A stretch of 64,000 nt of DNA from Planctomycetota bacterium. Lineage in GTDB: Bacteria > Planctomycetota > Phycisphaerae > WQYP01. The translations under genes and the position numbers were made by a program. The stretch is taken from NCBI GenBank assembly GCA_021805985.1, contig JAJZDN010000002.1, positions 80,885-144,884 of the forward strand. Reading direction: 5' to 3'. The notes beneath the pieces are model-generated. The model saw nothing but the letters and a program-made list of their open reading frames with translations, searched no databases and was not told the origin of the DNA. This document shows, in pieces, positions 1-64,000 of this stretch; the first letter of the stretch is position 1, and each line of letters starts with the position of its first letter.

Positions 1-1382
1 TTGAGCACCGGCGTCGACGGAAAAGTCAGTTCCGTCTGCGAGTTTGGCGCTGCCACAAAGCTTAGTTCGTTATACAAGCTCCATACGAACACGCATGGGT
101 GGTTGTAGTTCTGTTTTACCAATTCAATAAACTGCTGACGGGCGTTTTGGTCAAACGCTTGCTCCTCTTCAATGTGATTAACCAGACCGTCTTCCGTCCA
201 GACTACCACGCCGCTACGGTCAAACGCGTTGTACATCGCCTGATCATGCTGATAATGCGCAAGTCGCACCGATGTGGCGCCGATATCGTCAATGATTTCG
301 CAATCCTGAAGGTAATCCGCTTTGGTTACTGCCCGGCCGATTTTAGGCCGATCATCATGCGTGCAGACCCCGCGCAAAGGGTAAGCCTCGCCATTAAGGA
401 AAAATCCCTGGTCCGGATCAATATGAAAAAAGCGAAGCCCCAGGGGCTGCGCAAGCATGTCCACCACACGGCCGCCCTGCCGCACCAGAATCAGCATGGT
501 GTACAAATACGGATCTTTGCGGCCATGCCACAAGTGCGGATCGTTCATTTTCATCATACTGACCGTTTCCGCCTGCTGATGCGCTGCAAGGGTCCCGGTG
601 TGGTGGGTGCCAGCGACAATCTGCCTGTTATGATCCAGCGCATACCAGTCCACTGTGACTTTCTTACTGTGATTCGTGGCATTGCGGATAATGGCAGTAA
701 GTTTCAGGCGCGCGTTTTGCCGTGAAACATTCTCTGACAGAATGTAGGCCCCCGAAGCGCCAAAATCCAGCGGTGAAACAGACACTGGATTGAGTATCAA
801 CAGATATGCGGTGCGATACAGACCGCCGAAAATATTAAAATCTCCAGCCATGGGCGGTATATTTTTGTTCCATTTATTACTTACGCGCACCGCCAGGATA
901 TTGGTCCCCGTGGGATACAAGATTCCCGTGACATCCAAACAGAAGCCGGCGAAGTTACCGCGATGGGTGCCGACATGCTTGCCGTTGAGAAAGACTTCGG
1001 CAATCGTCGCGGCCCCTTCAAAATACAGAAAATAATTTTTCTCCGCGGCCCCCTCGATTGGTGGCACCGTCAAGGTCCGCCTGTACCACGTCGGGCCACG
1101 ATAATAGTTCCCATGTTTTTCGCCGTCGATGCCGTTGTAGGTATGCGGCAACGATACATGGCTCCAAGCGATATCGTTAAATTGTATTTCCTGGGCACCT
1201 GGAATATCCCGACGGATAAACTTCCAGTTATCATTTATGGGGATCTCTCGCCGGACTTCAGATTGCAGCACCAACTTCCCTTGCGCGGGCCGATCAGCCG
1301 CGCCAAGGATATCGGCAGCAACCGCTGCTCCCGCCAACAGAATTACCTCACGCCGGGAACGCCCAACCTCAGGCTCCGCCAT
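1..1382 (-). CDS. Glycoside hydrolase family 2-like (beta-galactosidase/beta-glucuronidase-like), 3' end truncated by window edge
   Basis: Manual reverse-strand reading from ATG at 1382: MAEPEVGRSRREVILLAGAAV...EIPINDNWKFIRRDIPGA...SHVSLPHTYNGIDG...NYYRGPTWYRRTL...LYFEGAATIAEVFLNGKHVGTHRGNFAGF...LRGVCTHDDRP...RLAHYQHDQAMYNAFDRSGVVVWTED...NYNHPCVFVWSLYNEL; GH2 sugar-binding and TIM-barrel signatures. Missing from the ORF track because it runs off the edge. Confidence 0.9.
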   Translation of the reverse strand, partial: MAEPEVGRSRREVILLAGAAVAADILGAADRPAQGKLVLQSEVRREIPINDNWKFIRRDIPGAQEIQFNDIAWSHVSLPHTYNGIDGEKHGNYYRGPTWYRRTLTVPPIEGAAEKNYFLYFEGAATIAEVFLNGKHVGTHRGNFAGFCLDVTGILYPTGTNILAVRVSNKWNKNIPPMAGDFNIFGGLYRTAYLLILNPVSVSPLDFGASGAYILSENVSRQNARLKLTAIIRNATNHSKKVTVDWYALDHNRQIVAGTHHTGTLAAHQQAETVSMMKMNDPHLWHGRKDPYLYTMLILVRQGGRVVDMLAQPLGLRFFHIDPDQGFFLNGEAYPLRGVCTHDDRPKIGRAVTKADYLQDCEIIDDIGATSVRLAHYQHDQAMYNAFDRSGVVVWTEDGLVNHIEEEQAFDQNARQQFIELVKQNYNHPCVFVWSLYNELSFVAAPNSQTELTFPSTPVL

Positions 1383-1482
1383 AAGAAAAACCTCCGAAAG
1401 TGTTTCGGGCACGCATCAGAATAGTACACCGTCCCGCAAATTTGGCAAAATCGCGCATAAGAGCCGCATGCCCGGGTTTCCA

Positions 1483-1573
1483 TTACTCCAGCGGAAATAA
1501 TTGATAGCCCGTGCTGCGCCCGCCCGTCTGGTCGCGAAGCAGTATGCGCCGTTGCGAGCTTAAACCGATTCGC
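1483..1573 (-). pseudogene. 3'-terminal remnant of a Fic-family gene
   Basis: Reverse-strand reading IGLSSQRRILLRDQTGGRSTGYQLFPLE*; matches the C-terminus of the intact Fic protein at 28285 (LQRRILLRDQAGGRSTGYQLFPLE*). DNA 1483-1555 aligns without gaps to 28285-28357. Confidence 0.8.
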
Positions 1574-1590
1574 CAGGCGAGGCGACCCGA

Positions 1591-2448
1591 TTACTTCATC
1601 AGAAATTGGCGGCGGTAACGGGCGGGCGAAATATTGTTCAAACGATGAAAAAAGCGATTGAAATAGTATTCGTCAGAGAACCCCAGTTTGTTTGAAATCT
1701 GTTTGATGGGCACGTCCGATCCCAGCAGCAATTGGCAGGCCTCCTGATTCAGCCGCTGATTAAGATAGTCTTTGGGATTCGTCCCGAAATGCTCCCGGAA
1801 CAGGCGACTGAAGGCATTTTCAGTCATACACTGGGCATTGGCCAGTTCCGCCACGCGTAAGCCCGCATGCGGCGTGCCCGCTAGAAGGGCAAACATTCTG
1901 GAAAACCGCAGATGAAGCGAGTTGGCGCGGCGAATCACGTGCTCCAGTTGTTCGAAATGCTCCGCAAACATGCGCTGCACCATGATATGAATCCGCCACA
2001 GTTCCGAGATTTCCAGCGGGGTGTGATGCCATATATCCGTGAATTTGTCCGCGTTCCAGTTGCCCAGGGCCAACGGTGTCGGCCAATCCCAGAAAATATC
2101 CGACAGTGAATGCCACGCGCAGCGGAATGTCAGAAAAAAATGGGCGTAGTGGCCGGGCGTAAAGGCCTGTACCGGCACATTGGGGGGAAGATAACACGCC
2201 TGGCCGCGTTTAAGCGATAATGAGCCGCCGGCCCACTGGATATGTGCCTCGCCCTTGCATGCAAAATGAATATAATGGGATCCGTCACAGCGCGGTTTAT
2301 CCGTCGTATTCCAGTCCGCGCCAACTTCCGCATAACGCATGTGCAGGAGATGAAATCTCAACCCTTCCAGCATATCCAATGCCACATGCTGCTCCGCATG
2401 CGTAAAGGTGATGACTGCGGATTTTTCATAATTCGGTCGGTTTGACAT
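1591..2448 (-). CDS. AraC-family transcriptional regulator (cupin-like N-terminus, C-terminal double HTH)
   Basis: C-terminal ...RVAELANAQCMTENAFSRLFREHFGTNPKDYLNQRLNQEACQLLLGSDVPIKQISNKLGFSDEYYFNRFFHRLNNISPARYRRQF is a classic AraC HTH. Confidence 0.92.
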   Translation of the reverse strand: MSNRPNYEKSAVITFTHAEQHVALDMLEGLRFHLLHMRYAEVGADWNTTDKPRCDGSHYIHFACKGEAHIQWAGGSLSLKRGQACYLPPNVPVQAFTPGHYAHFFLTFRCAWHSLSDIFWDWPTPLALGNWNADKFTDIWHHTPLEISELWRIHIMVQRMFAEHFEQLEHVIRRANSLHLRFSRMFALLAGTPHAGLRVAELANAQCMTENAFSRLFREHFGTNPKDYLNQRLNQEACQLLLGSDVPIKQISNKLGFSDEYYFNRFFHRLNNISPARYRRQFLMK

Positions 2449-2656
2449 ACCAGGTCTCCACAGAAATAATGCGTACCACGGGAGTCGTTAAATCGTCCAT
2501 CGAAGGCACTGGGATTTTTAATTGTACCTGCATCTCGGTTGTTAATGAATTGTGTCCGTCCTACGAACCACATCTACCGGGGAGTTTTCTGATAGGGGAT
2601 AATCTGCGGGCATGAGGAACCGATTATCAGGCCTGGCGAATCAACAATTTCCAAGT

Positions 2657-3151
2657 TCAGAATCCAACCTTCCGTCGGTGCCGCTTGCCCAAGTTTGGAG
2701 TAATGTCCAATTCACGAACAAGAAAGGAGGCCAGGTTCCGGGCATCCTGATTCAGATAGGCGTATCGGGCGTGCTCAATTTTTTCCCGCATCAATTGCGC
2801 TAGCGGTCTAATCAACCACCCAGGATACAGCGCCTCGGCACTACCAGAGACCAGTACCGCCGGGGTGTGTCTGCTCGCATAAGATACGCCAGTTTTCTTC
2901 GGGACGCCTGTGCTCAACCACCAGCCTCCGACCGCCGCCAGCAGAACCGCTGCGACTGCCAGTATTCGCAACGCCGCCAAGTGCGGTCCGAATGAGAATA
3001 TTCCATCTGAGCGATACCCAACACGCCTCTGGCGGATGCCTGCCATAATTTTTGTGTGGAGGACTTCGGAAAATTCGGGTGCTCCGTCGGCGGCCTCGCG
3101 AAGGCGTCGGGTGAGTTGATCGTGCGACCGATTAGTTTTTCGGAATTGCAT
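2657..3151 (-). CDS. Small membrane protein, possible anti-sigma-like partner of the upstream ECF sigma factor
   Basis: Single TM segment (LRILAVAAVLLAAVGGWWL); immediately downstream of the ECF sigma ORF on the same strand. Confidence 0.55.
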   Translation of the reverse strand: MQFRKTNRSHDQLTRRLREAADGAPEFSEVLHTKIMAGIRQRRVGYRSDGIFSFGPHLAALRILAVAAVLLAAVGGWWLSTGVPKKTGVSYASRHTPAVLVSGSAEALYPGWLIRPLAQLMREKIEHARYAYLNQDARNLASFLVRELDITPNLGKRHRRKVGF

Positions 3152-3165
3152 GGTGACTCCTATTG

Positions 3166-3780
3166 TTATAACGCCGGTGGTCGCTCACGCACCCTCCGGG
3201 CCAGTGATTCATCGCTCAAATCCGCCAGGGTCTGCAATCGCCCACGGCACCGGTGAAGCATAACTGCGACGGATATTGTTGTCCCCCCGGTGATCACCGC
3301 AATCTCCGTGAGAGACAGGCCTTCGGCATAACATAACCACACCACCGTGAACTGCTTGTCCGATAATGCCGTCCGGACTTGCGCCCATAGCTGCTCACTG
3401 GCCTCCTTGCGTGAAAGCATCGTATCCGGTGGTGGAACCCGGCCCGGAAGGTCCTGCGGCATAGCTGCTGTTTTTCGGCCTTTACGGCCGTGACTGATAG
3501 ATTCCCGGTGTGCCAGCGTGAATATCCAGGTCTTGAATTTCCATCGTTGACTGTAACGGTGCAGGTGGCGATACGCCTTGAAGAACACTTCCTGGATTAC
3601 ATCCTCGGCATCGTGCGGGTTGGCGCAAAACCGGCGCGTCAGAAATCCCATCAGCGGCACCTGATACCGTCGGACGAGTTCCTCAAAACAGGCCATTGAC
3701 CCGCGCTGGGCCATTCCCGCGATATCCTCGTCTGTAAATTGTGACAGGTCATCCATCAAAATCTGTCTTCCATTTGGCAA
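3166..3780 (-). CDS. ECF-type RNA polymerase sigma-70 factor
   Basis: Region 2 motif DAEDVIQEVFFKAYRHLHRY..FKTWIFTLAHR and region 4 FTVVWLCYAEGLSLTEIAVITGGTTISVAVMLHRCRGRL. Confidence 0.9.
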   Translation of the reverse strand: MPNGRQILMDDLSQFTDEDIAGMAQRGSMACFEELVRRYQVPLMGFLTRRFCANPHDAEDVIQEVFFKAYRHLHRYSQRWKFKTWIFTLAHRESISHGRKGRKTAAMPQDLPGRVPPPDTMLSRKEASEQLWAQVRTALSDKQFTVVWLCYAEGLSLTEIAVITGGTTISVAVMLHRCRGRLQTLADLSDESLARRVRERPPAL

Positions 3781-3844
3781 TAGGCTCTCTCGATTTGTCG
3801 CCCCCTCCCCAAGCTTAGCATCGCCCCGATTTATCGAGCAGGCC

Positions 3845-4795
3845 TTAATGCGGTGACGAAACTACCGTCAGTGCGGGCAGCAGTCTGGTAATCAGTGAAT
3901 TTGGAATCGTCCAGTCGGCATGCACGACTCGTCTTTTCACGCTCAACACAATATTGGAAACCGCGGCGGCACGCGCCATGGCCGTATGCTGGCTGGCATT
4001 CATTCCCGCCAGTTCGATCTGGCTTTTGATCCCGTTGATTACCGACCCAATCTGTGAAGCTGCGAAACTGCTCGCCACCATGGCCTGCGACCGAATCACC
4101 AGATTACTCTTGTTTTCGGAGGCACGCATCCAACAGCGGTCAATCTGCCTGAATACCGCCGACTTGACGATGTTTTGCTGATTTATACCCGCCGCTGCCA
4201 TGTACAACATCTCATCCCGGGTGCTCCCGGCGAGTAGTTTGGAGTGTTCTGTCAGTGCGGGTGCTTTGCCATCAAGCGTATCGATCTCATTTTCGACGCT
4301 CCGGAGCCGACTTCCGATCAGGGCCAGCGATCTCCCGTGGCACGCAAGATAAATGGTCCGATGCGGATTTTTATTCCAGGAAAGGATAGTATATTTTCCG
4401 TAATGATGTTCGGTGTAGTCCGGAAAGAGCCTGCCCGCGACCATCAGTGCGGCGGGCTTAAAGGACGCATGCACCAGTGCAACGACGGATATCCGCGATT
4501 TGTACGAGCCATAAATCGTCATATCATGAATTTTATTGATGGATCGGATGCCCAGCACCCCCCGCGCCGTTCTTCGAACAACGCCTATCCAGGCGGCGAT
4601 TTTAGGCTGCCGCTCAATGGTGTTGCAGAACCGCATCCACGCGGGGGGTATGCGCATGGCGTCAAAGTTCGCGTACACAACGAATTGGGCGCGGGCCGGT
4701 ATTTCCTTTGGATTCAGCGGCGAGGCGGAGAGTCTGGCTGTCAATTCCAAACCGAAAAGGGCGACTGCGGTCAACGCGATAAACCATTTCATCAT
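3845..4795 (-). CDS. Hypothetical exported protein
   Basis: Long ORF with N-terminal signal peptide MMKWFIALTAVALFGLELTARLSA. Confidence 0.65.
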   Translation of the reverse strand: MMKWFIALTAVALFGLELTARLSASPLNPKEIPARAQFVVYANFDAMRIPPAWMRFCNTIERQPKIAAWIGVVRRTARGVLGIRSINKIHDMTIYGSYKSRISVVALVHASFKPAALMVAGRLFPDYTEHHYGKYTILSWNKNPHRTIYLACHGRSLALIGSRLRSVENEIDTLDGKAPALTEHSKLLAGSTRDEMLYMAAAGINQQNIVKSAVFRQIDRCWMRASENKSNLVIRSQAMVASSFAASQIGSVINGIKSQIELAGMNASQHTAMARAAAVSNIVLSVKRRVVHADWTIPNSLITRLLPALTVVSSPH

Positions 4796-4858
4796 AATGC
4801 TATCCTTGTAAAAGCAAGCCTTGTTTCAATCCTTTATACCCGCGATCCGGCAGAATCA

Positions 4859-4873
4859 TTACATACAATGTAA
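4859..4873. promoter_or_regulatory. Short palindrome TTACAT-ACA-ATGTAA in a divergent intergenic region
   Basis: Perfect 6-bp arms between divergently transcribed ORFs (4795 minus / 4993 plus). Confidence 0.3.
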
Positions 4874-4992
4874 GGATGGGGCTGGATAATGCGTATAAGT
4901 GGTTGGATTGCTGAACGTTTCCGTCGTGATACGGCCCGTTGAGCGTGTAACTCCGGACTGCAATCCCATGCAAATTAAAAAGGAGCGTAATA

Positions 4993-5694
4993 ATGTCTGT
5001 TCATCGTCGTGGTTTTACAATTATTGAACTCTTGGTGGTCATCAGCATTATTGCACTGCTGATCGGATTGCTGTTGCCAGCGCTGGCCGGGGCATGGCGG
5101 GTGGCGGAAAAAGATGCGTGCGCCGCCAATCTTCACAGTCTTGGCCAGGAATTTCAGATTTACCTGCAAAGCAAAAACCACAGTATTTTCCCGGCGTCTC
5201 CGCTAATGCCAACCGTCAATGACCCAGGCCCCATCACCACCGGGCTAGGCACGCTGGTTTATGGTCCCCCGCCAATTCAATGCGTCATTGGTGATGTTCA
5301 ACCGCCCGGAACTATTCCTACCCCTAATTGGGTTCCATCCATTAACGAGCACGGGAATCCAGCCGTTTGGCGATGCCCGGCGGACACAAATCCGTTTACT
5401 GCGGCCGGCCCCCCCTCCAGAACCTACCCGTCGTATTTCTCCGCAGAGGGAACCAGCTACCAATACAATATGCTCCTTGCGGGTGATAAACTGGAGAATT
5501 TGCGGATCAGACTGCCTAATTCGCTTGATTTGAGCCAGACGCTGCTGACCGTCAACACACCGGTGTTGGCAGATATGTCCACCTTTCATGGCCCGTCGGG
5601 ACAACCCGGTTCGGTGAATGTTCTATACGGTGATTGGCACGTCGGAAATGCCTCATCGAGTTCCGGTGCGTCGCTGTTGTGGCCAGCTAATTGA
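4993..5694 (+). CDS. Type II secretion-like pseudopilin with prepilin N-terminal methylation motif
   Basis: N-terminus [36 protein letters not shown]-terminal VNVLYGDWHVG resembles the H-X-DG tail. Confidence 0.88.
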   Translation: MSVHRRGFTIIELLVVISIIALLIGLLLPALAGAWRVAEKDACAANLHSLGQEFQIYLQSKNHSIFPASPLMPTVNDPGPITTGLGTLVYGPPPIQCVIGDVQPPGTIPTPNWVPSINEHGNPAVWRCPADTNPFTAAGPPSRTYPSYFSAEGTSYQYNMLLAGDKLENLRIRLPNSLDLSQTLLTVNTPVLADMSTFHGPSGQPGSVNVLYGDWHVGNASSSSGASLLWPAN

Positions 5695-5750
5695 TGTTAT
5701 GCAAAAGCGCCCAGTGAGAGTCTCGCGCGACAACTTGTGGAGAATGTGTT

Positions 5751-6227
5751 ATGAATGCTACCAATGATGGCAGTCGCACGGCGCGGCTAAAGAAATTTGC
5801 AAGAAAATACCGCATGGTCATTTTGTTGCTCGTACTCATATTGGCGGTGGTATTGGTGTACGGTCGGTTCCTGGGCGCGCAGCACAAGGTTGGCATGGAC
5901 CGAGGCACCATGCCGGCAGTTATCAAGGTAATGGCCCGGAATGGCCGTAAGCCTTTAGTATTCCCTTTGGCAGTGATGCTTAATAACAAAATACCCCGGC
6001 ATCAGCGCCGAATTGCGGTCGAGGCGTTCCTTTTGGACTATACCAAGGCATCGCCATCCCGGCGGCTGGCGATGGTTCAGCATGTGCAAGGACTGCTGGC
6101 TATGATGAAAGTTAAAATCAGGCTTGGCACTATCTCCAAGATAATATCAGACTTCATGCTTCACGGTGATCCGCAAATGAGTGCCGCCACGTTACAGTTT
6201 ATTATGGCCGTGCGGAATAACAAATAA
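5751..6227 (+). CDS. Hypothetical single-pass membrane protein
   Basis: ORF with TM segment MVILLLVLILAVVLVYG, co-directional with the pseudopilin. Confidence 0.6.
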   Translation: MNATNDGSRTARLKKFARKYRMVILLLVLILAVVLVYGRFLGAQHKVGMDRGTMPAVIKVMARNGRKPLVFPLAVMLNNKIPRHQRRIAVEAFLLDYTKASPSRRLAMVQHVQGLLAMMKVKIRLGTISKIISDFMLHGDPQMSAATLQFIMAVRNNK

Positions 6228-6272
6228 CGTGTGTTCGGGATAAGGGACATCGTAAGTTGTATTCTTCCAATA

Positions 6273-6520
6273 TCACAGCTTCTCATACAGTTTCCCCAGG
6301 ATCGGCACACTGTGCTTCTGGGGCAGTGCCAGACTCGCCAAGAATCTCATTACACCGGAGTTTATCTTTCCCTTTGGATCGCCGTATCCCGGTTGCCTGA
6401 ACCCGCGTGCGCCCATATTGTAGTCATCCACCGTTTCCCAACATGGATATGGAGCGTGGGCCGCCTCATTGCCGATCCACCTTGTCAGGCCGCCTGGGGG
6501 CCGCCTGGAGGTTCTTGAAA
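6273..6520 (-). pseudogene. Possible C-terminal coding remnant of unknown family
   Basis: Stop-free reverse-frame reading ...GLTRWIGNEAAHAPYPCWETVDDYNMGARGFRQPGYGDPKGKINSGVMRFLASLALPQKHSVPILGKLYEKL*; protein-like composition but no clear start. Confidence 0.3.
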
Positions 6521-6547
6521 ACAGGCCATGCCTGGCGTTTGCAGGCC

Positions 6548-8770
6548 CTAATGCGCAGTCGGTGCAGGTTCAGGGTGAACGCCTCCCGGCCCCGCAGTCA
6601 AGTCATAAAGATTGCCATGGTAGCGAACATTCAACAACCGCCCACTGAATGGGCGCGGTGCCCGAGAATCAGGCACAAGCGTTTTCCCGTTCACCGTTGG
6701 GTTAAATCCAAAAAAGGTTCGAATGACAACATTGGCAAAAGCCGAGCCACAAATACACTCTTTCATACAACCCGCCCGGAGTGCAATGTGCACTGGCGCA
6801 TAATAGGCTGCAGGATTTGGTCCATAAAAATCGTGGGCCTGTGCAAAGGGGCCTTCAGTGGTAACCGCCGATGTGCGGCAATAAAAATCATAGGCCTTCT
6901 TCCTGGCGCCCAGTCGCCATAGCGCACCGACCGTCAGTGGAATCCAGCCATCGTAGGATCCTAGCGCGCTGTGATCGGGTCGCGTGGTGAATGGGGCCTC
7001 CGGATCTTTCAAACTCATAGCCCGCATCCAGTCGGGCGTAAAAAGCTCACTTTTTACGAAATGGATCATTGCTGATTTTTGCCCGGGAGATAACTCCCCA
7101 GCCAACGCGTCACCCACGTAAATAAAATCAACGCAGTGTCGTACCGGCTCAAGTGTACCGTTCATCCATGCTGCGTTCCATGTGCCGCTGTGGGGGTTGT
7201 ATAGATGCATAACCGCACGCTGGAGTTTATCAGCCTGACGCCGAAGTTTAATCGCACGCGTCGAATTGCCGAGAATCGCCTCCCACTGGGCATCCCGGCG
7301 CATCATCCAGACATCTTGGGCGTTGACGGAGGCAACGCACCCGATGTAATCGGGTGCACATTCCAAAAGATTGCGGTTGGAGCCGCAATCAGCCAGGCCA
7401 AACGGGCCTTTCGGAAGGGTCTCCCAATTAGTGGCCAAGGCGTACATGTTCTGCGCCACGGTTCTTCCGTTCTCCAGCCGCTCGTTTAAAAACGCCCGGT
7501 CGCCCGTCACACGCAGGTATTCGTCCGCAGCGCGGAAAATACTGTCCGGGTCAAAGGCATAACCACTTATCGAAGCATACTTGGTGGCGTCCCAGCCATG
7601 CACGGAATTCAGCGAAAAGATTTGGCCCCCTCGCGGATTTTGCACCAACCACCGGCGGAGCGTCACCTTCATGCCAGCGGGCTCAAGTAATGCCCAGACG
7701 GCAGCGCCCATGGAGGCATCCCAATAGTATTGCTGACCGGGCGAACGCTCTCCACTGGTAATAAACGACCGCGGAAATAGCGGGAACTGCGTGCGCAAGA
7801 GTTCTAACATGGTCAGAATGCCCATGTAATAGTTACGCTTCATCTCGGCGCTGGGTGATACCAACACCGGCAGGCTGCCGGAAAAGTAATCGTTTCCCGG
7901 AGTAAAGGCATCGGTCCACCGTTGCTGCCACACCTGCTTGAAGTTCCGGAACTGCGCCGCAAAATGCGAACTCCAACTCGCGACGTGCCGCCGGACACGC
8001 GATATCTCACTTACTTTCCCATCGCCAGCAACAAATGAGATGATGTGTCGGCCATGCGGGGGAATTTGAACCCTCCACGACCATGTCACAACGCCTGCCT
8101 GGTTGGTCGTAGTGTCCGGTTTCAGCACCACCGCAACAATCGTCGCGTGGCCTGGTCGCTGCCGCGTGTTTAAAATTGAAACACCGTTCGACCTTAGCAC
8201 GCCTGTTACCTGCAATGCGAGTGTTGCCTCAATTGCCTTGTTTGAGGGGTTGCTCACTTCAATGCGTTCCAGCACACCGCGTGATTGGTTGACCAACCGC
8301 GTATCGGTTTGAACTGCAAGGCCGTCGCAATTCTGGTTTCGCCGCAGAACCCGATACGGGTACCACCGACATTCATCAGCAGAGTATTGCTTGCCGTTGA
8401 CGGTCAGCCGCACAGGGGGATCGCCCATTCGATTTCGGCTCAGCCACCAGTTATTGCTTCTATCCTGATCGTCGGGATAAAAAGCGTAAGAGGTCAGGTC
8501 CCGCCTAATCGAAAGCATGTCATGGAAATTATTCACATCCGGCGGATTGGCAATATTTTTCATGTCCAGCCAGCCGCCCGCCATTTCGCTTAGCGTCGGT
8601 ATTTGCGCAGCGCTGGCCAGGGATCGCCCGTTGATTTTGCCAACCGTACTCTGATTGCCGCTGGCCTGCGCGCCAAAGCTGCAAGCCCCGCCCGCCAATG
8701 CCACAATCAACACCGTGATGGCAACCGCCTGATGGCGATTCTTCCAATTTTTTTTCCGACGCTGGCGCAT
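6548..8770 (-). CDS. Exported (alpha/alpha)6-barrel (six-hairpin) glycosidase-like protein
   Basis: ORF 6548..8830; likely start MRQRRKKNWKNRHQAVAITVLIVALAGG at 8770. GQQYYWDASMGAAVWALLEPAGM..., DHSALGSYDGWIPLTVGALWRLG are typical of six-hairpin GH domains. Confidence 0.75.
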   Translation of the reverse strand: MRQRRKKNWKNRHQAVAITVLIVALAGGACSFGAQASGNQSTVGKINGRSLASAAQIPTLSEMAGGWLDMKNIANPPDVNNFHDMLSIRRDLTSYAFYPDDQDRSNNWWLSRNRMGDPPVRLTVNGKQYSADECRWYPYRVLRRNQNCDGLAVQTDTRLVNQSRGVLERIEVSNPSNKAIEATLALQVTGVLRSNGVSILNTRQRPGHATIVAVVLKPDTTTNQAGVVTWSWRVQIPPHGRHIISFVAGDGKVSEISRVRRHVASWSSHFAAQFRNFKQVWQQRWTDAFTPGNDYFSGSLPVLVSPSAEMKRNYYMGILTMLELLRTQFPLFPRSFITSGERSPGQQYYWDASMGAAVWALLEPAGMKVTLRRWLVQNPRGGQIFSLNSVHGWDATKYASISGYAFDPDSIFRAADEYLRVTGDRAFLNERLENGRTVAQNMYALATNWETLPKGPFGLADCGSNRNLLECAPDYIGCVASVNAQDVWMMRRDAQWEAILGNSTRAIKLRRQADKLQRAVMHLYNPHSGTWNAAWMNGTLEPVRHCVDFIYVGDALAGELSPGQKSAMIHFVKSELFTPDWMRAMSLKDPEAPFTTRPDHSALGSYDGWIPLTVGALWRLGARKKAYDFYCRTSAVTTEGPFAQAHDFYGPNPAAYYAPVHIALRAGCMKECICGSAFANVVIRTFFGFNPTVNGKTLVPDSRAPRPFSGRLLNVRYHGNLYDLTAGPGGVHPEPAPTAH

Positions 8771-8923
8771 GATTCTGTCTCCTGAAAATATTAGTCGTGA
8801 CAATCTCAGATATATACAAATCTCTTCCACAAACCTGCATGTGGAGCCAAAAAGATGAGATAGAAACAGTGTCCGTTCAGCTCATCTACCTTGTAGCATA
8901 TCGAAATAATAAAACAGTAAGCA

Positions 8924-10315
8924 CTAGTATGGTTTAACCTTTCCTGCGATATCCACGACCACCACGCTGGCCACCGGGTCCGGTGCAGCAGCCGGTAGAT
9001 ACACCAGTTGACCGCCAAGCCCGGTCGCCGTTTGTAATTTCAGGTGATCAGCCAGTAGGTAGGCCTTCGTAATCACATTGCGCATAGGCACCACCAACGT
9101 GCGGTTTTTGGGCCACTTGGTGACCTCCAGAAATAGCTTACCGGGCTTTTGTGTGGCGTAGCCAAACGTCAACGCCTTGGCAAACGGCGTGCGATGTGAG
9201 CCATAGATGGCCTCGCCATTGATCTGCAGCCATTTTCCCATGGCCAGCAGACGATCTACTTCAGGCTTGGGAATCACACCCTTGGCGGTGGGGCCGACAT
9301 TGAGCAAAAAGTTGCCTCCCCCGCTGGCACAATGAATAAGATGATGAATCAGCATGGTGGAAGATTTCCAATCGTGATCCCATGAAACATATCCCCATGT
9401 ATTGTTGATCGTCATGCATGTTTCCCATGGTCCCGGCAGACCGCGCGGCGGAATTTTCTCCTCCGGCGTGCTGTAGTCGCCAAGTCCCTTGAACTTCGAC
9501 CAGGCATCCAGGCGGTTGTTTATGATGACGGTGGGGTCAATCTTCCGGACATAATCCCAGATCGTACGGGCGTCGGTTTCGGTCCAGCCTGCGACGTGTT
9601 GCCCGGATGGAGTAGTCCAGGGGGTTATAACGGAATTATCAAACCACATGAGTGCAGGGTGATATTGGCGGATCAGTTCACCGAGTTGCCTGGTCATGTA
9701 TTTTAAATAGGGCTTGGCACCGCCCACAGCAAAACGTGTTGGAAAATAAATCGGATGGCCATGGTTCCAACTGTGCGGCAGTTGATACTTGCTGTGCCAA
9801 TTTTCCACTGAGTAATACGTGCAGAATTTAATTCCCTGTTGCTGGCAGGCTTTATCCAATGCCGCCACAGGATCTTTGTGCCACGGCGTGTCATCGACAA
9901 CATTGTAATGTGTGGCATTCGTCTTAAACATGCAAAACCCGTCGTGGTGCATGGTGGTAATAACGATGTATTTCATTCCTGCAGCCTTGGCAATCTGTAC
10001 CCATCGGGCCGCGTCAAATTCCGTAGGGTCAAAGCGCTTGGCCAATTGAGCATATTGTTTTCGAGGGATATGCGCATTGTTCATAATCCATTCGCCCGAT
10101 TCTGGAGCGTGCTTGCCATGCCACACACCCGCCGGTACCGCATACAACCCCCAGTGGATGAACATGCCGAAACGGTCTTTCTTCCACCATCCCATATCCG
10201 CAGTATGCGTTTTTCCAACCGGCGCGGCTACGGCTCGCTGGGGCGGCCTGCCGCAGAGGCAGCCAGAAATGATGCCGGTGATTACAAGCATTTTTAGAGC
10301 GCTTTTTATTTTCAC
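8924..10315 (-). CDS. Alpha-L-fucosidase, GH29
   Basis: WWKKDRFGMFIHWGLYAVPAGVWHG...EWIMNNAHIPRKQYAQLAKRFDPTEFDAARWVQIAKAAGMKYIVITTMHHDGFCMFKT...PALMWFDNS...; signal peptide/lipobox-like N-terminus (ITGIISGCLCG). Confidence 0.93.
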   Translation of the reverse strand: MKIKSALKMLVITGIISGCLCGRPPQRAVAAPVGKTHTADMGWWKKDRFGMFIHWGLYAVPAGVWHGKHAPESGEWIMNNAHIPRKQYAQLAKRFDPTEFDAARWVQIAKAAGMKYIVITTMHHDGFCMFKTNATHYNVVDDTPWHKDPVAALDKACQQQGIKFCTYYSVENWHSKYQLPHSWNHGHPIYFPTRFAVGGAKPYLKYMTRQLGELIRQYHPALMWFDNSVITPWTTPSGQHVAGWTETDARTIWDYVRKIDPTVIINNRLDAWSKFKGLGDYSTPEEKIPPRGLPGPWETCMTINNTWGYVSWDHDWKSSTMLIHHLIHCASGGGNFLLNVGPTAKGVIPKPEVDRLLAMGKWLQINGEAIYGSHRTPFAKALTFGYATQKPGKLFLEVTKWPKNRTLVVPMRNVITKAYLLADHLKLQTATGLGGQLVYLPAAAPDPVASVVVVDIAGKVKPY

Positions 10316-10464
10316 GGTAAATCCTTTTCAAGATAACGAAACAAAACACTCACAATTTATATCTAACGGCCCGACCTGGCGGGAACAAGCATCGGTGTGC
10401 CGCGTGTGATGAACTGGCAGCGCAGCCATGGGGCTGGCGCGCCAGCGGCGGACGTTATCACGAA

Positions 10465-11655
10465 TCACTTCCACTGAATTCTGGCTTGATGTGTGCTTAG
10501 ATCCACCCAAACCGAGGCGTGCTCAAACTTTCGAGTAAAGATGTACCCATGAATGTCCGGCTCCCCAAGGGGGCGACCCAGGGGTTTTTCCAATTGGGGG
10601 TACCACCTCTGATCGACCTTCTTCTTATCTGCTGTAAGCAGGATCGACCCCTGACCCACGCTATATCCCCAAGAATATTGAAAATACGTGTACCGCTGAG
10701 CGCAGATCAGAAAACAGGCCAGTGGAAACGTAATATCTTTTCTGGCTCGCTTCACCAACGTGGAATACGGTATTGTGTCAATCCCCGGGGTGATCCAATT
10801 GAAATTTGGCCAACCCTTCACAACCACAATTTTTCCAGTCTTCGCCTCCGCCATGATGGCCATCATCTCGGCCTTTACCCGTTTCGGCGAACCGCCAGTG
10901 GGATCGCCACTGTAAACGAAATCGAAATGCTCGAACATGGCACCATCAGAATACTGAAGATGAGTATTGGCGTAAGCTGCATTCAAGCCGGTGCTGTTCA
11001 TGCAATCCTCCAAGCCGTTAAGTAGAATCAAGCTCGGTTTGTTCAGCCTTGCGAGTTTGTCGTGGAGACGTTTTTCAAGCGGCAGGAGGGCCGCCGCCCT
11101 TTTTTTCCACGCCATCGGGGGAAGGCCCCCGTCAATGAATACTCCGTCCACATTTTTGTGGGCCACCATATTGGCAGCAACGTTTACCCACCATCTCTGG
11201 AAACCCAGATTGTTTATTTTGTAAAGTCCCCCTTGTTTTTTTGTGGTGACCCAAGTGGACCGAAGAGCCTCATCGGCTTGGTAAAAAGGAAAAACCTGGT
11301 CTGCGGCCCAGTAGAATAGGACGCACACGCGAGGATTGAATTTTTTAAGTTGTCGCGCAGTTCGCAAGAATTCAGATTCGCCATTTCTTGGCTCCCCCGG
11401 TTTCCGCAGCGCCAATCCCTGCGCTTTTTCAATCGACAGCGCGGAAAAATGGGTGGCAAGGAACTTCGCCTCCGCCGATGTAAAACCAGTGTAGCTTCCG
11501 AGATCTGCGTAAGTAGGCACATGCCGCCAACTAAATGGCGGGTACGACGCCGGTGCTCCAGCGGCAGCGTGGCAGCACGTCGCTGCCGAAACTGCAACCA
11601 CCACGGTAGTTATGAAAGCCGATAGCCTATCAAGTATACGGGGATATCCCATCAT
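10465..11655 (-). CDS. Exported uncharacterised glycosidase-like protein (GHL15-like, TIM barrel suspected), paralogue A
   Basis: ORF 10465..11754; likely start MMGYPRILDRLSAFITTVVV at 11655. FSWRHVPTYADLGSYTGFTSAEAKFLATHFSALSIEKAQG...VDGVFIDGG...GKIVVVKGWPNFNW; clear paralogue of 17655..18824. Confidence 0.7.
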   Translation of the reverse strand: MMGYPRILDRLSAFITTVVVAVSAATCCHAAAGAPASYPPFSWRHVPTYADLGSYTGFTSAEAKFLATHFSALSIEKAQGLALRKPGEPRNGESEFLRTARQLKKFNPRVCVLFYWAADQVFPFYQADEALRSTWVTTKKQGGLYKINNLGFQRWWVNVAANMVAHKNVDGVFIDGGLPPMAWKKRAAALLPLEKRLHDKLARLNKPSLILLNGLEDCMNSTGLNAAYANTHLQYSDGAMFEHFDFVYSGDPTGGSPKRVKAEMMAIMAEAKTGKIVVVKGWPNFNWITPGIDTIPYSTLVKRARKDITFPLACFLICAQRYTYFQYSWGYSVGQGSILLTADKKKVDQRWYPQLEKPLGRPLGEPDIHGYIFTRKFEHASVWVDLSTHQARIQWK

Positions 11656-11909
11656 TATTATTTTCCTAAAAAACGTCCAATGTCCTGTCTGCATGAATCG
11701 GTTCAGGGCCTCGATCACGCCCAATGCATCAGCGTATGAGGCGGTGCCCCCCATCCCGGTTACTGTTTACCGATAATCAGTGAAAAAAGTGCAGGTTTCC
11801 TGGCAATTCGGCTCGCTTGCCGCGTCCAAGGCAACTGTGCCCCGCCATTTGTCGCAGTATTTCCGCCCAATGTCCACATGGTAAACAGTAACCCATCCCG
11901 TAGCCTGCC

Positions 11910-12836
11910 TCATTGCTGCCCAGCCGGCCACGCACCAGGATTCACCATCCAGATACCTTTAGGCTGAACTATAGTGCCATTGCCATAGACAGCGGTGCTA
12001 TCATAATGCAGCGTCTCTACATGGCCGTCCGCAAAAAGATAGTTCAGCACATGATCGGGATGTAAATAAGCCCCCCGATTAACAAACGGGTTGTCCCAGC
12101 TTCCACCAGTGATCTGACCATAATTGGGATAATCGATACCGCAGACCCAATTACCATTTCCCTGACTGGTATAAGCACCTCGCTCTCCGAGGGCCATCGT
12201 GCCAGCGGGGTTGACGACCGAGGATGCTCGACGGTATTGCAGCCACGAAGTGGGGGCACCGGTATAATTGCCATTCCAAGCGGTTCCCATGTACAAGCTG
12301 GAGGATGTCAACCAGACTCCACCATACCAGGCGGAAATCGGCATTGCGTAGCTTTGTATGCCGTATTTCGTGCCCCCAACTGCCGGGTCGGTGTAGGTGG
12401 CAGGAATTCCCACAGATGGGTCAGCGGGGCACTCGTAGACCGCCAGAGATAAATTCGGCGGCAGATACCAAGATTGCAACCAACCGTTTGGTCCCGGTGT
12501 CAGGTGCCCGGTGCTTAGGAACGGGTATAGCAGGTCATCCCATCCGACAAAGTCGCCGCCGTCCCATGACCACGGGAGCATACCCCTATAGGTGTCTGTA
12601 TATTCAGCAGCAGCTAATCCAATCTGCCTTTCGTTAGAGGAACAGACAACGACCAACGCTTGAGCTCGAGCCTGAGCCAATGCCGGCAGCAACAGCGCAA
12701 TGAGCAGGGCGATGATTGAGATAACCACCAGCAATTCGATGAGAGTAAAGCCGCGGTTGGCGGTTCGACGAACCAATTGAACAAAACGAGTGCTATACAT
12801 GACGGTTCTCCAAAAAAGTCCATTTGCATCGCACAT
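11910..12836 (-). CDS. Pseudopilin with H-X-DG C-terminal motif
   Basis: [33 protein letters not shown] ... [14 protein letters not shown]. Confidence 0.92.
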
Positions 12837-12902
12837 TTATGCGATATCGAAACAGGCGGAAGCATTGCGGACACCCGCAATGCTCCCACCATGAACGTCA
12901 TA

Positions 12903-13757
12903 TTAAGCTGATCGTTGCATCCTACGTTTGCGACCAATCAGCAGCAGGCCCACGCCACCGACGGCGAATACTGCCAGTGAAGCAGGCTCCGGAACGACCG
13001 TGCTATAAGCGAAATTGGTGAGGTTCTGCGTTTCTGACGCTCCGCCGGTCCCACCAGTAAAGCCGATGTAGCCCGTGGTGCCTCCAACGATGGTACCGAT
13101 ATTGACGGCATACTTCGTTTGGGTGAACGTGTCCGCAGAAATCAAGGGATCCGTCCCCGTTATAGAAAGTGTCTGTGCGGAACTATTGTAAGCGACCGTA
13201 AAATTGATGGGATTGGTATCAGATGACAGGAAGGTGCTTCCACCCGTACCACCACCGCCAACTGAAATGTACGAAAGAGTTCCGTCGTTGCCAAACTGGA
13301 CCCCATAGGCTCCGGGATAATTTTCGATCCCGATGGCTGCGCTGGGCGTAATACCTGGATTTGTGTTATATGCCGCATACCCTTTAAATCCTCCGCTGCC
13401 GCTAACGGCATTGGTTCCTTCGGACTGTACGACGAATAGAAAACCGTCGCCTGGGCCAAAGTTGGGACTACTTTGCCCGGACAATTGCCATGTAAAGCTC
13501 GCCGTCCAGGACTTCGCCACGTTCTGCTGTGTATTATACCAAGCAGCGTTTGCGTCTCCCTGAATAGCCACCGTCGTAAGAGTCAGGTCATTATTGGTGA
13601 CGGTCGGAGGTGGGCTCCCGTTTCCGACAAATGTCCAACCCGTTCCCGATCCACCGAAGCCTGTAACGTCAGCGGATGCCGGACGAACGCCGATAAGGCT
13701 CGCCCCCAAGAGTGCCGCCCCCGTGAGGAGTACCGACTTGTAAAACCTACCGGACAT
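12903..13757 (-). CDS. PEP-CTERM protein with L-type (legume-like) lectin domain
   Basis: ORF 12903..13868; start MSGRFYKSVLLTGAALLGASL at 13757 is preceded by AAGGAG. DGFLFVVQSEG...AAIGIENYPGAYGVQFGNDG lectin-like; C-terminus VPEPASLAVFAVGGVGLLLIGRKRR. Confidence 0.85.
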   Translation of the reverse strand: MSGRFYKSVLLTGAALLGASLIGVRPASADVTGFGGSGTGWTFVGNGSPPPTVTNNDLTLTTVAIQGDANAAWYNTQQNVAKSWTASFTWQLSGQSSPNFGPGDGFLFVVQSEGTNAVSGSGGFKGYAAYNTNPGITPSAAIGIENYPGAYGVQFGNDGTLSYISVGGGGTGGSTFLSSDTNPINFTVAYNSSAQTLSITGTDPLISADTFTQTKYAVNIGTIVGGTTGYIGFTGGTGGASETQNLTNFAYSTVVPEPASLAVFAVGGVGLLLIGRKRRMQRSA

Positions 13758-14252
13758 AAAAACTCCTTTTGCTCCCTGTGGGAGCCTCTCTGAATCGCCC
13801 ACCGACCGGATGGGCTGCGGTTTGCCGCGATACGCGGCAGATTGGATACGACTGGAAATGCTATTCATAGCACCCTCCTAAACAGGAGATCATCGCGCTG
13901 CTCCTGCCAACCACACGGTTGACAATAATTGAGACGAGCGCACTGCAAGACAAACTTGAGTTGGCCCATTGTTGCCAACCCGCCAGACAAATTCTGACAA
14001 ACTCCCGCCTCCTTACCAAGAATAGACGTTCTCTTCTCCATGCCACCTCAACGCGCTGAGCTAATCCCGGGGCCGAGAAACCAGAATGACCCGGCTGGCA
14101 CCATCGCCTCATGTCCTCTGCGTTTCAGCCTTTTCAACGGCCGTACCTGTCTACCGACAAAGCGGGACCGCTAAATATAGAATCTGGCACAACACGGTTC
14201 CGATGACACGACTGAAATACTGTCGCGACTCATGTCAAATAGTATATGGCGG

Positions 14253-14287
14253 TGTAACACAATTACAAGCGCTAATTTGTAACACAA
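14253..14287. promoter_or_regulatory. Candidate operator: direct repeat TGTAACACAA x2 overlapping inverted repeat TTACAA-N8-TTGTAA
   Basis: TGTAACACAA at 14253-14262 and 14278-14287; TTACAA 14263-14268 / TTGTAA 14277-14282; lies between the divergent lectin gene and the XylR-type regulator. Confidence 0.4.
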
Positions 14288-14525
14288 ATAGTACAATTAT
14301 TTATCATGTACCCACGCCATAAGCTTGGAATTTTAGCCTTTTATGATCGACTCTCATTCGCCTGTAAAATCAGTGACAAACCAGACCGGGACCGCAAGGG
14401 CCACCATCAATATCAGCGAATATGAGATATGACTGTGGCAAAATTGCCATATCCAATCCAGGCGATTTCGGATAGTATTGCCCGTAATTGGTCACGCACT
14501 AGTTCGTTTTCCGGAGGTGCTGCAT

Positions 14526-15692
14526 ATGGCATCCATGCGACAGGTTCTCTTCCTTGGCAATTTATCCATTGGATATAATCGCAATATTTTGCGCGCCATC
14601 GGCGATTACGCAGCGCAAGGCAATCGGCACCACATCCTGTTCCCGACTGATTACGAACCAGCCAACGCCAATTGGCTGCATCAAATCGACATCAGCGGCG
14701 TGATCGTTGGCGCATGCCCGCAGTTTGGCACGCTGCTGTCACAGATTGTGCGAGCTAAGAAGCCCGTGGTGGATGTATCCGCAGAGGGCGAAGCCATGGG
14801 CCACACACGCATCGCCACGGATGATCAGGTCGTGGGAGCAATGGCCGCTGATTATTTTGCCGATCGAGGATTCAAGCGTCTGGTCTATTACGGAGTGGCG
14901 GCCCGCCACTGGTCCGCAATGCGATGGCGGGGCTTTCAAAAGCGTGCGCAAGATCGTGGTGCCGCAGTACAGCATTTTGACCGCCCCTCCGGTTCGACCG
15001 ACCAGGAGGCCGGCTTTTTTCCCTGTCCCGTTGCCCAGTGGATACATTCGCTAAATCACCCGACCGCAGTTTTTGCCGGCGATGATCTGCTTGGGGCCGA
15101 ACTCCTGGAAGCCTGTCAACACCTTAACATTTCAGTACCGGACGAAATGGCCATTCTCAGTGTTGATAACGATGATATTTACGGTTCCTGGGGGAACCAT
15201 CGGCTCTCCAGCGTCATGCTGAATACGGGGGAGATAGGCCGACGCGCCCTTGATACGCTGTTGCGTTTGATTCAACGAAGATCAGTTGCTTCCACGACTA
15301 TTCTTATTCAACCAATCCATATTGTTACGCGATTTTCAACAAACATATTTGGCGTGTCGGACCCGCTGGTGCGCGAGGCTTTGCAATTGATTCACCAAGG
15401 ATTCGGCGGCGGCATATCAGTAAAGAGCGTCGCATCGAAATTAGCGGTTTCTCGGCCAACGCTGGAGCGCCGGTTCGCTTTGGAATTGAACCGCACCCCC
15501 GCTGCGGAAATTTCCCGGGTGCAGGCGGAGTTTGCCCGCCGTCGTCTTCTGGATACAGATAAGACGGTAACCGAAATAGCCGCGGAAGCCGGTTACTCCT
15601 CGGCCCGGCAATTGCGTGCGGCCATGGATCAGCACTTTGCGGTAACACCGCGGGACATGCGAACACTTATCCCCCATCAGCCACCCTTATAA
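14526..15692 (+). CDS. XylR-type transcriptional regulator (periplasmic-binding-like sensor + AraC HTH)
   Basis: ORF 14478..15692; ATG at 14526 preceded by CCGGAGG. Sensor domain (VVGAMAADYFADRGFKRLVYYG...TAVFAGDDLLGAELLEAC...LAILSVDNDDIYGSWGNHRLSSV-like) plus AraC HTH (SVKSVASKLAVSRPTLERRFALELNRTPAAEISRVQAEFARRRLLDTDKTVTEIAAEAGYSSARQLRAAM). Confidence 0.88.
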   Translation: MASMRQVLFLGNLSIGYNRNILRAIGDYAAQGNRHHILFPTDYEPANANWLHQIDISGVIVGACPQFGTLLSQIVRAKKPVVDVSAEGEAMGHTRIATDDQVVGAMAADYFADRGFKRLVYYGVAARHWSAMRWRGFQKRAQDRGAAVQHFDRPSGSTDQEAGFFPCPVAQWIHSLNHPTAVFAGDDLLGAELLEACQHLNISVPDEMAILSVDNDDIYGSWGNHRLSSVMLNTGEIGRRALDTLLRLIQRRSVASTTILIQPIHIVTRFSTNIFGVSDPLVREALQLIHQGFGGGISVKSVASKLAVSRPTLERRFALELNRTPAAEISRVQAEFARRRLLDTDKTVTEIAAEAGYSSARQLRAAMDQHFAVTPRDMRTLIPHQPPL

Positions 15693-16060
15693 AAAAACGC
15701 CGCAACGCCCCGCAACTTTTAAGCAGTGTCCATCACCGCGTCTCATTAAGGCCACCGCAGGTGCCGAACGCTTCCGGTCGTTTCCGCGTGTCGCCTGTCC
15801 CTATATCCAGAGTATGTGACTTGCTGTCGGGACGTCGTCGTGGTGAAAAACGCTAACTGCAAAACACCATATAATGAATACTTCCCATCGTTGAAGTAAT
15901 TCTGCCAATACTGAGATCGCTTCCTCCGTCTGCTGACTCATCGGTGCCCGTTTCTTTCGTTAGGTCACCAAGTCAACCGCATCAATTGCCAACTGCCAAC
16001 GATCACAAATACGCGGGAGAACTGTCATTTTGTCATTTCTTTCTCCAAAGATATCAAGGA

Positions 16061-17470
16061 TTACTTCACGGTCAACGCAATGACCGTATCGACAGGATTC
16101 CATTTCGTCTCTGGGGGTAGGATTAGCGTGTAACCGCGCCGATTGTTGTCAATTCTCAGCGACCTGCCGTTGAGCAGGTGTGCACCGCTGAATGTTACAT
16201 GATCGGCTGGCTTTCCAATTTGAAGACTTCGCCCTTTTGGTGGTATAAGTATATGCAGATAAACGGTTTTTCCATCCATGCTGTCAACCGCGACACCCCA
16301 TTTCGGCTTTTGTGCAGCGGCGTCTCCAGAGACGTATGCCCTGCTGGGCACAGTGTTGTATATGGACTGCGCACGCGCTTTGATCAGTTTGCCGAGAGCC
16401 GCAAGGCCCGCGGGGACTCCGGCCTCCCAATGGTTATCAGAGAAAGGGCTGGTCGCATAAACCACGCCGCCATTATGCTGCCCCTTCGTGCCGATCGTGC
16501 AAACCAGATACCGGTACATTTCCGCAGGCGTAAACTGCAATCGGCCGCTGTGGCGTAAGGCGACAGCGCCGGCGCCGCTTCCCTGGGCCATGCTCCCGGG
16601 AGCGTACTTAGCTCCTCCTGAGGCCCACCAGCTTCCCGCGATGACAACAGCGGTTTGCGCTGCTGTGGTATTGTATAAATGCGGTTTTGGATTATGGTCG
16701 AAAAGAGACCAGTTCTCCCCGCCGATCAAAGTAGCGGGTGCGGACTTCTTAAAGCCGTTAGCCCAAATGGCGGCATGCGGCGTGTAATGACAGATAATAT
16801 TGCGAACCTTCACGCCGTTGGCCGCCGCGTCTCCATCGTCAATCCAATAACCCGCTATCTGATTGCCAAATAGACGGCCCATATACCCCAGGAGCCGATA
16901 GAAAAATCGATTCCATTTGCGATCATAAGGCTCGAATTGGGGATAACTGTGTAAAAGGCATTTTTTCAGCGTGCGGCGCGATGACCAGCCGAGTTTAATC
17001 AATTTGTCCAGCCTTGCCCTCGAAAAGTCGTGCCGATCGTCGGGATGTATGTACAGTACCAGCTTGATGCCTCGAAGCGTAAGTGCCTTTGCAAGCGCCT
17101 TGATCACATCCCGGCTTGAGTCGTGGTTTGGAAAGGCACTCCTCCAGAATGGACACGGAAAGAGCATCGTCATACGCCAATGGTACGCCGTAAAAATGAC
17201 GTACTGTGCGCCCATCGCCGAGGCCATATCGGCTATGCCTTTGACGTTCAGATCATTGGCAAACTCATTTACGTTCTTTAAGGGTGGTCTACCCGGTGCG
17301 GCTTGGGTCAGGCCAAATACGTAGTGGACAAATAAGCCAAGCTTGGCGTTGGCCAGGTTCGTATGGCGTGGCGCTTTAGCAGCAATAGCTTGGCCCACGG
17401 GGGATAGAAGCGCTAAGGCCAAAAAGAGGCCCATCGACGTAGCTGAAATACGGAACAGCCGTGGGTTCAT
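16061..17470 (-). CDS. GH29-like (alpha-L-fucosidase-related) exported protein
   Basis: ORF 16061..17560; likely start MNPRLFRISATSMGLFLALALL at 17470. LANAKLGLFVHYVFGLTQAAPGRPPLKNVNEFANDLNVKGIADMASAMGAQYVIFTAYHW resembles the GH29 N-terminal barrel. Confidence 0.7.
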   Translation of the reverse strand: MNPRLFRISATSMGLFLALALLSPVGQAIAAKAPRHTNLANAKLGLFVHYVFGLTQAAPGRPPLKNVNEFANDLNVKGIADMASAMGAQYVIFTAYHWRMTMLFPCPFWRSAFPNHDSSRDVIKALAKALTLRGIKLVLYIHPDDRHDFSRARLDKLIKLGWSSRRTLKKCLLHSYPQFEPYDRKWNRFFYRLLGYMGRLFGNQIAGYWIDDGDAAANGVKVRNIICHYTPHAAIWANGFKKSAPATLIGGENWSLFDHNPKPHLYNTTAAQTAVVIAGSWWASGGAKYAPGSMAQGSGAGAVALRHSGRLQFTPAEMYRYLVCTIGTKGQHNGGVVYATSPFSDNHWEAGVPAGLAALGKLIKARAQSIYNTVPSRAYVSGDAAAQKPKWGVAVDSMDGKTVYLHILIPPKGRSLQIGKPADHVTFSGAHLLNGRSLRIDNNRRGYTLILPPETKWNPVDTVIALTVK

Positions 17471-17654
17471 CTGCTTACTCCTGATAATGTTATATGGGAC
17501 GTTTTGAATCATCTGCAAAAAACCACGTTCTCTGTGTTCGCAGCAGCGTAAAGGGATCAAATTTAATGACCATCACGCCCGCGGCGGCAAATCTTAGCTT
17601 ATCCGGTTGTCGCCGGCAGCAGGCACCGCTCCGGCGCGCAAGATCAAGGATGCC

Positions 17655-18824
17655 TCAGTGCCACACGATTTTCGCACTGTGTTTCCCCAAATTCACCGAT
17701 ACGGTCGCGTGTTCAAATCGCCGCGTCCAATGGTAACCGTGGATGATTGGCTCATCCAAGGGCCGCCCCAGGGGCTTTTCCAAATCCGGATACCAACGCG
17801 GGTCCACCGTTTTCATATCGGATTTGAGCAACATGTCACCCTGTGTATCCGTATAGCCCCAAGAATACGAGAAATACGCGTATTTTTGTGCACAGACCAA
17901 GAAACATGCCAGCGGAAAGGTGATCTGCTGCACAGCGCGTCGCTTCAATGTGCTGTACGGGATAGAATTTATGTCTGCGTCGATCCAATAAAAATCTGGC
18001 CACCCTTTCACGATCACTATCTTCCCCATCCTGCCCAACCGCATAATGAATTTCATCTCGCCCGCAAGCTTTTGCGGTGAAGCGCCATTCGGGTCTATGG
18101 ATGGGTGGAAGTCAAAATGCTCCATCATTCCGCCATCCGCGTATTTCATATATGCCAGAGTAACCGACGGCGAAATGCCACCGATCCGTACACCGTTGTA
18201 TAGAATCAGCGTGGGTTTCTCTAATATATTCAACCGCCGACGCAAGCCCCGCATCATCGCCATGGTCGCTGGATTGACTTTCGGATAGCACGAGGCCCCA
18301 TCCAAAAATAATCCGTCGATCGGACCGCCAGCCACAGCTCCCGCGGCAAATTTGATCCACCAACTCTGAAACTTCTTATTTCCTTGCCTGAACAATACGT
18401 TCCCTTTTCCGTCTGCCGGCTGAATAAGCCACGATTTTTTGACCGTGCGGTCAGCCTTATAAATGTTCGCAAGGTAAACCTGTACGTTTGAATACATCAG
18501 TACTTTGAGACGCGCATTGTATTTTTTTAATTCGCGGGCTGCAGCCTGGTCGTTCACTTCGACGTTAAATCTCGGTGGATTCCCATCAAGCCCCTGCGTC
18601 CCCTCGATGTTAATTCCCGAAAAGTGCGTTGCCAGGAATTTGGTTTCGCTGGGGCTGAAGCCGGTCGGCGCGCACAGATCAGCCCATACCGGGACGTGCT
18701 TCCAGCTAAATGCTGGAAACGAACCGCGAGGGGGTGATTTAACCCCCCTTGCGTCGCAGGTGCCAGCCAAGGGGCACAAGCTGACCACCGTCACTGCGAT
18801 TAGACTTAATTGGCGTAAATGCAT
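17655..18824 (-). CDS. GHL15-like exported protein, paralogue B
   Basis: FPAFSWKHVPVWADLCAPTGFSPSETKFLATHFSGINIEGTQG...GPIDGLFLDGASCYP...GKIVIVKGWPDFYWIDADINSIPYSTLKRRAVQQITFPLACFLVCAQKYAYFSYSWGY; collinear with 10465..11754. Confidence 0.72.
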   Translation of the reverse strand: MHLRQLSLIAVTVVSLCPLAGTCDARGVKSPPRGSFPAFSWKHVPVWADLCAPTGFSPSETKFLATHFSGINIEGTQGLDGNPPRFNVEVNDQAAARELKKYNARLKVLMYSNVQVYLANIYKADRTVKKSWLIQPADGKGNVLFRQGNKKFQSWWIKFAAGAVAGGPIDGLFLDGASCYPKVNPATMAMMRGLRRRLNILEKPTLILYNGVRIGGISPSVTLAYMKYADGGMMEHFDFHPSIDPNGASPQKLAGEMKFIMRLGRMGKIVIVKGWPDFYWIDADINSIPYSTLKRRAVQQITFPLACFLVCAQKYAYFSYSWGYTDTQGDMLLKSDMKTVDPRWYPDLEKPLGRPLDEPIIHGYHWTRRFEHATVSVNLGKHSAKIVWH

Positions 18825-18838
18825 AGGTGTGGGTCCTT

Positions 18839-18859
18839 AATTCACAATTGACAATTTAA
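18839..18859. repeat. Heptamer tandem repeat (AATTCAC AATTGAC AATTTAA)
   Basis: Three 7-bp units read directly. Confidence 0.5.
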
Positions 18860-18972
18860 AAAACAAAATAATCGGCCGGTCCAGCCGGTATCAGAAGAGC
18901 AAAGTTAGGCCGCGCCTACTCCCTTCTTCGCTTTAGTTACCGGTCGCCCAACTCTTCTTCGGGGCCGTATGC

Positions 18973-19278
18973 TCAGCAGCGCCCCACCGGCAAACGTGGC
19001 TCGGCCGCTTCTTCATCAAAATATGGAACCTGCCCGTTGATCCCTTGGCCCCCCTCAAGTTCAACGATGCCGAAATGAGTCGCGAAAAACTGCGCTTCGC
19101 TGGCGCTGAATCCCGTCTGCGAACACACGTCGGCCACCATTGGAACCGTGTTCCAAGTGAATCCCGGAGACGAGGCAGGCGCAATTGGCAGTTCCGTTGC
19201 ACGGGCGGTATCGAATAAGGCCAGGCAGCACACGCCCGCAGCCATAGCCGCAAAAAGCACCAACTGTTTGGTAAACAT
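18973..19278 (-). pseudogene. Truncated N-terminal fragment of a GHL15-like gene, paralogue C
   Basis: MFTKQLVLFAAMAAGVCCLALFDTARA...FTWNTVPMVADVCSQTGFSASEAQFFATHFGIVELEGGQGINGQVPYFDEEAAEP then stop; matches only the first ~80 residues of paralogues A/B. Confidence 0.75.
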
Positions 19279-19402
19279 GCGAGTTGCTCCAAGAAGTCGA
19301 CGTTGCCTTGAACATGTCACACAATCGGGAGAATGCGGGATATGGCCTATATTGCAACTTTGACGGTCTACGTTCCTTGATGCAATAGCAATTGCGATGA
19401 AG

Positions 19403-20281
19403 CTAGTAATTTAAGCTGCGGTTGATCTGCCAAATCCCATGTGGCAGCGATGGTATTCCGTTGCCTATAACGTCCTTGCTGTACGGATACAGAGATTCAA
19501 CATGGCCGTCACAGAATAAATAATTTACCTTACCTCCCGGGTGCAGTTGCGAAGTTGCGTTGGGACCCCACTGCGGCCAATCACCGCCCGACTCCTGGCT
19601 GTAGCTGTATGCCCCGCCCGGAGCATCGACACTGAAAATCCAATTTCCGTAGCCCTGCATGACAAGCGTGGCACGCTCGGTCAGCAACATCGTGCTTCCC
19701 GGGTTAACAACCGTTGTTTCGCGCCTGTATTGCAATCGCGGCGACGGTAATCCGGTGTGTCCGACGTTGTCCATGGTTCCCACATAATTATTTCCCGCTA
19801 CGTTCCACCATCCGTTCCGAGCCGCTTCGTCAATCGGCATACAATAACTTTGCGTACCAGTGGTTAGGGCGGGCGAGACGTTCTGGGTGAACGTATAGAC
19901 CGGGGGCACACCCACCGCAGACATCGCCGGGCATTCGTAAATGCCAAGCGCGTACTTGGATGAGAGGTAATAATTGTGGCTCCACTCCAGCCCGTCAGGG
20001 CTGTCCAGGTTTGTATCCAAATTTGTGGAAGACAGGTACGGATACAGCGATTTATCCCAACTGTCGTAGTTGGCCCCATCAAAAGTCGCGGGATAGACTC
20101 CGCGACTGGTATCTAAATACTCCGTAAACGCTATTCCAATTTGTCGCTCATTCGAACTGCAAATGACCATTAGCGACACCGCTCTGGCGCTGGCTAAAGC
20201 GGGCAGCAGCAGAGCTATCAGCAACGCGATAATTGAAATCACCACCAACAACTCTATCAGTGTAAATGCTCTAGGTTTCAT
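19403..20281 (-). CDS. Pseudopilin with H-X-DG C-terminal motif
   Basis: [34 protein letters not shown] ... VNYLFCDGHVESLYPYS. Confidence 0.92.
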   Translation of the reverse strand: MKPRAFTLIELLVVISIIALLIALLLPALASARAVSLMVICSSNERQIGIAFTEYLDTSRGVYPATFDGANYDSWDKSLYPYLSSTNLDTNLDSPDGLEWSHNYYLSSKYALGIYECPAMSAVGVPPVYTFTQNVSPALTTGTQSYCMPIDEAARNGWWNVAGNNYVGTMDNVGHTGLPSPRLQYRRETTVVNPGSTMLLTERATLVMQGYGNWIFSVDAPGGAYSYSQESGGDWPQWGPNATSQLHPGGKVNYLFCDGHVESLYPYSKDVIGNGIPSLPHGIWQINRSLNY

Positions 20282-20414
20282 GTTTACTAACTCCTCTTTA
20301 CGGATTCCTATCCAATCAAGACAAAACGACCGCGATGTGCCATCCTTCCCTGATCGGAAAGCAACACTATTCGCGACTCCTCACCACGAATAGTGTGCGA
20401 TGGTCAACGTCGGC

Positions 20415-21245
20415 TTACCTGCTACCCGCTGCGGCAGGTCTACGGCGGGAACACAAAAGTAGCGCCCCCAGCGCCCCCAAGCCAATCACGGCCAGAGAGT
20501 TGGGTGCAGGTACTGGCGCCCCGAACGAATCGTTGTAGATAACCGTCGTCGTATTTGTGCTTAGATTTTTATCCGTTAAGATCAGGTTCCGCCAATTGCC
20601 CAAGGAAAACTGTCCGTCTTGGCCGAGGCCAATCGCGGCGAGCTGGTAACCGGAAGTCTCGGCGAAAAGCGCGGATCCCAGCTCGGTTGAGCCTTGTGAA
20701 AGCGTCGTAGTCCAACTGTAGTTGGATTCATTGGTTCCAGCATTTGTATTCAGGGTCATCGAATATGTGGTCGGGCCGGTTGGGCTCGAACTGCTGTTGG
20801 AAAATGATTGCGCTCCCAGGAGCCCTGTCCACTGTACGCCGCCGCCGTTGCTTCGCGATAACATCCAAGGGCCAGCATTATTAGCCGACGGCCACGATGA
20901 GGAACTCACACTTCGACCCGCAGCAAACCCGAAGGCCAACCAATCTGCGGTTGGATTTAAGGTTACTGTTAAAGTGTAGAGCTGGCCGGAAGTGGGATTG
21001 AATGGCAGATATGCATTGTAAGTACCGCTGCCACCACCAACTGCCGAGCTTATCGAGGCCTCCCCATTACCTACTTGCAGGTAAGATCCCGCAGACCAGG
21101 TAGCACCGTTGGTGTCAACGACATCCGGGGTCCAGCCATTCAGCGGCAGAAGCGCGGCACCAGCCACCGGATTAGCGATGGCGGCTATGCCGATCCCTCC
21201 GACCATTGCGAGCGAGGCTGCACAGTATGAAGTTTGCCGAAACAT
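20415..21245 (-). CDS. PEP-CTERM-like exported protein with a VPAP variant sorting tail
   Basis: ORF 20415..21284; likely start MFRQTSYCAASLAMVGGIGIAAIA at 21245. C-terminus VPAPNSLAVIGLGALGALLLCSRRRPAAAGSR. Confidence 0.72.
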   Translation of the reverse strand: MFRQTSYCAASLAMVGGIGIAAIANPVAGAALLPLNGWTPDVVDTNGATWSAGSYLQVGNGEASISSAVGGGSGTYNAYLPFNPTSGQLYTLTVTLNPTADWLAFGFAAGRSVSSSSWPSANNAGPWMLSRSNGGGVQWTGLLGAQSFSNSSSSPTGPTTYSMTLNTNAGTNESNYSWTTTLSQGSTELGSALFAETSGYQLAAIGLGQDGQFSLGNWRNLILTDKNLSTNTTTVIYNDSFGAPVPAPNSLAVIGLGALGALLLCSRRRPAAAGSR

Positions 21246-21512
21246 AAGAAACTCACTTTCTTCCCTTTTGGGAAAAACACTCACGAAAGGCCCTCAAGCG
21301 GCTCATGCGAGCCTGTCCTTAAGGCTGCCTTTCCTTAGGTCTAATTCGTTTCATTTGTGGCGCTCGCTGGTTACGATTTTGGATTCGAGCAACATGACCC
21401 TCGGCTGACGACACCTGTTCCACGCCACGCCGAAGCTAATCGCCATAAATGACATAATTAAGTCTATGCCATCTTGAAGATATCGCAATGGATTTATCCT
21501 GCCAATTCTTGT

Positions 21513-21621
21513 ACTTTTCAAGCGCCCTGCTTTCGCGTGGTAGGCCAAGGGGTGGATTCTGGAAGCCGGGATCTCAGAAATCGGGAAATTCTGCGTCGAT
21601 GGCTCCGGGGCGCTTGAAAAG
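21513..21621. repeat. 109-bp segment bounded by perfect 15-bp inverted repeats
   Basis: ACTTTTCAAGCGCCC (21513-21527) / GGGCGCTTGAAAAGT (21607-21621). Confidence 0.65.
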
Positions 21622-21826
21622 TGCAAAATATGGCCGTGAAAATCTATTGTGTGTGATCCGGATCAGTCACATAATCCGGCATGTCTTAACGAGGCACTCG
21701 CTGGTTAGGCGAATTTGGGAAGCTACGTGATGAGCGGCAATACGGGTATTCTTTTATATGCCGCCAACGGCGGAAAATCGCACCGGCGGCTATGAAACGG
21801 CGTTACTTATCATAGAGTTCAGGTAT

Positions 21827-24800
21827 ATGATGAATCAGAAAATCGTGAAATCTGGCCGGAATCTGCGCGACGAGACTGCCGATACGGTGGCTGTTGCCCA
21901 CCCGGAGCTTTATGGCCAATTTCTCAGGCCCCCGAGAGAGTATGGCCCGTCACCGTTCTGGTGGTGGACCGGAGAACCGCTGAACCGGAAACGTTTGGCA
22001 TGGCAACTGGATCAACTGCAGTCCAAAGGGGTTTTCCAGGCGATCATCAGTTACAACCACTTGGCCGATGGAACGGTGGCAGCAGGGGAGCCGCCCGTAT
22101 TTTCCACCCGATGGTGGCGACTGTTTCGGTGGATGGTATTAGAATGCAAAAAACGCGGCATGTCCCTGGGCATGCAGGATTACTGCATTATTAATCCGAT
22201 CCTTGCACAAATCGCACGTGATACGCCGGACATGCAAGGCGGGCAATTAGTCAGGACAACGCGAATTGTCCAATCCGGCGAACAACTGGAACTGACTCCT
22301 AATGCCGGTGCCCGCGCCCTGGCGGCATTCGTCATGGCCCACGGCCCTAAGCCGGCCAAGCCCCTTCGTGACATATCCGATTCCATACACGATGGCACGC
22401 TGGTATGGCACTGCACAGACGGGCCGTGTACCGTGGAATTCATCTATGTGCAGGGTCATCCGTCAAACCCATTTGATCCGATGCACCCGCAAGCCGGCGC
22501 TAAAGTAATAGAACGACTCTACCAGCCGTTTGAAGACCATTGTGCTGACGAACTGGGCAAAACCATAAAATTATGTTTTCAGGACGAATTGGACTTCGGT
22601 GCGCACATGCCGCTCTGGTCCGTCCACCTGCCCGAGGAATTTTTCCGGCGGAAGGGCTATCATCTTCAGCCCTTGCTGGCCGCGCTTTGGCGGGATATCG
22701 GGCCGCAGACAGTTAAGGTTCGCCTGGACTATGCCGATGTGGTGGCGGCACTTCTTGAAGAGCGCTACTTTATTCCCATCTTCCTCTGGCATGAACAGCG
22801 GGGCATCCTGCTGGCCAATGACAATCTTGGGCGCGGCAGTATCGAAGAGGGACGGCGGCATTATGCCGACCCGTACAGAACCATGCGCTGGTACAGCGCG
22901 CCGGGAACGGATGATCCAAACCTCGATGGGCCGCGTGCTTTTAAAGGCCTGAAAGTGAATAGCAGCATCGCCCATTTGTACAAGCGGCCGCGTGTGTGGA
23001 ACGAATGCTTTCATTCCAGCGGATGGGGCGCACTGCCGTCGCAGATGATTGCGGCGTTGAATCAGGACTTTATCTACGGGGCCAATGTGGTTAATCTGCA
23101 TGGCCTGTATTATTCCACCTATGGGTCGTGGTGGGAATGGGCCGCACCAGATTTTCATTTCCGCCAACCTTACTGGCAACATGCTGACGCGCTTAATGCG
23201 TGGATCACCCGAATGTGTACCCTGTTGAGCGCTGGCGTGCATGTCTGTGACGTTGCGATTATTTACCCGATTGCCGCGATTGATGGCGGGCTTAATGCTC
23301 GGAGACGCGCGACATCTCAGGACGCCGGATCCTATTCCGAATTACAACGAGGAGAACTGCCTCAACAAATGGACCCGGCCGAATCGGTGGCATTCGGACT
23401 TGGGAAATATCTGGTGGACCACGGTATCGACTTCGATTTTATTGATGATCAGTCGCTGGCTGGTGCCGAAATTGATCCTCAGGGTCTCCTTTCCGCCGGC
23501 GAGCGTTACCGGGTGCTCATTTTACCGATGATGTCGTCCATCCGCTTTGCGTCCTTGGCCAGAGCGCGGGAGTTTTTTCTCAAAGGGGGAATTGTGATTG
23601 CCCTTGGCTGCCTGCCGCAGGCTTCAGATCGGATCGGTGCGGAGGATCCCGAACTGCGGCTTTTGTTGGAAAGCATCTTCGGTGTAAGCGAGGCAGGTGC
23701 CGAACCTGTTCGGAATATTGGGGACGCGGGCGGAGTGGGAATTGTGCTTCCGGCAGACTTTTCGGCGGTGGTCGGCATGATAAACTCACAGATCGTGCGC
23801 GATTGTATTCCGCAGGGGGCACCTTTCCAGGCGATTCATCGGAGGGTTGATGATCACGAAATATATTGCGTCTTTAACCCGTCCAGTGCCGCAGCCGAGT
23901 CGGAAGTGTTTTTTCGTAGCACGGGGCTGCCGCAGGCATGGAACGCATTGGATGGTACAAAATCTGATGTGGATATCAGCCGGATCACCGATGATGGTAC
24001 GCGGCTGAAAGTTTCGCTGGAGGCGGGGGAATCAAAACTGATCGTCTTTACCGTCGGGGGTTCCGAGATTCGTTGTATTCCGGCACCGGCGGGCGTTCAA
24101 AAAGAATATCATACCTTTTCCGACGCATGGGAATTCACCGCATTGCCCGTGATGGACAACCGCTTTGGTGATTTTCGGATTACCACCGGAGGATCGCCAG
24201 AGCCTGAGATTATCGGTGTAGAGGCCCGGCAATTTCGCTATGCGGAGGAAACCGCTTCTCTGCTGCCATGGCATCGCGCGGACTTTGACGACTCCGCATG
24301 GTCGCAGACAACCTGCTCGTACGGGCCGCGGCTGTGGGTGTTGGGGCCAATACCGCCAACTTCCGATCTCGCCCTTGCCGAACGCACAATTCTAGATATG
24401 AACCTTCTGTCAGCGTCGGAATCCGTGACCTTCAGCGGGCAGCAGTACCTCTGGAAGCCCTATGCGTTTTCCCTGCGCTGGGGTGTGGAAAATGACCCAT
24501 TTTTATGCAGTTGGGCCAGCGGCCCGCACGGGTTAAAAGGGGAGGTTCCCGATGAATTTATTGATTTGAACTGCGATGAGCCTGGTGCGGTGTGGTATCT
24601 GGCAACGTCGGTGCAGGCGAAAAAAGCCGGAACGGTACAGTTTCAGGTTGGATCGCGGAGCGCCTACGCCGCGTGGCTTAATGGCCGGTGCGTGCTGGAC
24701 CAGAAAAATGCCTTACCTCCGGGAATTCACCCCGCATGGAAATTGCCTCATTACCATGCGGATCCGCAAGGTTCTCCGGTTGACCTGTGCCAGGGTGATA

Positions 24801-25639
24801 ACCGCCTTATCCTGCGCTTTGAGCAAAGTCTCGGCCAGCGCATGCGGGCGCATTTTGCGTTTAATCCGCCACAGTCCAAACCGGCTCTGGGCCTGCGCTG
24901 GTTCACCAGGCCCAATGGCATTACCCTGAATCATCGGCCTGGGGAGCCACAGCATGTGGGTTGGTATCGATTCGTCGCGGCACCGGGCTTAGTGGAGATG
25001 CGTTTGGTTGTCCGTGGTCGGCTTCGCGCATGGGTCGATGGCGAAGAACAAGTGGTGCGGGTGATCAGCGAAAAATCTATCGAAGGAGGTCGGGCCAGGG
25101 AATGCCTGATCTGTTTATCGCGACCTGTGCTCGGAGCCTCAAAGGTGGCCTTGCGGATCGATCTTCCCCCCGGCTCATTTGCCGGAGATGGTATTCCAGA
25201 ACCAGTGCAGATGCGATGCGTAAAGGGAACTGCCCAACTGGGCGACTGGTGCAATTTCGGATTATCCTCGTATAGCGGGCTGGGCCACTATCAGCAAAAA
25301 TTTGTTATTTCCTTACCTCCTGCCGGGCGAGAATGGATGCTGGACCTGGGCGCAGTAGCCGGGACTGCCAATGTGCGGGTCAACGGACAAGACGCGGGTA
25401 CGCTGTTATGCCCGCCATGGCGGCTGAATATTAGCCACCTTGTAAAAAGCGGGGAAAATGAACTTGCAATAACGGTCGCCAATACGTTGGCCAATCATTA
25501 CAGCGCAGGAATACCGACTCCCTATGTGTATGACGGCCAGACTGTTTCAGGGCTGCTGGGGCCCGTAAGACTGCTGGTGGCGGACGTCGGCAGCCGCCCA
25601 GCGGCCCCCCTCCACTCAAGGCACGAGGATGAATCATGA
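21827..25639 (+). CDS. Large GH106-like glycosyl hydrolase (alpha-L-rhamnosidase-like)
   Basis: ORF 21758..25639, likely start MMNQKIVKSGRNL. YGQFLRPPREYGPSPFWWWTGEPLNRKRLAWQLDQLQSKGVFQAIISYNH, ...RPRVWNECFHSSGWG...; C-terminal galactose-binding-like region DLGAVAGTANVRVNGQDAGTLLCPPWRLNISHLVKSGENELAITVANTLANHYS. Confidence 0.78.
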   Translation: MMNQKIVKSGRNLRDETADTVAVAHPELYGQFLRPPREYGPSPFWWWTGEPLNRKRLAWQLDQLQSKGVFQAIISYNHLADGTVAAGEPPVFSTRWWRLFRWMVLECKKRGMSLGMQDYCIINPILAQIARDTPDMQGGQLVRTTRIVQSGEQLELTPNAGARALAAFVMAHGPKPAKPLRDISDSIHDGTLVWHCTDGPCTVEFIYVQGHPSNPFDPMHPQAGAKVIERLYQPFEDHCADELGKTIKLCFQDELDFGAHMPLWSVHLPEEFFRRKGYHLQPLLAALWRDIGPQTVKVRLDYADVVAALLEERYFIPIFLWHEQRGILLANDNLGRGSIEEGRRHYADPYRTMRWYSAPGTDDPNLDGPRAFKGLKVNSSIAHLYKRPRVWNECFHSSGWGALPSQMIAALNQDFIYGANVVNLHGLYYSTYGSWWEWAAPDFHFRQPYWQHADALNAWITRMCTLLSAGVHVCDVAIIYPIAAIDGGLNARRRATSQDAGSYSELQRGELPQQMDPAESVAFGLGKYLVDHGIDFDFIDDQSLAGAEIDPQGLLSAGERYRVLILPMMSSIRFASLARAREFFLKGGIVIALGCLPQASDRIGAEDPELRLLLESIFGVSEAGAEPVRNIGDAGGVGIVLPADFSAVVGMINSQIVRDCIPQGAPFQAIHRRVDDHEIYCVFNPSSAAAESEVFFRSTGLPQAWNALDGTKSDVDISRITDDGTRLKVSLEAGESKLIVFTVGGSEIRCIPAPAGVQKEYHTFSDAWEFTALPVMDNRFGDFRITTGGSPEPEIIGVEARQFRYAEETASLLPWHRADFDDSAWSQTTCSYGPRLWVLGPIPPTSDLALAERTILDMNLLSASESVTFSGQQYLWKPYAFSLRWGVENDPFLCSWASGPHGLKGEVPDEFIDLNCDEPGAVWYLATSVQAKKAGTVQFQVGSRSAYAAWLNGRCVLDQKNALPPGIHPAWKLPHYHADPQGSPVDLCQGDNRLILRFEQSLGQRMRAHFAFNPPQSKPALGLRWFTRPNGITLNHRPGEPQHVGWYRFVAAPGLVEMRLVVRGRLRAWVDGEEQVVRVISEKSIEGGRARECLICLSRPVLGASKVALRIDLPPGSFAGDGIPEPVQMRCVKGTAQLGDWCNFGLSSYSGLGHYQQKFVISLPPAGREWMLDLGAVAGTANVRVNGQDAGTLLCPPWRLNISHLVKSGENELAITVANTLANHYSAGIPTPYVYDGQTVSGLLGPVRLLVADVGSRPAAPLHSRHEDES

Positions 25640-27171
25640 ACACTCATGTGGAAAAAGTCGGAATTGCTGAAGTTCCAAGTTTTGGGCCGTGCACGACCTC
25701 CGGTGGCACTACGTACGAGCCGCGGCGTGATTGCAGCTTTGGCAACATGCTGCTATATGCCCAGGGTGATTGCGCCATTTCACTTGTGATGAACGGCATT
25801 TTTGGTTTTGCGATGCTGTTTTATACGAATGCCCTCGGGCTTAGTCCCGGGTTGGCCGGGCTGGCAATGTCACTATCGGTACTTTGGGAGGCGATTTCCG
25901 AACCGCTCATGGGGCATATCAGCGACAACACACGCAGCCGCTGGGGACGGCGGCACCTTTATATGCTTCCCGGCGGTGTGCTGATGGCAGTCTGCTCCTT
26001 TCTGATTTGGGATGTGCCCCAACCGCTGCTGGGCCACGAGATGGCAATATTCTGGTATCTGATGGTGATGAATCTCGTCCTGCGTAGTGGTCTTACTCTT
26101 TTTTTTATTCCTTATGTGGCCTTGGGGTTTGAAATGACCCAGGACATTCAGGGACGATCGCGGCTGCAGGCCATCCGTCAGATTATGAACATGGCCGCCA
26201 ATTTTTTTGGACCCGCCCTGGCCTGGGCCATATTTTTTCACCGTCAGGGCAGCACGCCCGGCACCGCCATTGCGGCCAACTACCTGCACATGGGGGCCGT
26301 GTTTGCCGCGGCCACGGTCGTTTTCGTGCTGGTTTGTATTATTTTCACGTATCGCTGGCATCAGGACACCAGAAATCTTGTTCGCGAATCCGCAGCCGGT
26401 GGGATGCGAAGTTTCTACCGGGATATCAGCGGAATTGTCCGGGATATCGATGCGCGGTGGGTGTTTATTTTTGTCTTCGCCATCTGTACGGGCATGGTGA
26501 TGGTCAGTTCACTGCAAATGTATACCTATGTCGATTTTATGAATTTTTCCGCCGATCAAAAGGGTATCGCCCAAGGGGGCACAATGATTGCCATGGCCTT
26601 GGGAGCATTGGTTTCTATGCCACTGGCCCGCCGACTGGATAAAAAGGGAGCCGTGGTCGTCGGGGGCCTGGTCAGCATTTTGTCCAATCTGCTGTTGGCG
26701 ACTTTTTTCCTTACCGGGTTGGTGCCCATGCACGCTGTCTGGAATATCGCTGGTGTGTCCGTGCCGCTGGCACTGATCCTGTTTGTACTGGGGCAGGCTG
26801 GTTATTGGTTTGGCAATGGCATCATGCTGCCTCTTTCAGTTGCCATGATAGCCGATGTATCGGAAGTGCATAAATTGAAAACCGGCATCGCTAAGGATGG
26901 GGGGTATTCGTCTGTCTATAGCCTTGCGATGCGCATGGCCATTGCTTTAAGCATGTTTGTCGCCGGGTGGTGCCTGGTGTTCATTGGCTACAAGACTGCC
27001 CTGCACGGCCCAGCGCCGGTGCAGTCAAGCAGCACGATCTGGAACTTGGGTGCCCTGACATTTTTATCAGGATCCCTGCTGGCGGCTCTGGCATTGGTTG
27101 CTATCAAATACTACCGGGTTAATCGTGAAATGTTGCAGGCCCTTCGCGTAGCGGCGCCTGCTTTGACTTAA
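25636..27171 (+). CDS. GPH-type MFS sugar:cation symporter
   Basis: Multi-TM; YTNALGLSPGLAGLAMSLSVLWEAISEPLMGHISDNTRSRWGRRHLYMLPGG; ATG overlaps the stop of the upstream GH gene (ATGA). Confidence 0.88.
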   Translation: MNTHVEKVGIAEVPSFGPCTTSGGTTYEPRRDCSFGNMLLYAQGDCAISLVMNGIFGFAMLFYTNALGLSPGLAGLAMSLSVLWEAISEPLMGHISDNTRSRWGRRHLYMLPGGVLMAVCSFLIWDVPQPLLGHEMAIFWYLMVMNLVLRSGLTLFFIPYVALGFEMTQDIQGRSRLQAIRQIMNMAANFFGPALAWAIFFHRQGSTPGTAIAANYLHMGAVFAAATVVFVLVCIIFTYRWHQDTRNLVRESAAGGMRSFYRDISGIVRDIDARWVFIFVFAICTGMVMVSSLQMYTYVDFMNFSADQKGIAQGGTMIAMALGALVSMPLARRLDKKGAVVVGGLVSILSNLLLATFFLTGLVPMHAVWNIAGVSVPLALILFVLGQAGYWFGNGIMLPLSVAMIADVSEVHKLKTGIAKDGGYSSVYSLAMRMAIALSMFVAGWCLVFIGYKTALHGPAPVQSSSTIWNLGALTFLSGSLLAALALVAIKYYRVNREMLQALRVAAPALT

Positions 27172-27210
27172 AATGAATTTGGATTTTCTTACAGGAGAAA
27201 TCACGCGAAA

Positions 27211-28201
27211 ATGTCAATTTTTCCGTTTAACCGGGGTTTGCGCGGCATGGTAATGTTGTGTGTTGTGACAGGAATGCTGGTCATGACAGCTTTTCCCGCA
27301 TTAGCGCGGGCACAGACACCGTTACAATTCATGCACCGCGCTAAATTAGGGCTTTTTGTGCATTATGTCTACGGCCTCACAGACGCCGCCCCCGGCAAGC
27401 CGCCACTAAAAAATCTTAAGCAGTTTGCCGCTGATCTTAACGTCAACGCCATGTGGTCATAAAATCTACGGGTATTGGGAAGATGACAACGGCGGGGGCA
27501 CCAACGGCGTGGCCGTCCAAAAAATCATGGAGCGTTACCCGCCCGGTGCTGCAATCTGGCTCAATGGTTTTGGAAACCATCCGCCGGCCACTCTGGTGGG
27601 CGGGGAGTCTTGGGGTCTTTTAGATAATAATCCGTCGCCGCACATCTATAGAACCACTGCTGCGCAAACTGCAGTCGTTATATCAAACGGCTGGTGGGCC
27701 GAAGGCGGTAAAGTGAAATTTAATGCCCGGCAGCTATACCGTTATCTGGTATGCTCCGTTGCGACCAAGGGTCAACACAATGGCGGCGTGGCGTATACTA
27801 CAGGTCTCTATTCCAACAACCAATGGGAAACTGGAGTGCCGCAGGTAGCTCAAGCATTCGGGAATCTGGTACGGTCAAACGCTAAGGCAATTTTTAATAC
27901 CCGCCCCAGCAAGGCGTACGTAAGCGGACAGGCTGCCGCAGCCAAACCCGCATGGGGAGTGGCGGTGGATAGCCGGCATCGCCACATCGTTTACCTGCAT
28001 GTGCTCATGCCGCCCAGGGGTCAAACACTCAACATTGCCCGACCCGCAGATGGTGCTGTGTTTGCCAGCGCCAAGTTGCTTCATGGCGGCCCCATAGCTC
28101 TAGCCAAAACTGCCAGTGGCTATGCGATTACGCTTCCGACCGGCGTGCGATGGAGCCATCTTGACACGATTATCGCTCTAAAGGTTAAGCGAATGAATTG
28201 A
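27211..28201 (+). pseudogene. GH29-like gene with internal deletion/frameshift, paralogue of 16061..17470
   Basis: Frame 1 27211-27462 (...MHRAKLGLFVHYVYGLTDAAPGKPPLKNLKQFAADLNVNAMWS*), then a shifted frame from ~27464 (HKIYGYWEDDNGGGTNGVAVQKI...DTIIALKVK). About 125 codons present in the paralogue are missing at the junction. Confidence 0.88.
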
Positions 28202-28284
28202 CGAAGCCTGCCGTGAATTACAGGTCGCCGGCCCGCGCCGATCGATTCTGATGTTGCATGGGTTGTTTTAACGACTGGAATTCC

Positions 28285-29388
28285 TTATTCCAGCGGAAAC
28301 AACTGATACCCCGTGCTGCGCCCGCCGGCTTGGTCCCGGAGCAGTATGCGCCGTTGCAATAGATCGCCGATATCGCGCAGGGCGGTGTCCTGGGAGCACC
28401 GGGTGAGCTTCGCCCATTTTGATGTGGTGAGTCTTCCCTCAAATCCGTTGAGCAGCCGGTTGAGTACTTTGCGTTGACGTTCATTGAATGATTCGCCCGC
28501 ATGACTTCTCCAGAAGCGGGCCTTGAACAACACCGCTTCAAGTGTGGATTCAGACGCACGCAGGGCACCTTGGAGGCTTAGCAGAAACCAGTGCATCCAT
28601 GGGGTAATATCAAGCGATCCCTTCTGGCAGCTTTCCAGTATGTCATAGTAGGACTTGCGCTGCTTTTGAATTTGTGCAGACATGCTGTAAAAGCGCTGCG
28701 GCGTATTTTCCGAGCGTGCCAGCATCATATCGGCGATGGCTCGGGCGATGCGCCCGTTACCATCTTCAAAGGGGTGGATGGTAACGAACCAGAAGTGCGC
28801 AATCGCAGCGGCCATCACCGGATCGAGGTGCGGTGCACCCCGGCACCACTTTATAAAGCGGGCCATTTCCCGGGCAATCCGGTCATGGCCCGGTGCCTCG
28901 TAATGGATTGTTTCACGCCCCATAGGGCCGGATACTACCTGCATGGGGCCGCTTTCAGGCGAGCGCCATGACCCAACGGTAATACGCCGCAGGCCGCTTC
29001 TGCCGGTCGGAAATAATGCGCCGTGCCAGCCGAAAAGGCGTTCCCGCGTCAATGGCGCGGAAAAATTGCCGGTAGCATCCAGCACGATTTCAACAATGCC
29101 CTCTACATTGCGGTCAATTTGCCCCAGCGCACCGATATCCAGACCCAGTCGCCCTGCAAGTGATGATCGTACCGATTGTGTGTCCAGCACCTGTCCTTCA
29201 ATAGCACTGGTCTGTAAAACATCCTGCGCCAATGTTTCAAGGGTTGCTTCCTGACGCAATTGAAATCCGAGACATTCCATCCGCCCCAGTAAACGTCCCT
29301 GCAGGTGACGCACTTCCACCAGTAGCCCGGCAAGCTCGGATGTGTTCCATTGAAATTTCGGCCATTGTGGCTGCTGATAAATATACAT
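28285..29388 (-). CDS. Fic-family protein (DUF4172-type N-terminus, class II inhibitory motif)
   Basis: HPFEDGNGRIARAI Fic motif; inhibitory TSAIEG motif; start MYIYQQPQWPKFQWN at 29388 (ORF extends to 29556). Confidence 0.92.
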   Translation of the reverse strand: MYIYQQPQWPKFQWNTSELAGLLVEVRHLQGRLLGRMECLGFQLRQEATLETLAQDVLQTSAIEGQVLDTQSVRSSLAGRLGLDIGALGQIDRNVEGIVEIVLDATGNFSAPLTRERLFGWHGALFPTGRSGLRRITVGSWRSPESGPMQVVSGPMGRETIHYEAPGHDRIAREMARFIKWCRGAPHLDPVMAAAIAHFWFVTIHPFEDGNGRIARAIADMMLARSENTPQRFYSMSAQIQKQRKSYYDILESCQKGSLDITPWMHWFLLSLQGALRASESTLEAVLFKARFWRSHAGESFNERQRKVLNRLLNGFEGRLTTSKWAKLTRCSQDTALRDIGDLLQRRILLRDQAGGRSTGYQLFPLE

Positions 29389-29408
29389 TGCGTATTCTCC
29401 GCAAGACA

Positions 29409-29474
29409 TGCGGCGATTATACGCGGTTTTCTCCGCAGCCGCAAGAATAATCACCGCATTAATTGCGGTGATTA
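29409..29474. promoter_or_regulatory. Candidate operator upstream of fic with three TGCGGYGATTA half-sites
   Basis: TGCGGCGATTA at 29409-29419; inverted pair AATCACCGCA-TTAAT-TGCGGTGATT at 29449-29473. Confidence 0.5.
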
Positions 29475-29564
29475 AGGGGCCTATTCGCCGCATTCTCTGA
29501 TTCCCCCTCACGGCAGCCAGATTTCCCGTCGTGTTGAGGTACGCCACCGTTGTCATTACTTGTA

Positions 29565-29794
29565 GAGCACCGGATGATTAATCCGGTGGTTGATCCAGTG
29601 CCGCCGGGGCGGACGGGGTTACGGGTTACAGGTTACGGGTTACAGAGGAGTTTAGGAGTTAGGAGTTAGAAGTTTCTGGAAGAGTCGCCGCTCTCCTATT
29701 CTGCCCGGCAACGGTAAACCTGCCCTGTAACCTGTCCCCCGTAACCCGTAACCTCGGCCCGCAGGACAACCACCGGGTTATCACCACGGTGCTC
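29565..29794. mobile_element. TIR-bounded interspersed repeat, copy A, containing a heptamer-repeat hairpin cassette
   Basis: Left GAGCACCGGATGATTAATCCGGTGGTT (29565-29591) vs right AACCACCGGGTTATCACCACGGTGCTC (29768-29794), imperfect inverted repeat; internal GTTACGG/GTTACAG array 29618-29645 and complementary array 29725-29752. Confidence 0.72.
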
Positions 29795-29972
29795 TTTGAC
29801 GCGATGTTCCGCTAAGAGGTCTAAAAATCACGCCGCTGCAACCCGGCGATTACTCGGACAGGCTCCTTGCGATTTTCCTGCATGGCAATCAGCTTTCGCA
29901 ACGGCTAAAACGTATACTACAAAGCGGCGTCACGTTTGGGGACGCGCTATAAATGGCTTAAGGATTGGAAAT

Positions 29973-31547
29973 ATGGCAACATCCCCAGCAGAGGCCGCGA
30001 ACGCAACGGTCAATATGATGCCCGAGGAAAAATCTACCCGGCACCGTCGGGCAGTTCTCCTTCTCGCGTTATATGTGGCCGCTCTGCTTGGCCCGCTGGC
30101 CTTGGCATCCGCCGGCGGCGTCGTGCCTGCCGGGCAGTTTATCAAACAGATTGCATTAGGATTAGGGCTGGCGGGGTTGATGATCATCGCCACGAGCTTC
30201 ATTCTCGCCGCCCGATATTACTGGGTCACCGATCCTTTTGGCTTGGATGCAGTGATGCTGTTCCACCGCAGAATGGCCATCGTCGGCTTTTGTGCGATTC
30301 TTTTGCATTTTGCCCTGTTGTCCTATCTGAACTTGGGTCTGTTAACGCGGTTATGGCTGCCGTGGCATTTGCAACTCGGGCGAATCGCGATTCTCTTGCT
30401 GACAGCGCAGATCATAGTAAGCATTTATAGATCACAACTGCGTGTGGACTTTGAAAAATGGCGCCTCACGCATCGCCTTGTGGGGTTGGCGGTACTGGTG
30501 GTCGCCTTTACCCACGGTCTGCTGTCCAGCGGATTTTTCGCTCCGTGGCCACTGCGGCTGGCGGTGTTCATGGTGATTGCTGCGGCATTCTGGTCTCTGG
30601 TTTGGAGTCATATCATTCAGCCGCGTCGTCTGAAGAGCTATCGGTATGTAGTTGAGTCGGTGGACAAGATCATCGCGGGTGTGTGGCAAATTAAATTAAA
30701 GCCGGGTGCAGGGGGGCAGTCTTTGCGCTATCGCCCGGGGCAATTTGCGTTTTTTCATTTCCACCGTTCGGGCCCTGATGCACCGGGAGAAGAACATGCC
30801 TGGACCATTGCCTCCAGCCCCAGCGAGCCGGATGGACTTATGCTGGCGATCAAAGAGCTTGGGGATTTCACGCGGACCATCGGCATAACCAAGCCGGGCG
30901 ATGAGGTCACGGTGCATGGGCCCTTTGGCCGCTTTTCCCATCGGCTCCACAAAGGAAACGATGAACTGGTTTTTATCGCCGGCGGCATCGGCATCACACC
31001 GTTTCGCAGTATGATCCGATGGCTGGTGGATCGGGCGGAAAATCGCAGGGTACTGCTGTTATATGCCAATAAATCCGCCGGCGAAATTCCTTTTTTTGAA
31101 GAACTGGCACGCTACAGTAATGACAGCGGCGGCCGTGTACGGGTGGTTCATGTTTTAAGCCGCGCGGAGGGTCAATGGCAGGGTGAAAAGGGTCGTATCG
31201 ACATTGCGTTAATAAAAAAATACTGCAAGGATGATTTGCAAGGAAAAACATTCTGGATTTGCGGCCCCAGCGCGTTTACTGCCGGCATGATCCAGATGCT
31301 GCGTGAAGCCGGGGTCGCCGAGGCCAAGATTCACAACGAAGCCTTCTGCCTGCTCCACGCCCCCGTGCAGGCGGACGGCCGCGGCCGCCGCCTGAAAGCG
31401 ATTACAGCCGCGATATGCTGCGCCCTTCTGTTGATGGTCCTGTTATTCGCACTGATCCGCACAGATTTCCTGGCACCGCACGGCGACGCCAATCACAACT
31501 TCAGGCATGGACCGCAACGCCACCATCTGAGGGTGGGGCCGCGGTGA
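29973..31547 (+). CDS. Ferric-reductase-like transmembrane / FAD-NAD(P)-binding oxidoreductase
   Basis: ORF 29796..31547; probable start 29973 (MATSPAEAANATV). Multiple TM; RYRPGQFAFFHFHRSG...EHAWTIASSPSE...VTVHGPFGRF...FIAGGIGITPFRSMI...FWICGPSAFTAGM. Confidence 0.88.
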   Translation: MATSPAEAANATVNMMPEEKSTRHRRAVLLLALYVAALLGPLALASAGGVVPAGQFIKQIALGLGLAGLMIIATSFILAARYYWVTDPFGLDAVMLFHRRMAIVGFCAILLHFALLSYLNLGLLTRLWLPWHLQLGRIAILLLTAQIIVSIYRSQLRVDFEKWRLTHRLVGLAVLVVAFTHGLLSSGFFAPWPLRLAVFMVIAAAFWSLVWSHIIQPRRLKSYRYVVESVDKIIAGVWQIKLKPGAGGQSLRYRPGQFAFFHFHRSGPDAPGEEHAWTIASSPSEPDGLMLAIKELGDFTRTIGITKPGDEVTVHGPFGRFSHRLHKGNDELVFIAGGIGITPFRSMIRWLVDRAENRRVLLLYANKSAGEIPFFEELARYSNDSGGRVRVVHVLSRAEGQWQGEKGRIDIALIKKYCKDDLQGKTFWICGPSAFTAGMIQMLREAGVAEAKIHNEAFCLLHAPVQADGRGRRLKAITAAICCALLLMVLLFALIRTDFLAPHGDANHNFRHGPQRHHLRVGPR

Positions 31548-31662
31548 AAGTGATTTCCAATTTGCCGTCCTCGGAGGCCGGTCCGAGGGATCCGCTTTGC
31601 GACAGAGGGAATTTTTTAACTATTTTATAAGTAGATATATATACTATGATATGTGTTATAGA

Positions 31663-32457
31663 TTACAGTGTAGCAGAAAGAATTTCCAGAATCAGGCCGT
31701 CATAGGCGACGCGTACGTTGGGTGGCAGGTCGCGTTCGATGTCCGCATGGCGGGCATCGTGGGATAGATGCGTGAAATAGGCGCGTCGCGGTTTAAGATC
31801 ATCAATGATTTGCAGAGCTTGCGAAAAGGAGAGATGCGTCGGGTGGGGCCGCGGGCGAAGGGCATCAATAATTAACGTATCCAGATTTTGCAGCATGGCC
31901 CGTGATGCGGCGGGAATATCCGCACAGTCAGTGCAATAGGCGAAGTTTCCGATACGGAAGCCCAGCACGGAAACGCGTCCGTGCGGCAAGGCGATGGGCT
32001 GCCAGGTGACGCCGAAGATATCCAGTGGGCCGTCGATGATAATTGGCTCAAGCTCCGGGCGGTAAACGCCGGTTTCATTCTGGCGGATAAAGGCATAACT
32101 GAAAGCTTTTTGCAGTGTCCGCATTGTGGCATCTGCGGCGTAGACCGGCAACGGCGATCCCAGCAGCGTGTTGTAACGGCGGACATCATCAAGGCCGAAA
32201 ATATGATCGGCGTGGCCATGGGTAAAAACCACCGCGTGAATCAAGTCCACATGGTTGGCAACCGCTTGAAGCCGCAGTTCTGGTGTGGTGTCCACCAGAA
32301 CGGATTTATCGTTGTAGGAAACCAGAATGCTGCACCGCGTGCGTTGATCGCGTTTGTCCGTGCTGCTGCACACCGGGCAGTGGCAGCCGATCATGGGGAC
32401 GCCGGCGGAGGTGCCGGAGCCGAGGATGATAATTCGCAATGCTGGCACTTTTTTCAT
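31663..32457 (-). CDS. MBL-fold metallo-hydrolase (PhnP-like)
   Basis: LGSGTSAGVPMIGCHCPVCSS...VFTHGHADHIFGLDDVRRYN...; start MKKVPALRIIIL at 32457 (ORF extends to 32574). Confidence 0.9.
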   Translation of the reverse strand: MKKVPALRIIILGSGTSAGVPMIGCHCPVCSSTDKRDQRTRCSILVSYNDKSVLVDTTPELRLQAVANHVDLIHAVVFTHGHADHIFGLDDVRRYNTLLGSPLPVYAADATMRTLQKAFSYAFIRQNETGVYRPELEPIIIDGPLDIFGVTWQPIALPHGRVSVLGFRIGNFAYCTDCADIPAASRAMLQNLDTLIIDALRPRPHPTHLSFSQALQIIDDLKPRRAYFTHLSHDARHADIERDLPPNVRVAYDGLILEILSATL

Positions 32458-32666
32458 GAATGTAAAGTACGCGGCTTCAATTTTTGAAGCAAGTTGGAAA
32501 ATTGTGCCGATAATTTTTATGTCGCCACCGAAGTGGGTCCGTAACCTGCCGCTGCGCGCAGGAATTCGCACCATTTTGGCCCCGTTCAGGCACGCCGTCC
32601 CGTTGGCGGCGTTGCCCCGAACGGAAAAGCCAAAGGGGGACGTTAATTTTTAAGGAGCCGCGTTTA

Positions 32667-33176
32667 ATGAGTCTAGCGCCTTTCGAGATTATGAACTTTC
32701 TGATTGTGGAAGAGGATGTCGGGCATTTAATGGCCTTGGTGGAAGCGTTCACGGAATCGCGGATTTATAATAAACTCGTCGGTTTGCCCACGGGTAAAGC
32801 GGCCTTGGAATATCTGGGGTCCGGGACACAGCATTGCGGGAAAATCGCCGCCGATGCTCTGGTTTTCAGCGATACTCTGACGGATATGCCGTGGCGGGAA
32901 TTGGTGCGCGAAATCAGGGGCAACCCGCGGTTTGAACATTTGCGGCTGGTGCTGATGACCGAGCAATCGGTTAAAGATGTAGTCTCCAGTGAGATGGGCG
33001 CAGCGGTGGATTTGATTTTGCCGCGGGAGATTCGCGCTCATGAGCTGTTGGCCAGTTTGTATAAAATTCCCGGCTTCTGGTGCAGCTTCGTGCGGCCAAA
33101 CCCCACTCAAAGTGCCAAACCACCCATGCGCAGCTTTGCACCGCTGGTAAGCCACTTTGTCCCGGCATCGACGTAA
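32667..33176 (+). CDS. Response-regulator receiver-like domain protein, divergent
   Basis: MNFLIVEEDVGHLMALVEAF...ADALVFSDTLTDMPWRELVREIRGNPRFEHLRLVLMTEQS...GAAVDLILPREIRAHELLASL. Confidence 0.65.
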   Translation: MSLAPFEIMNFLIVEEDVGHLMALVEAFTESRIYNKLVGLPTGKAALEYLGSGTQHCGKIAADALVFSDTLTDMPWRELVREIRGNPRFEHLRLVLMTEQSVKDVVSSEMGAAVDLILPREIRAHELLASLYKIPGFWCSFVRPNPTQSAKPPMRSFAPLVSHFVPAST

Positions 33177-33227
33177 GGGCACTGGAATTCCGGCACGCGG
33201 TATGCGAATCAGAATAGACGAAAAAAA

Positions 33228-33303
33228 CCGCCGATTTCGCGGATGACGCGGATAAACAAGGGGCTTCCGGCCTTCGAGGCCTTCATACGCATGTTACACA
33301 GCG
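33228..33303. repeat. Interspersed repeat (CGCGGAT family), copy 1
   Basis: CCGCCGATTTCGCGGATGACGCGGATAAACAAGGGGCTTCCGGCCTTC...TTACACAGCG; matches 40785-40861. Confidence 0.7.
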
Positions 33304-33354
33304 CTGTTTCGGGAGTGGAACGGGGACGTGGTTGGGGAACGGACTGAAAAAAAA

Positions 33355-33400
33355 CCGCGGATTTCGCGGATTTCGCGGATAACGCGGATAAATACCGGGC
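33355..33400. repeat. CGCGGAT-family repeat, shorter copy with period-9 tandem
   Basis: CCGCGGATTTCGCGGATTTCGCGGATAACGCGGATAAATACCGGGC. Confidence 0.6.
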
Positions 33401-33408
33401 TTCACAAA

Positions 33409-33436
33409 AATCTTAAATTTGAAATCTGAAATCTCA
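33409..33436. repeat. Heptamer tandem repeat AATCTTA AATTTGA AATCTGA AATCTCA
   Basis: Four 7-bp units read directly. Confidence 0.65.
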
Positions 33437-33735
33437 CAGTTCGCGATATTTAAGGCGTGAGAATAGAAAGTAGTTAGTAGACCGCAGGAGGGGCGTTCCC
33501 GTCTCGGCGACAGCCACTCTTTTGTGCCAGCCTTATTTGCTCTACTTTCAACTCTCTCAATTCATCTGTTCTAATCAGGCCGCAGCCCAATTTTCTCGCA
33601 ATCCCCGGTTCTTTCCCGTTATAGGGCCATCTTAAATTTATACGACGCACCATTGGAAAATGTTTGACGCTTTGCGAAATTGGATGTAGTCTACCTCTAT
33701 CATTTATTGCCCATAATTTTGAAGGGAGTTGAGCC

Positions 33736-36700
33736 ATGCCTGCGAGAGCTTCTGTTCGGGTAACCGTATTAACGTCCTGCGTTGCGGCGTGCCTGATGGC
33801 ATTGCCAGTGGCGGCTTCCACGTATACTGCTACGTGGGTCGGCGGAAGTGGCGGTTGGAGTAACCCGGCAAATTGGAGCTATCTTCCCGGCACACCCTCG
33901 CCGGCCACCTTTCCCGATAACGGCAATGATGGACTCAATTACGTGGTCCTGATCACGACCGCTCCGACGGCTGTGCTGGATGTATCAACGTCGATAGGTG
34001 CGTTATTTATCGGACGAAATGGAACTCTGTCCACCGCCTCGGGTGGAGCACCGATATTGAATGTCGGCCCGGGTGCATTCACAAACAACGGAAACATCAA
34101 CATTATTAATAATTCCAGTTTGACGACGGGAGGAACACTTAGTCAAAACGCGGGAACGATTAACATCGGCAGTAGCGCCGCCGTGTCCACCAACACCAGC
34201 ACATTGATTGCCAATGCCAATCTCACTTTCTCGGGAAACGGCACTGTGTCTCTGGCAGACAGTAATAGCAGCATAAATGGTAACGGTTTTGCGGTAAATG
34301 CGAACAGCGGCACTACCATTTCCGGTACCGGCACGCTGACCGGCATCAGCACGTTGACCAACTCCGGCATTATTGACGCTGATGTAGCCGGCGGCACGCT
34401 GGAAATTGATGGCGGCGCTGCGGTCAATAATCAAACGCTCGAAGCCACCAACGGCGGTGCATTGACAATTCTTGGCGGCACTGTGACCGGCAGCGGGACA
34501 CTTCAAGCCACCGGTGGCGGCACGCTTACCCTGACCAATACGACGGTAAGCAGCAGTGCCAGCAGCACCAATCAGATAATTCTCGACGGCAGCAGCCATC
34601 TGGTGCTAAGCGGAGCCACGCTCAATGGAGTTAATCTAGGCGCTAATGCCGGCAGCCTGATTACTGTGGCCGCCGGCGCTGCCAGCCTGATCAATGATAC
34701 CGGCAGCAGTTTTCCGGTATTTGATATCAGCACGATGGACATTGCGGCTGCCGCAACACTAAACATTGAGGGCCAAATCGGCAATCTCGGCGGCAACGGC
34801 GTGATCAACGTGGGCGACAACACCGGCTCGGCCACGCTGGCGCTGGCGGGTGTAACAAATTTGAGCACCTCAACGGTGCTCAACGGGGCCAGCGTCATTC
34901 AGGGCAACGGTTATGCACTGACAGTCGGAGGGATTTCCGGTACCGGCACACTAAAGGGCATCAGCACCTTGACCAACGACGGCACTATCAACGCCAATGT
35001 GTCCGGCGGCACGCTGGAAATTGATGGTGCCACCGTGATCAACAACCAGACGCTTCGAGCCACAAACGGTGGTACCCTGGCGTTGACTAATACGACAGTG
35101 GGCAGCAGCAGTACCATCAACACCAACCAGATATCGCTCGATGGCAGCAGCAGCCTGCTGCTTAGCGGAGCCACGCTCAATGGAGTTAATCTTGGGGCTA
35201 ATGCCGGCAGCCTGATTACTGTGGCCGCCGGCGCTGCCAGCCTGATCAATGATACCGGCAGCAGTTTTCCGGTATTTGATATCAGCACGATGGACATTGC
35301 GGCTGCCGCAACACTAAACATTGAGGGCCAAATCGGCAATCTCGGCGGCAACGGCGTGATCAACGTGGGCGACAACACCGGCTCGGCCACGCTGGCGCTG
35401 GCGGGTGTAACAAATTTGAGCACCTCAACGGTGCTCAACGGGGCCAGCGTCATTCAGGGCAACGGTTATGCACTGACAGTCGGAGGGATTTCCGGTACCG
35501 GCACACTAAAGGGCATCAGCACCTTGACCAACGACGGCACTATCAACGCCAATGTGTCCGGCGGCACGCTGGAAATTGATGGTGCCACCGTGGTTGATAA
35601 CCAGATTCTCGAAGCCAGCAACGGTGGCACGCTTACCCTGACCAATACGACGGTAAGCAGCAGTGCCAGCAGCACCAATCAGATAACTCTCGACGGCAGC
35701 AGCCATCTGGTGCTTAGCGGAGCCACGCTAAACGGAGCTAATCTAAATGCCAACGTCGGCAGCGTGATTACTGTGGCCGCCGGTGCCGCCAGTTTGATCA
35801 ATAATGCTGGTACCGGTTTTCCTATATTTGGGATCAGCACGATGAACATTGCGGCTGCCGCAACACTAAATATTGAAGGCCAAATCGGCAACGGCGGAGG
35901 CAATGGTGTGATCAATGTGGGTGACAACACCGGCCCGGCCACGCTGGCGCTGGCGGGTGTAGCAAATTTGGGCACCGCAACGGTGCTCAACGGGGCCAGT
36001 GTCATTCAGGGCAATGGTTATGCTCTGACCGTTGGAGGCACCATTTCCGGTACCGGCACGCTGGAGGGCGTCAGCACCCTGACCAACGACGGCACTATCA
36101 ACGCCGATGTAGCCGGCGGCACGCTGGAAATTGACGGCGGCACGGTGGTCAACAATCGGACGCTCGAAGCCACCAACGGCGGCACGCTTACCTTGACCAA
36201 TACGACGGTAGGCAGCAGTGGCGGCAGCATCAATCAGATAATTCTCGACGGCAGCAGCAGCCTGGTGCTTAGCGGAGCCACGCTCAATGGAGTTAATCTA
36301 AATGCCTCCACCGGCGGCGTGATTACTGTGGCCGCGGGCATTGCCAGCATGATCAATGATACTGGCACCGGTTTTCCGATATTTGCGATCAGCACGATGA
36401 ACATTACGGCTGCAGCAACATTAAACATTGAAGGTCAAATCGGCAGCGGCGGTATCAACGGTGTGATCAATGCGGGCGACAGTACCGGCTCGGCAACCCT
36501 GGCGCTGGCGGGCGCAGCAGATTTGGGTGTCCAAACGGTATTCAACGGGGCCAGCGATCTTCAGGGCAATGGTTACTCTCTGACAATCGGAAGTGCCATT
36601 TCCGGGGCGGGCACGCTGAAGGATATCAGCACCTTGACCAACGACGGTGTTATCGATGGTGATGTGACGGGCGGGACGCTGGGAATTGGCAGCACGAACT

Positions 36701-37956
36701 TAGTCAACAATGATATCCTCGAAGCCACCAACGGCGGCACACTGGAAATTGACGGCACCACCGTGGTTGGTAAAGGAACACTCGAGGCCATCAACGGCAG
36801 TATGCTGGCGTTGATCAATACGACGGTCAATAGCAGCAATGCCTATAATCAGTTGTCTCTCGATGGCAGCAGCAGCTTGGTGCTCAGCGGCACCACGCTC
36901 AATGGAGTTGATCTAAATGCCTACGCTGGTAGCGTGATTACTGTGGCTGCCGGCGCTGCCAGCCTGATCAATAATGCCGGTACCACCAGTGTGCTATTTA
37001 CTATAAGCACGATGAAGATTGCCCATGCCGCGACATTAAATATTGAAGGTTTCATCGGTAGCAATGGTGGCAACTCCGCGATCAATGTGGGCGACAGCAC
37101 CGGCTCGGCAACGCTGGCGCTGGCGGGCGCAGCAGATTTGACCATCCAAACAGTACTCAACGGGGCCAGCATTCTTCAGGGCAACGGTTACGCACTGACA
37201 GATGGGGGCGCCATTTCCGGGACCGGCTCACTAAAGGGCATAAGTACCCTGACCAATGACGGCACTATCAATGCCGATGTAGCCGGCGGCACGCTGGAAA
37301 TTGACGGCACCACTTTGGTCAATCACCAGATCCTCGAAGCCACCAATGGCGGTACTCTGGCATTAACCAATACTACCGTTACCGGCGGCACTATATATCT
37401 CACTGCCGGCACCACATTAATGTTGACCGGGGCGACGGTGGACAGCAGTTTGGATCCGCAAGTCGGCAGCACCATAGATGTCGCCGCAGGTACGGCCAGT
37501 AAAATCGCCGTCGGCTTTTTTCCGATCACGGGAAATGTGGAAATAGCCAGCGGCGGCCAATTAAATATCGTCCCGGTGGTCACAAGTTCCCCCACCAACA
37601 CAACCATGGTTTTTCCCTCCGGCAGCGCGTTGGATGTTCAACTTGGTTCCAAGGGTACCAGCGGCCTGCTGAGCGTCGATGGCAACCTGGAACTGAACTT
37701 CGGCTCAGCACTGTCGCTATCACAACTCGCCGGCAGCACGTTCACTACGTCCTATGACATTATCAATTACACTGGTGCCTTGTACGGCAAATTCACGGAC
37801 GTTACCCCCGGCTACGTGCTGGACTACAGCAGCCATCCCGGCGAAATTCTTGTCACCGCCGTGCCGGAACCGGAGGCCTTGGCGCTGTTTGCGTTGGGGT
37901 TGGCGAGTTTGGGGCTGTGTCGGCGCAAGAATGCGAAGCGAAACGTCGCGGCGTGA
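33736..37956 (+). CDS. Large exported repeat (beta-helix-like) PEP-CTERM protein
   Basis: 1406 aa; repeated units LSGATLNGVNLGANAGSLITVAAGAASLIND...STLTNDGTINA.V.GGTLEIDG; C-terminus VPEPEALALFALGLASLGLCRRKNAKR. Confidence 0.88.
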   Translation: MPARASVRVTVLTSCVAACLMALPVAASTYTATWVGGSGGWSNPANWSYLPGTPSPATFPDNGNDGLNYVVLITTAPTAVLDVSTSIGALFIGRNGTLSTASGGAPILNVGPGAFTNNGNINIINNSSLTTGGTLSQNAGTINIGSSAAVSTNTSTLIANANLTFSGNGTVSLADSNSSINGNGFAVNANSGTTISGTGTLTGISTLTNSGIIDADVAGGTLEIDGGAAVNNQTLEATNGGALTILGGTVTGSGTLQATGGGTLTLTNTTVSSSASSTNQIILDGSSHLVLSGATLNGVNLGANAGSLITVAAGAASLINDTGSSFPVFDISTMDIAAAATLNIEGQIGNLGGNGVINVGDNTGSATLALAGVTNLSTSTVLNGASVIQGNGYALTVGGISGTGTLKGISTLTNDGTINANVSGGTLEIDGATVINNQTLRATNGGTLALTNTTVGSSSTINTNQISLDGSSSLLLSGATLNGVNLGANAGSLITVAAGAASLINDTGSSFPVFDISTMDIAAAATLNIEGQIGNLGGNGVINVGDNTGSATLALAGVTNLSTSTVLNGASVIQGNGYALTVGGISGTGTLKGISTLTNDGTINANVSGGTLEIDGATVVDNQILEASNGGTLTLTNTTVSSSASSTNQITLDGSSHLVLSGATLNGANLNANVGSVITVAAGAASLINNAGTGFPIFGISTMNIAAAATLNIEGQIGNGGGNGVINVGDNTGPATLALAGVANLGTATVLNGASVIQGNGYALTVGGTISGTGTLEGVSTLTNDGTINADVAGGTLEIDGGTVVNNRTLEATNGGTLTLTNTTVGSSGGSINQIILDGSSSLVLSGATLNGVNLNASTGGVITVAAGIASMINDTGTGFPIFAISTMNITAAATLNIEGQIGSGGINGVINAGDSTGSATLALAGAADLGVQTVFNGASDLQGNGYSLTIGSAISGAGTLKDISTLTNDGVIDGDVTGGTLGIGSTNLVNNDILEATNGGTLEIDGTTVVGKGTLEAINGSMLALINTTVNSSNAYNQLSLDGSSSLVLSGTTLNGVDLNAYAGSVITVAAGAASLINNAGTTSVLFTISTMKIAHAATLNIEGFIGSNGGNSAINVGDSTGSATLALAGAADLTIQTVLNGASILQGNGYALTDGGAISGTGSLKGISTLTNDGTINADVAGGTLEIDGTTLVNHQILEATNGGTLALTNTTVTGGTIYLTAGTTLMLTGATVDSSLDPQVGSTIDVAAGTASKIAVGFFPITGNVEIASGGQLNIVPVVTSSPTNTTMVFPSGSALDVQLGSKGTSGLLSVDGNLELNFGSALSLSQLAGSTFTTSYDIINYTGALYGKFTDVTPGYVLDYSSHPGEILVTAVPEPEALALFALGLASLGLCRRKNAKRNVAA
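34608..35592. repeat. Near-identical direct repeat within the PEP-CTERM gene, 555-bp period
   Basis: ~430-bp copies 34608-35037 and 35163-35592 differ at only a few bases; offset exactly 555 bp (185 codons). Confidence 0.85.
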
Positions 37957-38037
37957 AATTGAGAAATAAGTCGCTTTAACGCGGATTGTTTGATTATGTG
38001 TTCTTGGGTCATGTAACGTTAACTTGGGAGTGAAATC

Positions 38038-40647
38038 ATGTTGAGCAAAATCTCTATTCGCAAAATCGCGATGTTATCGTGTGCCGCAGCGTGCCTGGCG
38101 GCGGTGCCGGCGGCGGCTTCGGCATCGACGACGTATACCACTGTCAACGCCAATTGGACGGGCGGCTCAGGCGACTGGACCGACGGGGCGGATTGGTCGT
38201 CAAATCCGAATTACGCCGATAATGGTACGCCATCCAATACCCTTTATAACGCCAACATCGCATCCGGTTCTGTGGGGTTGGACAGCAGCGTGAATGTGGA
38301 CAATCTGACGTTGGGGTCGGCGAACCAAATATTGACTATCGGTGCGAGCGGCGTTCTGAACCTGGCACAGCCGGATAAGGCGGGCGCATCGGGTACGCTG
38401 GCGATAGATTCCGGAACCATGGCCATCATGCTGATGGGTGGGACAATAGCAAATGCTACCGTGGATGTGCTTCAAAATGCGGACTACCCTACCGGAGCGA
38501 TCTCGATGCCATCGTCCGGCAGTGGAACGTTGCAGAACATCACCCTTGCCAGCGATCTGGTTGTGGACGGTTATCTGTACCCGAGCCTTGGCATCGCCAC
38601 ACCATTAAATATTGTGAACTCGGCTTCCTCTGCGCAAGGAATCAATCTCAACGGACACATACTGCAACTGCTTGGCATTGCCACTAATTTTCAGGACGCC
38701 ACGACGTCAGGCGGTGCAGATGTCGGTGAGGTTATCGATAATGGGACAGTTGAACTGGCCGGCGTGCTGAACGCCACAGGCTCGCTGACCATCGGTTCCA
38801 ATGCCACGCTGCGCGGGAGCGTAAATAGCGGCAACATCGCCGGACCCGAGTTCGTCATTACCGGCCATAGCGTCGCCAATGACGGAAACATCATTGTGCA
38901 AAACACGCAGGCTTTGATCAATCCGGCATCATTTACCAACGCCGCCACCGGTGTTATCACGGTTTACAGCGGCAGTTCATTGGACATCGCCTCGGCTAAC
39001 TGGGTCAACAACGGTCTGATTCAAACCAGTAATGCCGCTGGATTAACTCACTCTGGCGGGGCGACCCTCGACTTCAACGGTGCTTGGACTAACAATGGCA
39101 CGATCAATATTTCCAGCAGCGATTTTATTTTTTACGGATCAACCGCAGGCAGCGGTGGAACCGGAGCAACCAACAGCAATGGCGGCCAATTGGTAGGCTC
39201 GGCCAATACGGGGAATATCAATGTTGGTTCGTCGACCGTAAATGGCGTAGTTGCTGGTTTTGTCGGCCCGAACTTCGCCAACAGTGGTTCCATCACCGTT
39301 TACAACTCGAGTCTTTACCTCGGGCAAAATCCGACCACCGCCAACCCGCTGGTGACAAATTGGACAAATTCCGGGACGATCACAACGGCGAACGCCATGA
39401 GCGGCGGTAGCGGTGCGGGTTCGACCGTGAGCTTGGCGGGCAACTGGTCCAATTCACATGTTATCAAAGTTGGAACCAATGATACGCTGAATCTAAGTGG
39501 AAATTGGTCCAATACCGGCACGATCCAAGCCGCCACAAACGCGACAATTAATCTGGGCGGAACATTCCACGCCTCGGACGTGGGCTTGGGGAGCATGGGA
39601 ACAAACGCGTTCTTCCAGGCCAATGGCGCGACCGTAGTGTTCAATGGAAGATTGGTCAATACCAACAATAACCTCGTGTTCGGCCCATCCAGCGGTGTCT
39701 GGGAAGGCAGCCTCGGCGTCATCCAAAACGGTGACTTGACGATACAGAACCAATCCAACGGCACACCTTACCTCTGGGGCAACCTGGCGCTGGAGAATGT
39801 GACGCTCGGTTCAGATATTACCGTCACCGGGAGTCTGCAAATTGAATCAGTCGCGAGTGGCGTTGCCGGGCTGGAGGCCAATGGGCATGTGATCACTTTG
39901 ACATCTACCTCATCAGGCATAACATTTGTCAACCCTTCCCCCGCAACGCCCATGAACTTCGCTTTCGACGGAATAGTTAACATGTATGGCAGCTCTGATT
40001 TTTCCGGCGCGTCTGCGCAGGTCACCCTTACCAACTCGGCTGTCATTAACGTGTTGACAACTGCCGGCTCTTTTTTGAATAATATCGAAGGCATTGAGGT
40101 CAACAACGGAGCGATCAATGTGGGGTCCTCAACAGTCTCCGGTGCAGACGCTGTTATCAGCCTGCTGGATCAAAATTACGGCTCGATTACCGCCTATTCG
40201 GGCGATACGGCACAAGTGTACTTTCCAAACTTTCCAATCAACAATGGTACGTTTCGCGCGATGGTCGGTGGCACCATCGACATGACCGGCAACAGCACTC
40301 CAATTCATGCTACGTTCGCCTCCGGTAGCACGTTTGATGTCCAACTCGGCTCCGCCGGTGCCAGCGGGCTGCTGTCTGTAAGCGGCAGCCTGCAACTGGA
40401 CTCGGGATCAAGTATCTCGCTGTCACAACTTGCGGGAACGGCTTTCACTACGCCGTACGACATCATCAATTACACCGGCACATTAACCGGGACATTCACC
40501 GATGTAACGCCCGGCTATGTTCTGGATTACAGCCACCCCGGCGAAATTCTGGTCACCGCCGTGCCCGAACCGACGGCGCTGGCGCTGTTTGCGTTGGGGT
40601 TTGCGGGGTTGGCGCTGAAGCGCCGGAAAAGCGACCTTGGGAACTGA
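38038..40647 (+). CDS. Second large exported repeat PEP-CTERM protein
   Basis: 869 aa; C-terminal ~110 aa closely matches the upstream gene (SQLAGTAFTTPYDIINYTGTLTGTFTDVTPGYVLDYSHPGEILVTAVPEPTALALFALGFAGLALKRRKS). Confidence 0.87.
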   Translation: MLSKISIRKIAMLSCAAACLAAVPAAASASTTYTTVNANWTGGSGDWTDGADWSSNPNYADNGTPSNTLYNANIASGSVGLDSSVNVDNLTLGSANQILTIGASGVLNLAQPDKAGASGTLAIDSGTMAIMLMGGTIANATVDVLQNADYPTGAISMPSSGSGTLQNITLASDLVVDGYLYPSLGIATPLNIVNSASSAQGINLNGHILQLLGIATNFQDATTSGGADVGEVIDNGTVELAGVLNATGSLTIGSNATLRGSVNSGNIAGPEFVITGHSVANDGNIIVQNTQALINPASFTNAATGVITVYSGSSLDIASANWVNNGLIQTSNAAGLTHSGGATLDFNGAWTNNGTINISSSDFIFYGSTAGSGGTGATNSNGGQLVGSANTGNINVGSSTVNGVVAGFVGPNFANSGSITVYNSSLYLGQNPTTANPLVTNWTNSGTITTANAMSGGSGAGSTVSLAGNWSNSHVIKVGTNDTLNLSGNWSNTGTIQAATNATINLGGTFHASDVGLGSMGTNAFFQANGATVVFNGRLVNTNNNLVFGPSSGVWEGSLGVIQNGDLTIQNQSNGTPYLWGNLALENVTLGSDITVTGSLQIESVASGVAGLEANGHVITLTSTSSGITFVNPSPATPMNFAFDGIVNMYGSSDFSGASAQVTLTNSAVINVLTTAGSFLNNIEGIEVNNGAINVGSSTVSGADAVISLLDQNYGSITAYSGDTAQVYFPNFPINNGTFRAMVGGTIDMTGNSTPIHATFASGSTFDVQLGSAGASGLLSVSGSLQLDSGSSISLSQLAGTAFTTPYDIINYTGTLTGTFTDVTPGYVLDYSHPGEILVTAVPEPTALALFALGFAGLALKRRKSDLGN

Positions 40648-40784
40648 ACCGGCCGGCAAAGTGATTTTGCTGGGAGAGGTCTATCTCCGGCTTTATAAAA
40701 TTGTCAGGTTCCGGTTGGGGAATGCAGCGATGATGCGTAAAAGTTGATCTGCCAGGGCTGCGCCGAAGATTGAATGGAAACAGA

Positions 40785-40861
40785 CCGCGGATTTCGCGGA
40801 TGACGCGGATAAACAAGGGGCCTCCGGCCTTCCGGGCGTTCGTACGCAGGGTACACGGTGC
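40785..40861. repeat. Interspersed repeat (CGCGGAT family), copy 2
   Basis: CCGCGGATTTCGCGGATGACGCGGATAAACAAGGGGCCTCCGGCCTTCCGGGCGTTCGTACGCAGGGTACACGGTG. Confidence 0.7.
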
Positions 40862-41024
40862 AAACTGATATATGTGTAAATCTTATATGTGGAATCAACT
40901 TTTTTCGCCTTCCCGCTGCGCGGTCGCGACAAAACAATGCCAAAATTATTACAGGGCTATAGTACATTGATAAGATGCACACCCGAAGGAAAGCGCTGCG
41001 CGAAATAGCGATTGTAAAGCCGCG

Positions 41025-41043
41025 ATATATATGGTATATATAT
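41025..41043. promoter_or_regulatory. AT palindrome upstream of the VapBC-like pair
   Basis: ATATATA-TGG-TATATAT, ~20 bp upstream of the antitoxin ATG. Confidence 0.4.
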
Positions 41044-41061
41044 TTCTAAAGAGGTGTGACT

Positions 41062-41301
41062 ATGTTGCAGGGCAAAGCGAAGGTATTTTGGAGTGGTCCA
41101 AGCCAGGCTGTGCGCCTTCCCAAGGCATTTCGCCTCACGGCAACAGAGGTCACCGTAAAAAAGGTCGGCAATACGCTGATTCTGGAGCCTGCGCTAAAGC
41201 GGAAATGGCCGAAGGGATATGCCGCCAGCTTTGCGCACATGCCCGCTGACTTTAAGCGCTCCAAGGCTCTACCGCCGTCAGCCGAGCGGGAGCCAATTTG
41301 A
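41062..41301 (+). CDS. VapB/AbrB-type antitoxin
   Basis: SGPSQAVRLPKAFRLTATEVTVKKVGNTLILEP is a swapped-hairpin/VapB signature; directly precedes a PIN-domain ORF. Confidence 0.88.
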   Translation: MLQGKAKVFWSGPSQAVRLPKAFRLTATEVTVKKVGNTLILEPALKRKWPKGYAASFAHMPADFKRSKALPPSAEREPI

Positions 41302-41702
41302 AATATATTCTGGACACGGACATCTGCATTTTCGCTCTCAAGCAACGCATGGGGGTTTTGGAGCGGCTTCTTCAGGAAAGCCCTGACGACGTGGTCATCA
41401 GCGCTATGACCCAGGCGGAACTACACTTCGGGGCCATGAAGAGTAATCATGCTGAAAAGGCAACGACGCAAGTAAATGCCTTTTTGGAGCCTTTGACGAT
41501 CCTGCCGTTTGACAGTGAGGCAGCTTGTAAACATGCCGAGTTTAGGTTTGCTCTGCGGAGCAATCCCATCGGCGAGCGCGACTTAGTGATTGCGGCTGTG
41601 GCTGCGGCTAATCATTTAACGCTCGTCACTCACAATACTCGCGAGTTCGCGCGGATCAGATCGCTGAAGTTGGCGGACTGGGCTGGAACTCAGGAACCTT
41701 GA
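41298..41702 (+). CDS. VapC-type PIN-domain toxin
   Basis: MKYILDTDICIFALKQR...DDVVISAMTQAELHFGAMKS...NPIGERDLVIAAVAAANHLTLVTHNTREFARI; TTG start overlapping the antitoxin stop by 4 bp. Confidence 0.9.
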   Translation: MKYILDTDICIFALKQRMGVLERLLQESPDDVVISAMTQAELHFGAMKSNHAEKATTQVNAFLEPLTILPFDSEAACKHAEFRFALRSNPIGERDLVIAAVAAANHLTLVTHNTREFARIRSLKLADWAGTQEP

Positions 41703-41956
41703 TGAATCTTCTGGACGGACCGCGCTCTAAACGGATTGCCACCGCGTTTGCCATTTTTTTCCCAATTCATTGATCCGCTTACTCAATTTCACCTGCCGAT
41801 TGAATTGTCTTACGGCTTTCAAATCCCGGCGTAACACTGATATTTCCCCGATTCGTCTGCATTCCAGCCCGGCACGCTGCGCTAATCGCGACGAGGCAAA
41901 GTGCGTCGTGCAATTAAAGCGCATTTTCGCATCCAACTCAACGCTTCCGCATTGAG

Positions 41957-43288
41957 CTAATGGAGAGAAATCTGTGCGGGTGCGTTTAGCAGGCGGCCGA
42001 TGCTGAGGCCCGCGAGGTAGCCGGTGGAAAAAGCGAGTTGTAGATTGTAGCCGCCGCTGGGGCCGGTGAGGTCCAGTACTTCGCCGGCCAGAAATAGCTG
42101 GGGATTTATTCGGGATTGCATGGTGTTGGGGTTGATTTCATCCAGGCGCACGCCGCCGGCGGTGACCATGGCTTCCTTAAAGCCACGCGTGGCGTAAATG
42201 GTAAAGGCTGTGGCTTTGAGGTGCTCGACAAGTTCCTGCATCTGCCGGCCCGTCAGGTTGGCGCAGACCTGCTGCGAATCAATTTCGGCCAAGCGGCAGA
42301 ACATATCCGCCAGGCGATGTGGAATAAGTTCCGCGAGTTTGGAGCGCACCAGTTTTCTGCCTTCGGCGGTGTGCCACTGTCGGAACTCCCGGCCCAATTC
42401 CTCGTGGCTGACGTGCCGCAGGAAATCCGCGCGTAAGGTAATTTCGGGAAATTTTTCCAGCAGCTCTGCGACTATTTCTGAAATATTCAGCACCGCCGGT
42501 CCGGATAATCCAAAGTGCGTGAACATCATGTCATTGGTGCTGGGTTGTGGTTTGCCCGTGGTCAATCGCGGCAACGGCCCGGGGGCTTCAATGCGTATGG
42601 TTACATCCTCTACCGCCAGGCCCTTAAGTTCGCTGATCCAGGCTTGTTTGCACAACAGCGGCACAATGGCGGGGCGGGGTGTGATAATTGCGTGGCCCAG
42701 AGCCTGCGCGAATGCATATCCATCCCCGGTGGTGCCCATGCGGGTGTAACTCTGCCCGCCAACGGCTATCAGCAGAAAGCGACTATGAAATATTTGCCCC
42801 GTCTGCGTCGTGACGTGAAACACCTTGTTCGATAGATTCCATGTGACGGTTTGGGCGGTGCATGCCGGCTGGATGTGTACGGCTAATTCCTGCATGCGCT
42901 GGACCATGGCATTAACCACAGAACTGGCTTTATTGGAATCGGGATATATTTTGCCGTCATGTTCTTCATGTGTGCTTACGTCGCGGCGCGCAAACCAGTT
43001 ACGCAGAGCGGTGTTGTCCAGCGTGCGCAGAGCCGGTGTAAGAAATCGGCCATTGCGGCCAAACTGCGTGATGAGAAAATCAATATCGCCCGCATTGGTT
43101 AAGTTACAACGCCCACCGCCGCAAACCAGCACTTTGATTCCCGGTTGCGGATTTTTTTCCAGAATGGCGATTTGCGGTACGGCTTGTCCGCACGCTATAG
43201 CTTCTTCGCCGCAGGAAATTGCCGCCATCATGCCGGCAGCGCCGGCACCGAGAATAATGACATCGTGGGTTATTGCGTTATCAACCAT
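41957..43288 (-). CDS. NAD(P)/FAD-dependent flavoprotein, HI0933/BaiN (YhiN) family
   Basis: DVIILGAGAAGMMAAISC...NPQPGIKVLVCGGGRCNLTNAG...FLAGEVLDLTGPSGGYNLQLAFSTGYLAG; ORF to 43390 but residues before MVDNAITHD derive from an intergenic repeat, so start 43288 is preferred. Confidence 0.9.
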   Translation of the reverse strand: MVDNAITHDVIILGAGAAGMMAAISCGEEAIACGQAVPQIAILEKNPQPGIKVLVCGGGRCNLTNAGDIDFLITQFGRNGRFLTPALRTLDNTALRNWFARRDVSTHEEHDGKIYPDSNKASSVVNAMVQRMQELAVHIQPACTAQTVTWNLSNKVFHVTTQTGQIFHSRFLLIAVGGQSYTRMGTTGDGYAFAQALGHAIITPRPAIVPLLCKQAWISELKGLAVEDVTIRIEAPGPLPRLTTGKPQPSTNDMMFTHFGLSGPAVLNISEIVAELLEKFPEITLRADFLRHVSHEELGREFRQWHTAEGRKLVRSKLAELIPHRLADMFCRLAEIDSQQVCANLTGRQMQELVEHLKATAFTIYATRGFKEAMVTAGGVRLDEINPNTMQSRINPQLFLAGEVLDLTGPSGGYNLQLAFSTGYLAGLSIGRLLNAPAQISLH

Positions 43289-43308
43289 GGCGTGCAACCC
43301 GTTGTAAC

Positions 43309-43395
43309 GCAGGCATCCTGCCTGCATCGGAAAAACGACAAAAGCAGGCGGGACACCTGCGGTACCTGTCTGGCAACCAGGCGTCGCCAACGCAA
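43309..43395. repeat. Intergenic repeat with GCAGGCA-TCC-TGCCTGC hairpin
   Basis: Hairpin 43309-43325 followed by AAAGCAGGCGGGACACCTGCGGTACCTG; in the reverse frame it reads TAGVPPAF...MQAGCLRY. Confidence 0.5.
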
Positions 43396-43420
43396 AGTAG
43401 CCTGTGACTCGGACATGCTC

Positions 43421-43840
43421 CTAAGCCGAGGCCTGCTCTGATCCCGGGCGCAGGGCGGCGAGGTCCTCAGGAATGGCCGTGGGTTCGCCCTTGCGATTCA
43501 CGCAGGCGATAGTGCTTTCAGCGGTGGTCAGCAGCAGGCGTGACTGTTGGTTGTAGAGTTCATATACATGATCAATGCGGGCACGGGTTTGCCGCTGGAT
43601 GCGGGTGACCAATTCCAGTTGGTCGTCATAGCGGATAGGGCGTTTGAAATTCACACTTATGCTGGCTACGACAAAAATAAATCCGCGGTCTTCTAAATTG
43701 CGGTAATTAACGCCCATCTGGCGTAATAATTCGGTGCGGCCCATTTCAAAATAAGGCAGATAATTGGAATGGTGCAGATACCCCATGGGATCGCACTCCA
43801 CGTAGCGCACGCGGATGAAAATACGGTTGACCGGATCCAT
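43421..43840 (-). CDS. Acyl-CoA thioesterase, YbgC/4HBT family
   Basis: RVRYVECDPMGYLHHSNYLPYFEMGRTELLRQMG..YRNLEDRGFIFVVASISVNFKRPIRYDDQLELVT. Confidence 0.9.
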   Translation of the reverse strand: MDPVNRIFIRVRYVECDPMGYLHHSNYLPYFEMGRTELLRQMGVNYRNLEDRGFIFVVASISVNFKRPIRYDDQLELVTRIQRQTRARIDHVYELYNQQSRLLLTTAESTIACVNRKGEPTAIPEDLAALRPGSEQASA

Positions 43841-43872
43841 TGCAGCTTTCTCCTGTTGGGTCGGAGGTCGGT

Positions 43873-44142
43873 TTATTCTATGCCCGCCAGGCGATTGCCC
43901 GGTTCATTGTAAAACAAGGTTCCCAATTTCTCCGGATCAACCTGACCGCGGAACCGTTCCTGCCCATCCACCAGTACCACAGGCACAGCCTGGGCATATT
44001 TCTCAAGCAATTCGGCATTGCCGGTGATGTCTATTTTTTCCATCACCACGGGAACGGATTTTGGCAGGGATAATTCAATGGCCTTGCAGGCATTATCGCA
44101 AATTGGGCAATCGGGTTTCATGTAAATTGTTACGCGATGCAT
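43873..44142 (-). CDS. Glutaredoxin-like protein
   Basis: VTIYMKPDCPICDNACKAIE...ITGNAELLEKYAQAVPVVLVDGQERFRGQVDPEKL. Confidence 0.8.
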   Translation of the reverse strand: MHRVTIYMKPDCPICDNACKAIELSLPKSVPVVMEKIDITGNAELLEKYAQAVPVVLVDGQERFRGQVDPEKLGTLFYNEPGNRLAGIE

Positions 44143-44337
44143 GTTTTTACTCCGCTGTTACAGGCCTGCTGCATCTTCCCGCAGCAACGAGGATATCATC
44201 GGAATACTATACACGCTGGGACCGCAGACTGCATAAAATAAGCATGGGCCTTGACGATCAGGCTTGTGGATGATAGCTTCAATGGAGTTAGGGACTCTGT
44301 ATATTGAGCCTCACAAAGGACTGTAGGAGGTCATCTT

Positions 44338-45930
44338 ATGTTCCCACGCGTAATTACCCATACACGAACAGGGATTGTTATGTCGACAGGCTTCGCATTT
44401 GCCATGGCATTTGCGACGGCCATTTGCGCTGCCGCGCAGCCTGGTACGCCGGTTGCCACAACGGGTGGTGCGCCAACCTCAAACGCATCAGGAACCGTTA
44501 CGGCGACGGCCCCGACCACGGCACCCACGTCTGCACCCGCAAGCGCGCCAGCAACGGTGCCCGCCACCGCACCCACAGTGACGGTGCCCGTGCCGGTGTC
44601 GCCATCGGGGCCAACCTCCGCCGGCAAGGCAAAGAAGCCGGCGAAAAAATCAAAAATCAGCGTCACGGAATTTGTCGGCCAGATCAACGCTACACATGTT
44701 AATATTCGCAGTGGGCCGGGGCTATCTTATTATGCCATCGGCCAGTTGGCCCGTGGTGATCTGATAAAAGTTACCGGTGAACGCAACGGCTGGTACCGGT
44801 TCGCCGCGCCGGCCGGAGCACGCTGCTATATTGCCCGGCAATTCGTGAAACTCGGTGCCGACGGCTCTACCGGCACCGTAACCGGCAGTTTTGTCAATGT
44901 GCGGGCCGCCAGTGCATTAACCCCAGCCAGCAATTATGCCGTGGTAGATCTCTTAAATACGGGTTCTGCGGTTTCGGTTACGGGCCAGACACCTAAGTAT
45001 GATATTATCCGTGCACCCAAGGGAACGGGATTCTATATTCTGGCGAAGTTTGTAGCGCCGGCACCGGCCGGCAGTACCTATGTGACGCCGCAACTGACAA
45101 TGCCCGCGGGCTTCAAGGGGTCTGGCCTGCCCACGGGATCAACTCCGGCGGCCGTTGCATCTGCTGCTACGCCAAGCCCTGCTGCCAGCGGTGCAACAAC
45201 CACGACCCCAGGCACCGGTCTTTCGACTCCGGTTCCGCCGATTTCCTCAAATGCTGGCACGTCCAGCGGAGTTGTGCCGGCTCCGGCTTCGCCCCCTATG
45301 CCTGCCACGGCGAACAACGCGCCCGCCGCGCCATCCAATACGGTCAACATGCCCGGGGCGCTGCCGGCACCCGTTAAATTCAGCACCGATGCCTTCAGCA
45401 CCTACAGCCATTTGACGCGCCAGATGCAGGCTCAATTTAACAAGCCCATTATGCAGCGCCAATTGCAGCCGCTGTTGACGGGGTTTGAGAATCTCATGAA
45501 AAAGCCGCATTTGCCGCACTCCGTTATTGATGGCAGCAAAGCGCGGATTAAACTGCTCAAAAAGCAGATTGCCATTCAGGAAATTGTCGCCGCCTCGCAA
45601 AAGCACAGGCCACTGAAGGCTGTCCTGGCCCCGTATCAGCAGCAATGGGAACAGTCGCAGAGAGAACTTGCCCAGGCGGAGGCCAAAGCCCCTTACATCG
45701 CTTACGGAATTCTCAAGACCAGCACCGTACTGAAAAAATACGCTCTGATGGACCCCACAACCGGCCGCGTTGTGGCTTACCTGGATCCGTCGTCAAAAAT
45801 CGACATCTCAAAGTTGCTGGGGTCGTATATTGGCGTTAAGGGTGAAGTGGTCAGCAATACAGGGGTCGTGGTGCACGTTATTAAAGTGACCGCGGCTACG
45901 ATGTTCTCCCAACCGCGCGCCGGGCAGTGA
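44338..45930 (+). CDS. Exported protein with SH3-like repeats and a Pro/Ala/Thr-rich linker
   Basis: ATHVNIRSGPGLSYYAIGQLARGDLIKVTGERNGWYRFAAPAGARCYIARQFVKL bacterial SH3 signature; low-complexity T/A/P regions. Confidence 0.8.
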   Translation: MFPRVITHTRTGIVMSTGFAFAMAFATAICAAAQPGTPVATTGGAPTSNASGTVTATAPTTAPTSAPASAPATVPATAPTVTVPVPVSPSGPTSAGKAKKPAKKSKISVTEFVGQINATHVNIRSGPGLSYYAIGQLARGDLIKVTGERNGWYRFAAPAGARCYIARQFVKLGADGSTGTVTGSFVNVRAASALTPASNYAVVDLLNTGSAVSVTGQTPKYDIIRAPKGTGFYILAKFVAPAPAGSTYVTPQLTMPAGFKGSGLPTGSTPAAVASAATPSPAASGATTTTPGTGLSTPVPPISSNAGTSSGVVPAPASPPMPATANNAPAAPSNTVNMPGALPAPVKFSTDAFSTYSHLTRQMQAQFNKPIMQRQLQPLLTGFENLMKKPHLPHSVIDGSKARIKLLKKQIAIQEIVAASQKHRPLKAVLAPYQQQWEQSQRELAQAEAKAPYIAYGILKTSTVLKKYALMDPTTGRVVAYLDPSSKIDISKLLGSYIGVKGEVVSNTGVVVHVIKVTAATMFSQPRAGQ

Positions 45931-45998
45931 ACATCAGTTACTGTTTGCGGATTCATCCCAGGCGTGATTCAGCGTCAGGATCAGCGGCAGCGTAGGAA

Positions 45999-47198
45999 GT
46001 GGTGATAAAAGTGACGGACAGCTCTGATATTATTTATCCCTTGTTGGATGCGTTCAAAATTGAACTGCCGTCATGGGGTTTTGCCGATACCGGCACCCGC
46101 TTCGGAAAGTTTTTTCAGGATGCCGCCGCCGGGGATATCGGCGAAAAACTTGCTGATGCCGGGCACGTGCATCGATTAACAGGTTCATGCCCGACGGTGG
46201 CGGTGCATGTTCTCTGGGATTTTAAAAAAAATCAGGATCCCAGCGAGGTGGCTGCTCTGGCGAAACAGCATGGGGTGGCCATCGGATCCATAAATCCTAA
46301 CGTCTTTCAAAATCAGGAATACAAATGGGGCAGTATTACAAATCGCTCGGAGTCGATCCGGGCGGCGGCTGCCGAGCACCTTCATGATTCGGTGAAAATT
46401 GGCCGGGCTGTGGGAAGCCACTATCTCTCGCTCTGGTTTGCCGACGGGATCAATTATCCGGGGCAATCGGATATTATTGCGCGAAAACATTGGGCTTCTG
46501 AGGTACTCAAGCAAATTCACGGCCAGATGCCCCATGACATGACCATGCTGGTGGAATACAAACCCTTTGAGCCGGCATTTTATGCCACGGATATTGCGGA
46601 CTGGGGAATGGCCGCACATTTTGCCCGCGCCGCCGGCCCGCGGGCCAAGGTGCTCGTTGATACCGGCCACCATTATCAATCGACCAACATTGAACAGATT
46701 GTGGCGTGGTTGCTGGATGAAAATCTGCTGGGCGGCTTTCATTTTAACGATCGCAAATATGCCGACGATGATCTGACCATGGGCTCCATTGATCCGTATC
46801 AGATTTTTCGGATTTTCCATGAAATAGAGAACCATCGTTTCCGAACCGGGGAATTGCCGCCGATTGCCTATATGGTGGATCAGAGCCACAACCTCAAGCC
46901 CAAGATCGAAGCGATGATTCAAACCGTGGATATAGCTCAACAGCTTTATATTAAAGCCTGCCTCGTGGATCGCAAGGCGCTGGCTATATCTCAAGCCCAG
47001 GAAGATCTGATACAAAGCGAAAATATTCTGCGCGAGGCGTTTTTTACTGATGTTCGCCCGCTGATCGCGGATTGGCGTAAATCGCGTCATTTGCCCGCCG
47101 ATCCATTGGAGGCACACCGCCGCAGCGGCTATGAAGCCAAGGTGGCGGTGGAGCGTCGGAAAAAATACGGTTCCAAAGGTGGCGGCGGCTACGCCTGA
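45999..47198 (+). CDS. rhaI: L-rhamnose isomerase, RhaI (Pseudomonas stutzeri type)
   Basis: ELPSWGFADTGTRFGKF...YEPAFYATDIADWG-like (VEYKPFEPAFYATDIADWGMA...), VDTGHHYQSTNIEQIVAWLL...GGFHFNDRKYADDDLTMGSIDPYQIFRIFHE...YMVDQSHNLKPKIEAMI; matches remembered family motifs. Confidence 0.85.
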   Translation: MVIKVTDSSDIIYPLLDAFKIELPSWGFADTGTRFGKFFQDAAAGDIGEKLADAGHVHRLTGSCPTVAVHVLWDFKKNQDPSEVAALAKQHGVAIGSINPNVFQNQEYKWGSITNRSESIRAAAAEHLHDSVKIGRAVGSHYLSLWFADGINYPGQSDIIARKHWASEVLKQIHGQMPHDMTMLVEYKPFEPAFYATDIADWGMAAHFARAAGPRAKVLVDTGHHYQSTNIEQIVAWLLDENLLGGFHFNDRKYADDDLTMGSIDPYQIFRIFHEIENHRFRTGELPPIAYMVDQSHNLKPKIEAMIQTVDIAQQLYIKACLVDRKALAISQAQEDLIQSENILREAFFTDVRPLIADWRKSRHLPADPLEAHRRSGYEAKVAVERRKKYGSKGGGGYA

Positions 47199-47253
47199 GG
47201 TGCCAACGCGTCTTTCCGGGAACCCTGTTCGGGCCTAACTCGGAGCATTTGCC

Positions 47254-47646
47254 ATGTCTGAAACAATTCCCTCCCAGGAAATTGAGGGTAAATGGACCGC
47301 CAAAACATGGGGGCGCTTGGCGTCTTTCGCCAGTGGACTATCGGGATTAAGTTTTCTTACCGGCGCCGCGCTATTTCTGTTTCCGCCGGGAAACCCTCTC
47401 CACGGGGCAGCCCTGAATGGGCCTGTCCTGGTGTTGGCAGGTATTGCGACATTGAGCGGTGGGGCGGGCATTTACGGATTTAATCGCTATGCGGCCTTAC
47501 ATCCCGACGATTCGTTCATCGCCTTGTGGACCAATGTGCTATGCCGGGTGCTGGCAATGGTGGAACTGCTTTCTTTTGCAACGGTCTTGGCGTGGCTCAT
47601 ACTTCATTTCATTGGCGTACCGACCTTCAGACCTTTCCATCATTGA
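47254..47646 (+). CDS. Hypothetical membrane protein
   Basis: Three hydrophobic segments. Confidence 0.6.
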   Translation: MSETIPSQEIEGKWTAKTWGRLASFASGLSGLSFLTGAALFLFPPGNPLHGAALNGPVLVLAGIATLSGGAGIYGFNRYAALHPDDSFIALWTNVLCRVLAMVELLSFATVLAWLILHFIGVPTFRPFHH

Positions 47647-47901
47647 AGCGGCTAAACAATCTTAATTTGCAGGCGTGACAAAGCTACCCGTACCCGTGCA
47701 GCTTTGACGTACAACTCCACCCTCAAAAGCCCGCTTCATCATTTGCCATCACTGTACCCGAATGCGAATGTTAATGTTACGCGTAAATGGCGCTATTTCC
47801 CTGTGAATATTTTTCCTACCCCTTGGTTTATCAAATCTTCAGCGTCGTCTTCATGAATAGCTAACAATTATCTGGATAATGTACGCTCTTCGTGGTTGTG
47901 T

Positions 47902-47929
47902 CGCGGCAGAGTTGCCAATCGCTGCCGCG
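47902..47929 (+). promoter_or_regulatory. 5'UTR hairpin upstream of the porin gene
   Basis: CGCGGCAG-N12-CTGCCGCG, ~35 bp upstream of the ATG. Confidence 0.4.
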
Positions 47930-47963
47930 GTTGTTTTGAGGCTCTTTTTAAGGAGATCAGGTT

Positions 47964-49412
47964 ATGGAAGCATGGATCGGCAGGATATCGAATCAATTCG
48001 GTAAGCGGGCCTTTGTGGCAGCACTTTTGGCCGGAGCCAGTCTGGCGGGAGCGGCCCTGGGAACCGCATCAGCAGCGACACCGGCGAGCACAATGACTCC
48101 CGGGCAGGTGCAGGCGGAATTACAATCCCTTCAGGCCCAGGTAGCGGCGCTGAAAGCCAAAGAACAGAAAACCAGCGACAGCGTGGAAAGCGCCGCGCAG
48201 GTTAAGGCCATTGTTCAGGAAGTGCTGAACAATTCAAAGTCCCAGTCCCAATCTATGGGTAATCAACTCCAGGCCGGCTACGACAACGGCTTTTTTATCC
48301 GCAGTCCAAATAAAGCGTTCAGCTTGACCGTCAATGGTTACCTGCAATTCCGATACAGCTATGCCGGATCGGAAGGGCACGCGCCCAATACAAATTACAA
48401 TACCAGCGGATTCAATTTCCGTCGGGCTCGCCTGATACTGTCCGGAAATGTGTTCAAGAATTTTATCTACTGCATTTCCGGTGATTTTCAAACAGGAATC
48501 TCCGGCGCGACGGTTGGCAATAACAACGCTTTTGCCATTCTTGATACCTGGGCCGGCTATAAATTCAGCCCAGCGGTTATCGTACGGGCAGGTTCAATGC
48601 TGGTTCCCTTTACCCATGTGGAGTATTTCTCATCGGGCACAGAATTCCCTGATTTCGCGGTTGCTGAGGCTCCGTTTGATCCGGTGCGTTCTGACGCGAT
48701 AGATCTTGAAGGGCAGATTATTCCTCATACCTTCAATTACGAAATTCAGATGAACAATGGCTCGACGTCCCAGGACAACGGCAACGTTGGCCCCGGTGGG
48801 CACTTCGGGAACCGTCCGGCCGTCTATGGTAGAGTCAATTTTGCCCAGGGCGGGCGTATCTCCGATTTCAACGACTCACCGGATATTGAATGGCACAAGC
48901 ACCTGGCGTGGTTAATTGGCGCCGCCGCCGGGTACGAATCGCAAAATCCGTTTGCTTCATTCACACCGGGGAGCACCACTGCTCCGGCGGGTATCGGTAC
49001 TTTGAACGGTAATTTGACGCGCTTCACGGTCGACGGGCACGCCAAATACCGTGGGTTCGCGTTTAATAGCGCCCTGTATGCCCAGAACATTGATGCTGCT
49101 CCCGGAACAAGTCTGGTAGGCACGGGACACAGTTCCTTGTTTGAAACCGGGTATTACCTTGAAGCAGGCTATTTTCTGGTACCGCACAAATGGGAAATCG
49201 CCGGGCGGTATGGTGAACTTATGTACAATCGCACCAACCAGCACCAGTACGAAGCCACCGGTGGCGTGAATTATTATATCTTTGGCGAAAATGCCAAGAT
49301 TCAAGCCGCCGTAACGTATGTGCAGGATGCTCAGTACACCAATTCCAATTTGGGAACCACGGCTGGTTCTAACGACTGGATCGGCCAGGTTCAGTTCCAG
49401 TTCAAGTTCTAA
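47964..49412 (+). CDS. Outer-membrane porin (phosphate-selective porin O/P-like)
   Basis: Signal peptide, coiled-coil MTPGQVQAELQSLQAQVAALKAKE, then NGYLQFRYSYAGSEG...FNFRRARLILSGNVFKNFIYCISGDF...; ends in FQFKF. Confidence 0.82.
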   Translation: MEAWIGRISNQFGKRAFVAALLAGASLAGAALGTASAATPASTMTPGQVQAELQSLQAQVAALKAKEQKTSDSVESAAQVKAIVQEVLNNSKSQSQSMGNQLQAGYDNGFFIRSPNKAFSLTVNGYLQFRYSYAGSEGHAPNTNYNTSGFNFRRARLILSGNVFKNFIYCISGDFQTGISGATVGNNNAFAILDTWAGYKFSPAVIVRAGSMLVPFTHVEYFSSGTEFPDFAVAEAPFDPVRSDAIDLEGQIIPHTFNYEIQMNNGSTSQDNGNVGPGGHFGNRPAVYGRVNFAQGGRISDFNDSPDIEWHKHLAWLIGAAAGYESQNPFASFTPGSTTAPAGIGTLNGNLTRFTVDGHAKYRGFAFNSALYAQNIDAAPGTSLVGTGHSSLFETGYYLEAGYFLVPHKWEIAGRYGELMYNRTNQHQYEATGGVNYYIFGENAKIQAAVTYVQDAQYTNSNLGTTAGSNDWIGQVQFQFKF

Positions 49413-49448
49413 CCCAATTTGGGGTATGGAATTCCTCTATTCCACTGT

Positions 49449-49488
49449 GCGCGGGGCTTGGCTTTTAGCCAAGCCCCGCGCTGTTTTT
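49449..49488 (+). terminator. Rho-independent terminator after the porin gene
   Basis: GCGCGGGGCTTGGCT-TTT-AGCCAAGCCCCGCGC followed by TGTTTTT. Confidence 0.9.
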
Positions 49489-49514
49489 CAGGCGTAACTG
49501 TGGATTCAGTATTT

Positions 49515-49585
49515 ACAGTAAATTCAGAACATGCAGTAATTGCAGAATGTGCAGTACATTCAGAGTATGCAGTGATTTCAGATTT
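49515..49585. repeat. 18-bp tandem repeat, ~4 units
   Basis: ACAGTAAATTCAGAACAT / GCAGTAATTGCAGAATGT / GCAGTACATTCAGAGTAT / GCAGTGATTTCAGATTT. Confidence 0.8.
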
Positions 49586-49643
49586 GCAGTGGCCGAAAGG
49601 TGTATTCGTCCAACAATATAGCAGCGCCAGCGCTTCAATAGCC

Positions 49644-49691
49644 TTCCAGATTCCAGATTCCAAGTTCCAGGTTCCAGATTGCAGATTCCAG
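49644..49691. repeat. Heptamer tandem repeat (TTCCAGA)~7
   Basis: TTCCAGA TTCCAGA TTCCAAG TTCCAGG TTCCAGA TTGCAGA TTCCAG. Confidence 0.9.
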
Positions 49692-49720
49692 CCGCCGTTG
49701 GCGAGCTTGTGAAGCGGAAG

Positions 49721-50356
49721 CTATTTCAGCTCCACGCTCCAATAGGCGTGGTCGAGGAAGTGTTTCCATGTGGCGTATTTGTCGGATTCCAGCCGGACGT
49801 TGATCACCGGGTTGCGCCGGGGTTTAATCGGTGGCTTAAGCAGGTGCATACCCGCCTGATGTGGCGTGCGGCCGCCCTTGCGGGCATTGCAATACACACA
49901 AGCGCATACCAGATTCTCCCAAATGGTTTTACCACCCAGAGCGCGCGGCACCACGTGGTCCAGTGACAGTTCACTGGTGGGAAATTTGCGACGGCAATAT
50001 TGGCACGCCCCGTGATCGCGCGCGTAAATATTGCGGCGGTTAAGTTTTACGTCCTGCCGCGGCAGGCGATCATAACCCAAGAGCCGGATAATGCGCGGCA
50101 CGGCCAACTCATAACGCACCGTGCGGACAAAGTCATGACTATCACGTTCAAATTGCGCTTTAAGCTGGGAAATTTCCGTCCAGGATTCTATGTCGTAGGA
50201 AAAATAATTGCCGTTCTCAACGGAAATGACTTCCGCGATATTCTTACATAACAGAGTGAAGGCCCGGCGGGCATTGACGACGCGAACCGCCATATACAGG
50301 CGGTTGAGTACCAGCACATTGCAGGATAAGCCGGAGGGTGGATAGGTTTCTGCCAC
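49721..50356 (-). CDS. HNH endonuclease
   Basis: RDHGACQYCRRKFPTSELSLDHVVPRALGGKTIWENLVCACVYCNARKGGRTP. Confidence 0.92.
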   Translation of the reverse strand: MAETYPPSGLSCNVLVLNRLYMAVRVVNARRAFTLLCKNIAEVISVENGNYFSYDIESWTEISQLKAQFERDSHDFVRTVRYELAVPRIIRLLGYDRLPRQDVKLNRRNIYARDHGACQYCRRKFPTSELSLDHVVPRALGGKTIWENLVCACVYCNARKGGRTPHQAGMHLLKPPIKPRRNPVINVRLESDKYATWKHFLDHAYWSVELK

Positions 50357-50554
50357 GGCAAAAACTCCGCATCAGCGCGGCTGGTTCTCCTTGGCGGCAT
50401 TCCGGTAAAAAAAAGCGACAGGCCTTTCCAACCGGTGCCTGGCCGTTGCAACCGCAAATGCGGCCGCAAAAGTCAGGAGTTCCAGCCCAACGTCTGATAC
50501 ATTGTCATCGCAAGGGGCTTTATGTTCAAGCGCGCACAAGTTATGTGCATTCAT

Positions 50555-52771
50555 TTATGCACCCGGCAGCGTTTTATCCGCCGGTCGGGCGGCGGGCGCG
50601 GCGGAACCCGCGTACTCAAAGAATGTACGGTAATTTTGCCGGAAGTAGCCTGCGCTGTAAGTCTGGGCGGCGTTAAGGACGATTCCAATAAGGTTCGCCC
50701 GCACTTGCCGCAGTTGTTCACGGATACGCCCGACCGTGCCGCGGGTAATCATGCCGGCACGAAGTACGGCGATCACGCCATCCACGCGTGATGCAAGGTT
50801 AATGGAATCGGCTACAAACGTCAGCGGAGCGCCGTCAAAAATGATCATATCAAACTGGGTTTTCATCTGCGCCAGCACATCGGGAAATGCGCGGTGATCG
50901 GTCAGTTCCGTCGGCAATTTTGACCGTGATCCGCACCCCAAAACATGCAGGGCCGGCACTTCCGGTGACTGGGCAATGGCTTGGTCCAGCATAGCGCGGC
51001 CCGCCAGAACATCGGCTAAACCGATTTCCGGCACAAATGGATAAACGCTCTGCAGGGTGGGGCGGTAGAAATTGGCGTCTACCAGCAGCACTTTCATATC
51101 GCTGATGGCAATGCTGTTCGCCAGATTGCTGGCCACCGTGCTGGCTCCGCCACCTGGCGAGAAGCTCGCCACCAGCAACGTTTGGATGGGCCGGTCTGAG
51201 GCCGATGCCGCCAGTCGCCCGCGAATTTGCCGAAACGACTCTGCCGTCATGGAGGCCGGCGAGTTACGCACACTCATCATGGGACTGCCGGTTAACAGGG
51301 GATCATCGGCATGATCGGGGATAAAGCCCAGCAGAGGCAGCCGCATGACACCGGTGACATCACGTGGGGTGTTAACCCGGGTGTTGGTAACTTCCACCAG
51401 ATACGCCAAACCGAAAGACAGCAACAATCCGAAGACCAGACCACCGATAAGGAAATGGTAGATCTTGGGGAAGGACATTTTCTTGGGGGCAATGGCGGAG
51501 TTGCGCAGTTGGACCTTGGATTCATCAATGGTGCGTTGCAGGTTCATCATGGTGCTGCGATCAATGAGGTGATTAAGCAGGGTTTGATTGGTTTTCAAAG
51601 TGGCCAGTAGACTGTCGTATTCTTGTACGGCGGCATCTAAGTCGTGCACCAGTCGTTGTTCCTGCTGCACGCGGCGTTGCGTGGACGCCAGCATCGCTTC
51701 CGCGGCCTGCATACGTGTTTGTGCGGCCTGCTGCATTTGCAGCCGGCCGCGGACTGTGAGCCTCTGCTTAAGTTGATCAATTTGCCGTTGCAGACTGGCC
51801 TGCCGGATTTCCAGAGCGATAGTGCCGCGATAACCGGATCCCAATGTTGTTTTGGAAACGACAACGGATTGCTTGAGATCCATAAGATTAAGCTGCAATT
51901 CCCGCAGATTTTGGTCATTATCAACCACTTGCTGCATTTCAGGAGAAAGCTGCAAGGTGTTGTTGGCAACTTGCGACTTAATTTGGGCGTATGCTGCCTG
52001 TGCTTCCTTGGACCGAATTTCAGATCTAATTTCAAACGTGTTAAGCGTGGCCAGTGTGTCGGCCAAAACGGTATGTTGTTCAATGAGGCCGGGAACGTCA
52101 TGCGCTACGCGGAAGGTTTCCACGCGGGCTTGCAACGCTTCAACCTTAGCCTGCATGCTGGCTTCGGCTGCGGCCACGCTTTGCGCTTCGCGCGAAAGCT
52201 GAGATCGTTCCTGATTGCGCACATAATTGAGATAAACGTTGCTGACGGCATTGACCAGATCAGCTGTTTCGTGCGGGTGATGCCAGGACAGGCTGACTTC
52301 AAACAAATTGGTGTGGGGGATAGGTGCCACAACCAGGTCTTTCCGCAGGTAATCCATGGCGTCTGAAGAATGGGCAATCAACCAGGAGCTTTTTTCCGAA
52401 GGCACTTTGACGCTTTGTTGAAAGGCATTGGTCTGCAACGCGGTTTGCAGCACATCTGGACTGCGAACCAGTACCACCTGACTGTTGATAAATCGGCTGA
52501 CTCCGGCGTCGACGGCGTACCCAGTGTTTTGGCGGGAGTTCAGCGGATTTGGCAAATTGGGCCGCACTTCAAAAATCGAGTACGCGGTCCAGCGCGGATC
52601 ATACTTCCTGAATGCCAGAAACAATGCTGCTCCGACAATAAGTCCCAGCAATGTGCCGATAAGAATCAGCCACTTATACCGGCGCAGGATATAACCCAAC
52701 TTGGGCCCGGTTGACAGGTTATTTTGATCCGGCATTGATCCGGCCAAGGCAAGCGCGTTTGATTGCGTCAT
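50555..52771 (-). CDS. Wzc-like polysaccharide chain-length/BY-kinase-type protein with degenerate Walker A
   Basis: N- and C-terminal TM with GNVR/coiled-coil region; ATPase region TLLVASFSPGGGASTVASNLANSIAISDMKVLLVDANFYRPTLQ; C-terminal Tyr-rich tail. Confidence 0.87.
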   Translation of the reverse strand: MTQSNALALAGSMPDQNNLSTGPKLGYILRRYKWLILIGTLLGLIVGAALFLAFRKYDPRWTAYSIFEVRPNLPNPLNSRQNTGYAVDAGVSRFINSQVVLVRSPDVLQTALQTNAFQQSVKVPSEKSSWLIAHSSDAMDYLRKDLVVAPIPHTNLFEVSLSWHHPHETADLVNAVSNVYLNYVRNQERSQLSREAQSVAAAEASMQAKVEALQARVETFRVAHDVPGLIEQHTVLADTLATLNTFEIRSEIRSKEAQAAYAQIKSQVANNTLQLSPEMQQVVDNDQNLRELQLNLMDLKQSVVVSKTTLGSGYRGTIALEIRQASLQRQIDQLKQRLTVRGRLQMQQAAQTRMQAAEAMLASTQRRVQQEQRLVHDLDAAVQEYDSLLATLKTNQTLLNHLIDRSTMMNLQRTIDESKVQLRNSAIAPKKMSFPKIYHFLIGGLVFGLLLSFGLAYLVEVTNTRVNTPRDVTGVMRLPLLGFIPDHADDPLLTGSPMMSVRNSPASMTAESFRQIRGRLAASASDRPIQTLLVASFSPGGGASTVASNLANSIAISDMKVLLVDANFYRPTLQSVYPFVPEIGLADVLAGRAMLDQAIAQSPEVPALHVLGCGSRSKLPTELTDHRAFPDVLAQMKTQFDMIIFDGAPLTFVADSINLASRVDGVIAVLRAGMITRGTVGRIREQLRQVRANLIGIVLNAAQTYSAGYFRQNYRTFFEYAGSAAPAARPADKTLPGA

Positions 52772-52929
52772 GGTATCCCTTTAAAAGGCTCAAGACGAAA
52801 ATTACATACAACTGAACAGAGTTGAAGCTCTGTATGCTATCTTTATACCCGGTTTTACGCCCGAGGCAAGCGTAAAAGAAACTCTTTGCTAAAAAATAAC
52901 GGCCTATAAAGTAGGGCGTCCGCTCCAAG

Positions 52930-55900
52930 TCATCCTTGGATTTTTTTCAGCAACTCCTGCGCTCGAGACAGAATCGGATCATGCGTGCTTTCGGCCAGTT
53001 TAATTCCCGTTTTGAGAATTTCTACTGCACGAGTTTTATTTTTCTGGGCCACCAGCACCCTTGCCAAATGATAATAAGCGGTTGCCGGAGGATTATACCG
53101 CAGGCTGTGATCCAACGCTTCCGCAGCACCCCTAAGATCGCCGTTTAAAAAGCGTATCCATCCCAGCGTGTCCAGCACGTCGCCATTGGCCGCATACCGG
53201 CCAGACCCCGCCTGCTTAGTAAGCAGGGCGTTGCAGCGTTCGGCATACGCCAAGGCCTTTGCCGGCTCATGGAGCTTAACGGCCAGCAGGTACGCCAGGT
53301 TGTTGAGAATCGCAGGATTATTCGCATTGGCTTTCAGAATATCCAGGTAATAATCCCGGCAAGCCGTATAGTTTTTGAGTTGATAGCATGAAAATGCAGC
53401 AATTTCCAGCGCCGCATGGCTAATCGCCGCACTTGGTTTCGCGGACAGTGCCGCTTTAGCCGAAGCTAATGCAGCCGAATTTTGTTTGTTCGCAAATTGT
53501 ACGACAGCTCGCGCTGCATCCAGCAGGGGCCTGCTAATTTGCGAATTGGAATCCATCGCATCGATGGATTTAATAATCGCATCCAGCTTGCCCGCGGGCT
53601 TAAAAGCGGATTGATAGGCGGAAAGAACGGTGAAAAATTGTGCAGGATTTTCTGCTGTGCGTTCCAAGGCCTGGGAAAAATCTTTCGTCGACGCCGGGAA
53701 ATCATGTAGTTTGGCGTTGGCATCTGCCCGTTCCAGGTACAGTTCCACCGCACCCGGTGAAACCGCCAGGGCTTTGGAAGCGACACCAATCGCCGTATGC
53801 ACATCCCCTGCGGCCTCCAGTACCTGCACATAGACGATTGCCGCGGCAGTGCTCTGATTGGCCATCTGGAACGCCCGTTGAGCGGTCGCTACCGCCCGAT
53901 TTTTATGCCCGGTTAAAAGGTCATAGCGTGCCCGGAGCATGACCCATTGCGGACTTGCTGGGAAAGCCTGATGCGACTGAGTCAACAGCGTATTGAGTCG
54001 ACGCATCGGTTGCAGCGTTCGCAAGGAAGCGGCGGCATCGCTGGTATCGGCCGGTGTTAGTGTCAAATAACGCTGTGAAAGATCAAACAGCAGGGTGGCC
54101 AATTGCAGTCTGGCCGCCTGATCTGTCGGAGCAGATTTCAAAACGGAGTTGTATTGATAAACGGCCTCGGCAAATTGTCCCGCACCGGCATACGCCTGGG
54201 CCAGCAGTTGTTCGGCCGCCAAATCCGACGTATCGGAGGTAGTCAGCAACTGCAATTCAGTGATAGCCCTGGCATACTGCGGTCTGGGCGGTGAAAGCAG
54301 TAACGTGGCCATATCATAAAGTGCATGCGGATCATGCGGATTAAGCGTCAGCGCCTGCGCTAGGGCTTTTTTGGCGTTATCCTTATGGCCCGACTGCAGA
54401 TAACCAAAGCCTTCCAGAACCAAAGCTTCCTCGTCTGCGGGATTTTTGGCAAGAATTCGTTTTTGCAGCAACGCGATGCCTTTGGCCGGATTGCCCGCAC
54501 GTATTAGCGTTTCCGCATAGCGCAGGGTGATGGTGCGGTTGTCTGGTACAGAGTCATACAGGCCGGAATATTGTTTTAATGCCAGCTTAAACTTACCGGC
54601 GTTAAAGTACATATCGCCTAACCGTCGCTCGATGGTATGGCTCCCTTTGGGCTGATCTTTCAGTGCGGCGTTATACACTTGAACCGCCTGATTCAGGTTG
54701 CCCGAATTCTGGTAAAAATCTCCCAGCATCAGCCGGCCTGCAAATGCGATAGTCTTGTTGGAGTTTTCCGCCAGAGATTCAAAAACCTGCTGGGCGGCGG
54801 CTGTATTTTTTTCCAGAACGTACAGCTCGCCTAATTCTCTGGCCAGTTGCAGATTATCTGGCTGACTCTTACGTGCTTTGAGCAACAGAGCTACTGCACG
54901 AGATGGTTCTTTCGCCCGCACATACAGCAGACCTAATCGTGCAATATTATTTAGATCCGTGGGGTTCTGCTTGTAGATGGCCAGCCGGCGCGTGATTTCC
55001 GGTCCCGGCTTGCCGTACAAATCCATAAATTGATAGTGCCAGTTTTCCAATTGGCTATCTTGCGGATAATACGCCAAGCCCTGATTTACCAGATCCCTGG
55101 CTCGCTGAATATCCGCCGGCGCATTGGATTGCAGATAGTATTGCACCAAGGCCGTCAGGGCATCAAGGTCGTCCGGCTTGGCTTGCAACGCCCCAGTCAA
55201 CGCGGTTACGCCATCGCGCACATCTCCCGAGGAAAGTAAGGCAATGCCGTAAAATGTTTTGATGTTGGCATCATCCGGATGTTTTTTCAAAACCGCGGAA
55301 AGTGTCTTGGCGGCGCTGGCGGAATTTCCTTGAGCAATTTGCAGTTGTGCCCGCAAAAAGGCCCCCTGGTAGCCGTCGGCGTTCAGATCGGCCCCGCGAC
55401 TTGCCAGTTGACTGGCAAGTTTGAAATTCTTCTGGGCAATCGCCACGCGAAATTGCGCTTCGAGAACGCGCGTATTATTTGGATGGGCTTTGGCCAATGG
55501 AACCAGCACGCTGGCGGCCTTAGCGTTATTGTTGCTGGAGAGATAAAACCGGCTTAGCAGTAGTCCCCGCTCCAGTGGATCAGATAATTTGGCAATCGCG
55601 GCAAGCTGGGCCTGCTGGGCCGAAACGCCGGCTACGGATATTTGGGCGATGTTGCTGGTTAACGGCCCCATGGCGACGGTTGGCATGGGCGACTTTGGAT
55701 TTGCTAACTGATCATTGATCAGAATAAACTGCAGGTTGGTAGGCGCTATCCGCAAAGCATTTTTGATCAGCGCCTGCGCCGCAACACGCTGATGCAGCCC
55801 GGCCATCGCTGCGTAGGCAACGGTGACAACCCGCGGATCCCCGGGGGATTGCTTCAACCACGGAGCCATCGCTTTTTCAGCCTGCGCATAGTGCTTTTCC

Positions 55901-57597
55901 GCCAAGTCCAGGCGGCCCTTCAACTGTGCCAGTGAAAAGCTTTGATTGGTGTCAATGCGTGCCAGAAGCCGTCGCAATTCACTGCGGCGATTCAGATTCG
56001 CCAAAGAAAGAGCTTCAATTTTTAATGCCGCGAGATTTTTGGGATCACTTTTCAGCACAGCCTGTGCCGTGGCCAAAGCCTGCTTGGGATTCTGTTGCAC
56101 CATCAATTGCGCTCGGGCCAGGGCCACACTGGGTTGGCCGGGGAAGTATTTTTGAATCTCATCGAACACGCCCAGCGCCGATCCGGACTGGCCGCGAATC
56201 TGATAAATCTGGGCTTGCAGTTGTTTTTCGGTCAGCCAAAGCGACATATCCTGGGAATTTCCCGGTGAAAGAATGGCGTCCGCCTGGGCGATCCACCGTT
56301 GGGATGCGTTCAGACGTCCCTGGGCAAAGCGCAAGCGGGCACGAGCCACATATACCCATGCAGATTGCGGCATTCGCTGGGCTACCCATGCCAGCGTGTC
56401 CGAGGCACGCGACAGATCGCTCTTCCTGGCACCCGACCCGCCCGGCGCTTCCATCGCTAGTTGCAGATATGCCCCCATGAGCATCTGATTAATTCGCAGG
56501 CTCACACTCTGATTAAGTTCCGGCGTCAAGCCGCCACCGGGTGCCGGGTGCGTTAAGCCCAGTTTCAGATATTTAATGGCCGCTTCAGGTTTATTGGCCC
56601 TGCGCAGAAATTCGCCTTCTGCGGCGTAGGCGCTCATATTGTCCGGTCTAATGGCAATAACTTTTTTGAACATGGCTGCGACGCTTAACGGGCTGGCACC
56701 GGAAGCGAGCATTTGCTGTGCTCGGGCCTCCAGGACTTTGGCGCTATTGGGAGCCAACTTTTCCGCTGCCGCCAAGGTCTTGGCTGCCTCAGCCGCGTGC
56801 CCCGGTACCGTGCGATATATTGCCGCCAGGGAAAGTAAAGCATCAACATTGCGGGGATATTTGGCCGAAAACGCCTGAACAATCGCGATGCCTTTGTCAA
56901 AAAGTTTGTTCATGGTGGCGGTGTTGATCAGATTCTGTTCATGTTCCGCCGCCGCCTGCTGCAAATATACCTGTGCCAGAAGCACATGGGGAAGAATATT
57001 CTTCTCCTGGAGTTTACAGGCGGTTCGCAAATCAGCTTTGGCCGCTGTAAAACGCCGATCTGTTAATGCAGCTAATCCGGAAACGGAGCGCAAGCGGGCC
57101 TGCGCGCGGTCCATATAAGCGGTGATGTCTTTGGGATCCAGTTTTATAACATGCGTTGCCTGATGTTGAATCTGCTGCCAGAGAGCTGAATCATTGCCGG
57201 AGTGCACGGCATCCTGATAAAAGGCATTTAAAAGCTTTTTGCGTGCGGATAGCAAATTGGGATTTTGTTGAATCGCGGCGTGCCAATCGCTTAACGCGGC
57301 ACGGTATCGCTGGATATTCTTTCCGGTGGTCTGAAAATTTAAATCGCCGAGTTTAACAAGAATTTCCGCCGCCTGTGGCAGATGCTCGCGCAACGCCACG
57401 ACGGCCGCCTGCTGATAAAGTTGCCGCGCCATTTCGGTGTCATTTTTTTTCAAGGCGGCTTTAGCTTCCGCCACCAACCGCGTGGGATTGTTGTTAATTT
57501 TGATCAGAATGTAATAAATCCCGGCGATGCCGCCGAATATCGCGATTAGAACAACAATCAGTATTGTCAAAAATCGTGTATTAACCCGTTTAGCCAT
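52930..57597 (-). CDS. Giant TPR-repeat protein of PEP-CTERM/exosortase system type (PrsT-like)
   Basis: 1555 aa, N-terminal TM, TPR motifs throughout, adjacent to exosortase and EpsI genes. Confidence 0.85.
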   Translation of the reverse strand: MAKRVNTRFLTILIVVLIAIFGGIAGIYYILIKINNNPTRLVAEAKAALKKNDTEMARQLYQQAAVVALREHLPQAAEILVKLGDLNFQTTGKNIQRYRAALSDWHAAIQQNPNLLSARKKLLNAFYQDAVHSGNDSALWQQIQHQATHVIKLDPKDITAYMDRAQARLRSVSGLAALTDRRFTAAKADLRTACKLQEKNILPHVLLAQVYLQQAAAEHEQNLINTATMNKLFDKGIAIVQAFSAKYPRNVDALLSLAAIYRTVPGHAAEAAKTLAAAEKLAPNSAKVLEARAQQMLASGASPLSVAAMFKKVIAIRPDNMSAYAAEGEFLRRANKPEAAIKYLKLGLTHPAPGGGLTPELNQSVSLRINQMLMGAYLQLAMEAPGGSGARKSDLSRASDTLAWVAQRMPQSAWVYVARARLRFAQGRLNASQRWIAQADAILSPGNSQDMSLWLTEKQLQAQIYQIRGQSGSALGVFDEIQKYFPGQPSVALARAQLMVQQNPKQALATAQAVLKSDPKNLAALKIEALSLANLNRRSELRRLLARIDTNQSFSLAQLKGRLDLAEKHYAQAEKAMAPWLKQSPGDPRVVTVAYAAMAGLHQRVAAQALIKNALRIAPTNLQFILINDQLANPKSPMPTVAMGPLTSNIAQISVAGVSAQQAQLAAIAKLSDPLERGLLLSRFYLSSNNNAKAASVLVPLAKAHPNNTRVLEAQFRVAIAQKNFKLASQLASRGADLNADGYQGAFLRAQLQIAQGNSASAAKTLSAVLKKHPDDANIKTFYGIALLSSGDVRDGVTALTGALQAKPDDLDALTALVQYYLQSNAPADIQRARDLVNQGLAYYPQDSQLENWHYQFMDLYGKPGPEITRRLAIYKQNPTDLNNIARLGLLYVRAKEPSRAVALLLKARKSQPDNLQLARELGELYVLEKNTAAAQQVFESLAENSNKTIAFAGRLMLGDFYQNSGNLNQAVQVYNAALKDQPKGSHTIERRLGDMYFNAGKFKLALKQYSGLYDSVPDNRTITLRYAETLIRAGNPAKGIALLQKRILAKNPADEEALVLEGFGYLQSGHKDNAKKALAQALTLNPHDPHALYDMATLLLSPPRPQYARAITELQLLTTSDTSDLAAEQLLAQAYAGAGQFAEAVYQYNSVLKSAPTDQAARLQLATLLFDLSQRYLTLTPADTSDAAASLRTLQPMRRLNTLLTQSHQAFPASPQWVMLRARYDLLTGHKNRAVATAQRAFQMANQSTAAAIVYVQVLEAAGDVHTAIGVASKALAVSPGAVELYLERADANAKLHDFPASTKDFSQALERTAENPAQFFTVLSAYQSAFKPAGKLDAIIKSIDAMDSNSQISRPLLDAARAVVQFANKQNSAALASAKAALSAKPSAAISHAALEIAAFSCYQLKNYTACRDYYLDILKANANNPAILNNLAYLLAVKLHEPAKALAYAERCNALLTKQAGSGRYAANGDVLDTLGWIRFLNGDLRGAAEALDHSLRYNPPATAYYHLARVLVAQKNKTRAVEILKTGIKLAESTHDPILSRAQELLKKIQG

Positions 57598-57640
57598 GCT
57601 GTTTCCTTCAAATCTCTCGCGAGAGTTATGGTTTCACAAA

Positions 57641-58492
57641 TCAGTGTTTTTCGCTTTTGACATCCGTTGCGGCCGGTTTTACAGCACGCGTTGCGCTGGG
57701 ATGCGTTGCGGGTGCATTAAGTTTTTTCCAATTCGGCAGCAACCGTTCAATGGCCGGCAAAGAGGCTCGAATAAACGAAGCAATCGCCTTCCTGGCCTGC
57801 GGCCGTGTAGTTAAGCCGCCCGGACCCTCCGCGGTGACTTCGATTTTTGCATCATACCCGTATTTGCTGGTCGTCCGCCAGAATAACTCACTGACCTGCT
57901 GCGGATTGGGTGCATATCGTCCGTCTACCTGAAATACATACGCCACGTTGATATATCGTCCACGGTGCTGATCCATACTTAACGGAATTCCGGAATCACT
58001 CATTTTGGGGGCATAAAACGAAAGAAACCGCATTTCCAGATTGGAGGTTTTGCCATCGGCATGGGGCACGTGATGGATGGTTATAAATGTGTCATGAATG
58101 CGCTTCATGCCGATGCCCGCCCAACACACATTTGGAACATGGGGCGTAGCAAAATCCGTAGGATAATAGTTCAGATTCACGCGCACCTGCGACCCCGGTG
58201 AACCGGGCGGCATTTTTGTGTTCACATAGGGGCGTAACAGGTAATGGTGCGTACCAAGTACCTGCACGACTTCTGCGGAAAGGCGCTGATCGACCGCCCC
58301 TTTGGGCATGACCCATTGGCCAAGTTTTTTTGGCAGACTCCGTAAAGGGGCCTGGAGTGGCGTATGGAGTTTTTGCAATACCACATTGAACGCATGGGAA
58401 GCCACCGTCAAGGATACCAGCCCCGCAACAAGAACGCCTATCGCGACCAGCGGGGGATAGAGTTTTTTAGGTGATGGTGTGCCATTGCTCAT
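57641..58492 (-). CDS. EpsI-like exosortase-associated protein (DUF3485)
   Basis: N-terminal TM, then LRSLPKKLGQWV...YLLRPYVN...VRVNLNYYPTDFATPHVPNVCWAGIGM; overlaps exosortase by 4 bp. Confidence 0.82.
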   Translation of the reverse strand: MSNGTPSPKKLYPPLVAIGVLVAGLVSLTVASHAFNVVLQKLHTPLQAPLRSLPKKLGQWVMPKGAVDQRLSAEVVQVLGTHHYLLRPYVNTKMPPGSPGSQVRVNLNYYPTDFATPHVPNVCWAGIGMKRIHDTFITIHHVPHADGKTSNLEMRFLSFYAPKMSDSGIPLSMDQHRGRYINVAYVFQVDGRYAPNPQQVSELFWRTTSKYGYDAKIEVTAEGPGGLTTRPQARKAIASFIRASLPAIERLLPNWKKLNAPATHPSATRAVKPAATDVKSEKH

Positions 58493-59496
58493 GCGCCAGC
58501 CTCCTGTCCGGGATGCCCCAGCGGGCCGGTGTCATCCACAAAAAGATGGGCTTCAAATAAATCAATTAACTTCGCGACACCCAGTTGTAACAGCCCCGCG
58601 GGAATCAGCATCAGCAGGCCAAGACTTGCGTGCGTGCTGCCGCGTGCCCATTCGGATCCGGCATACGCAAACAGGACCCCCGAGAGCGTCACCCGCAGGG
58701 CATTAACAAATATTGCAATGGGCAGAGCACATAATGACAGCGCAAGCTTTTGCCACATGGGGCGATTGGTGGAATAAGCCAACGCCACTGCCAATGCGAA
58801 AAATGCTGTCAACATCCGTATGCCGCTGCAGGCCTGCGCAACATTCAGCGACGGCCATTTATCTCCCACCTGGAGGTGAATCTGCGTGGCCTCCCGGTAC
58901 GCATGAATGCCAAACAGCAAAAGCATGTGCGCTCCGCCGGAGGCGGCAATGGATTGCAGCGGTGTAGTGAGTTTGACATACAACGCCTGGGGCGGATTAA
59001 TCATAAACAGTAAATAACAGATCGGCAGCCAGAGGATTTTCATCTGCTGCCAGCCCAACAGCCACAAGCCCAATCCAAACAGCACCACCAGCATGCTTAA
59101 ATCGGAGAATTGCTCCTGTCCGGTAATCCGAAACATTACCTGCCCAAAAACCCCGAACGCCAGCATCGCCAATCCGACATACGCCGGTTGAATCGCTAAA
59201 TTCCGCAGGGTGTTCCATCGCAAATAGATAAACATCGCACTGATAACTGGAATCAGAAAGCCCTGGCTGAAATTCGGATTGGTGCTCCATACATGCACCA
59301 ATTGTTCAAAATTGATGCGATACAGTAAATAGAAAAACACGCCCAGAACGGCAATGATGGCAAAAAAATACCCCGGCAATTCACGGTCAGGCGATTTTAC
59401 AGATCGTATCGATGCAACATAATCATAGCGCAGCGGCTTGGAAAGCGGGGCTGACCCGCGATCGGCTGAGGCGCTGGACGTTTCTGAAGCCGGCAT
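58489..59496 (-). CDS. Exosortase
   Basis: Multi-TM with catalytic-type motifs QACSGIRML, NALRVTLSG, STHASLGLL. Confidence 0.92.
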   Translation of the reverse strand: MPASETSSASADRGSAPLSKPLRYDYVASIRSVKSPDRELPGYFFAIIAVLGVFFYLLYRINFEQLVHVWSTNPNFSQGFLIPVISAMFIYLRWNTLRNLAIQPAYVGLAMLAFGVFGQVMFRITGQEQFSDLSMLVVLFGLGLWLLGWQQMKILWLPICYLLFMINPPQALYVKLTTPLQSIAASGGAHMLLLFGIHAYREATQIHLQVGDKWPSLNVAQACSGIRMLTAFFALAVALAYSTNRPMWQKLALSLCALPIAIFVNALRVTLSGVLFAYAGSEWARGSTHASLGLLMLIPAGLLQLGVAKLIDLFEAHLFVDDTGPLGHPGQEAGA

Positions 59497-59636
59497 GAGT
59501 CATGCTCCGCGTGCAATCCACATTAAATCTGATGCCGTCAACAGGGCCGCCTTTTCAAGAAGTCACGTTCCGTAACGGCAGATGCAGTCCGGAACAGCCA
59601 GTCTGAAACCGCGTCACGTCCTGCCAACGCCAGGGA

Positions 59637-61208
59637 TCAAGGTGGTTGAATAATAGTCGGCTGAATGTAGTAGTTTCGATCATACGTAAAACCAAATCCG
59701 TAACTGGCGGACAGGCCGTTACGAATAATCGCCAAGGGTGCCGCAAAAAAGTCGGTGCCGACATTCAACGTATCATACGGTTTAAGGAAAATATCCGGCT
59801 CCTGGCCGCTGAATATTGCCTGCATATTGACCTGAATGGTCGTTTCCTGATTATGCCCGATTCTGCGAATCAATTCGCAACGCCGCGGAATGGCCAGCGG
59901 CCCGAAGTTGCCCGCCGCTGCCACAGCCTGTTCCAGCGTCAGCTTTTGCCCGGTCATGGAATATACACCGGGGCGTCCGACATTCCCCATGACAAAATAA
60001 ACCGAAGGCTTCAACGGCGGAACATTAATAACATCGCCGGAGTGTACGACAATATTGTAGCGCGGGTCTCCGGCCATTAATTTCTTAAGGTTAATGCGAA
60101 TAATTACTTCTCCGGCATAAGCCGAAGAAGCGGATTTTTTATGGGTGTTGAAATTATAGGACGCCGCTTGGGTTGTCGCGCCAGTTCCGCCGATGCGCAC
60201 CCATTGCCCATTGACGTACACAAACCGACCCGCGGTAGCAGTGCCAGGCTGCTCCACGGCTTGATTCAACAAAGATTTTTCCGACGCATTGTTTTGATTT
60301 GCCGGTGTTTTGCCATTTTGTAATTGATTGGCAATCTGGTTGAGCATGTTGGATTGGCCGCCGCCTTGAGCACTACTTGTCGTTGTCGTCGCCGCGGTTT
60401 TTGGCGTTTCTTTCTCGACTCGTCGAATGATATACAGGTAATCCATGCCTGGTGTCTGCGGCACATCGCCCGCCAGAGCCAAGGCATCCAGCAGCCGGAA
60501 GTCCGGCGACATAATGTTGTATGTTCCGGGATGATTGGCCGCGCCGATGACTGAAAATACGCGCCGCCGGGCTTCCGTCAGATCCACATTAACCTGCGGC
60601 CCGGGCTGATGAGGCCCGGGGGCGGCCATCTGGCCGCTTTGGATTAACTTGTGGACGATTTCCCGGCGAAGCTGCCGCGTGGTCATGCCGGCGGCATGAA
60701 TTTCGCCGACAAAATCTAACGTGATGTTGCCCTGCGTATTAATTTGTCGGGTTTGTACAGATTCCTGCCCCGGCACAACGAGTTCAAATACCGAAATGCT
60801 TAATACGTCGCCCGCACCCAGAACATAAGGCTTATGCACAGGCTGTAAATCCGCATCTGTTGGCGGTGTGGAATTAGCCCAGGCCCCGGCAGGCGGGTCA
60901 TTGACCGCCAGCGAATCCAGGATCGGCCATGTGACAGGTTGCACCCGCCCAAATGGATGATCTTTATCAAAGCGCCCAACTTCGGCGGGATTTAAAAATG
61001 AATTTCCTAAATTCAGGTAGTCCAGCGGGCTGGTCGTCTGGCAACCGCCAAGTCCCACCAGCAGCCCAGCCATTAAGCCCACTTTGCCCCAACCTTTTCC
61101 GATTCGCTTGCCGCGTGTGTTGCAGTTGCGGTTCGCCCGCTGGGTTGCACCACACGAGGCATTGTTCAAAGAATCAGAACCATTACGATCCGCGATGTTC
61201 AATGTCAT
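59637..61208 (-). CDS. Polysaccharide export (Wza-like/SLBB) protein
   Basis: YVLGAGDVLSISVFELVVPGQESVQTRQINTQGNITLDFVGEIHAAGMTTRQLRREI...; lipoprotein-like LVGLGGCQTT; SLBB VYFVMGNVGRPGVYSM. Confidence 0.9.
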   Translation of the reverse strand: MTLNIADRNGSDSLNNASCGATQRANRNCNTRGKRIGKGWGKVGLMAGLLVGLGGCQTTSPLDYLNLGNSFLNPAEVGRFDKDHPFGRVQPVTWPILDSLAVNDPPAGAWANSTPPTDADLQPVHKPYVLGAGDVLSISVFELVVPGQESVQTRQINTQGNITLDFVGEIHAAGMTTRQLRREIVHKLIQSGQMAAPGPHQPGPQVNVDLTEARRRVFSVIGAANHPGTYNIMSPDFRLLDALALAGDVPQTPGMDYLYIIRRVEKETPKTAATTTTSSAQGGGQSNMLNQIANQLQNGKTPANQNNASEKSLLNQAVEQPGTATAGRFVYVNGQWVRIGGTGATTQAASYNFNTHKKSASSAYAGEVIIRINLKKLMAGDPRYNIVVHSGDVINVPPLKPSVYFVMGNVGRPGVYSMTGQKLTLEQAVAAAGNFGPLAIPRRCELIRRIGHNQETTIQVNMQAIFSGQEPDIFLKPYDTLNVGTDFFAAPLAIIRNGLSASYGFGFTYDRNYYIQPTIIQPP

Positions 61209-61568
61209 GCGACAACTCTCCGAGTCAGAGAAACAAATTTATTTCATGCCATACAGTTGTGGAACAAATACGATCTTTTGTATTCAAGCCGCCAACCATG
61301 TTATTAAAGTATGTGCCGAAACCCAAATATCCACAAGTCCGACGGTCGGATTCCTGTTTTTTCGGCACCAAGCTTCAACTCCGGAAACCCGCTTAACTGT
61401 GAATGTTCAAGCGCTTTGGGTCTTCTGTCAAGAGACGGCGGACCGCCCGCGCAAGTTTCTCTATATTTTATCGGCCATCCCGGCCCAAAAGTATCAACAA
61501 ACCGGATCAAATGTCCCGGAGTATGATCATTAGCAGTAAATCCCCATCAGAGTCTTTGATTTTGGTCC

Positions 61569-62630
61569 TTATTTGCCACTGGGCTGGAGAATCTGCCGAA
61601 CAAAATCAGCACGGGCGGCCTTGCGGGCTTCCCCCTCCATGCGCTTTCCAAGCAAACGCTGCAGGTGCGCCGGCTGCACGGTTAAAAATATCTTGTTAAT
61701 GGTGTCAATGTCCAACCCCGCAACGCGCTTCATCGCCACGCCCATGCGCAACGGCGATAAAAAATAGAGTGCCTCTTCGGTGGTCAGCAAACGGGCGTGG
61801 CGTAACATGCCTATGCCCCGGCCGATTTTATCATCCACCACCAGTGGGCGTTCATGTTCCAGAATCGCCCGTGCCGTCATCTCCGCTTCAATCATCCGGG
61901 GAATCACCGAATCACTGAATTCAGCAAGAATTTCCTCTTCGGAGCGTCCTAATGTGGTCTGATTACTGATCTGATAAAAATCTCCCACGGCTTCTGTGCC
62001 TTCGCCAAACAGGCCGCGGATCGCCAAGTGCATATCCCGTGCCGCCTGAAATATTTTTTCAATTTCGCCGGTGAGCTTCAACGCCGGCAAGTGCATCATC
62101 ACCGACACCCGCATGCCGGTTCCGACGTTGGTCGGACATGCCGTGAGATAACCCCAGCGCTCATGAAAAGCGTAATCAAGCTGCTGCTGCAACAGATCAT
62201 CCAGTCGGTCCGCTTCGCGCCAGCATTCCCGTAACTGAACACCCGATCGCATCACCTGCAGCCGCAGATGGTCCTCCTCATTGACCATCACGCTTAAGGA
62301 CTCATCTCCGGTAATGACCACCCCTCGGCTTCCCTCACCCGACGCCAACTGCTTGCTGATTAAATGCCGTTCCACCAGCATCTGTCGGTCGGTATCCTCG
62401 GTTTTATCAACCTCAATATATTGCAGATTCGACAGCCCGGGCAGTGCGGTCAGTCGCTCGCGGCATAGGCGGTGCAGTTGCATACGCTGGGAACGATTGG
62501 CCTTGCTCATAAACGGAAACGCCGCCAGATTACGTGCCAGACGCACCCGCGAACTGATGACAATATCGTTATGCGGCCCTTTGGCGCTAAGCCACTCACC
62601 AGGTTGTTTAGCTAACTCATCAAAAATCAT
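61569..62630 (-). CDS. mcsB: Protein-arginine kinase McsB
   Basis: ISSRVRLARNLAAFPF, VMVNEEDHLRLQVM, LTACPTNVGTGMRVSVMMHLPAL, QTTLGRSEEEIL; ORF extends to 62684 but start MIFDELAKQPGEWL at 62630 is plausible. Confidence 0.92.
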   Translation of the reverse strand: MIFDELAKQPGEWLSAKGPHNDIVISSRVRLARNLAAFPFMSKANRSQRMQLHRLCRERLTALPGLSNLQYIEVDKTEDTDRQMLVERHLISKQLASGEGSRGVVITGDESLSVMVNEEDHLRLQVMRSGVQLRECWREADRLDDLLQQQLDYAFHERWGYLTACPTNVGTGMRVSVMMHLPALKLTGEIEKIFQAARDMHLAIRGLFGEGTEAVGDFYQISNQTTLGRSEEEILAEFSDSVIPRMIEAEMTARAILEHERPLVVDDKIGRGIGMLRHARLLTTEEALYFLSPLRMGVAMKRVAGLDIDTINKIFLTVQPAHLQRLLGKRMEGEARKAARADFVRQILQPSGK

Positions 62631-62697
62631 CGCTTTTACCGCCTGAATTCCATTTTCTCGGGCGTCCCGTCGGCGCCACGACACACGTCAATATACA

Positions 62698-63216
62698 TCA
62701 AACTGAATTTTCCAGACTTTTAATCTGGTCCCGCAATTTTGCGGCTTTTTCATACGATTCCATCTTTAATGCCTTGGCCAGTTCACTTTGCAGGCGTTTT
62801 AATTCTGTACGCCGCAATTGGACCGCATCGGGTTCAACCGGCTGTTCTATCGGTCTGCGGCTACGGCGCGGCGGTGTTTTTCCCGTATGATGTTTGGATC
62901 CCTGCTGGGCTTTTTCAATCACGGCGCTAAGCAACTTTACGAAAATGTCGTAATCTTTCTCGCACCCCAGCAGGCCAGTGTCCTTGAATTCCTGCCAACT
63001 CATGCCGCAATCTGCACAATGCGGAGAACTGCCCAGCACCAGTTGACTGCTGGCTGCCACAAATTCATTGAGTATTTCATTTAACGGCAGATGTTCTTGC
63101 GGGCTGTATCCCGCGGCGATGGCGCACTGTTCGCATAAATCCAGCGCAACAACAGATCCGTTGCTTATTTCCTTGATGTGTACCGTCGCCGGTTTATTGC
63201 ATCGATTGCACATCAT
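62698..63216 (-). CDS. mcsA: McsA-like zinc-binding/UVR-motif activator protein
   Basis: CNRCNKPATVHIKEI...LCEQCA, CADCGMSWQEFKDTGLLGC, C-terminal UVR motif LQSELAKALKMESYEKAAKLRDQIKSLE; upstream of mcsB. Confidence 0.88.
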   Translation of the reverse strand: MMCNRCNKPATVHIKEISNGSVVALDLCEQCAIAAGYSPQEHLPLNEILNEFVAASSQLVLGSSPHCADCGMSWQEFKDTGLLGCEKDYDIFVKLLSAVIEKAQQGSKHHTGKTPPRRSRRPIEQPVEPDAVQLRRTELKRLQSELAKALKMESYEKAAKLRDQIKSLENSV

Positions 63217-63499
63217 ACCGCATTACCGTCCCAAAAAATGTCTCTGCCGCGAATCATCTCGCGACAGCCTGCAATCCCACAACTGATCCTGCGTACTTGG
63301 GCAAACCCCAATCGTGCCTTCCACAGCCACCACAATATTAGGTGGCTCCGTGCTGCAATTCAAGCGGGTTTCAGCGGTTTTGGTCATGGCACCAATAATT
63401 CCAATAAGTATACCCCCCGCAGGGCGGCGTGCTTTTTGCCCCCTGCGGCGCGGCTCCAATACCATCCTCACGTGCGCCGTCGTCGCGCCGCCAGGCGCC

Positions 63500-63570
63500 A
63501 AGCACCGGATGACAATCCGGTGGTTGATCCAATGCCACCAACCAACCACCGGGTTATCACCACGGTGCTC
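63500..63570. mobile_element. TIR-bounded interspersed repeat, copy B (minimal, no hairpin cassette)
   Basis: AGCACCGGATGACAATCCGGTGGTT ... AACCACCGGGTTATCACCACGGTGCTC with only an 18-bp spacer. Confidence 0.72.
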
Positions 63571-63694
63571 CATGACGCCCCGCACCGCGCTGCAATAACG
63601 CAACGCGATTCGCCGCGGCGATAGCGCAATACGATGCGATGCACTCCGATGCGATAACGCAACGCGATTCGCGAACCGCGTTGCAGTCCGCCGG

Positions 63695-63906
63695 GAGCAC
63701 CGGATGATAATCCGGTGGTTGATCCAATGCCACGAACCAACCACCGGGTTGGACGAGGAGTTAGGAGTTAGAAGTTAGAAGCTAGAAGACGGCGCGAGCT
63801 GGCAGGTTTATCCTGCCGGGAAAAATGGTAAAGCCGCAGCGCTTCCAGAAAATTCTAACTCCTAACTCCTAACTTCTAGCTCCTCCTCCCAGTCACCACG
63901 GTGCTC
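63695..63906. mobile_element. TIR-bounded interspersed repeat, copy C, right TIR split by a hairpin cassette
   Basis: Left GAGCACCGGATGATAATCCGGTGGTT 63695-63720; right TIR halves AACCACCGGGTT (63739-63750) and TCACCACGGTGCTC (63893-63906) separated by 142 bp carrying AGTTAGR (63759-63788) and complementary YCTAACT (63854-63881) heptamer arrays. Confidence 0.75.
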
Positions 63907-64000
63907 CATGACGCCACGCGCCGGGCTGCCAAAAATCACGCCGTCGCAACCTGGCGATTACTTGGACAGGCTACGGGTGCCATTATGCTGCAGAAGCAGC

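Follow-up and report, generated by a model that had tools for sequence, protein, structure and literature searches.

Heptamer-armed hairpin cassettes nested at two preferred points of a small hairpin repeat in a Phycisphaerae genome

The window analysed here, a stretch of 64,000 nucleotides from a Phycisphaerae (Planctomycetota) genome, ends where its contig (C5) ends, and 95 bp before that point lies an interrupted copy of a hairpin repeat of 69-70 bp, referred to here as E1. The neighbourhood holds an mcsA/mcsB-like gene pair, and the mcsA-like gene (62698-63216, minus strand), which adjoins the repeat block, served as the flank for orthologue comparison. The block itself (63408-63977) is derived from a larger 275-bp MITE, of which it is a decayed example: its right terminal repeat (63954-63973) has two mismatches and its left end is truncated. 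Within it, an E1 copy without interruption (63501-63569, plus strand; nhmmer match to E1 positions 1-69) lies 195 bp upstream of the interrupted one, termed copy C, and has one A in place of the insert.

Copy C, on the plus strand, begins with a left segment (63696-63750; nhmmer match to positions 1-55) that reads AGCACCGG...CCACCGGGTT and comprises the left arm, the loop and the inner right arm of E1. It is followed by a non-coding cassette of 142 bp (63751-63892), GGACGAG...CTCCTCCTCCCAG (also written GGACGAG...CCTCCTCCCAG), which is missing in empty E1 copies, and then by the outer right arm, positions 57-69 (TCACCACGGTGCT, 63893-63905), identified by repeat comparison within the window. 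In the cassette, four GTTAG-type heptamers per side form an inverted repeat (GAGTTAG GAGTTAG AAGTTAG AAGCTAG at 63758-63785; TTCTAAC TCCTAAC TCCTAAC TTCTAGC at 63853-63880) with a core between them (GGCAGGTTTATCCTGCCGGG...CAGCGCTTCC, 63801-63846). On re-reading, the letters and coordinates given by the original prediction for a right terminal inverted repeat split by a 142-bp insert proved exact, and the heptamer arms that it described at both insert ends are those located here. Exact inverted repeats within the insert reach 18 nt, whereas those in 300 letter-shuffled versions did not exceed 10 nt, and the whole interrupted element folds as a single strand with z = -7.65 relative to dinucleotide shuffles. 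The break separates the inner E1 stem from the outer one at the inner stem's foot, so that the two E1 stems are predicted to be still able to form, as is the hairpin of the insert itself.

A second interrupted copy, copy A (29566-29793, plus strand), is broken after position 39. Its left segment (29566-29605) and its right segment (positions 41-69; 29765-29793), both detected with nhmmer, enclose a cassette (29606-29764) that has GTTAC-type heptamers outside, GTTAG-type heptamers and a reversed core inside (core at 29678-29724, minus strand), and is missing in two relatives (G007 and G003). The cores of copies A and C were predicted to match in reverse orientation, and they do so over 59 nt with 83% complementarity; related cores are found at different E1 points, the apical loop in copy A and the inner-stem foot in copy C.

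The retrieved stretches of the source genome hold at least 48 E1 copies of full length, along with many that are partial; the counts of E1 and of the core come from searches together with retrieved genome stretches, and strict full copies numbered 40 in the first set. E1 occurs as single copies and also in arrays with a period near 91 or 150 bp. Among relatives (ZJ5.bin40, clean5707 and YP3.bin105 being those named in the search), it is present in every member of the genus but one, the exception being an incomplete genome; it is weaker in other genera of the same family and absent in the searched genomes from other families of the class Phycisphaerae. A Burkholderiales match (L059) was rejected as a chance 22-mer in a GC-rich, apparently coding stretch where the rest of E1 is missing. 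Neither E1 nor the cassette core matched the viral contigs searched, and no Rfam family matched at its gathering score. Covariation within E1 was not above that of shuffles (28 double changes, with a shuffle mean of 20.7 and a maximum of 30); the hairpin sequence is conserved, yet its covariation gives no evidence that pairing is under selection.

E1 often lies inside the larger MITE, whose ends, GAGCCTGTCCGAGTAATNGC (also given as GAGCCTGTCCGAGTAAT), gave 102 matches, compared with two for a reversed-pattern control. The MITE occurs in a 275-bp form without E1 and in a form of about 366 bp with E1, flanked by CTAG-like sites, and one 366-bp form is cleanly missing from G007. With terminal inverted repeats, many copies and clean insertion polymorphism, the 275-bp element around E1 is a MITE. 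A recent-looking 275-bp family with near-identical GAGCCTGTCCGAGTAATNGC ends was seen on contigs C70, C88, C87, C116 and C195 (L190-L193, L118), and forms of 43-52 bp consist of little beyond the two ends. No transposase was found for the 275-bp family; on contig C126, the 1.6 kb that separate two MITE ends hold a PEP-CTERM-like gene and not a transposase.

Left-ended partial E1 copies in the source genome stop at two points: 17 of 28 at positions 38-40, the apical loop of the predicted single-strand fold, and 10 of 28 at position 55, the foot of the inner stem, although not all of the 28 are independent events. Inserts after position 39 start mostly with GGGGCGGACGGGGTTAC, and those after position 55 mostly with GGACGAG or GGGCGAG and then a heptamer of one type or another (GAGTTAG, GTTACAG, ATTTCAG). 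For each fill point, the junction sequences are identical across loci and species. The heptamer arms of the cassettes are imperfectly inverted. Position-39 inserts are flanked by CCGCC...CCGC(C/T/A), which could be a 5-bp target duplication; junction comparison gave no clear target duplication for position-55 inserts. On a separate, repeat-rich contig (C133; L011), left halves of E1 take turns with heptamer cassettes in head-to-tail order, and the right halves are missing. Nine-base repeats of the type CGCGGATNA occur in the window (33206-33391 and 40772-40861) and also edge some E1 inserts (L018, L023), while a short palindrome, AAAAAAGGTGTCAGGTACCTTTTTT, lies beside E1 copies in three species (L108:4712-4775; L143:3190-3254; L181 near 3050).

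The cassette core is found at about 33 places in the source genome, frequently outside or far from E1, flanked by assorted heptamer repeats; a search for the core alone, which the original prediction had proposed as a check, located it without E1 on contigs C34, C87 and C158 and at the left end of C5. Among relatives, the core is almost entirely limited to the genus. Candidate orthologues of the E1-free cassette on C158 were only 67-76% identical and are probably paralogues; no orthologue was found. Cassette sizes range from about 115 to 205 bp, and those at position 55 vary by whole heptamers (142, 135 and 128 bp). In a related G003 cassette, the left arm has a single heptamer unit and the right arm has two. 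At C116, the source genome and G006 have a common fill point and outer GTTAC heptamers, while the inner payload differs.

Orthologous sites in relatives were then compared. The copy A locus, filled in the source genome, is an empty full E1 in G007 and a shrunken E1 without cassette in G003. At C114:2372, also filled in the source genome, the E1 of G007 is empty, and the site in G003 and in G006 holds a short hairpin that lacks the cassette. The C74 site is filled in the source genome, where it is a clean 204-bp insertion relative to a zero-length gap; it is empty in G007, and five other species lack E1 there. Nucleotide identity of mcsA to the source genome is 90.8% in G003, 90.6% in G006 and 83.7% in G007. 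Because G003 and G006, which are nearer than the outgroup G007, also lack the cassette, the cassettes are taken as gains, and gain in the source lineage is the simplest reading of these alignments. At C114:5600, the source genome is filled at position 55, G006 has an empty E1 and G003 has no cassette, while the G007 copy holds another heptamer cassette, near position 43 and with other ends; this locus shows that a single orthologous E1 gained cassettes on two separate occasions. At the site of copy C itself, the relatives compared have no E1 and G007 keeps a remnant of an outer-MITE end, the gains being shown at other loci (copy A, C114). Across these loci, the comparisons show acquisition of heptamer cassettes by E1 copies, repeatedly and at preferred points.

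The reading that we favour, with a little more confidence than doubt, is that these are nested non-coding mobile repeats in which cassettes enter E1 as units, after species divergence, at two preferred points. A resident E1, often inside a MITE, would act as host, and the heptamer-armed hairpin cassette would be added after the species split, either in the apical loop (after position 39, as in copy A) or at the inner-stem foot (after position 55, as in copy C). Either a trans-acting enzyme or strand switching at the hairpin, coupled to replication, would probably help the cassette to enter as a separate unit, and the heptamer arrays may allow exchange of inner payloads. No transposase linked to the cassettes was found.

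Ectopic gene conversion would explain the same sites differently: homologous recombination, using the E1 arms, would copy inserts from a few founder filled E1 elements into empty ones, with no present self-movement of the cassette. We regard this as possible, if somewhat doubtful; it stays a serious rival because the junctions are the same at all loci and common to species, and a single arm position out of 55 distinguishes the filled copy at C114:2372 from that at C114:5600. Against it, the E1 arms are merely 13-55 nt long, the G007 cassette near position 43 has another point and other ends, and the core is present outside E1. Moreover, the left arm of the filled copy at C114:238, of a type that occurs also in empty E1 copies of the source genome, is identical to that of the empty G007 copy at the corresponding position and differs from those of two other filled copies at 4-5 sites. 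On balance, the arm sequences lean slightly towards insertion over conversion. Of the cassette mobility originally predicted from the two insertion points, what stands is gain at E1 copies whose counterparts in congeners are empty, filling of two positions of one orthologous E1 in two species and the presence of the core alone elsewhere; direct transposition does not follow from these, since conversion fits the same junctions.

A bolder reading, in which E1 is a structural landing pad whose folded hairpin has two unpaired points that take unrelated heptamer-armed cassettes site-specifically, with the heptamer arrays serving as adaptors for payload swaps, seems unlikely to us. An ancestral filled element that underwent repeated precise losses, its cassette without recent movement, is improbable: hairpins can be deleted during replication and some E1 copies in relatives are shrunken, but at three loci the cassette is missing in the nearer species compared as well as in the outgroup G007, and the ancestor at C114:5600 would need two cassettes, each lost separately. 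The alignments of this last locus, with two positions in two species, contradict the single ancestral cassette position that was named at the outset as the case that would refute mobility. The least probable explanation is a false joining of two repeats in the assembly, suggested by the nearby contig end, since the block is flanked on either side by sequence collinear with a single G007 locus, and its junctions are seen again at other loci and in the assemblies of other species.

Insertion of cassettes into E1 had been tentatively linked to a RAYT-like gene. The source genome has seven Y1_Tnp matches, three of them RAYT-like and below the NCBIfam cut-off, and no E1, MITE or cassette lies within about 1.5 kb of the RAYT-like genes; a driver of this kind is not supported. 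The tag before E1 is GTAG in part of the copies and GGGAG, CGAG or GATAG in others. With no adjoining RAYT gene and no constant GTAG or CGTC end tag, E1 is not a REPIN or GTAG-REP. It resembles those RAYT-associated repeats (PMC3116915, PMC3733652) in being an intergenic hairpin repeat found singly and in tandem arrays, which REPINs also form (PMC3116915), with GTAG before some copies, but differs in its distance from RAYT-like genes and its inconstant GTAG.

In the literature searched, no paper describes these repeats or heptamers in this bacterial group. Elhai et al. 2008, whose repeats PMC3116915 cites as SDR, reportedly described small dispersed repeats (SDRs) and heptamer repeats in filamentous cyanobacteria. 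SDRs are like E1 and its cassettes in being very small and non-coding, present or absent at orthologous sites and tied to heptamer tandem repeats; they differ in sequence and phylum, and E1 has two fixed fill points and cassettes of about 115-205 bp. Small palindromic mobile repeats with internal segments (Correia/NEMIS) or dyad-symmetry targets (YPAL) are already known (PMC2229807). YPAL/RU-2 of Yersinia, likened to E1 by description, is a palindromic repeat with empty and filled sites whose targets span or adjoin dyad symmetry, but it makes target duplications of 3-26 bp, of which E1 position 55 has none clear (PMC2229807). Correia/NEMIS of Neisseria is a MITE in two lengths, the longer with an extra internal segment (PMC2229807); unlike it, E1 takes several different inserts at two points, and the core also occurs elsewhere in the genome. 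Fungal-mitochondrial double-hairpin elements (Paquin et al. 2000, cited in PMC7218506) are likewise present or absent between relatives but are organellar.

Compared with known repeats, the unusual part is the layered nesting, the two fill points and the payload exchange. Descriptions of small non-coding repeats in bacteria usually treat one family at a time; in the present case the nesting order, from MITE to hairpin to heptamer cassette to core, can be polarised at orthologous sites in several species, offering a natural system for asking how gene-less repeats move and whether hairpins attract insertion. Two further repeats were observed: an insertion of about 275-280 bp with ends AGTGCTCTGTCAC...GTGACAGAGCACT that is present or absent between species (L063:5843-6118; L025 9513-9793), and, in the window at 34318-37388, a unit of about 555-615 bp in six tandem copies.
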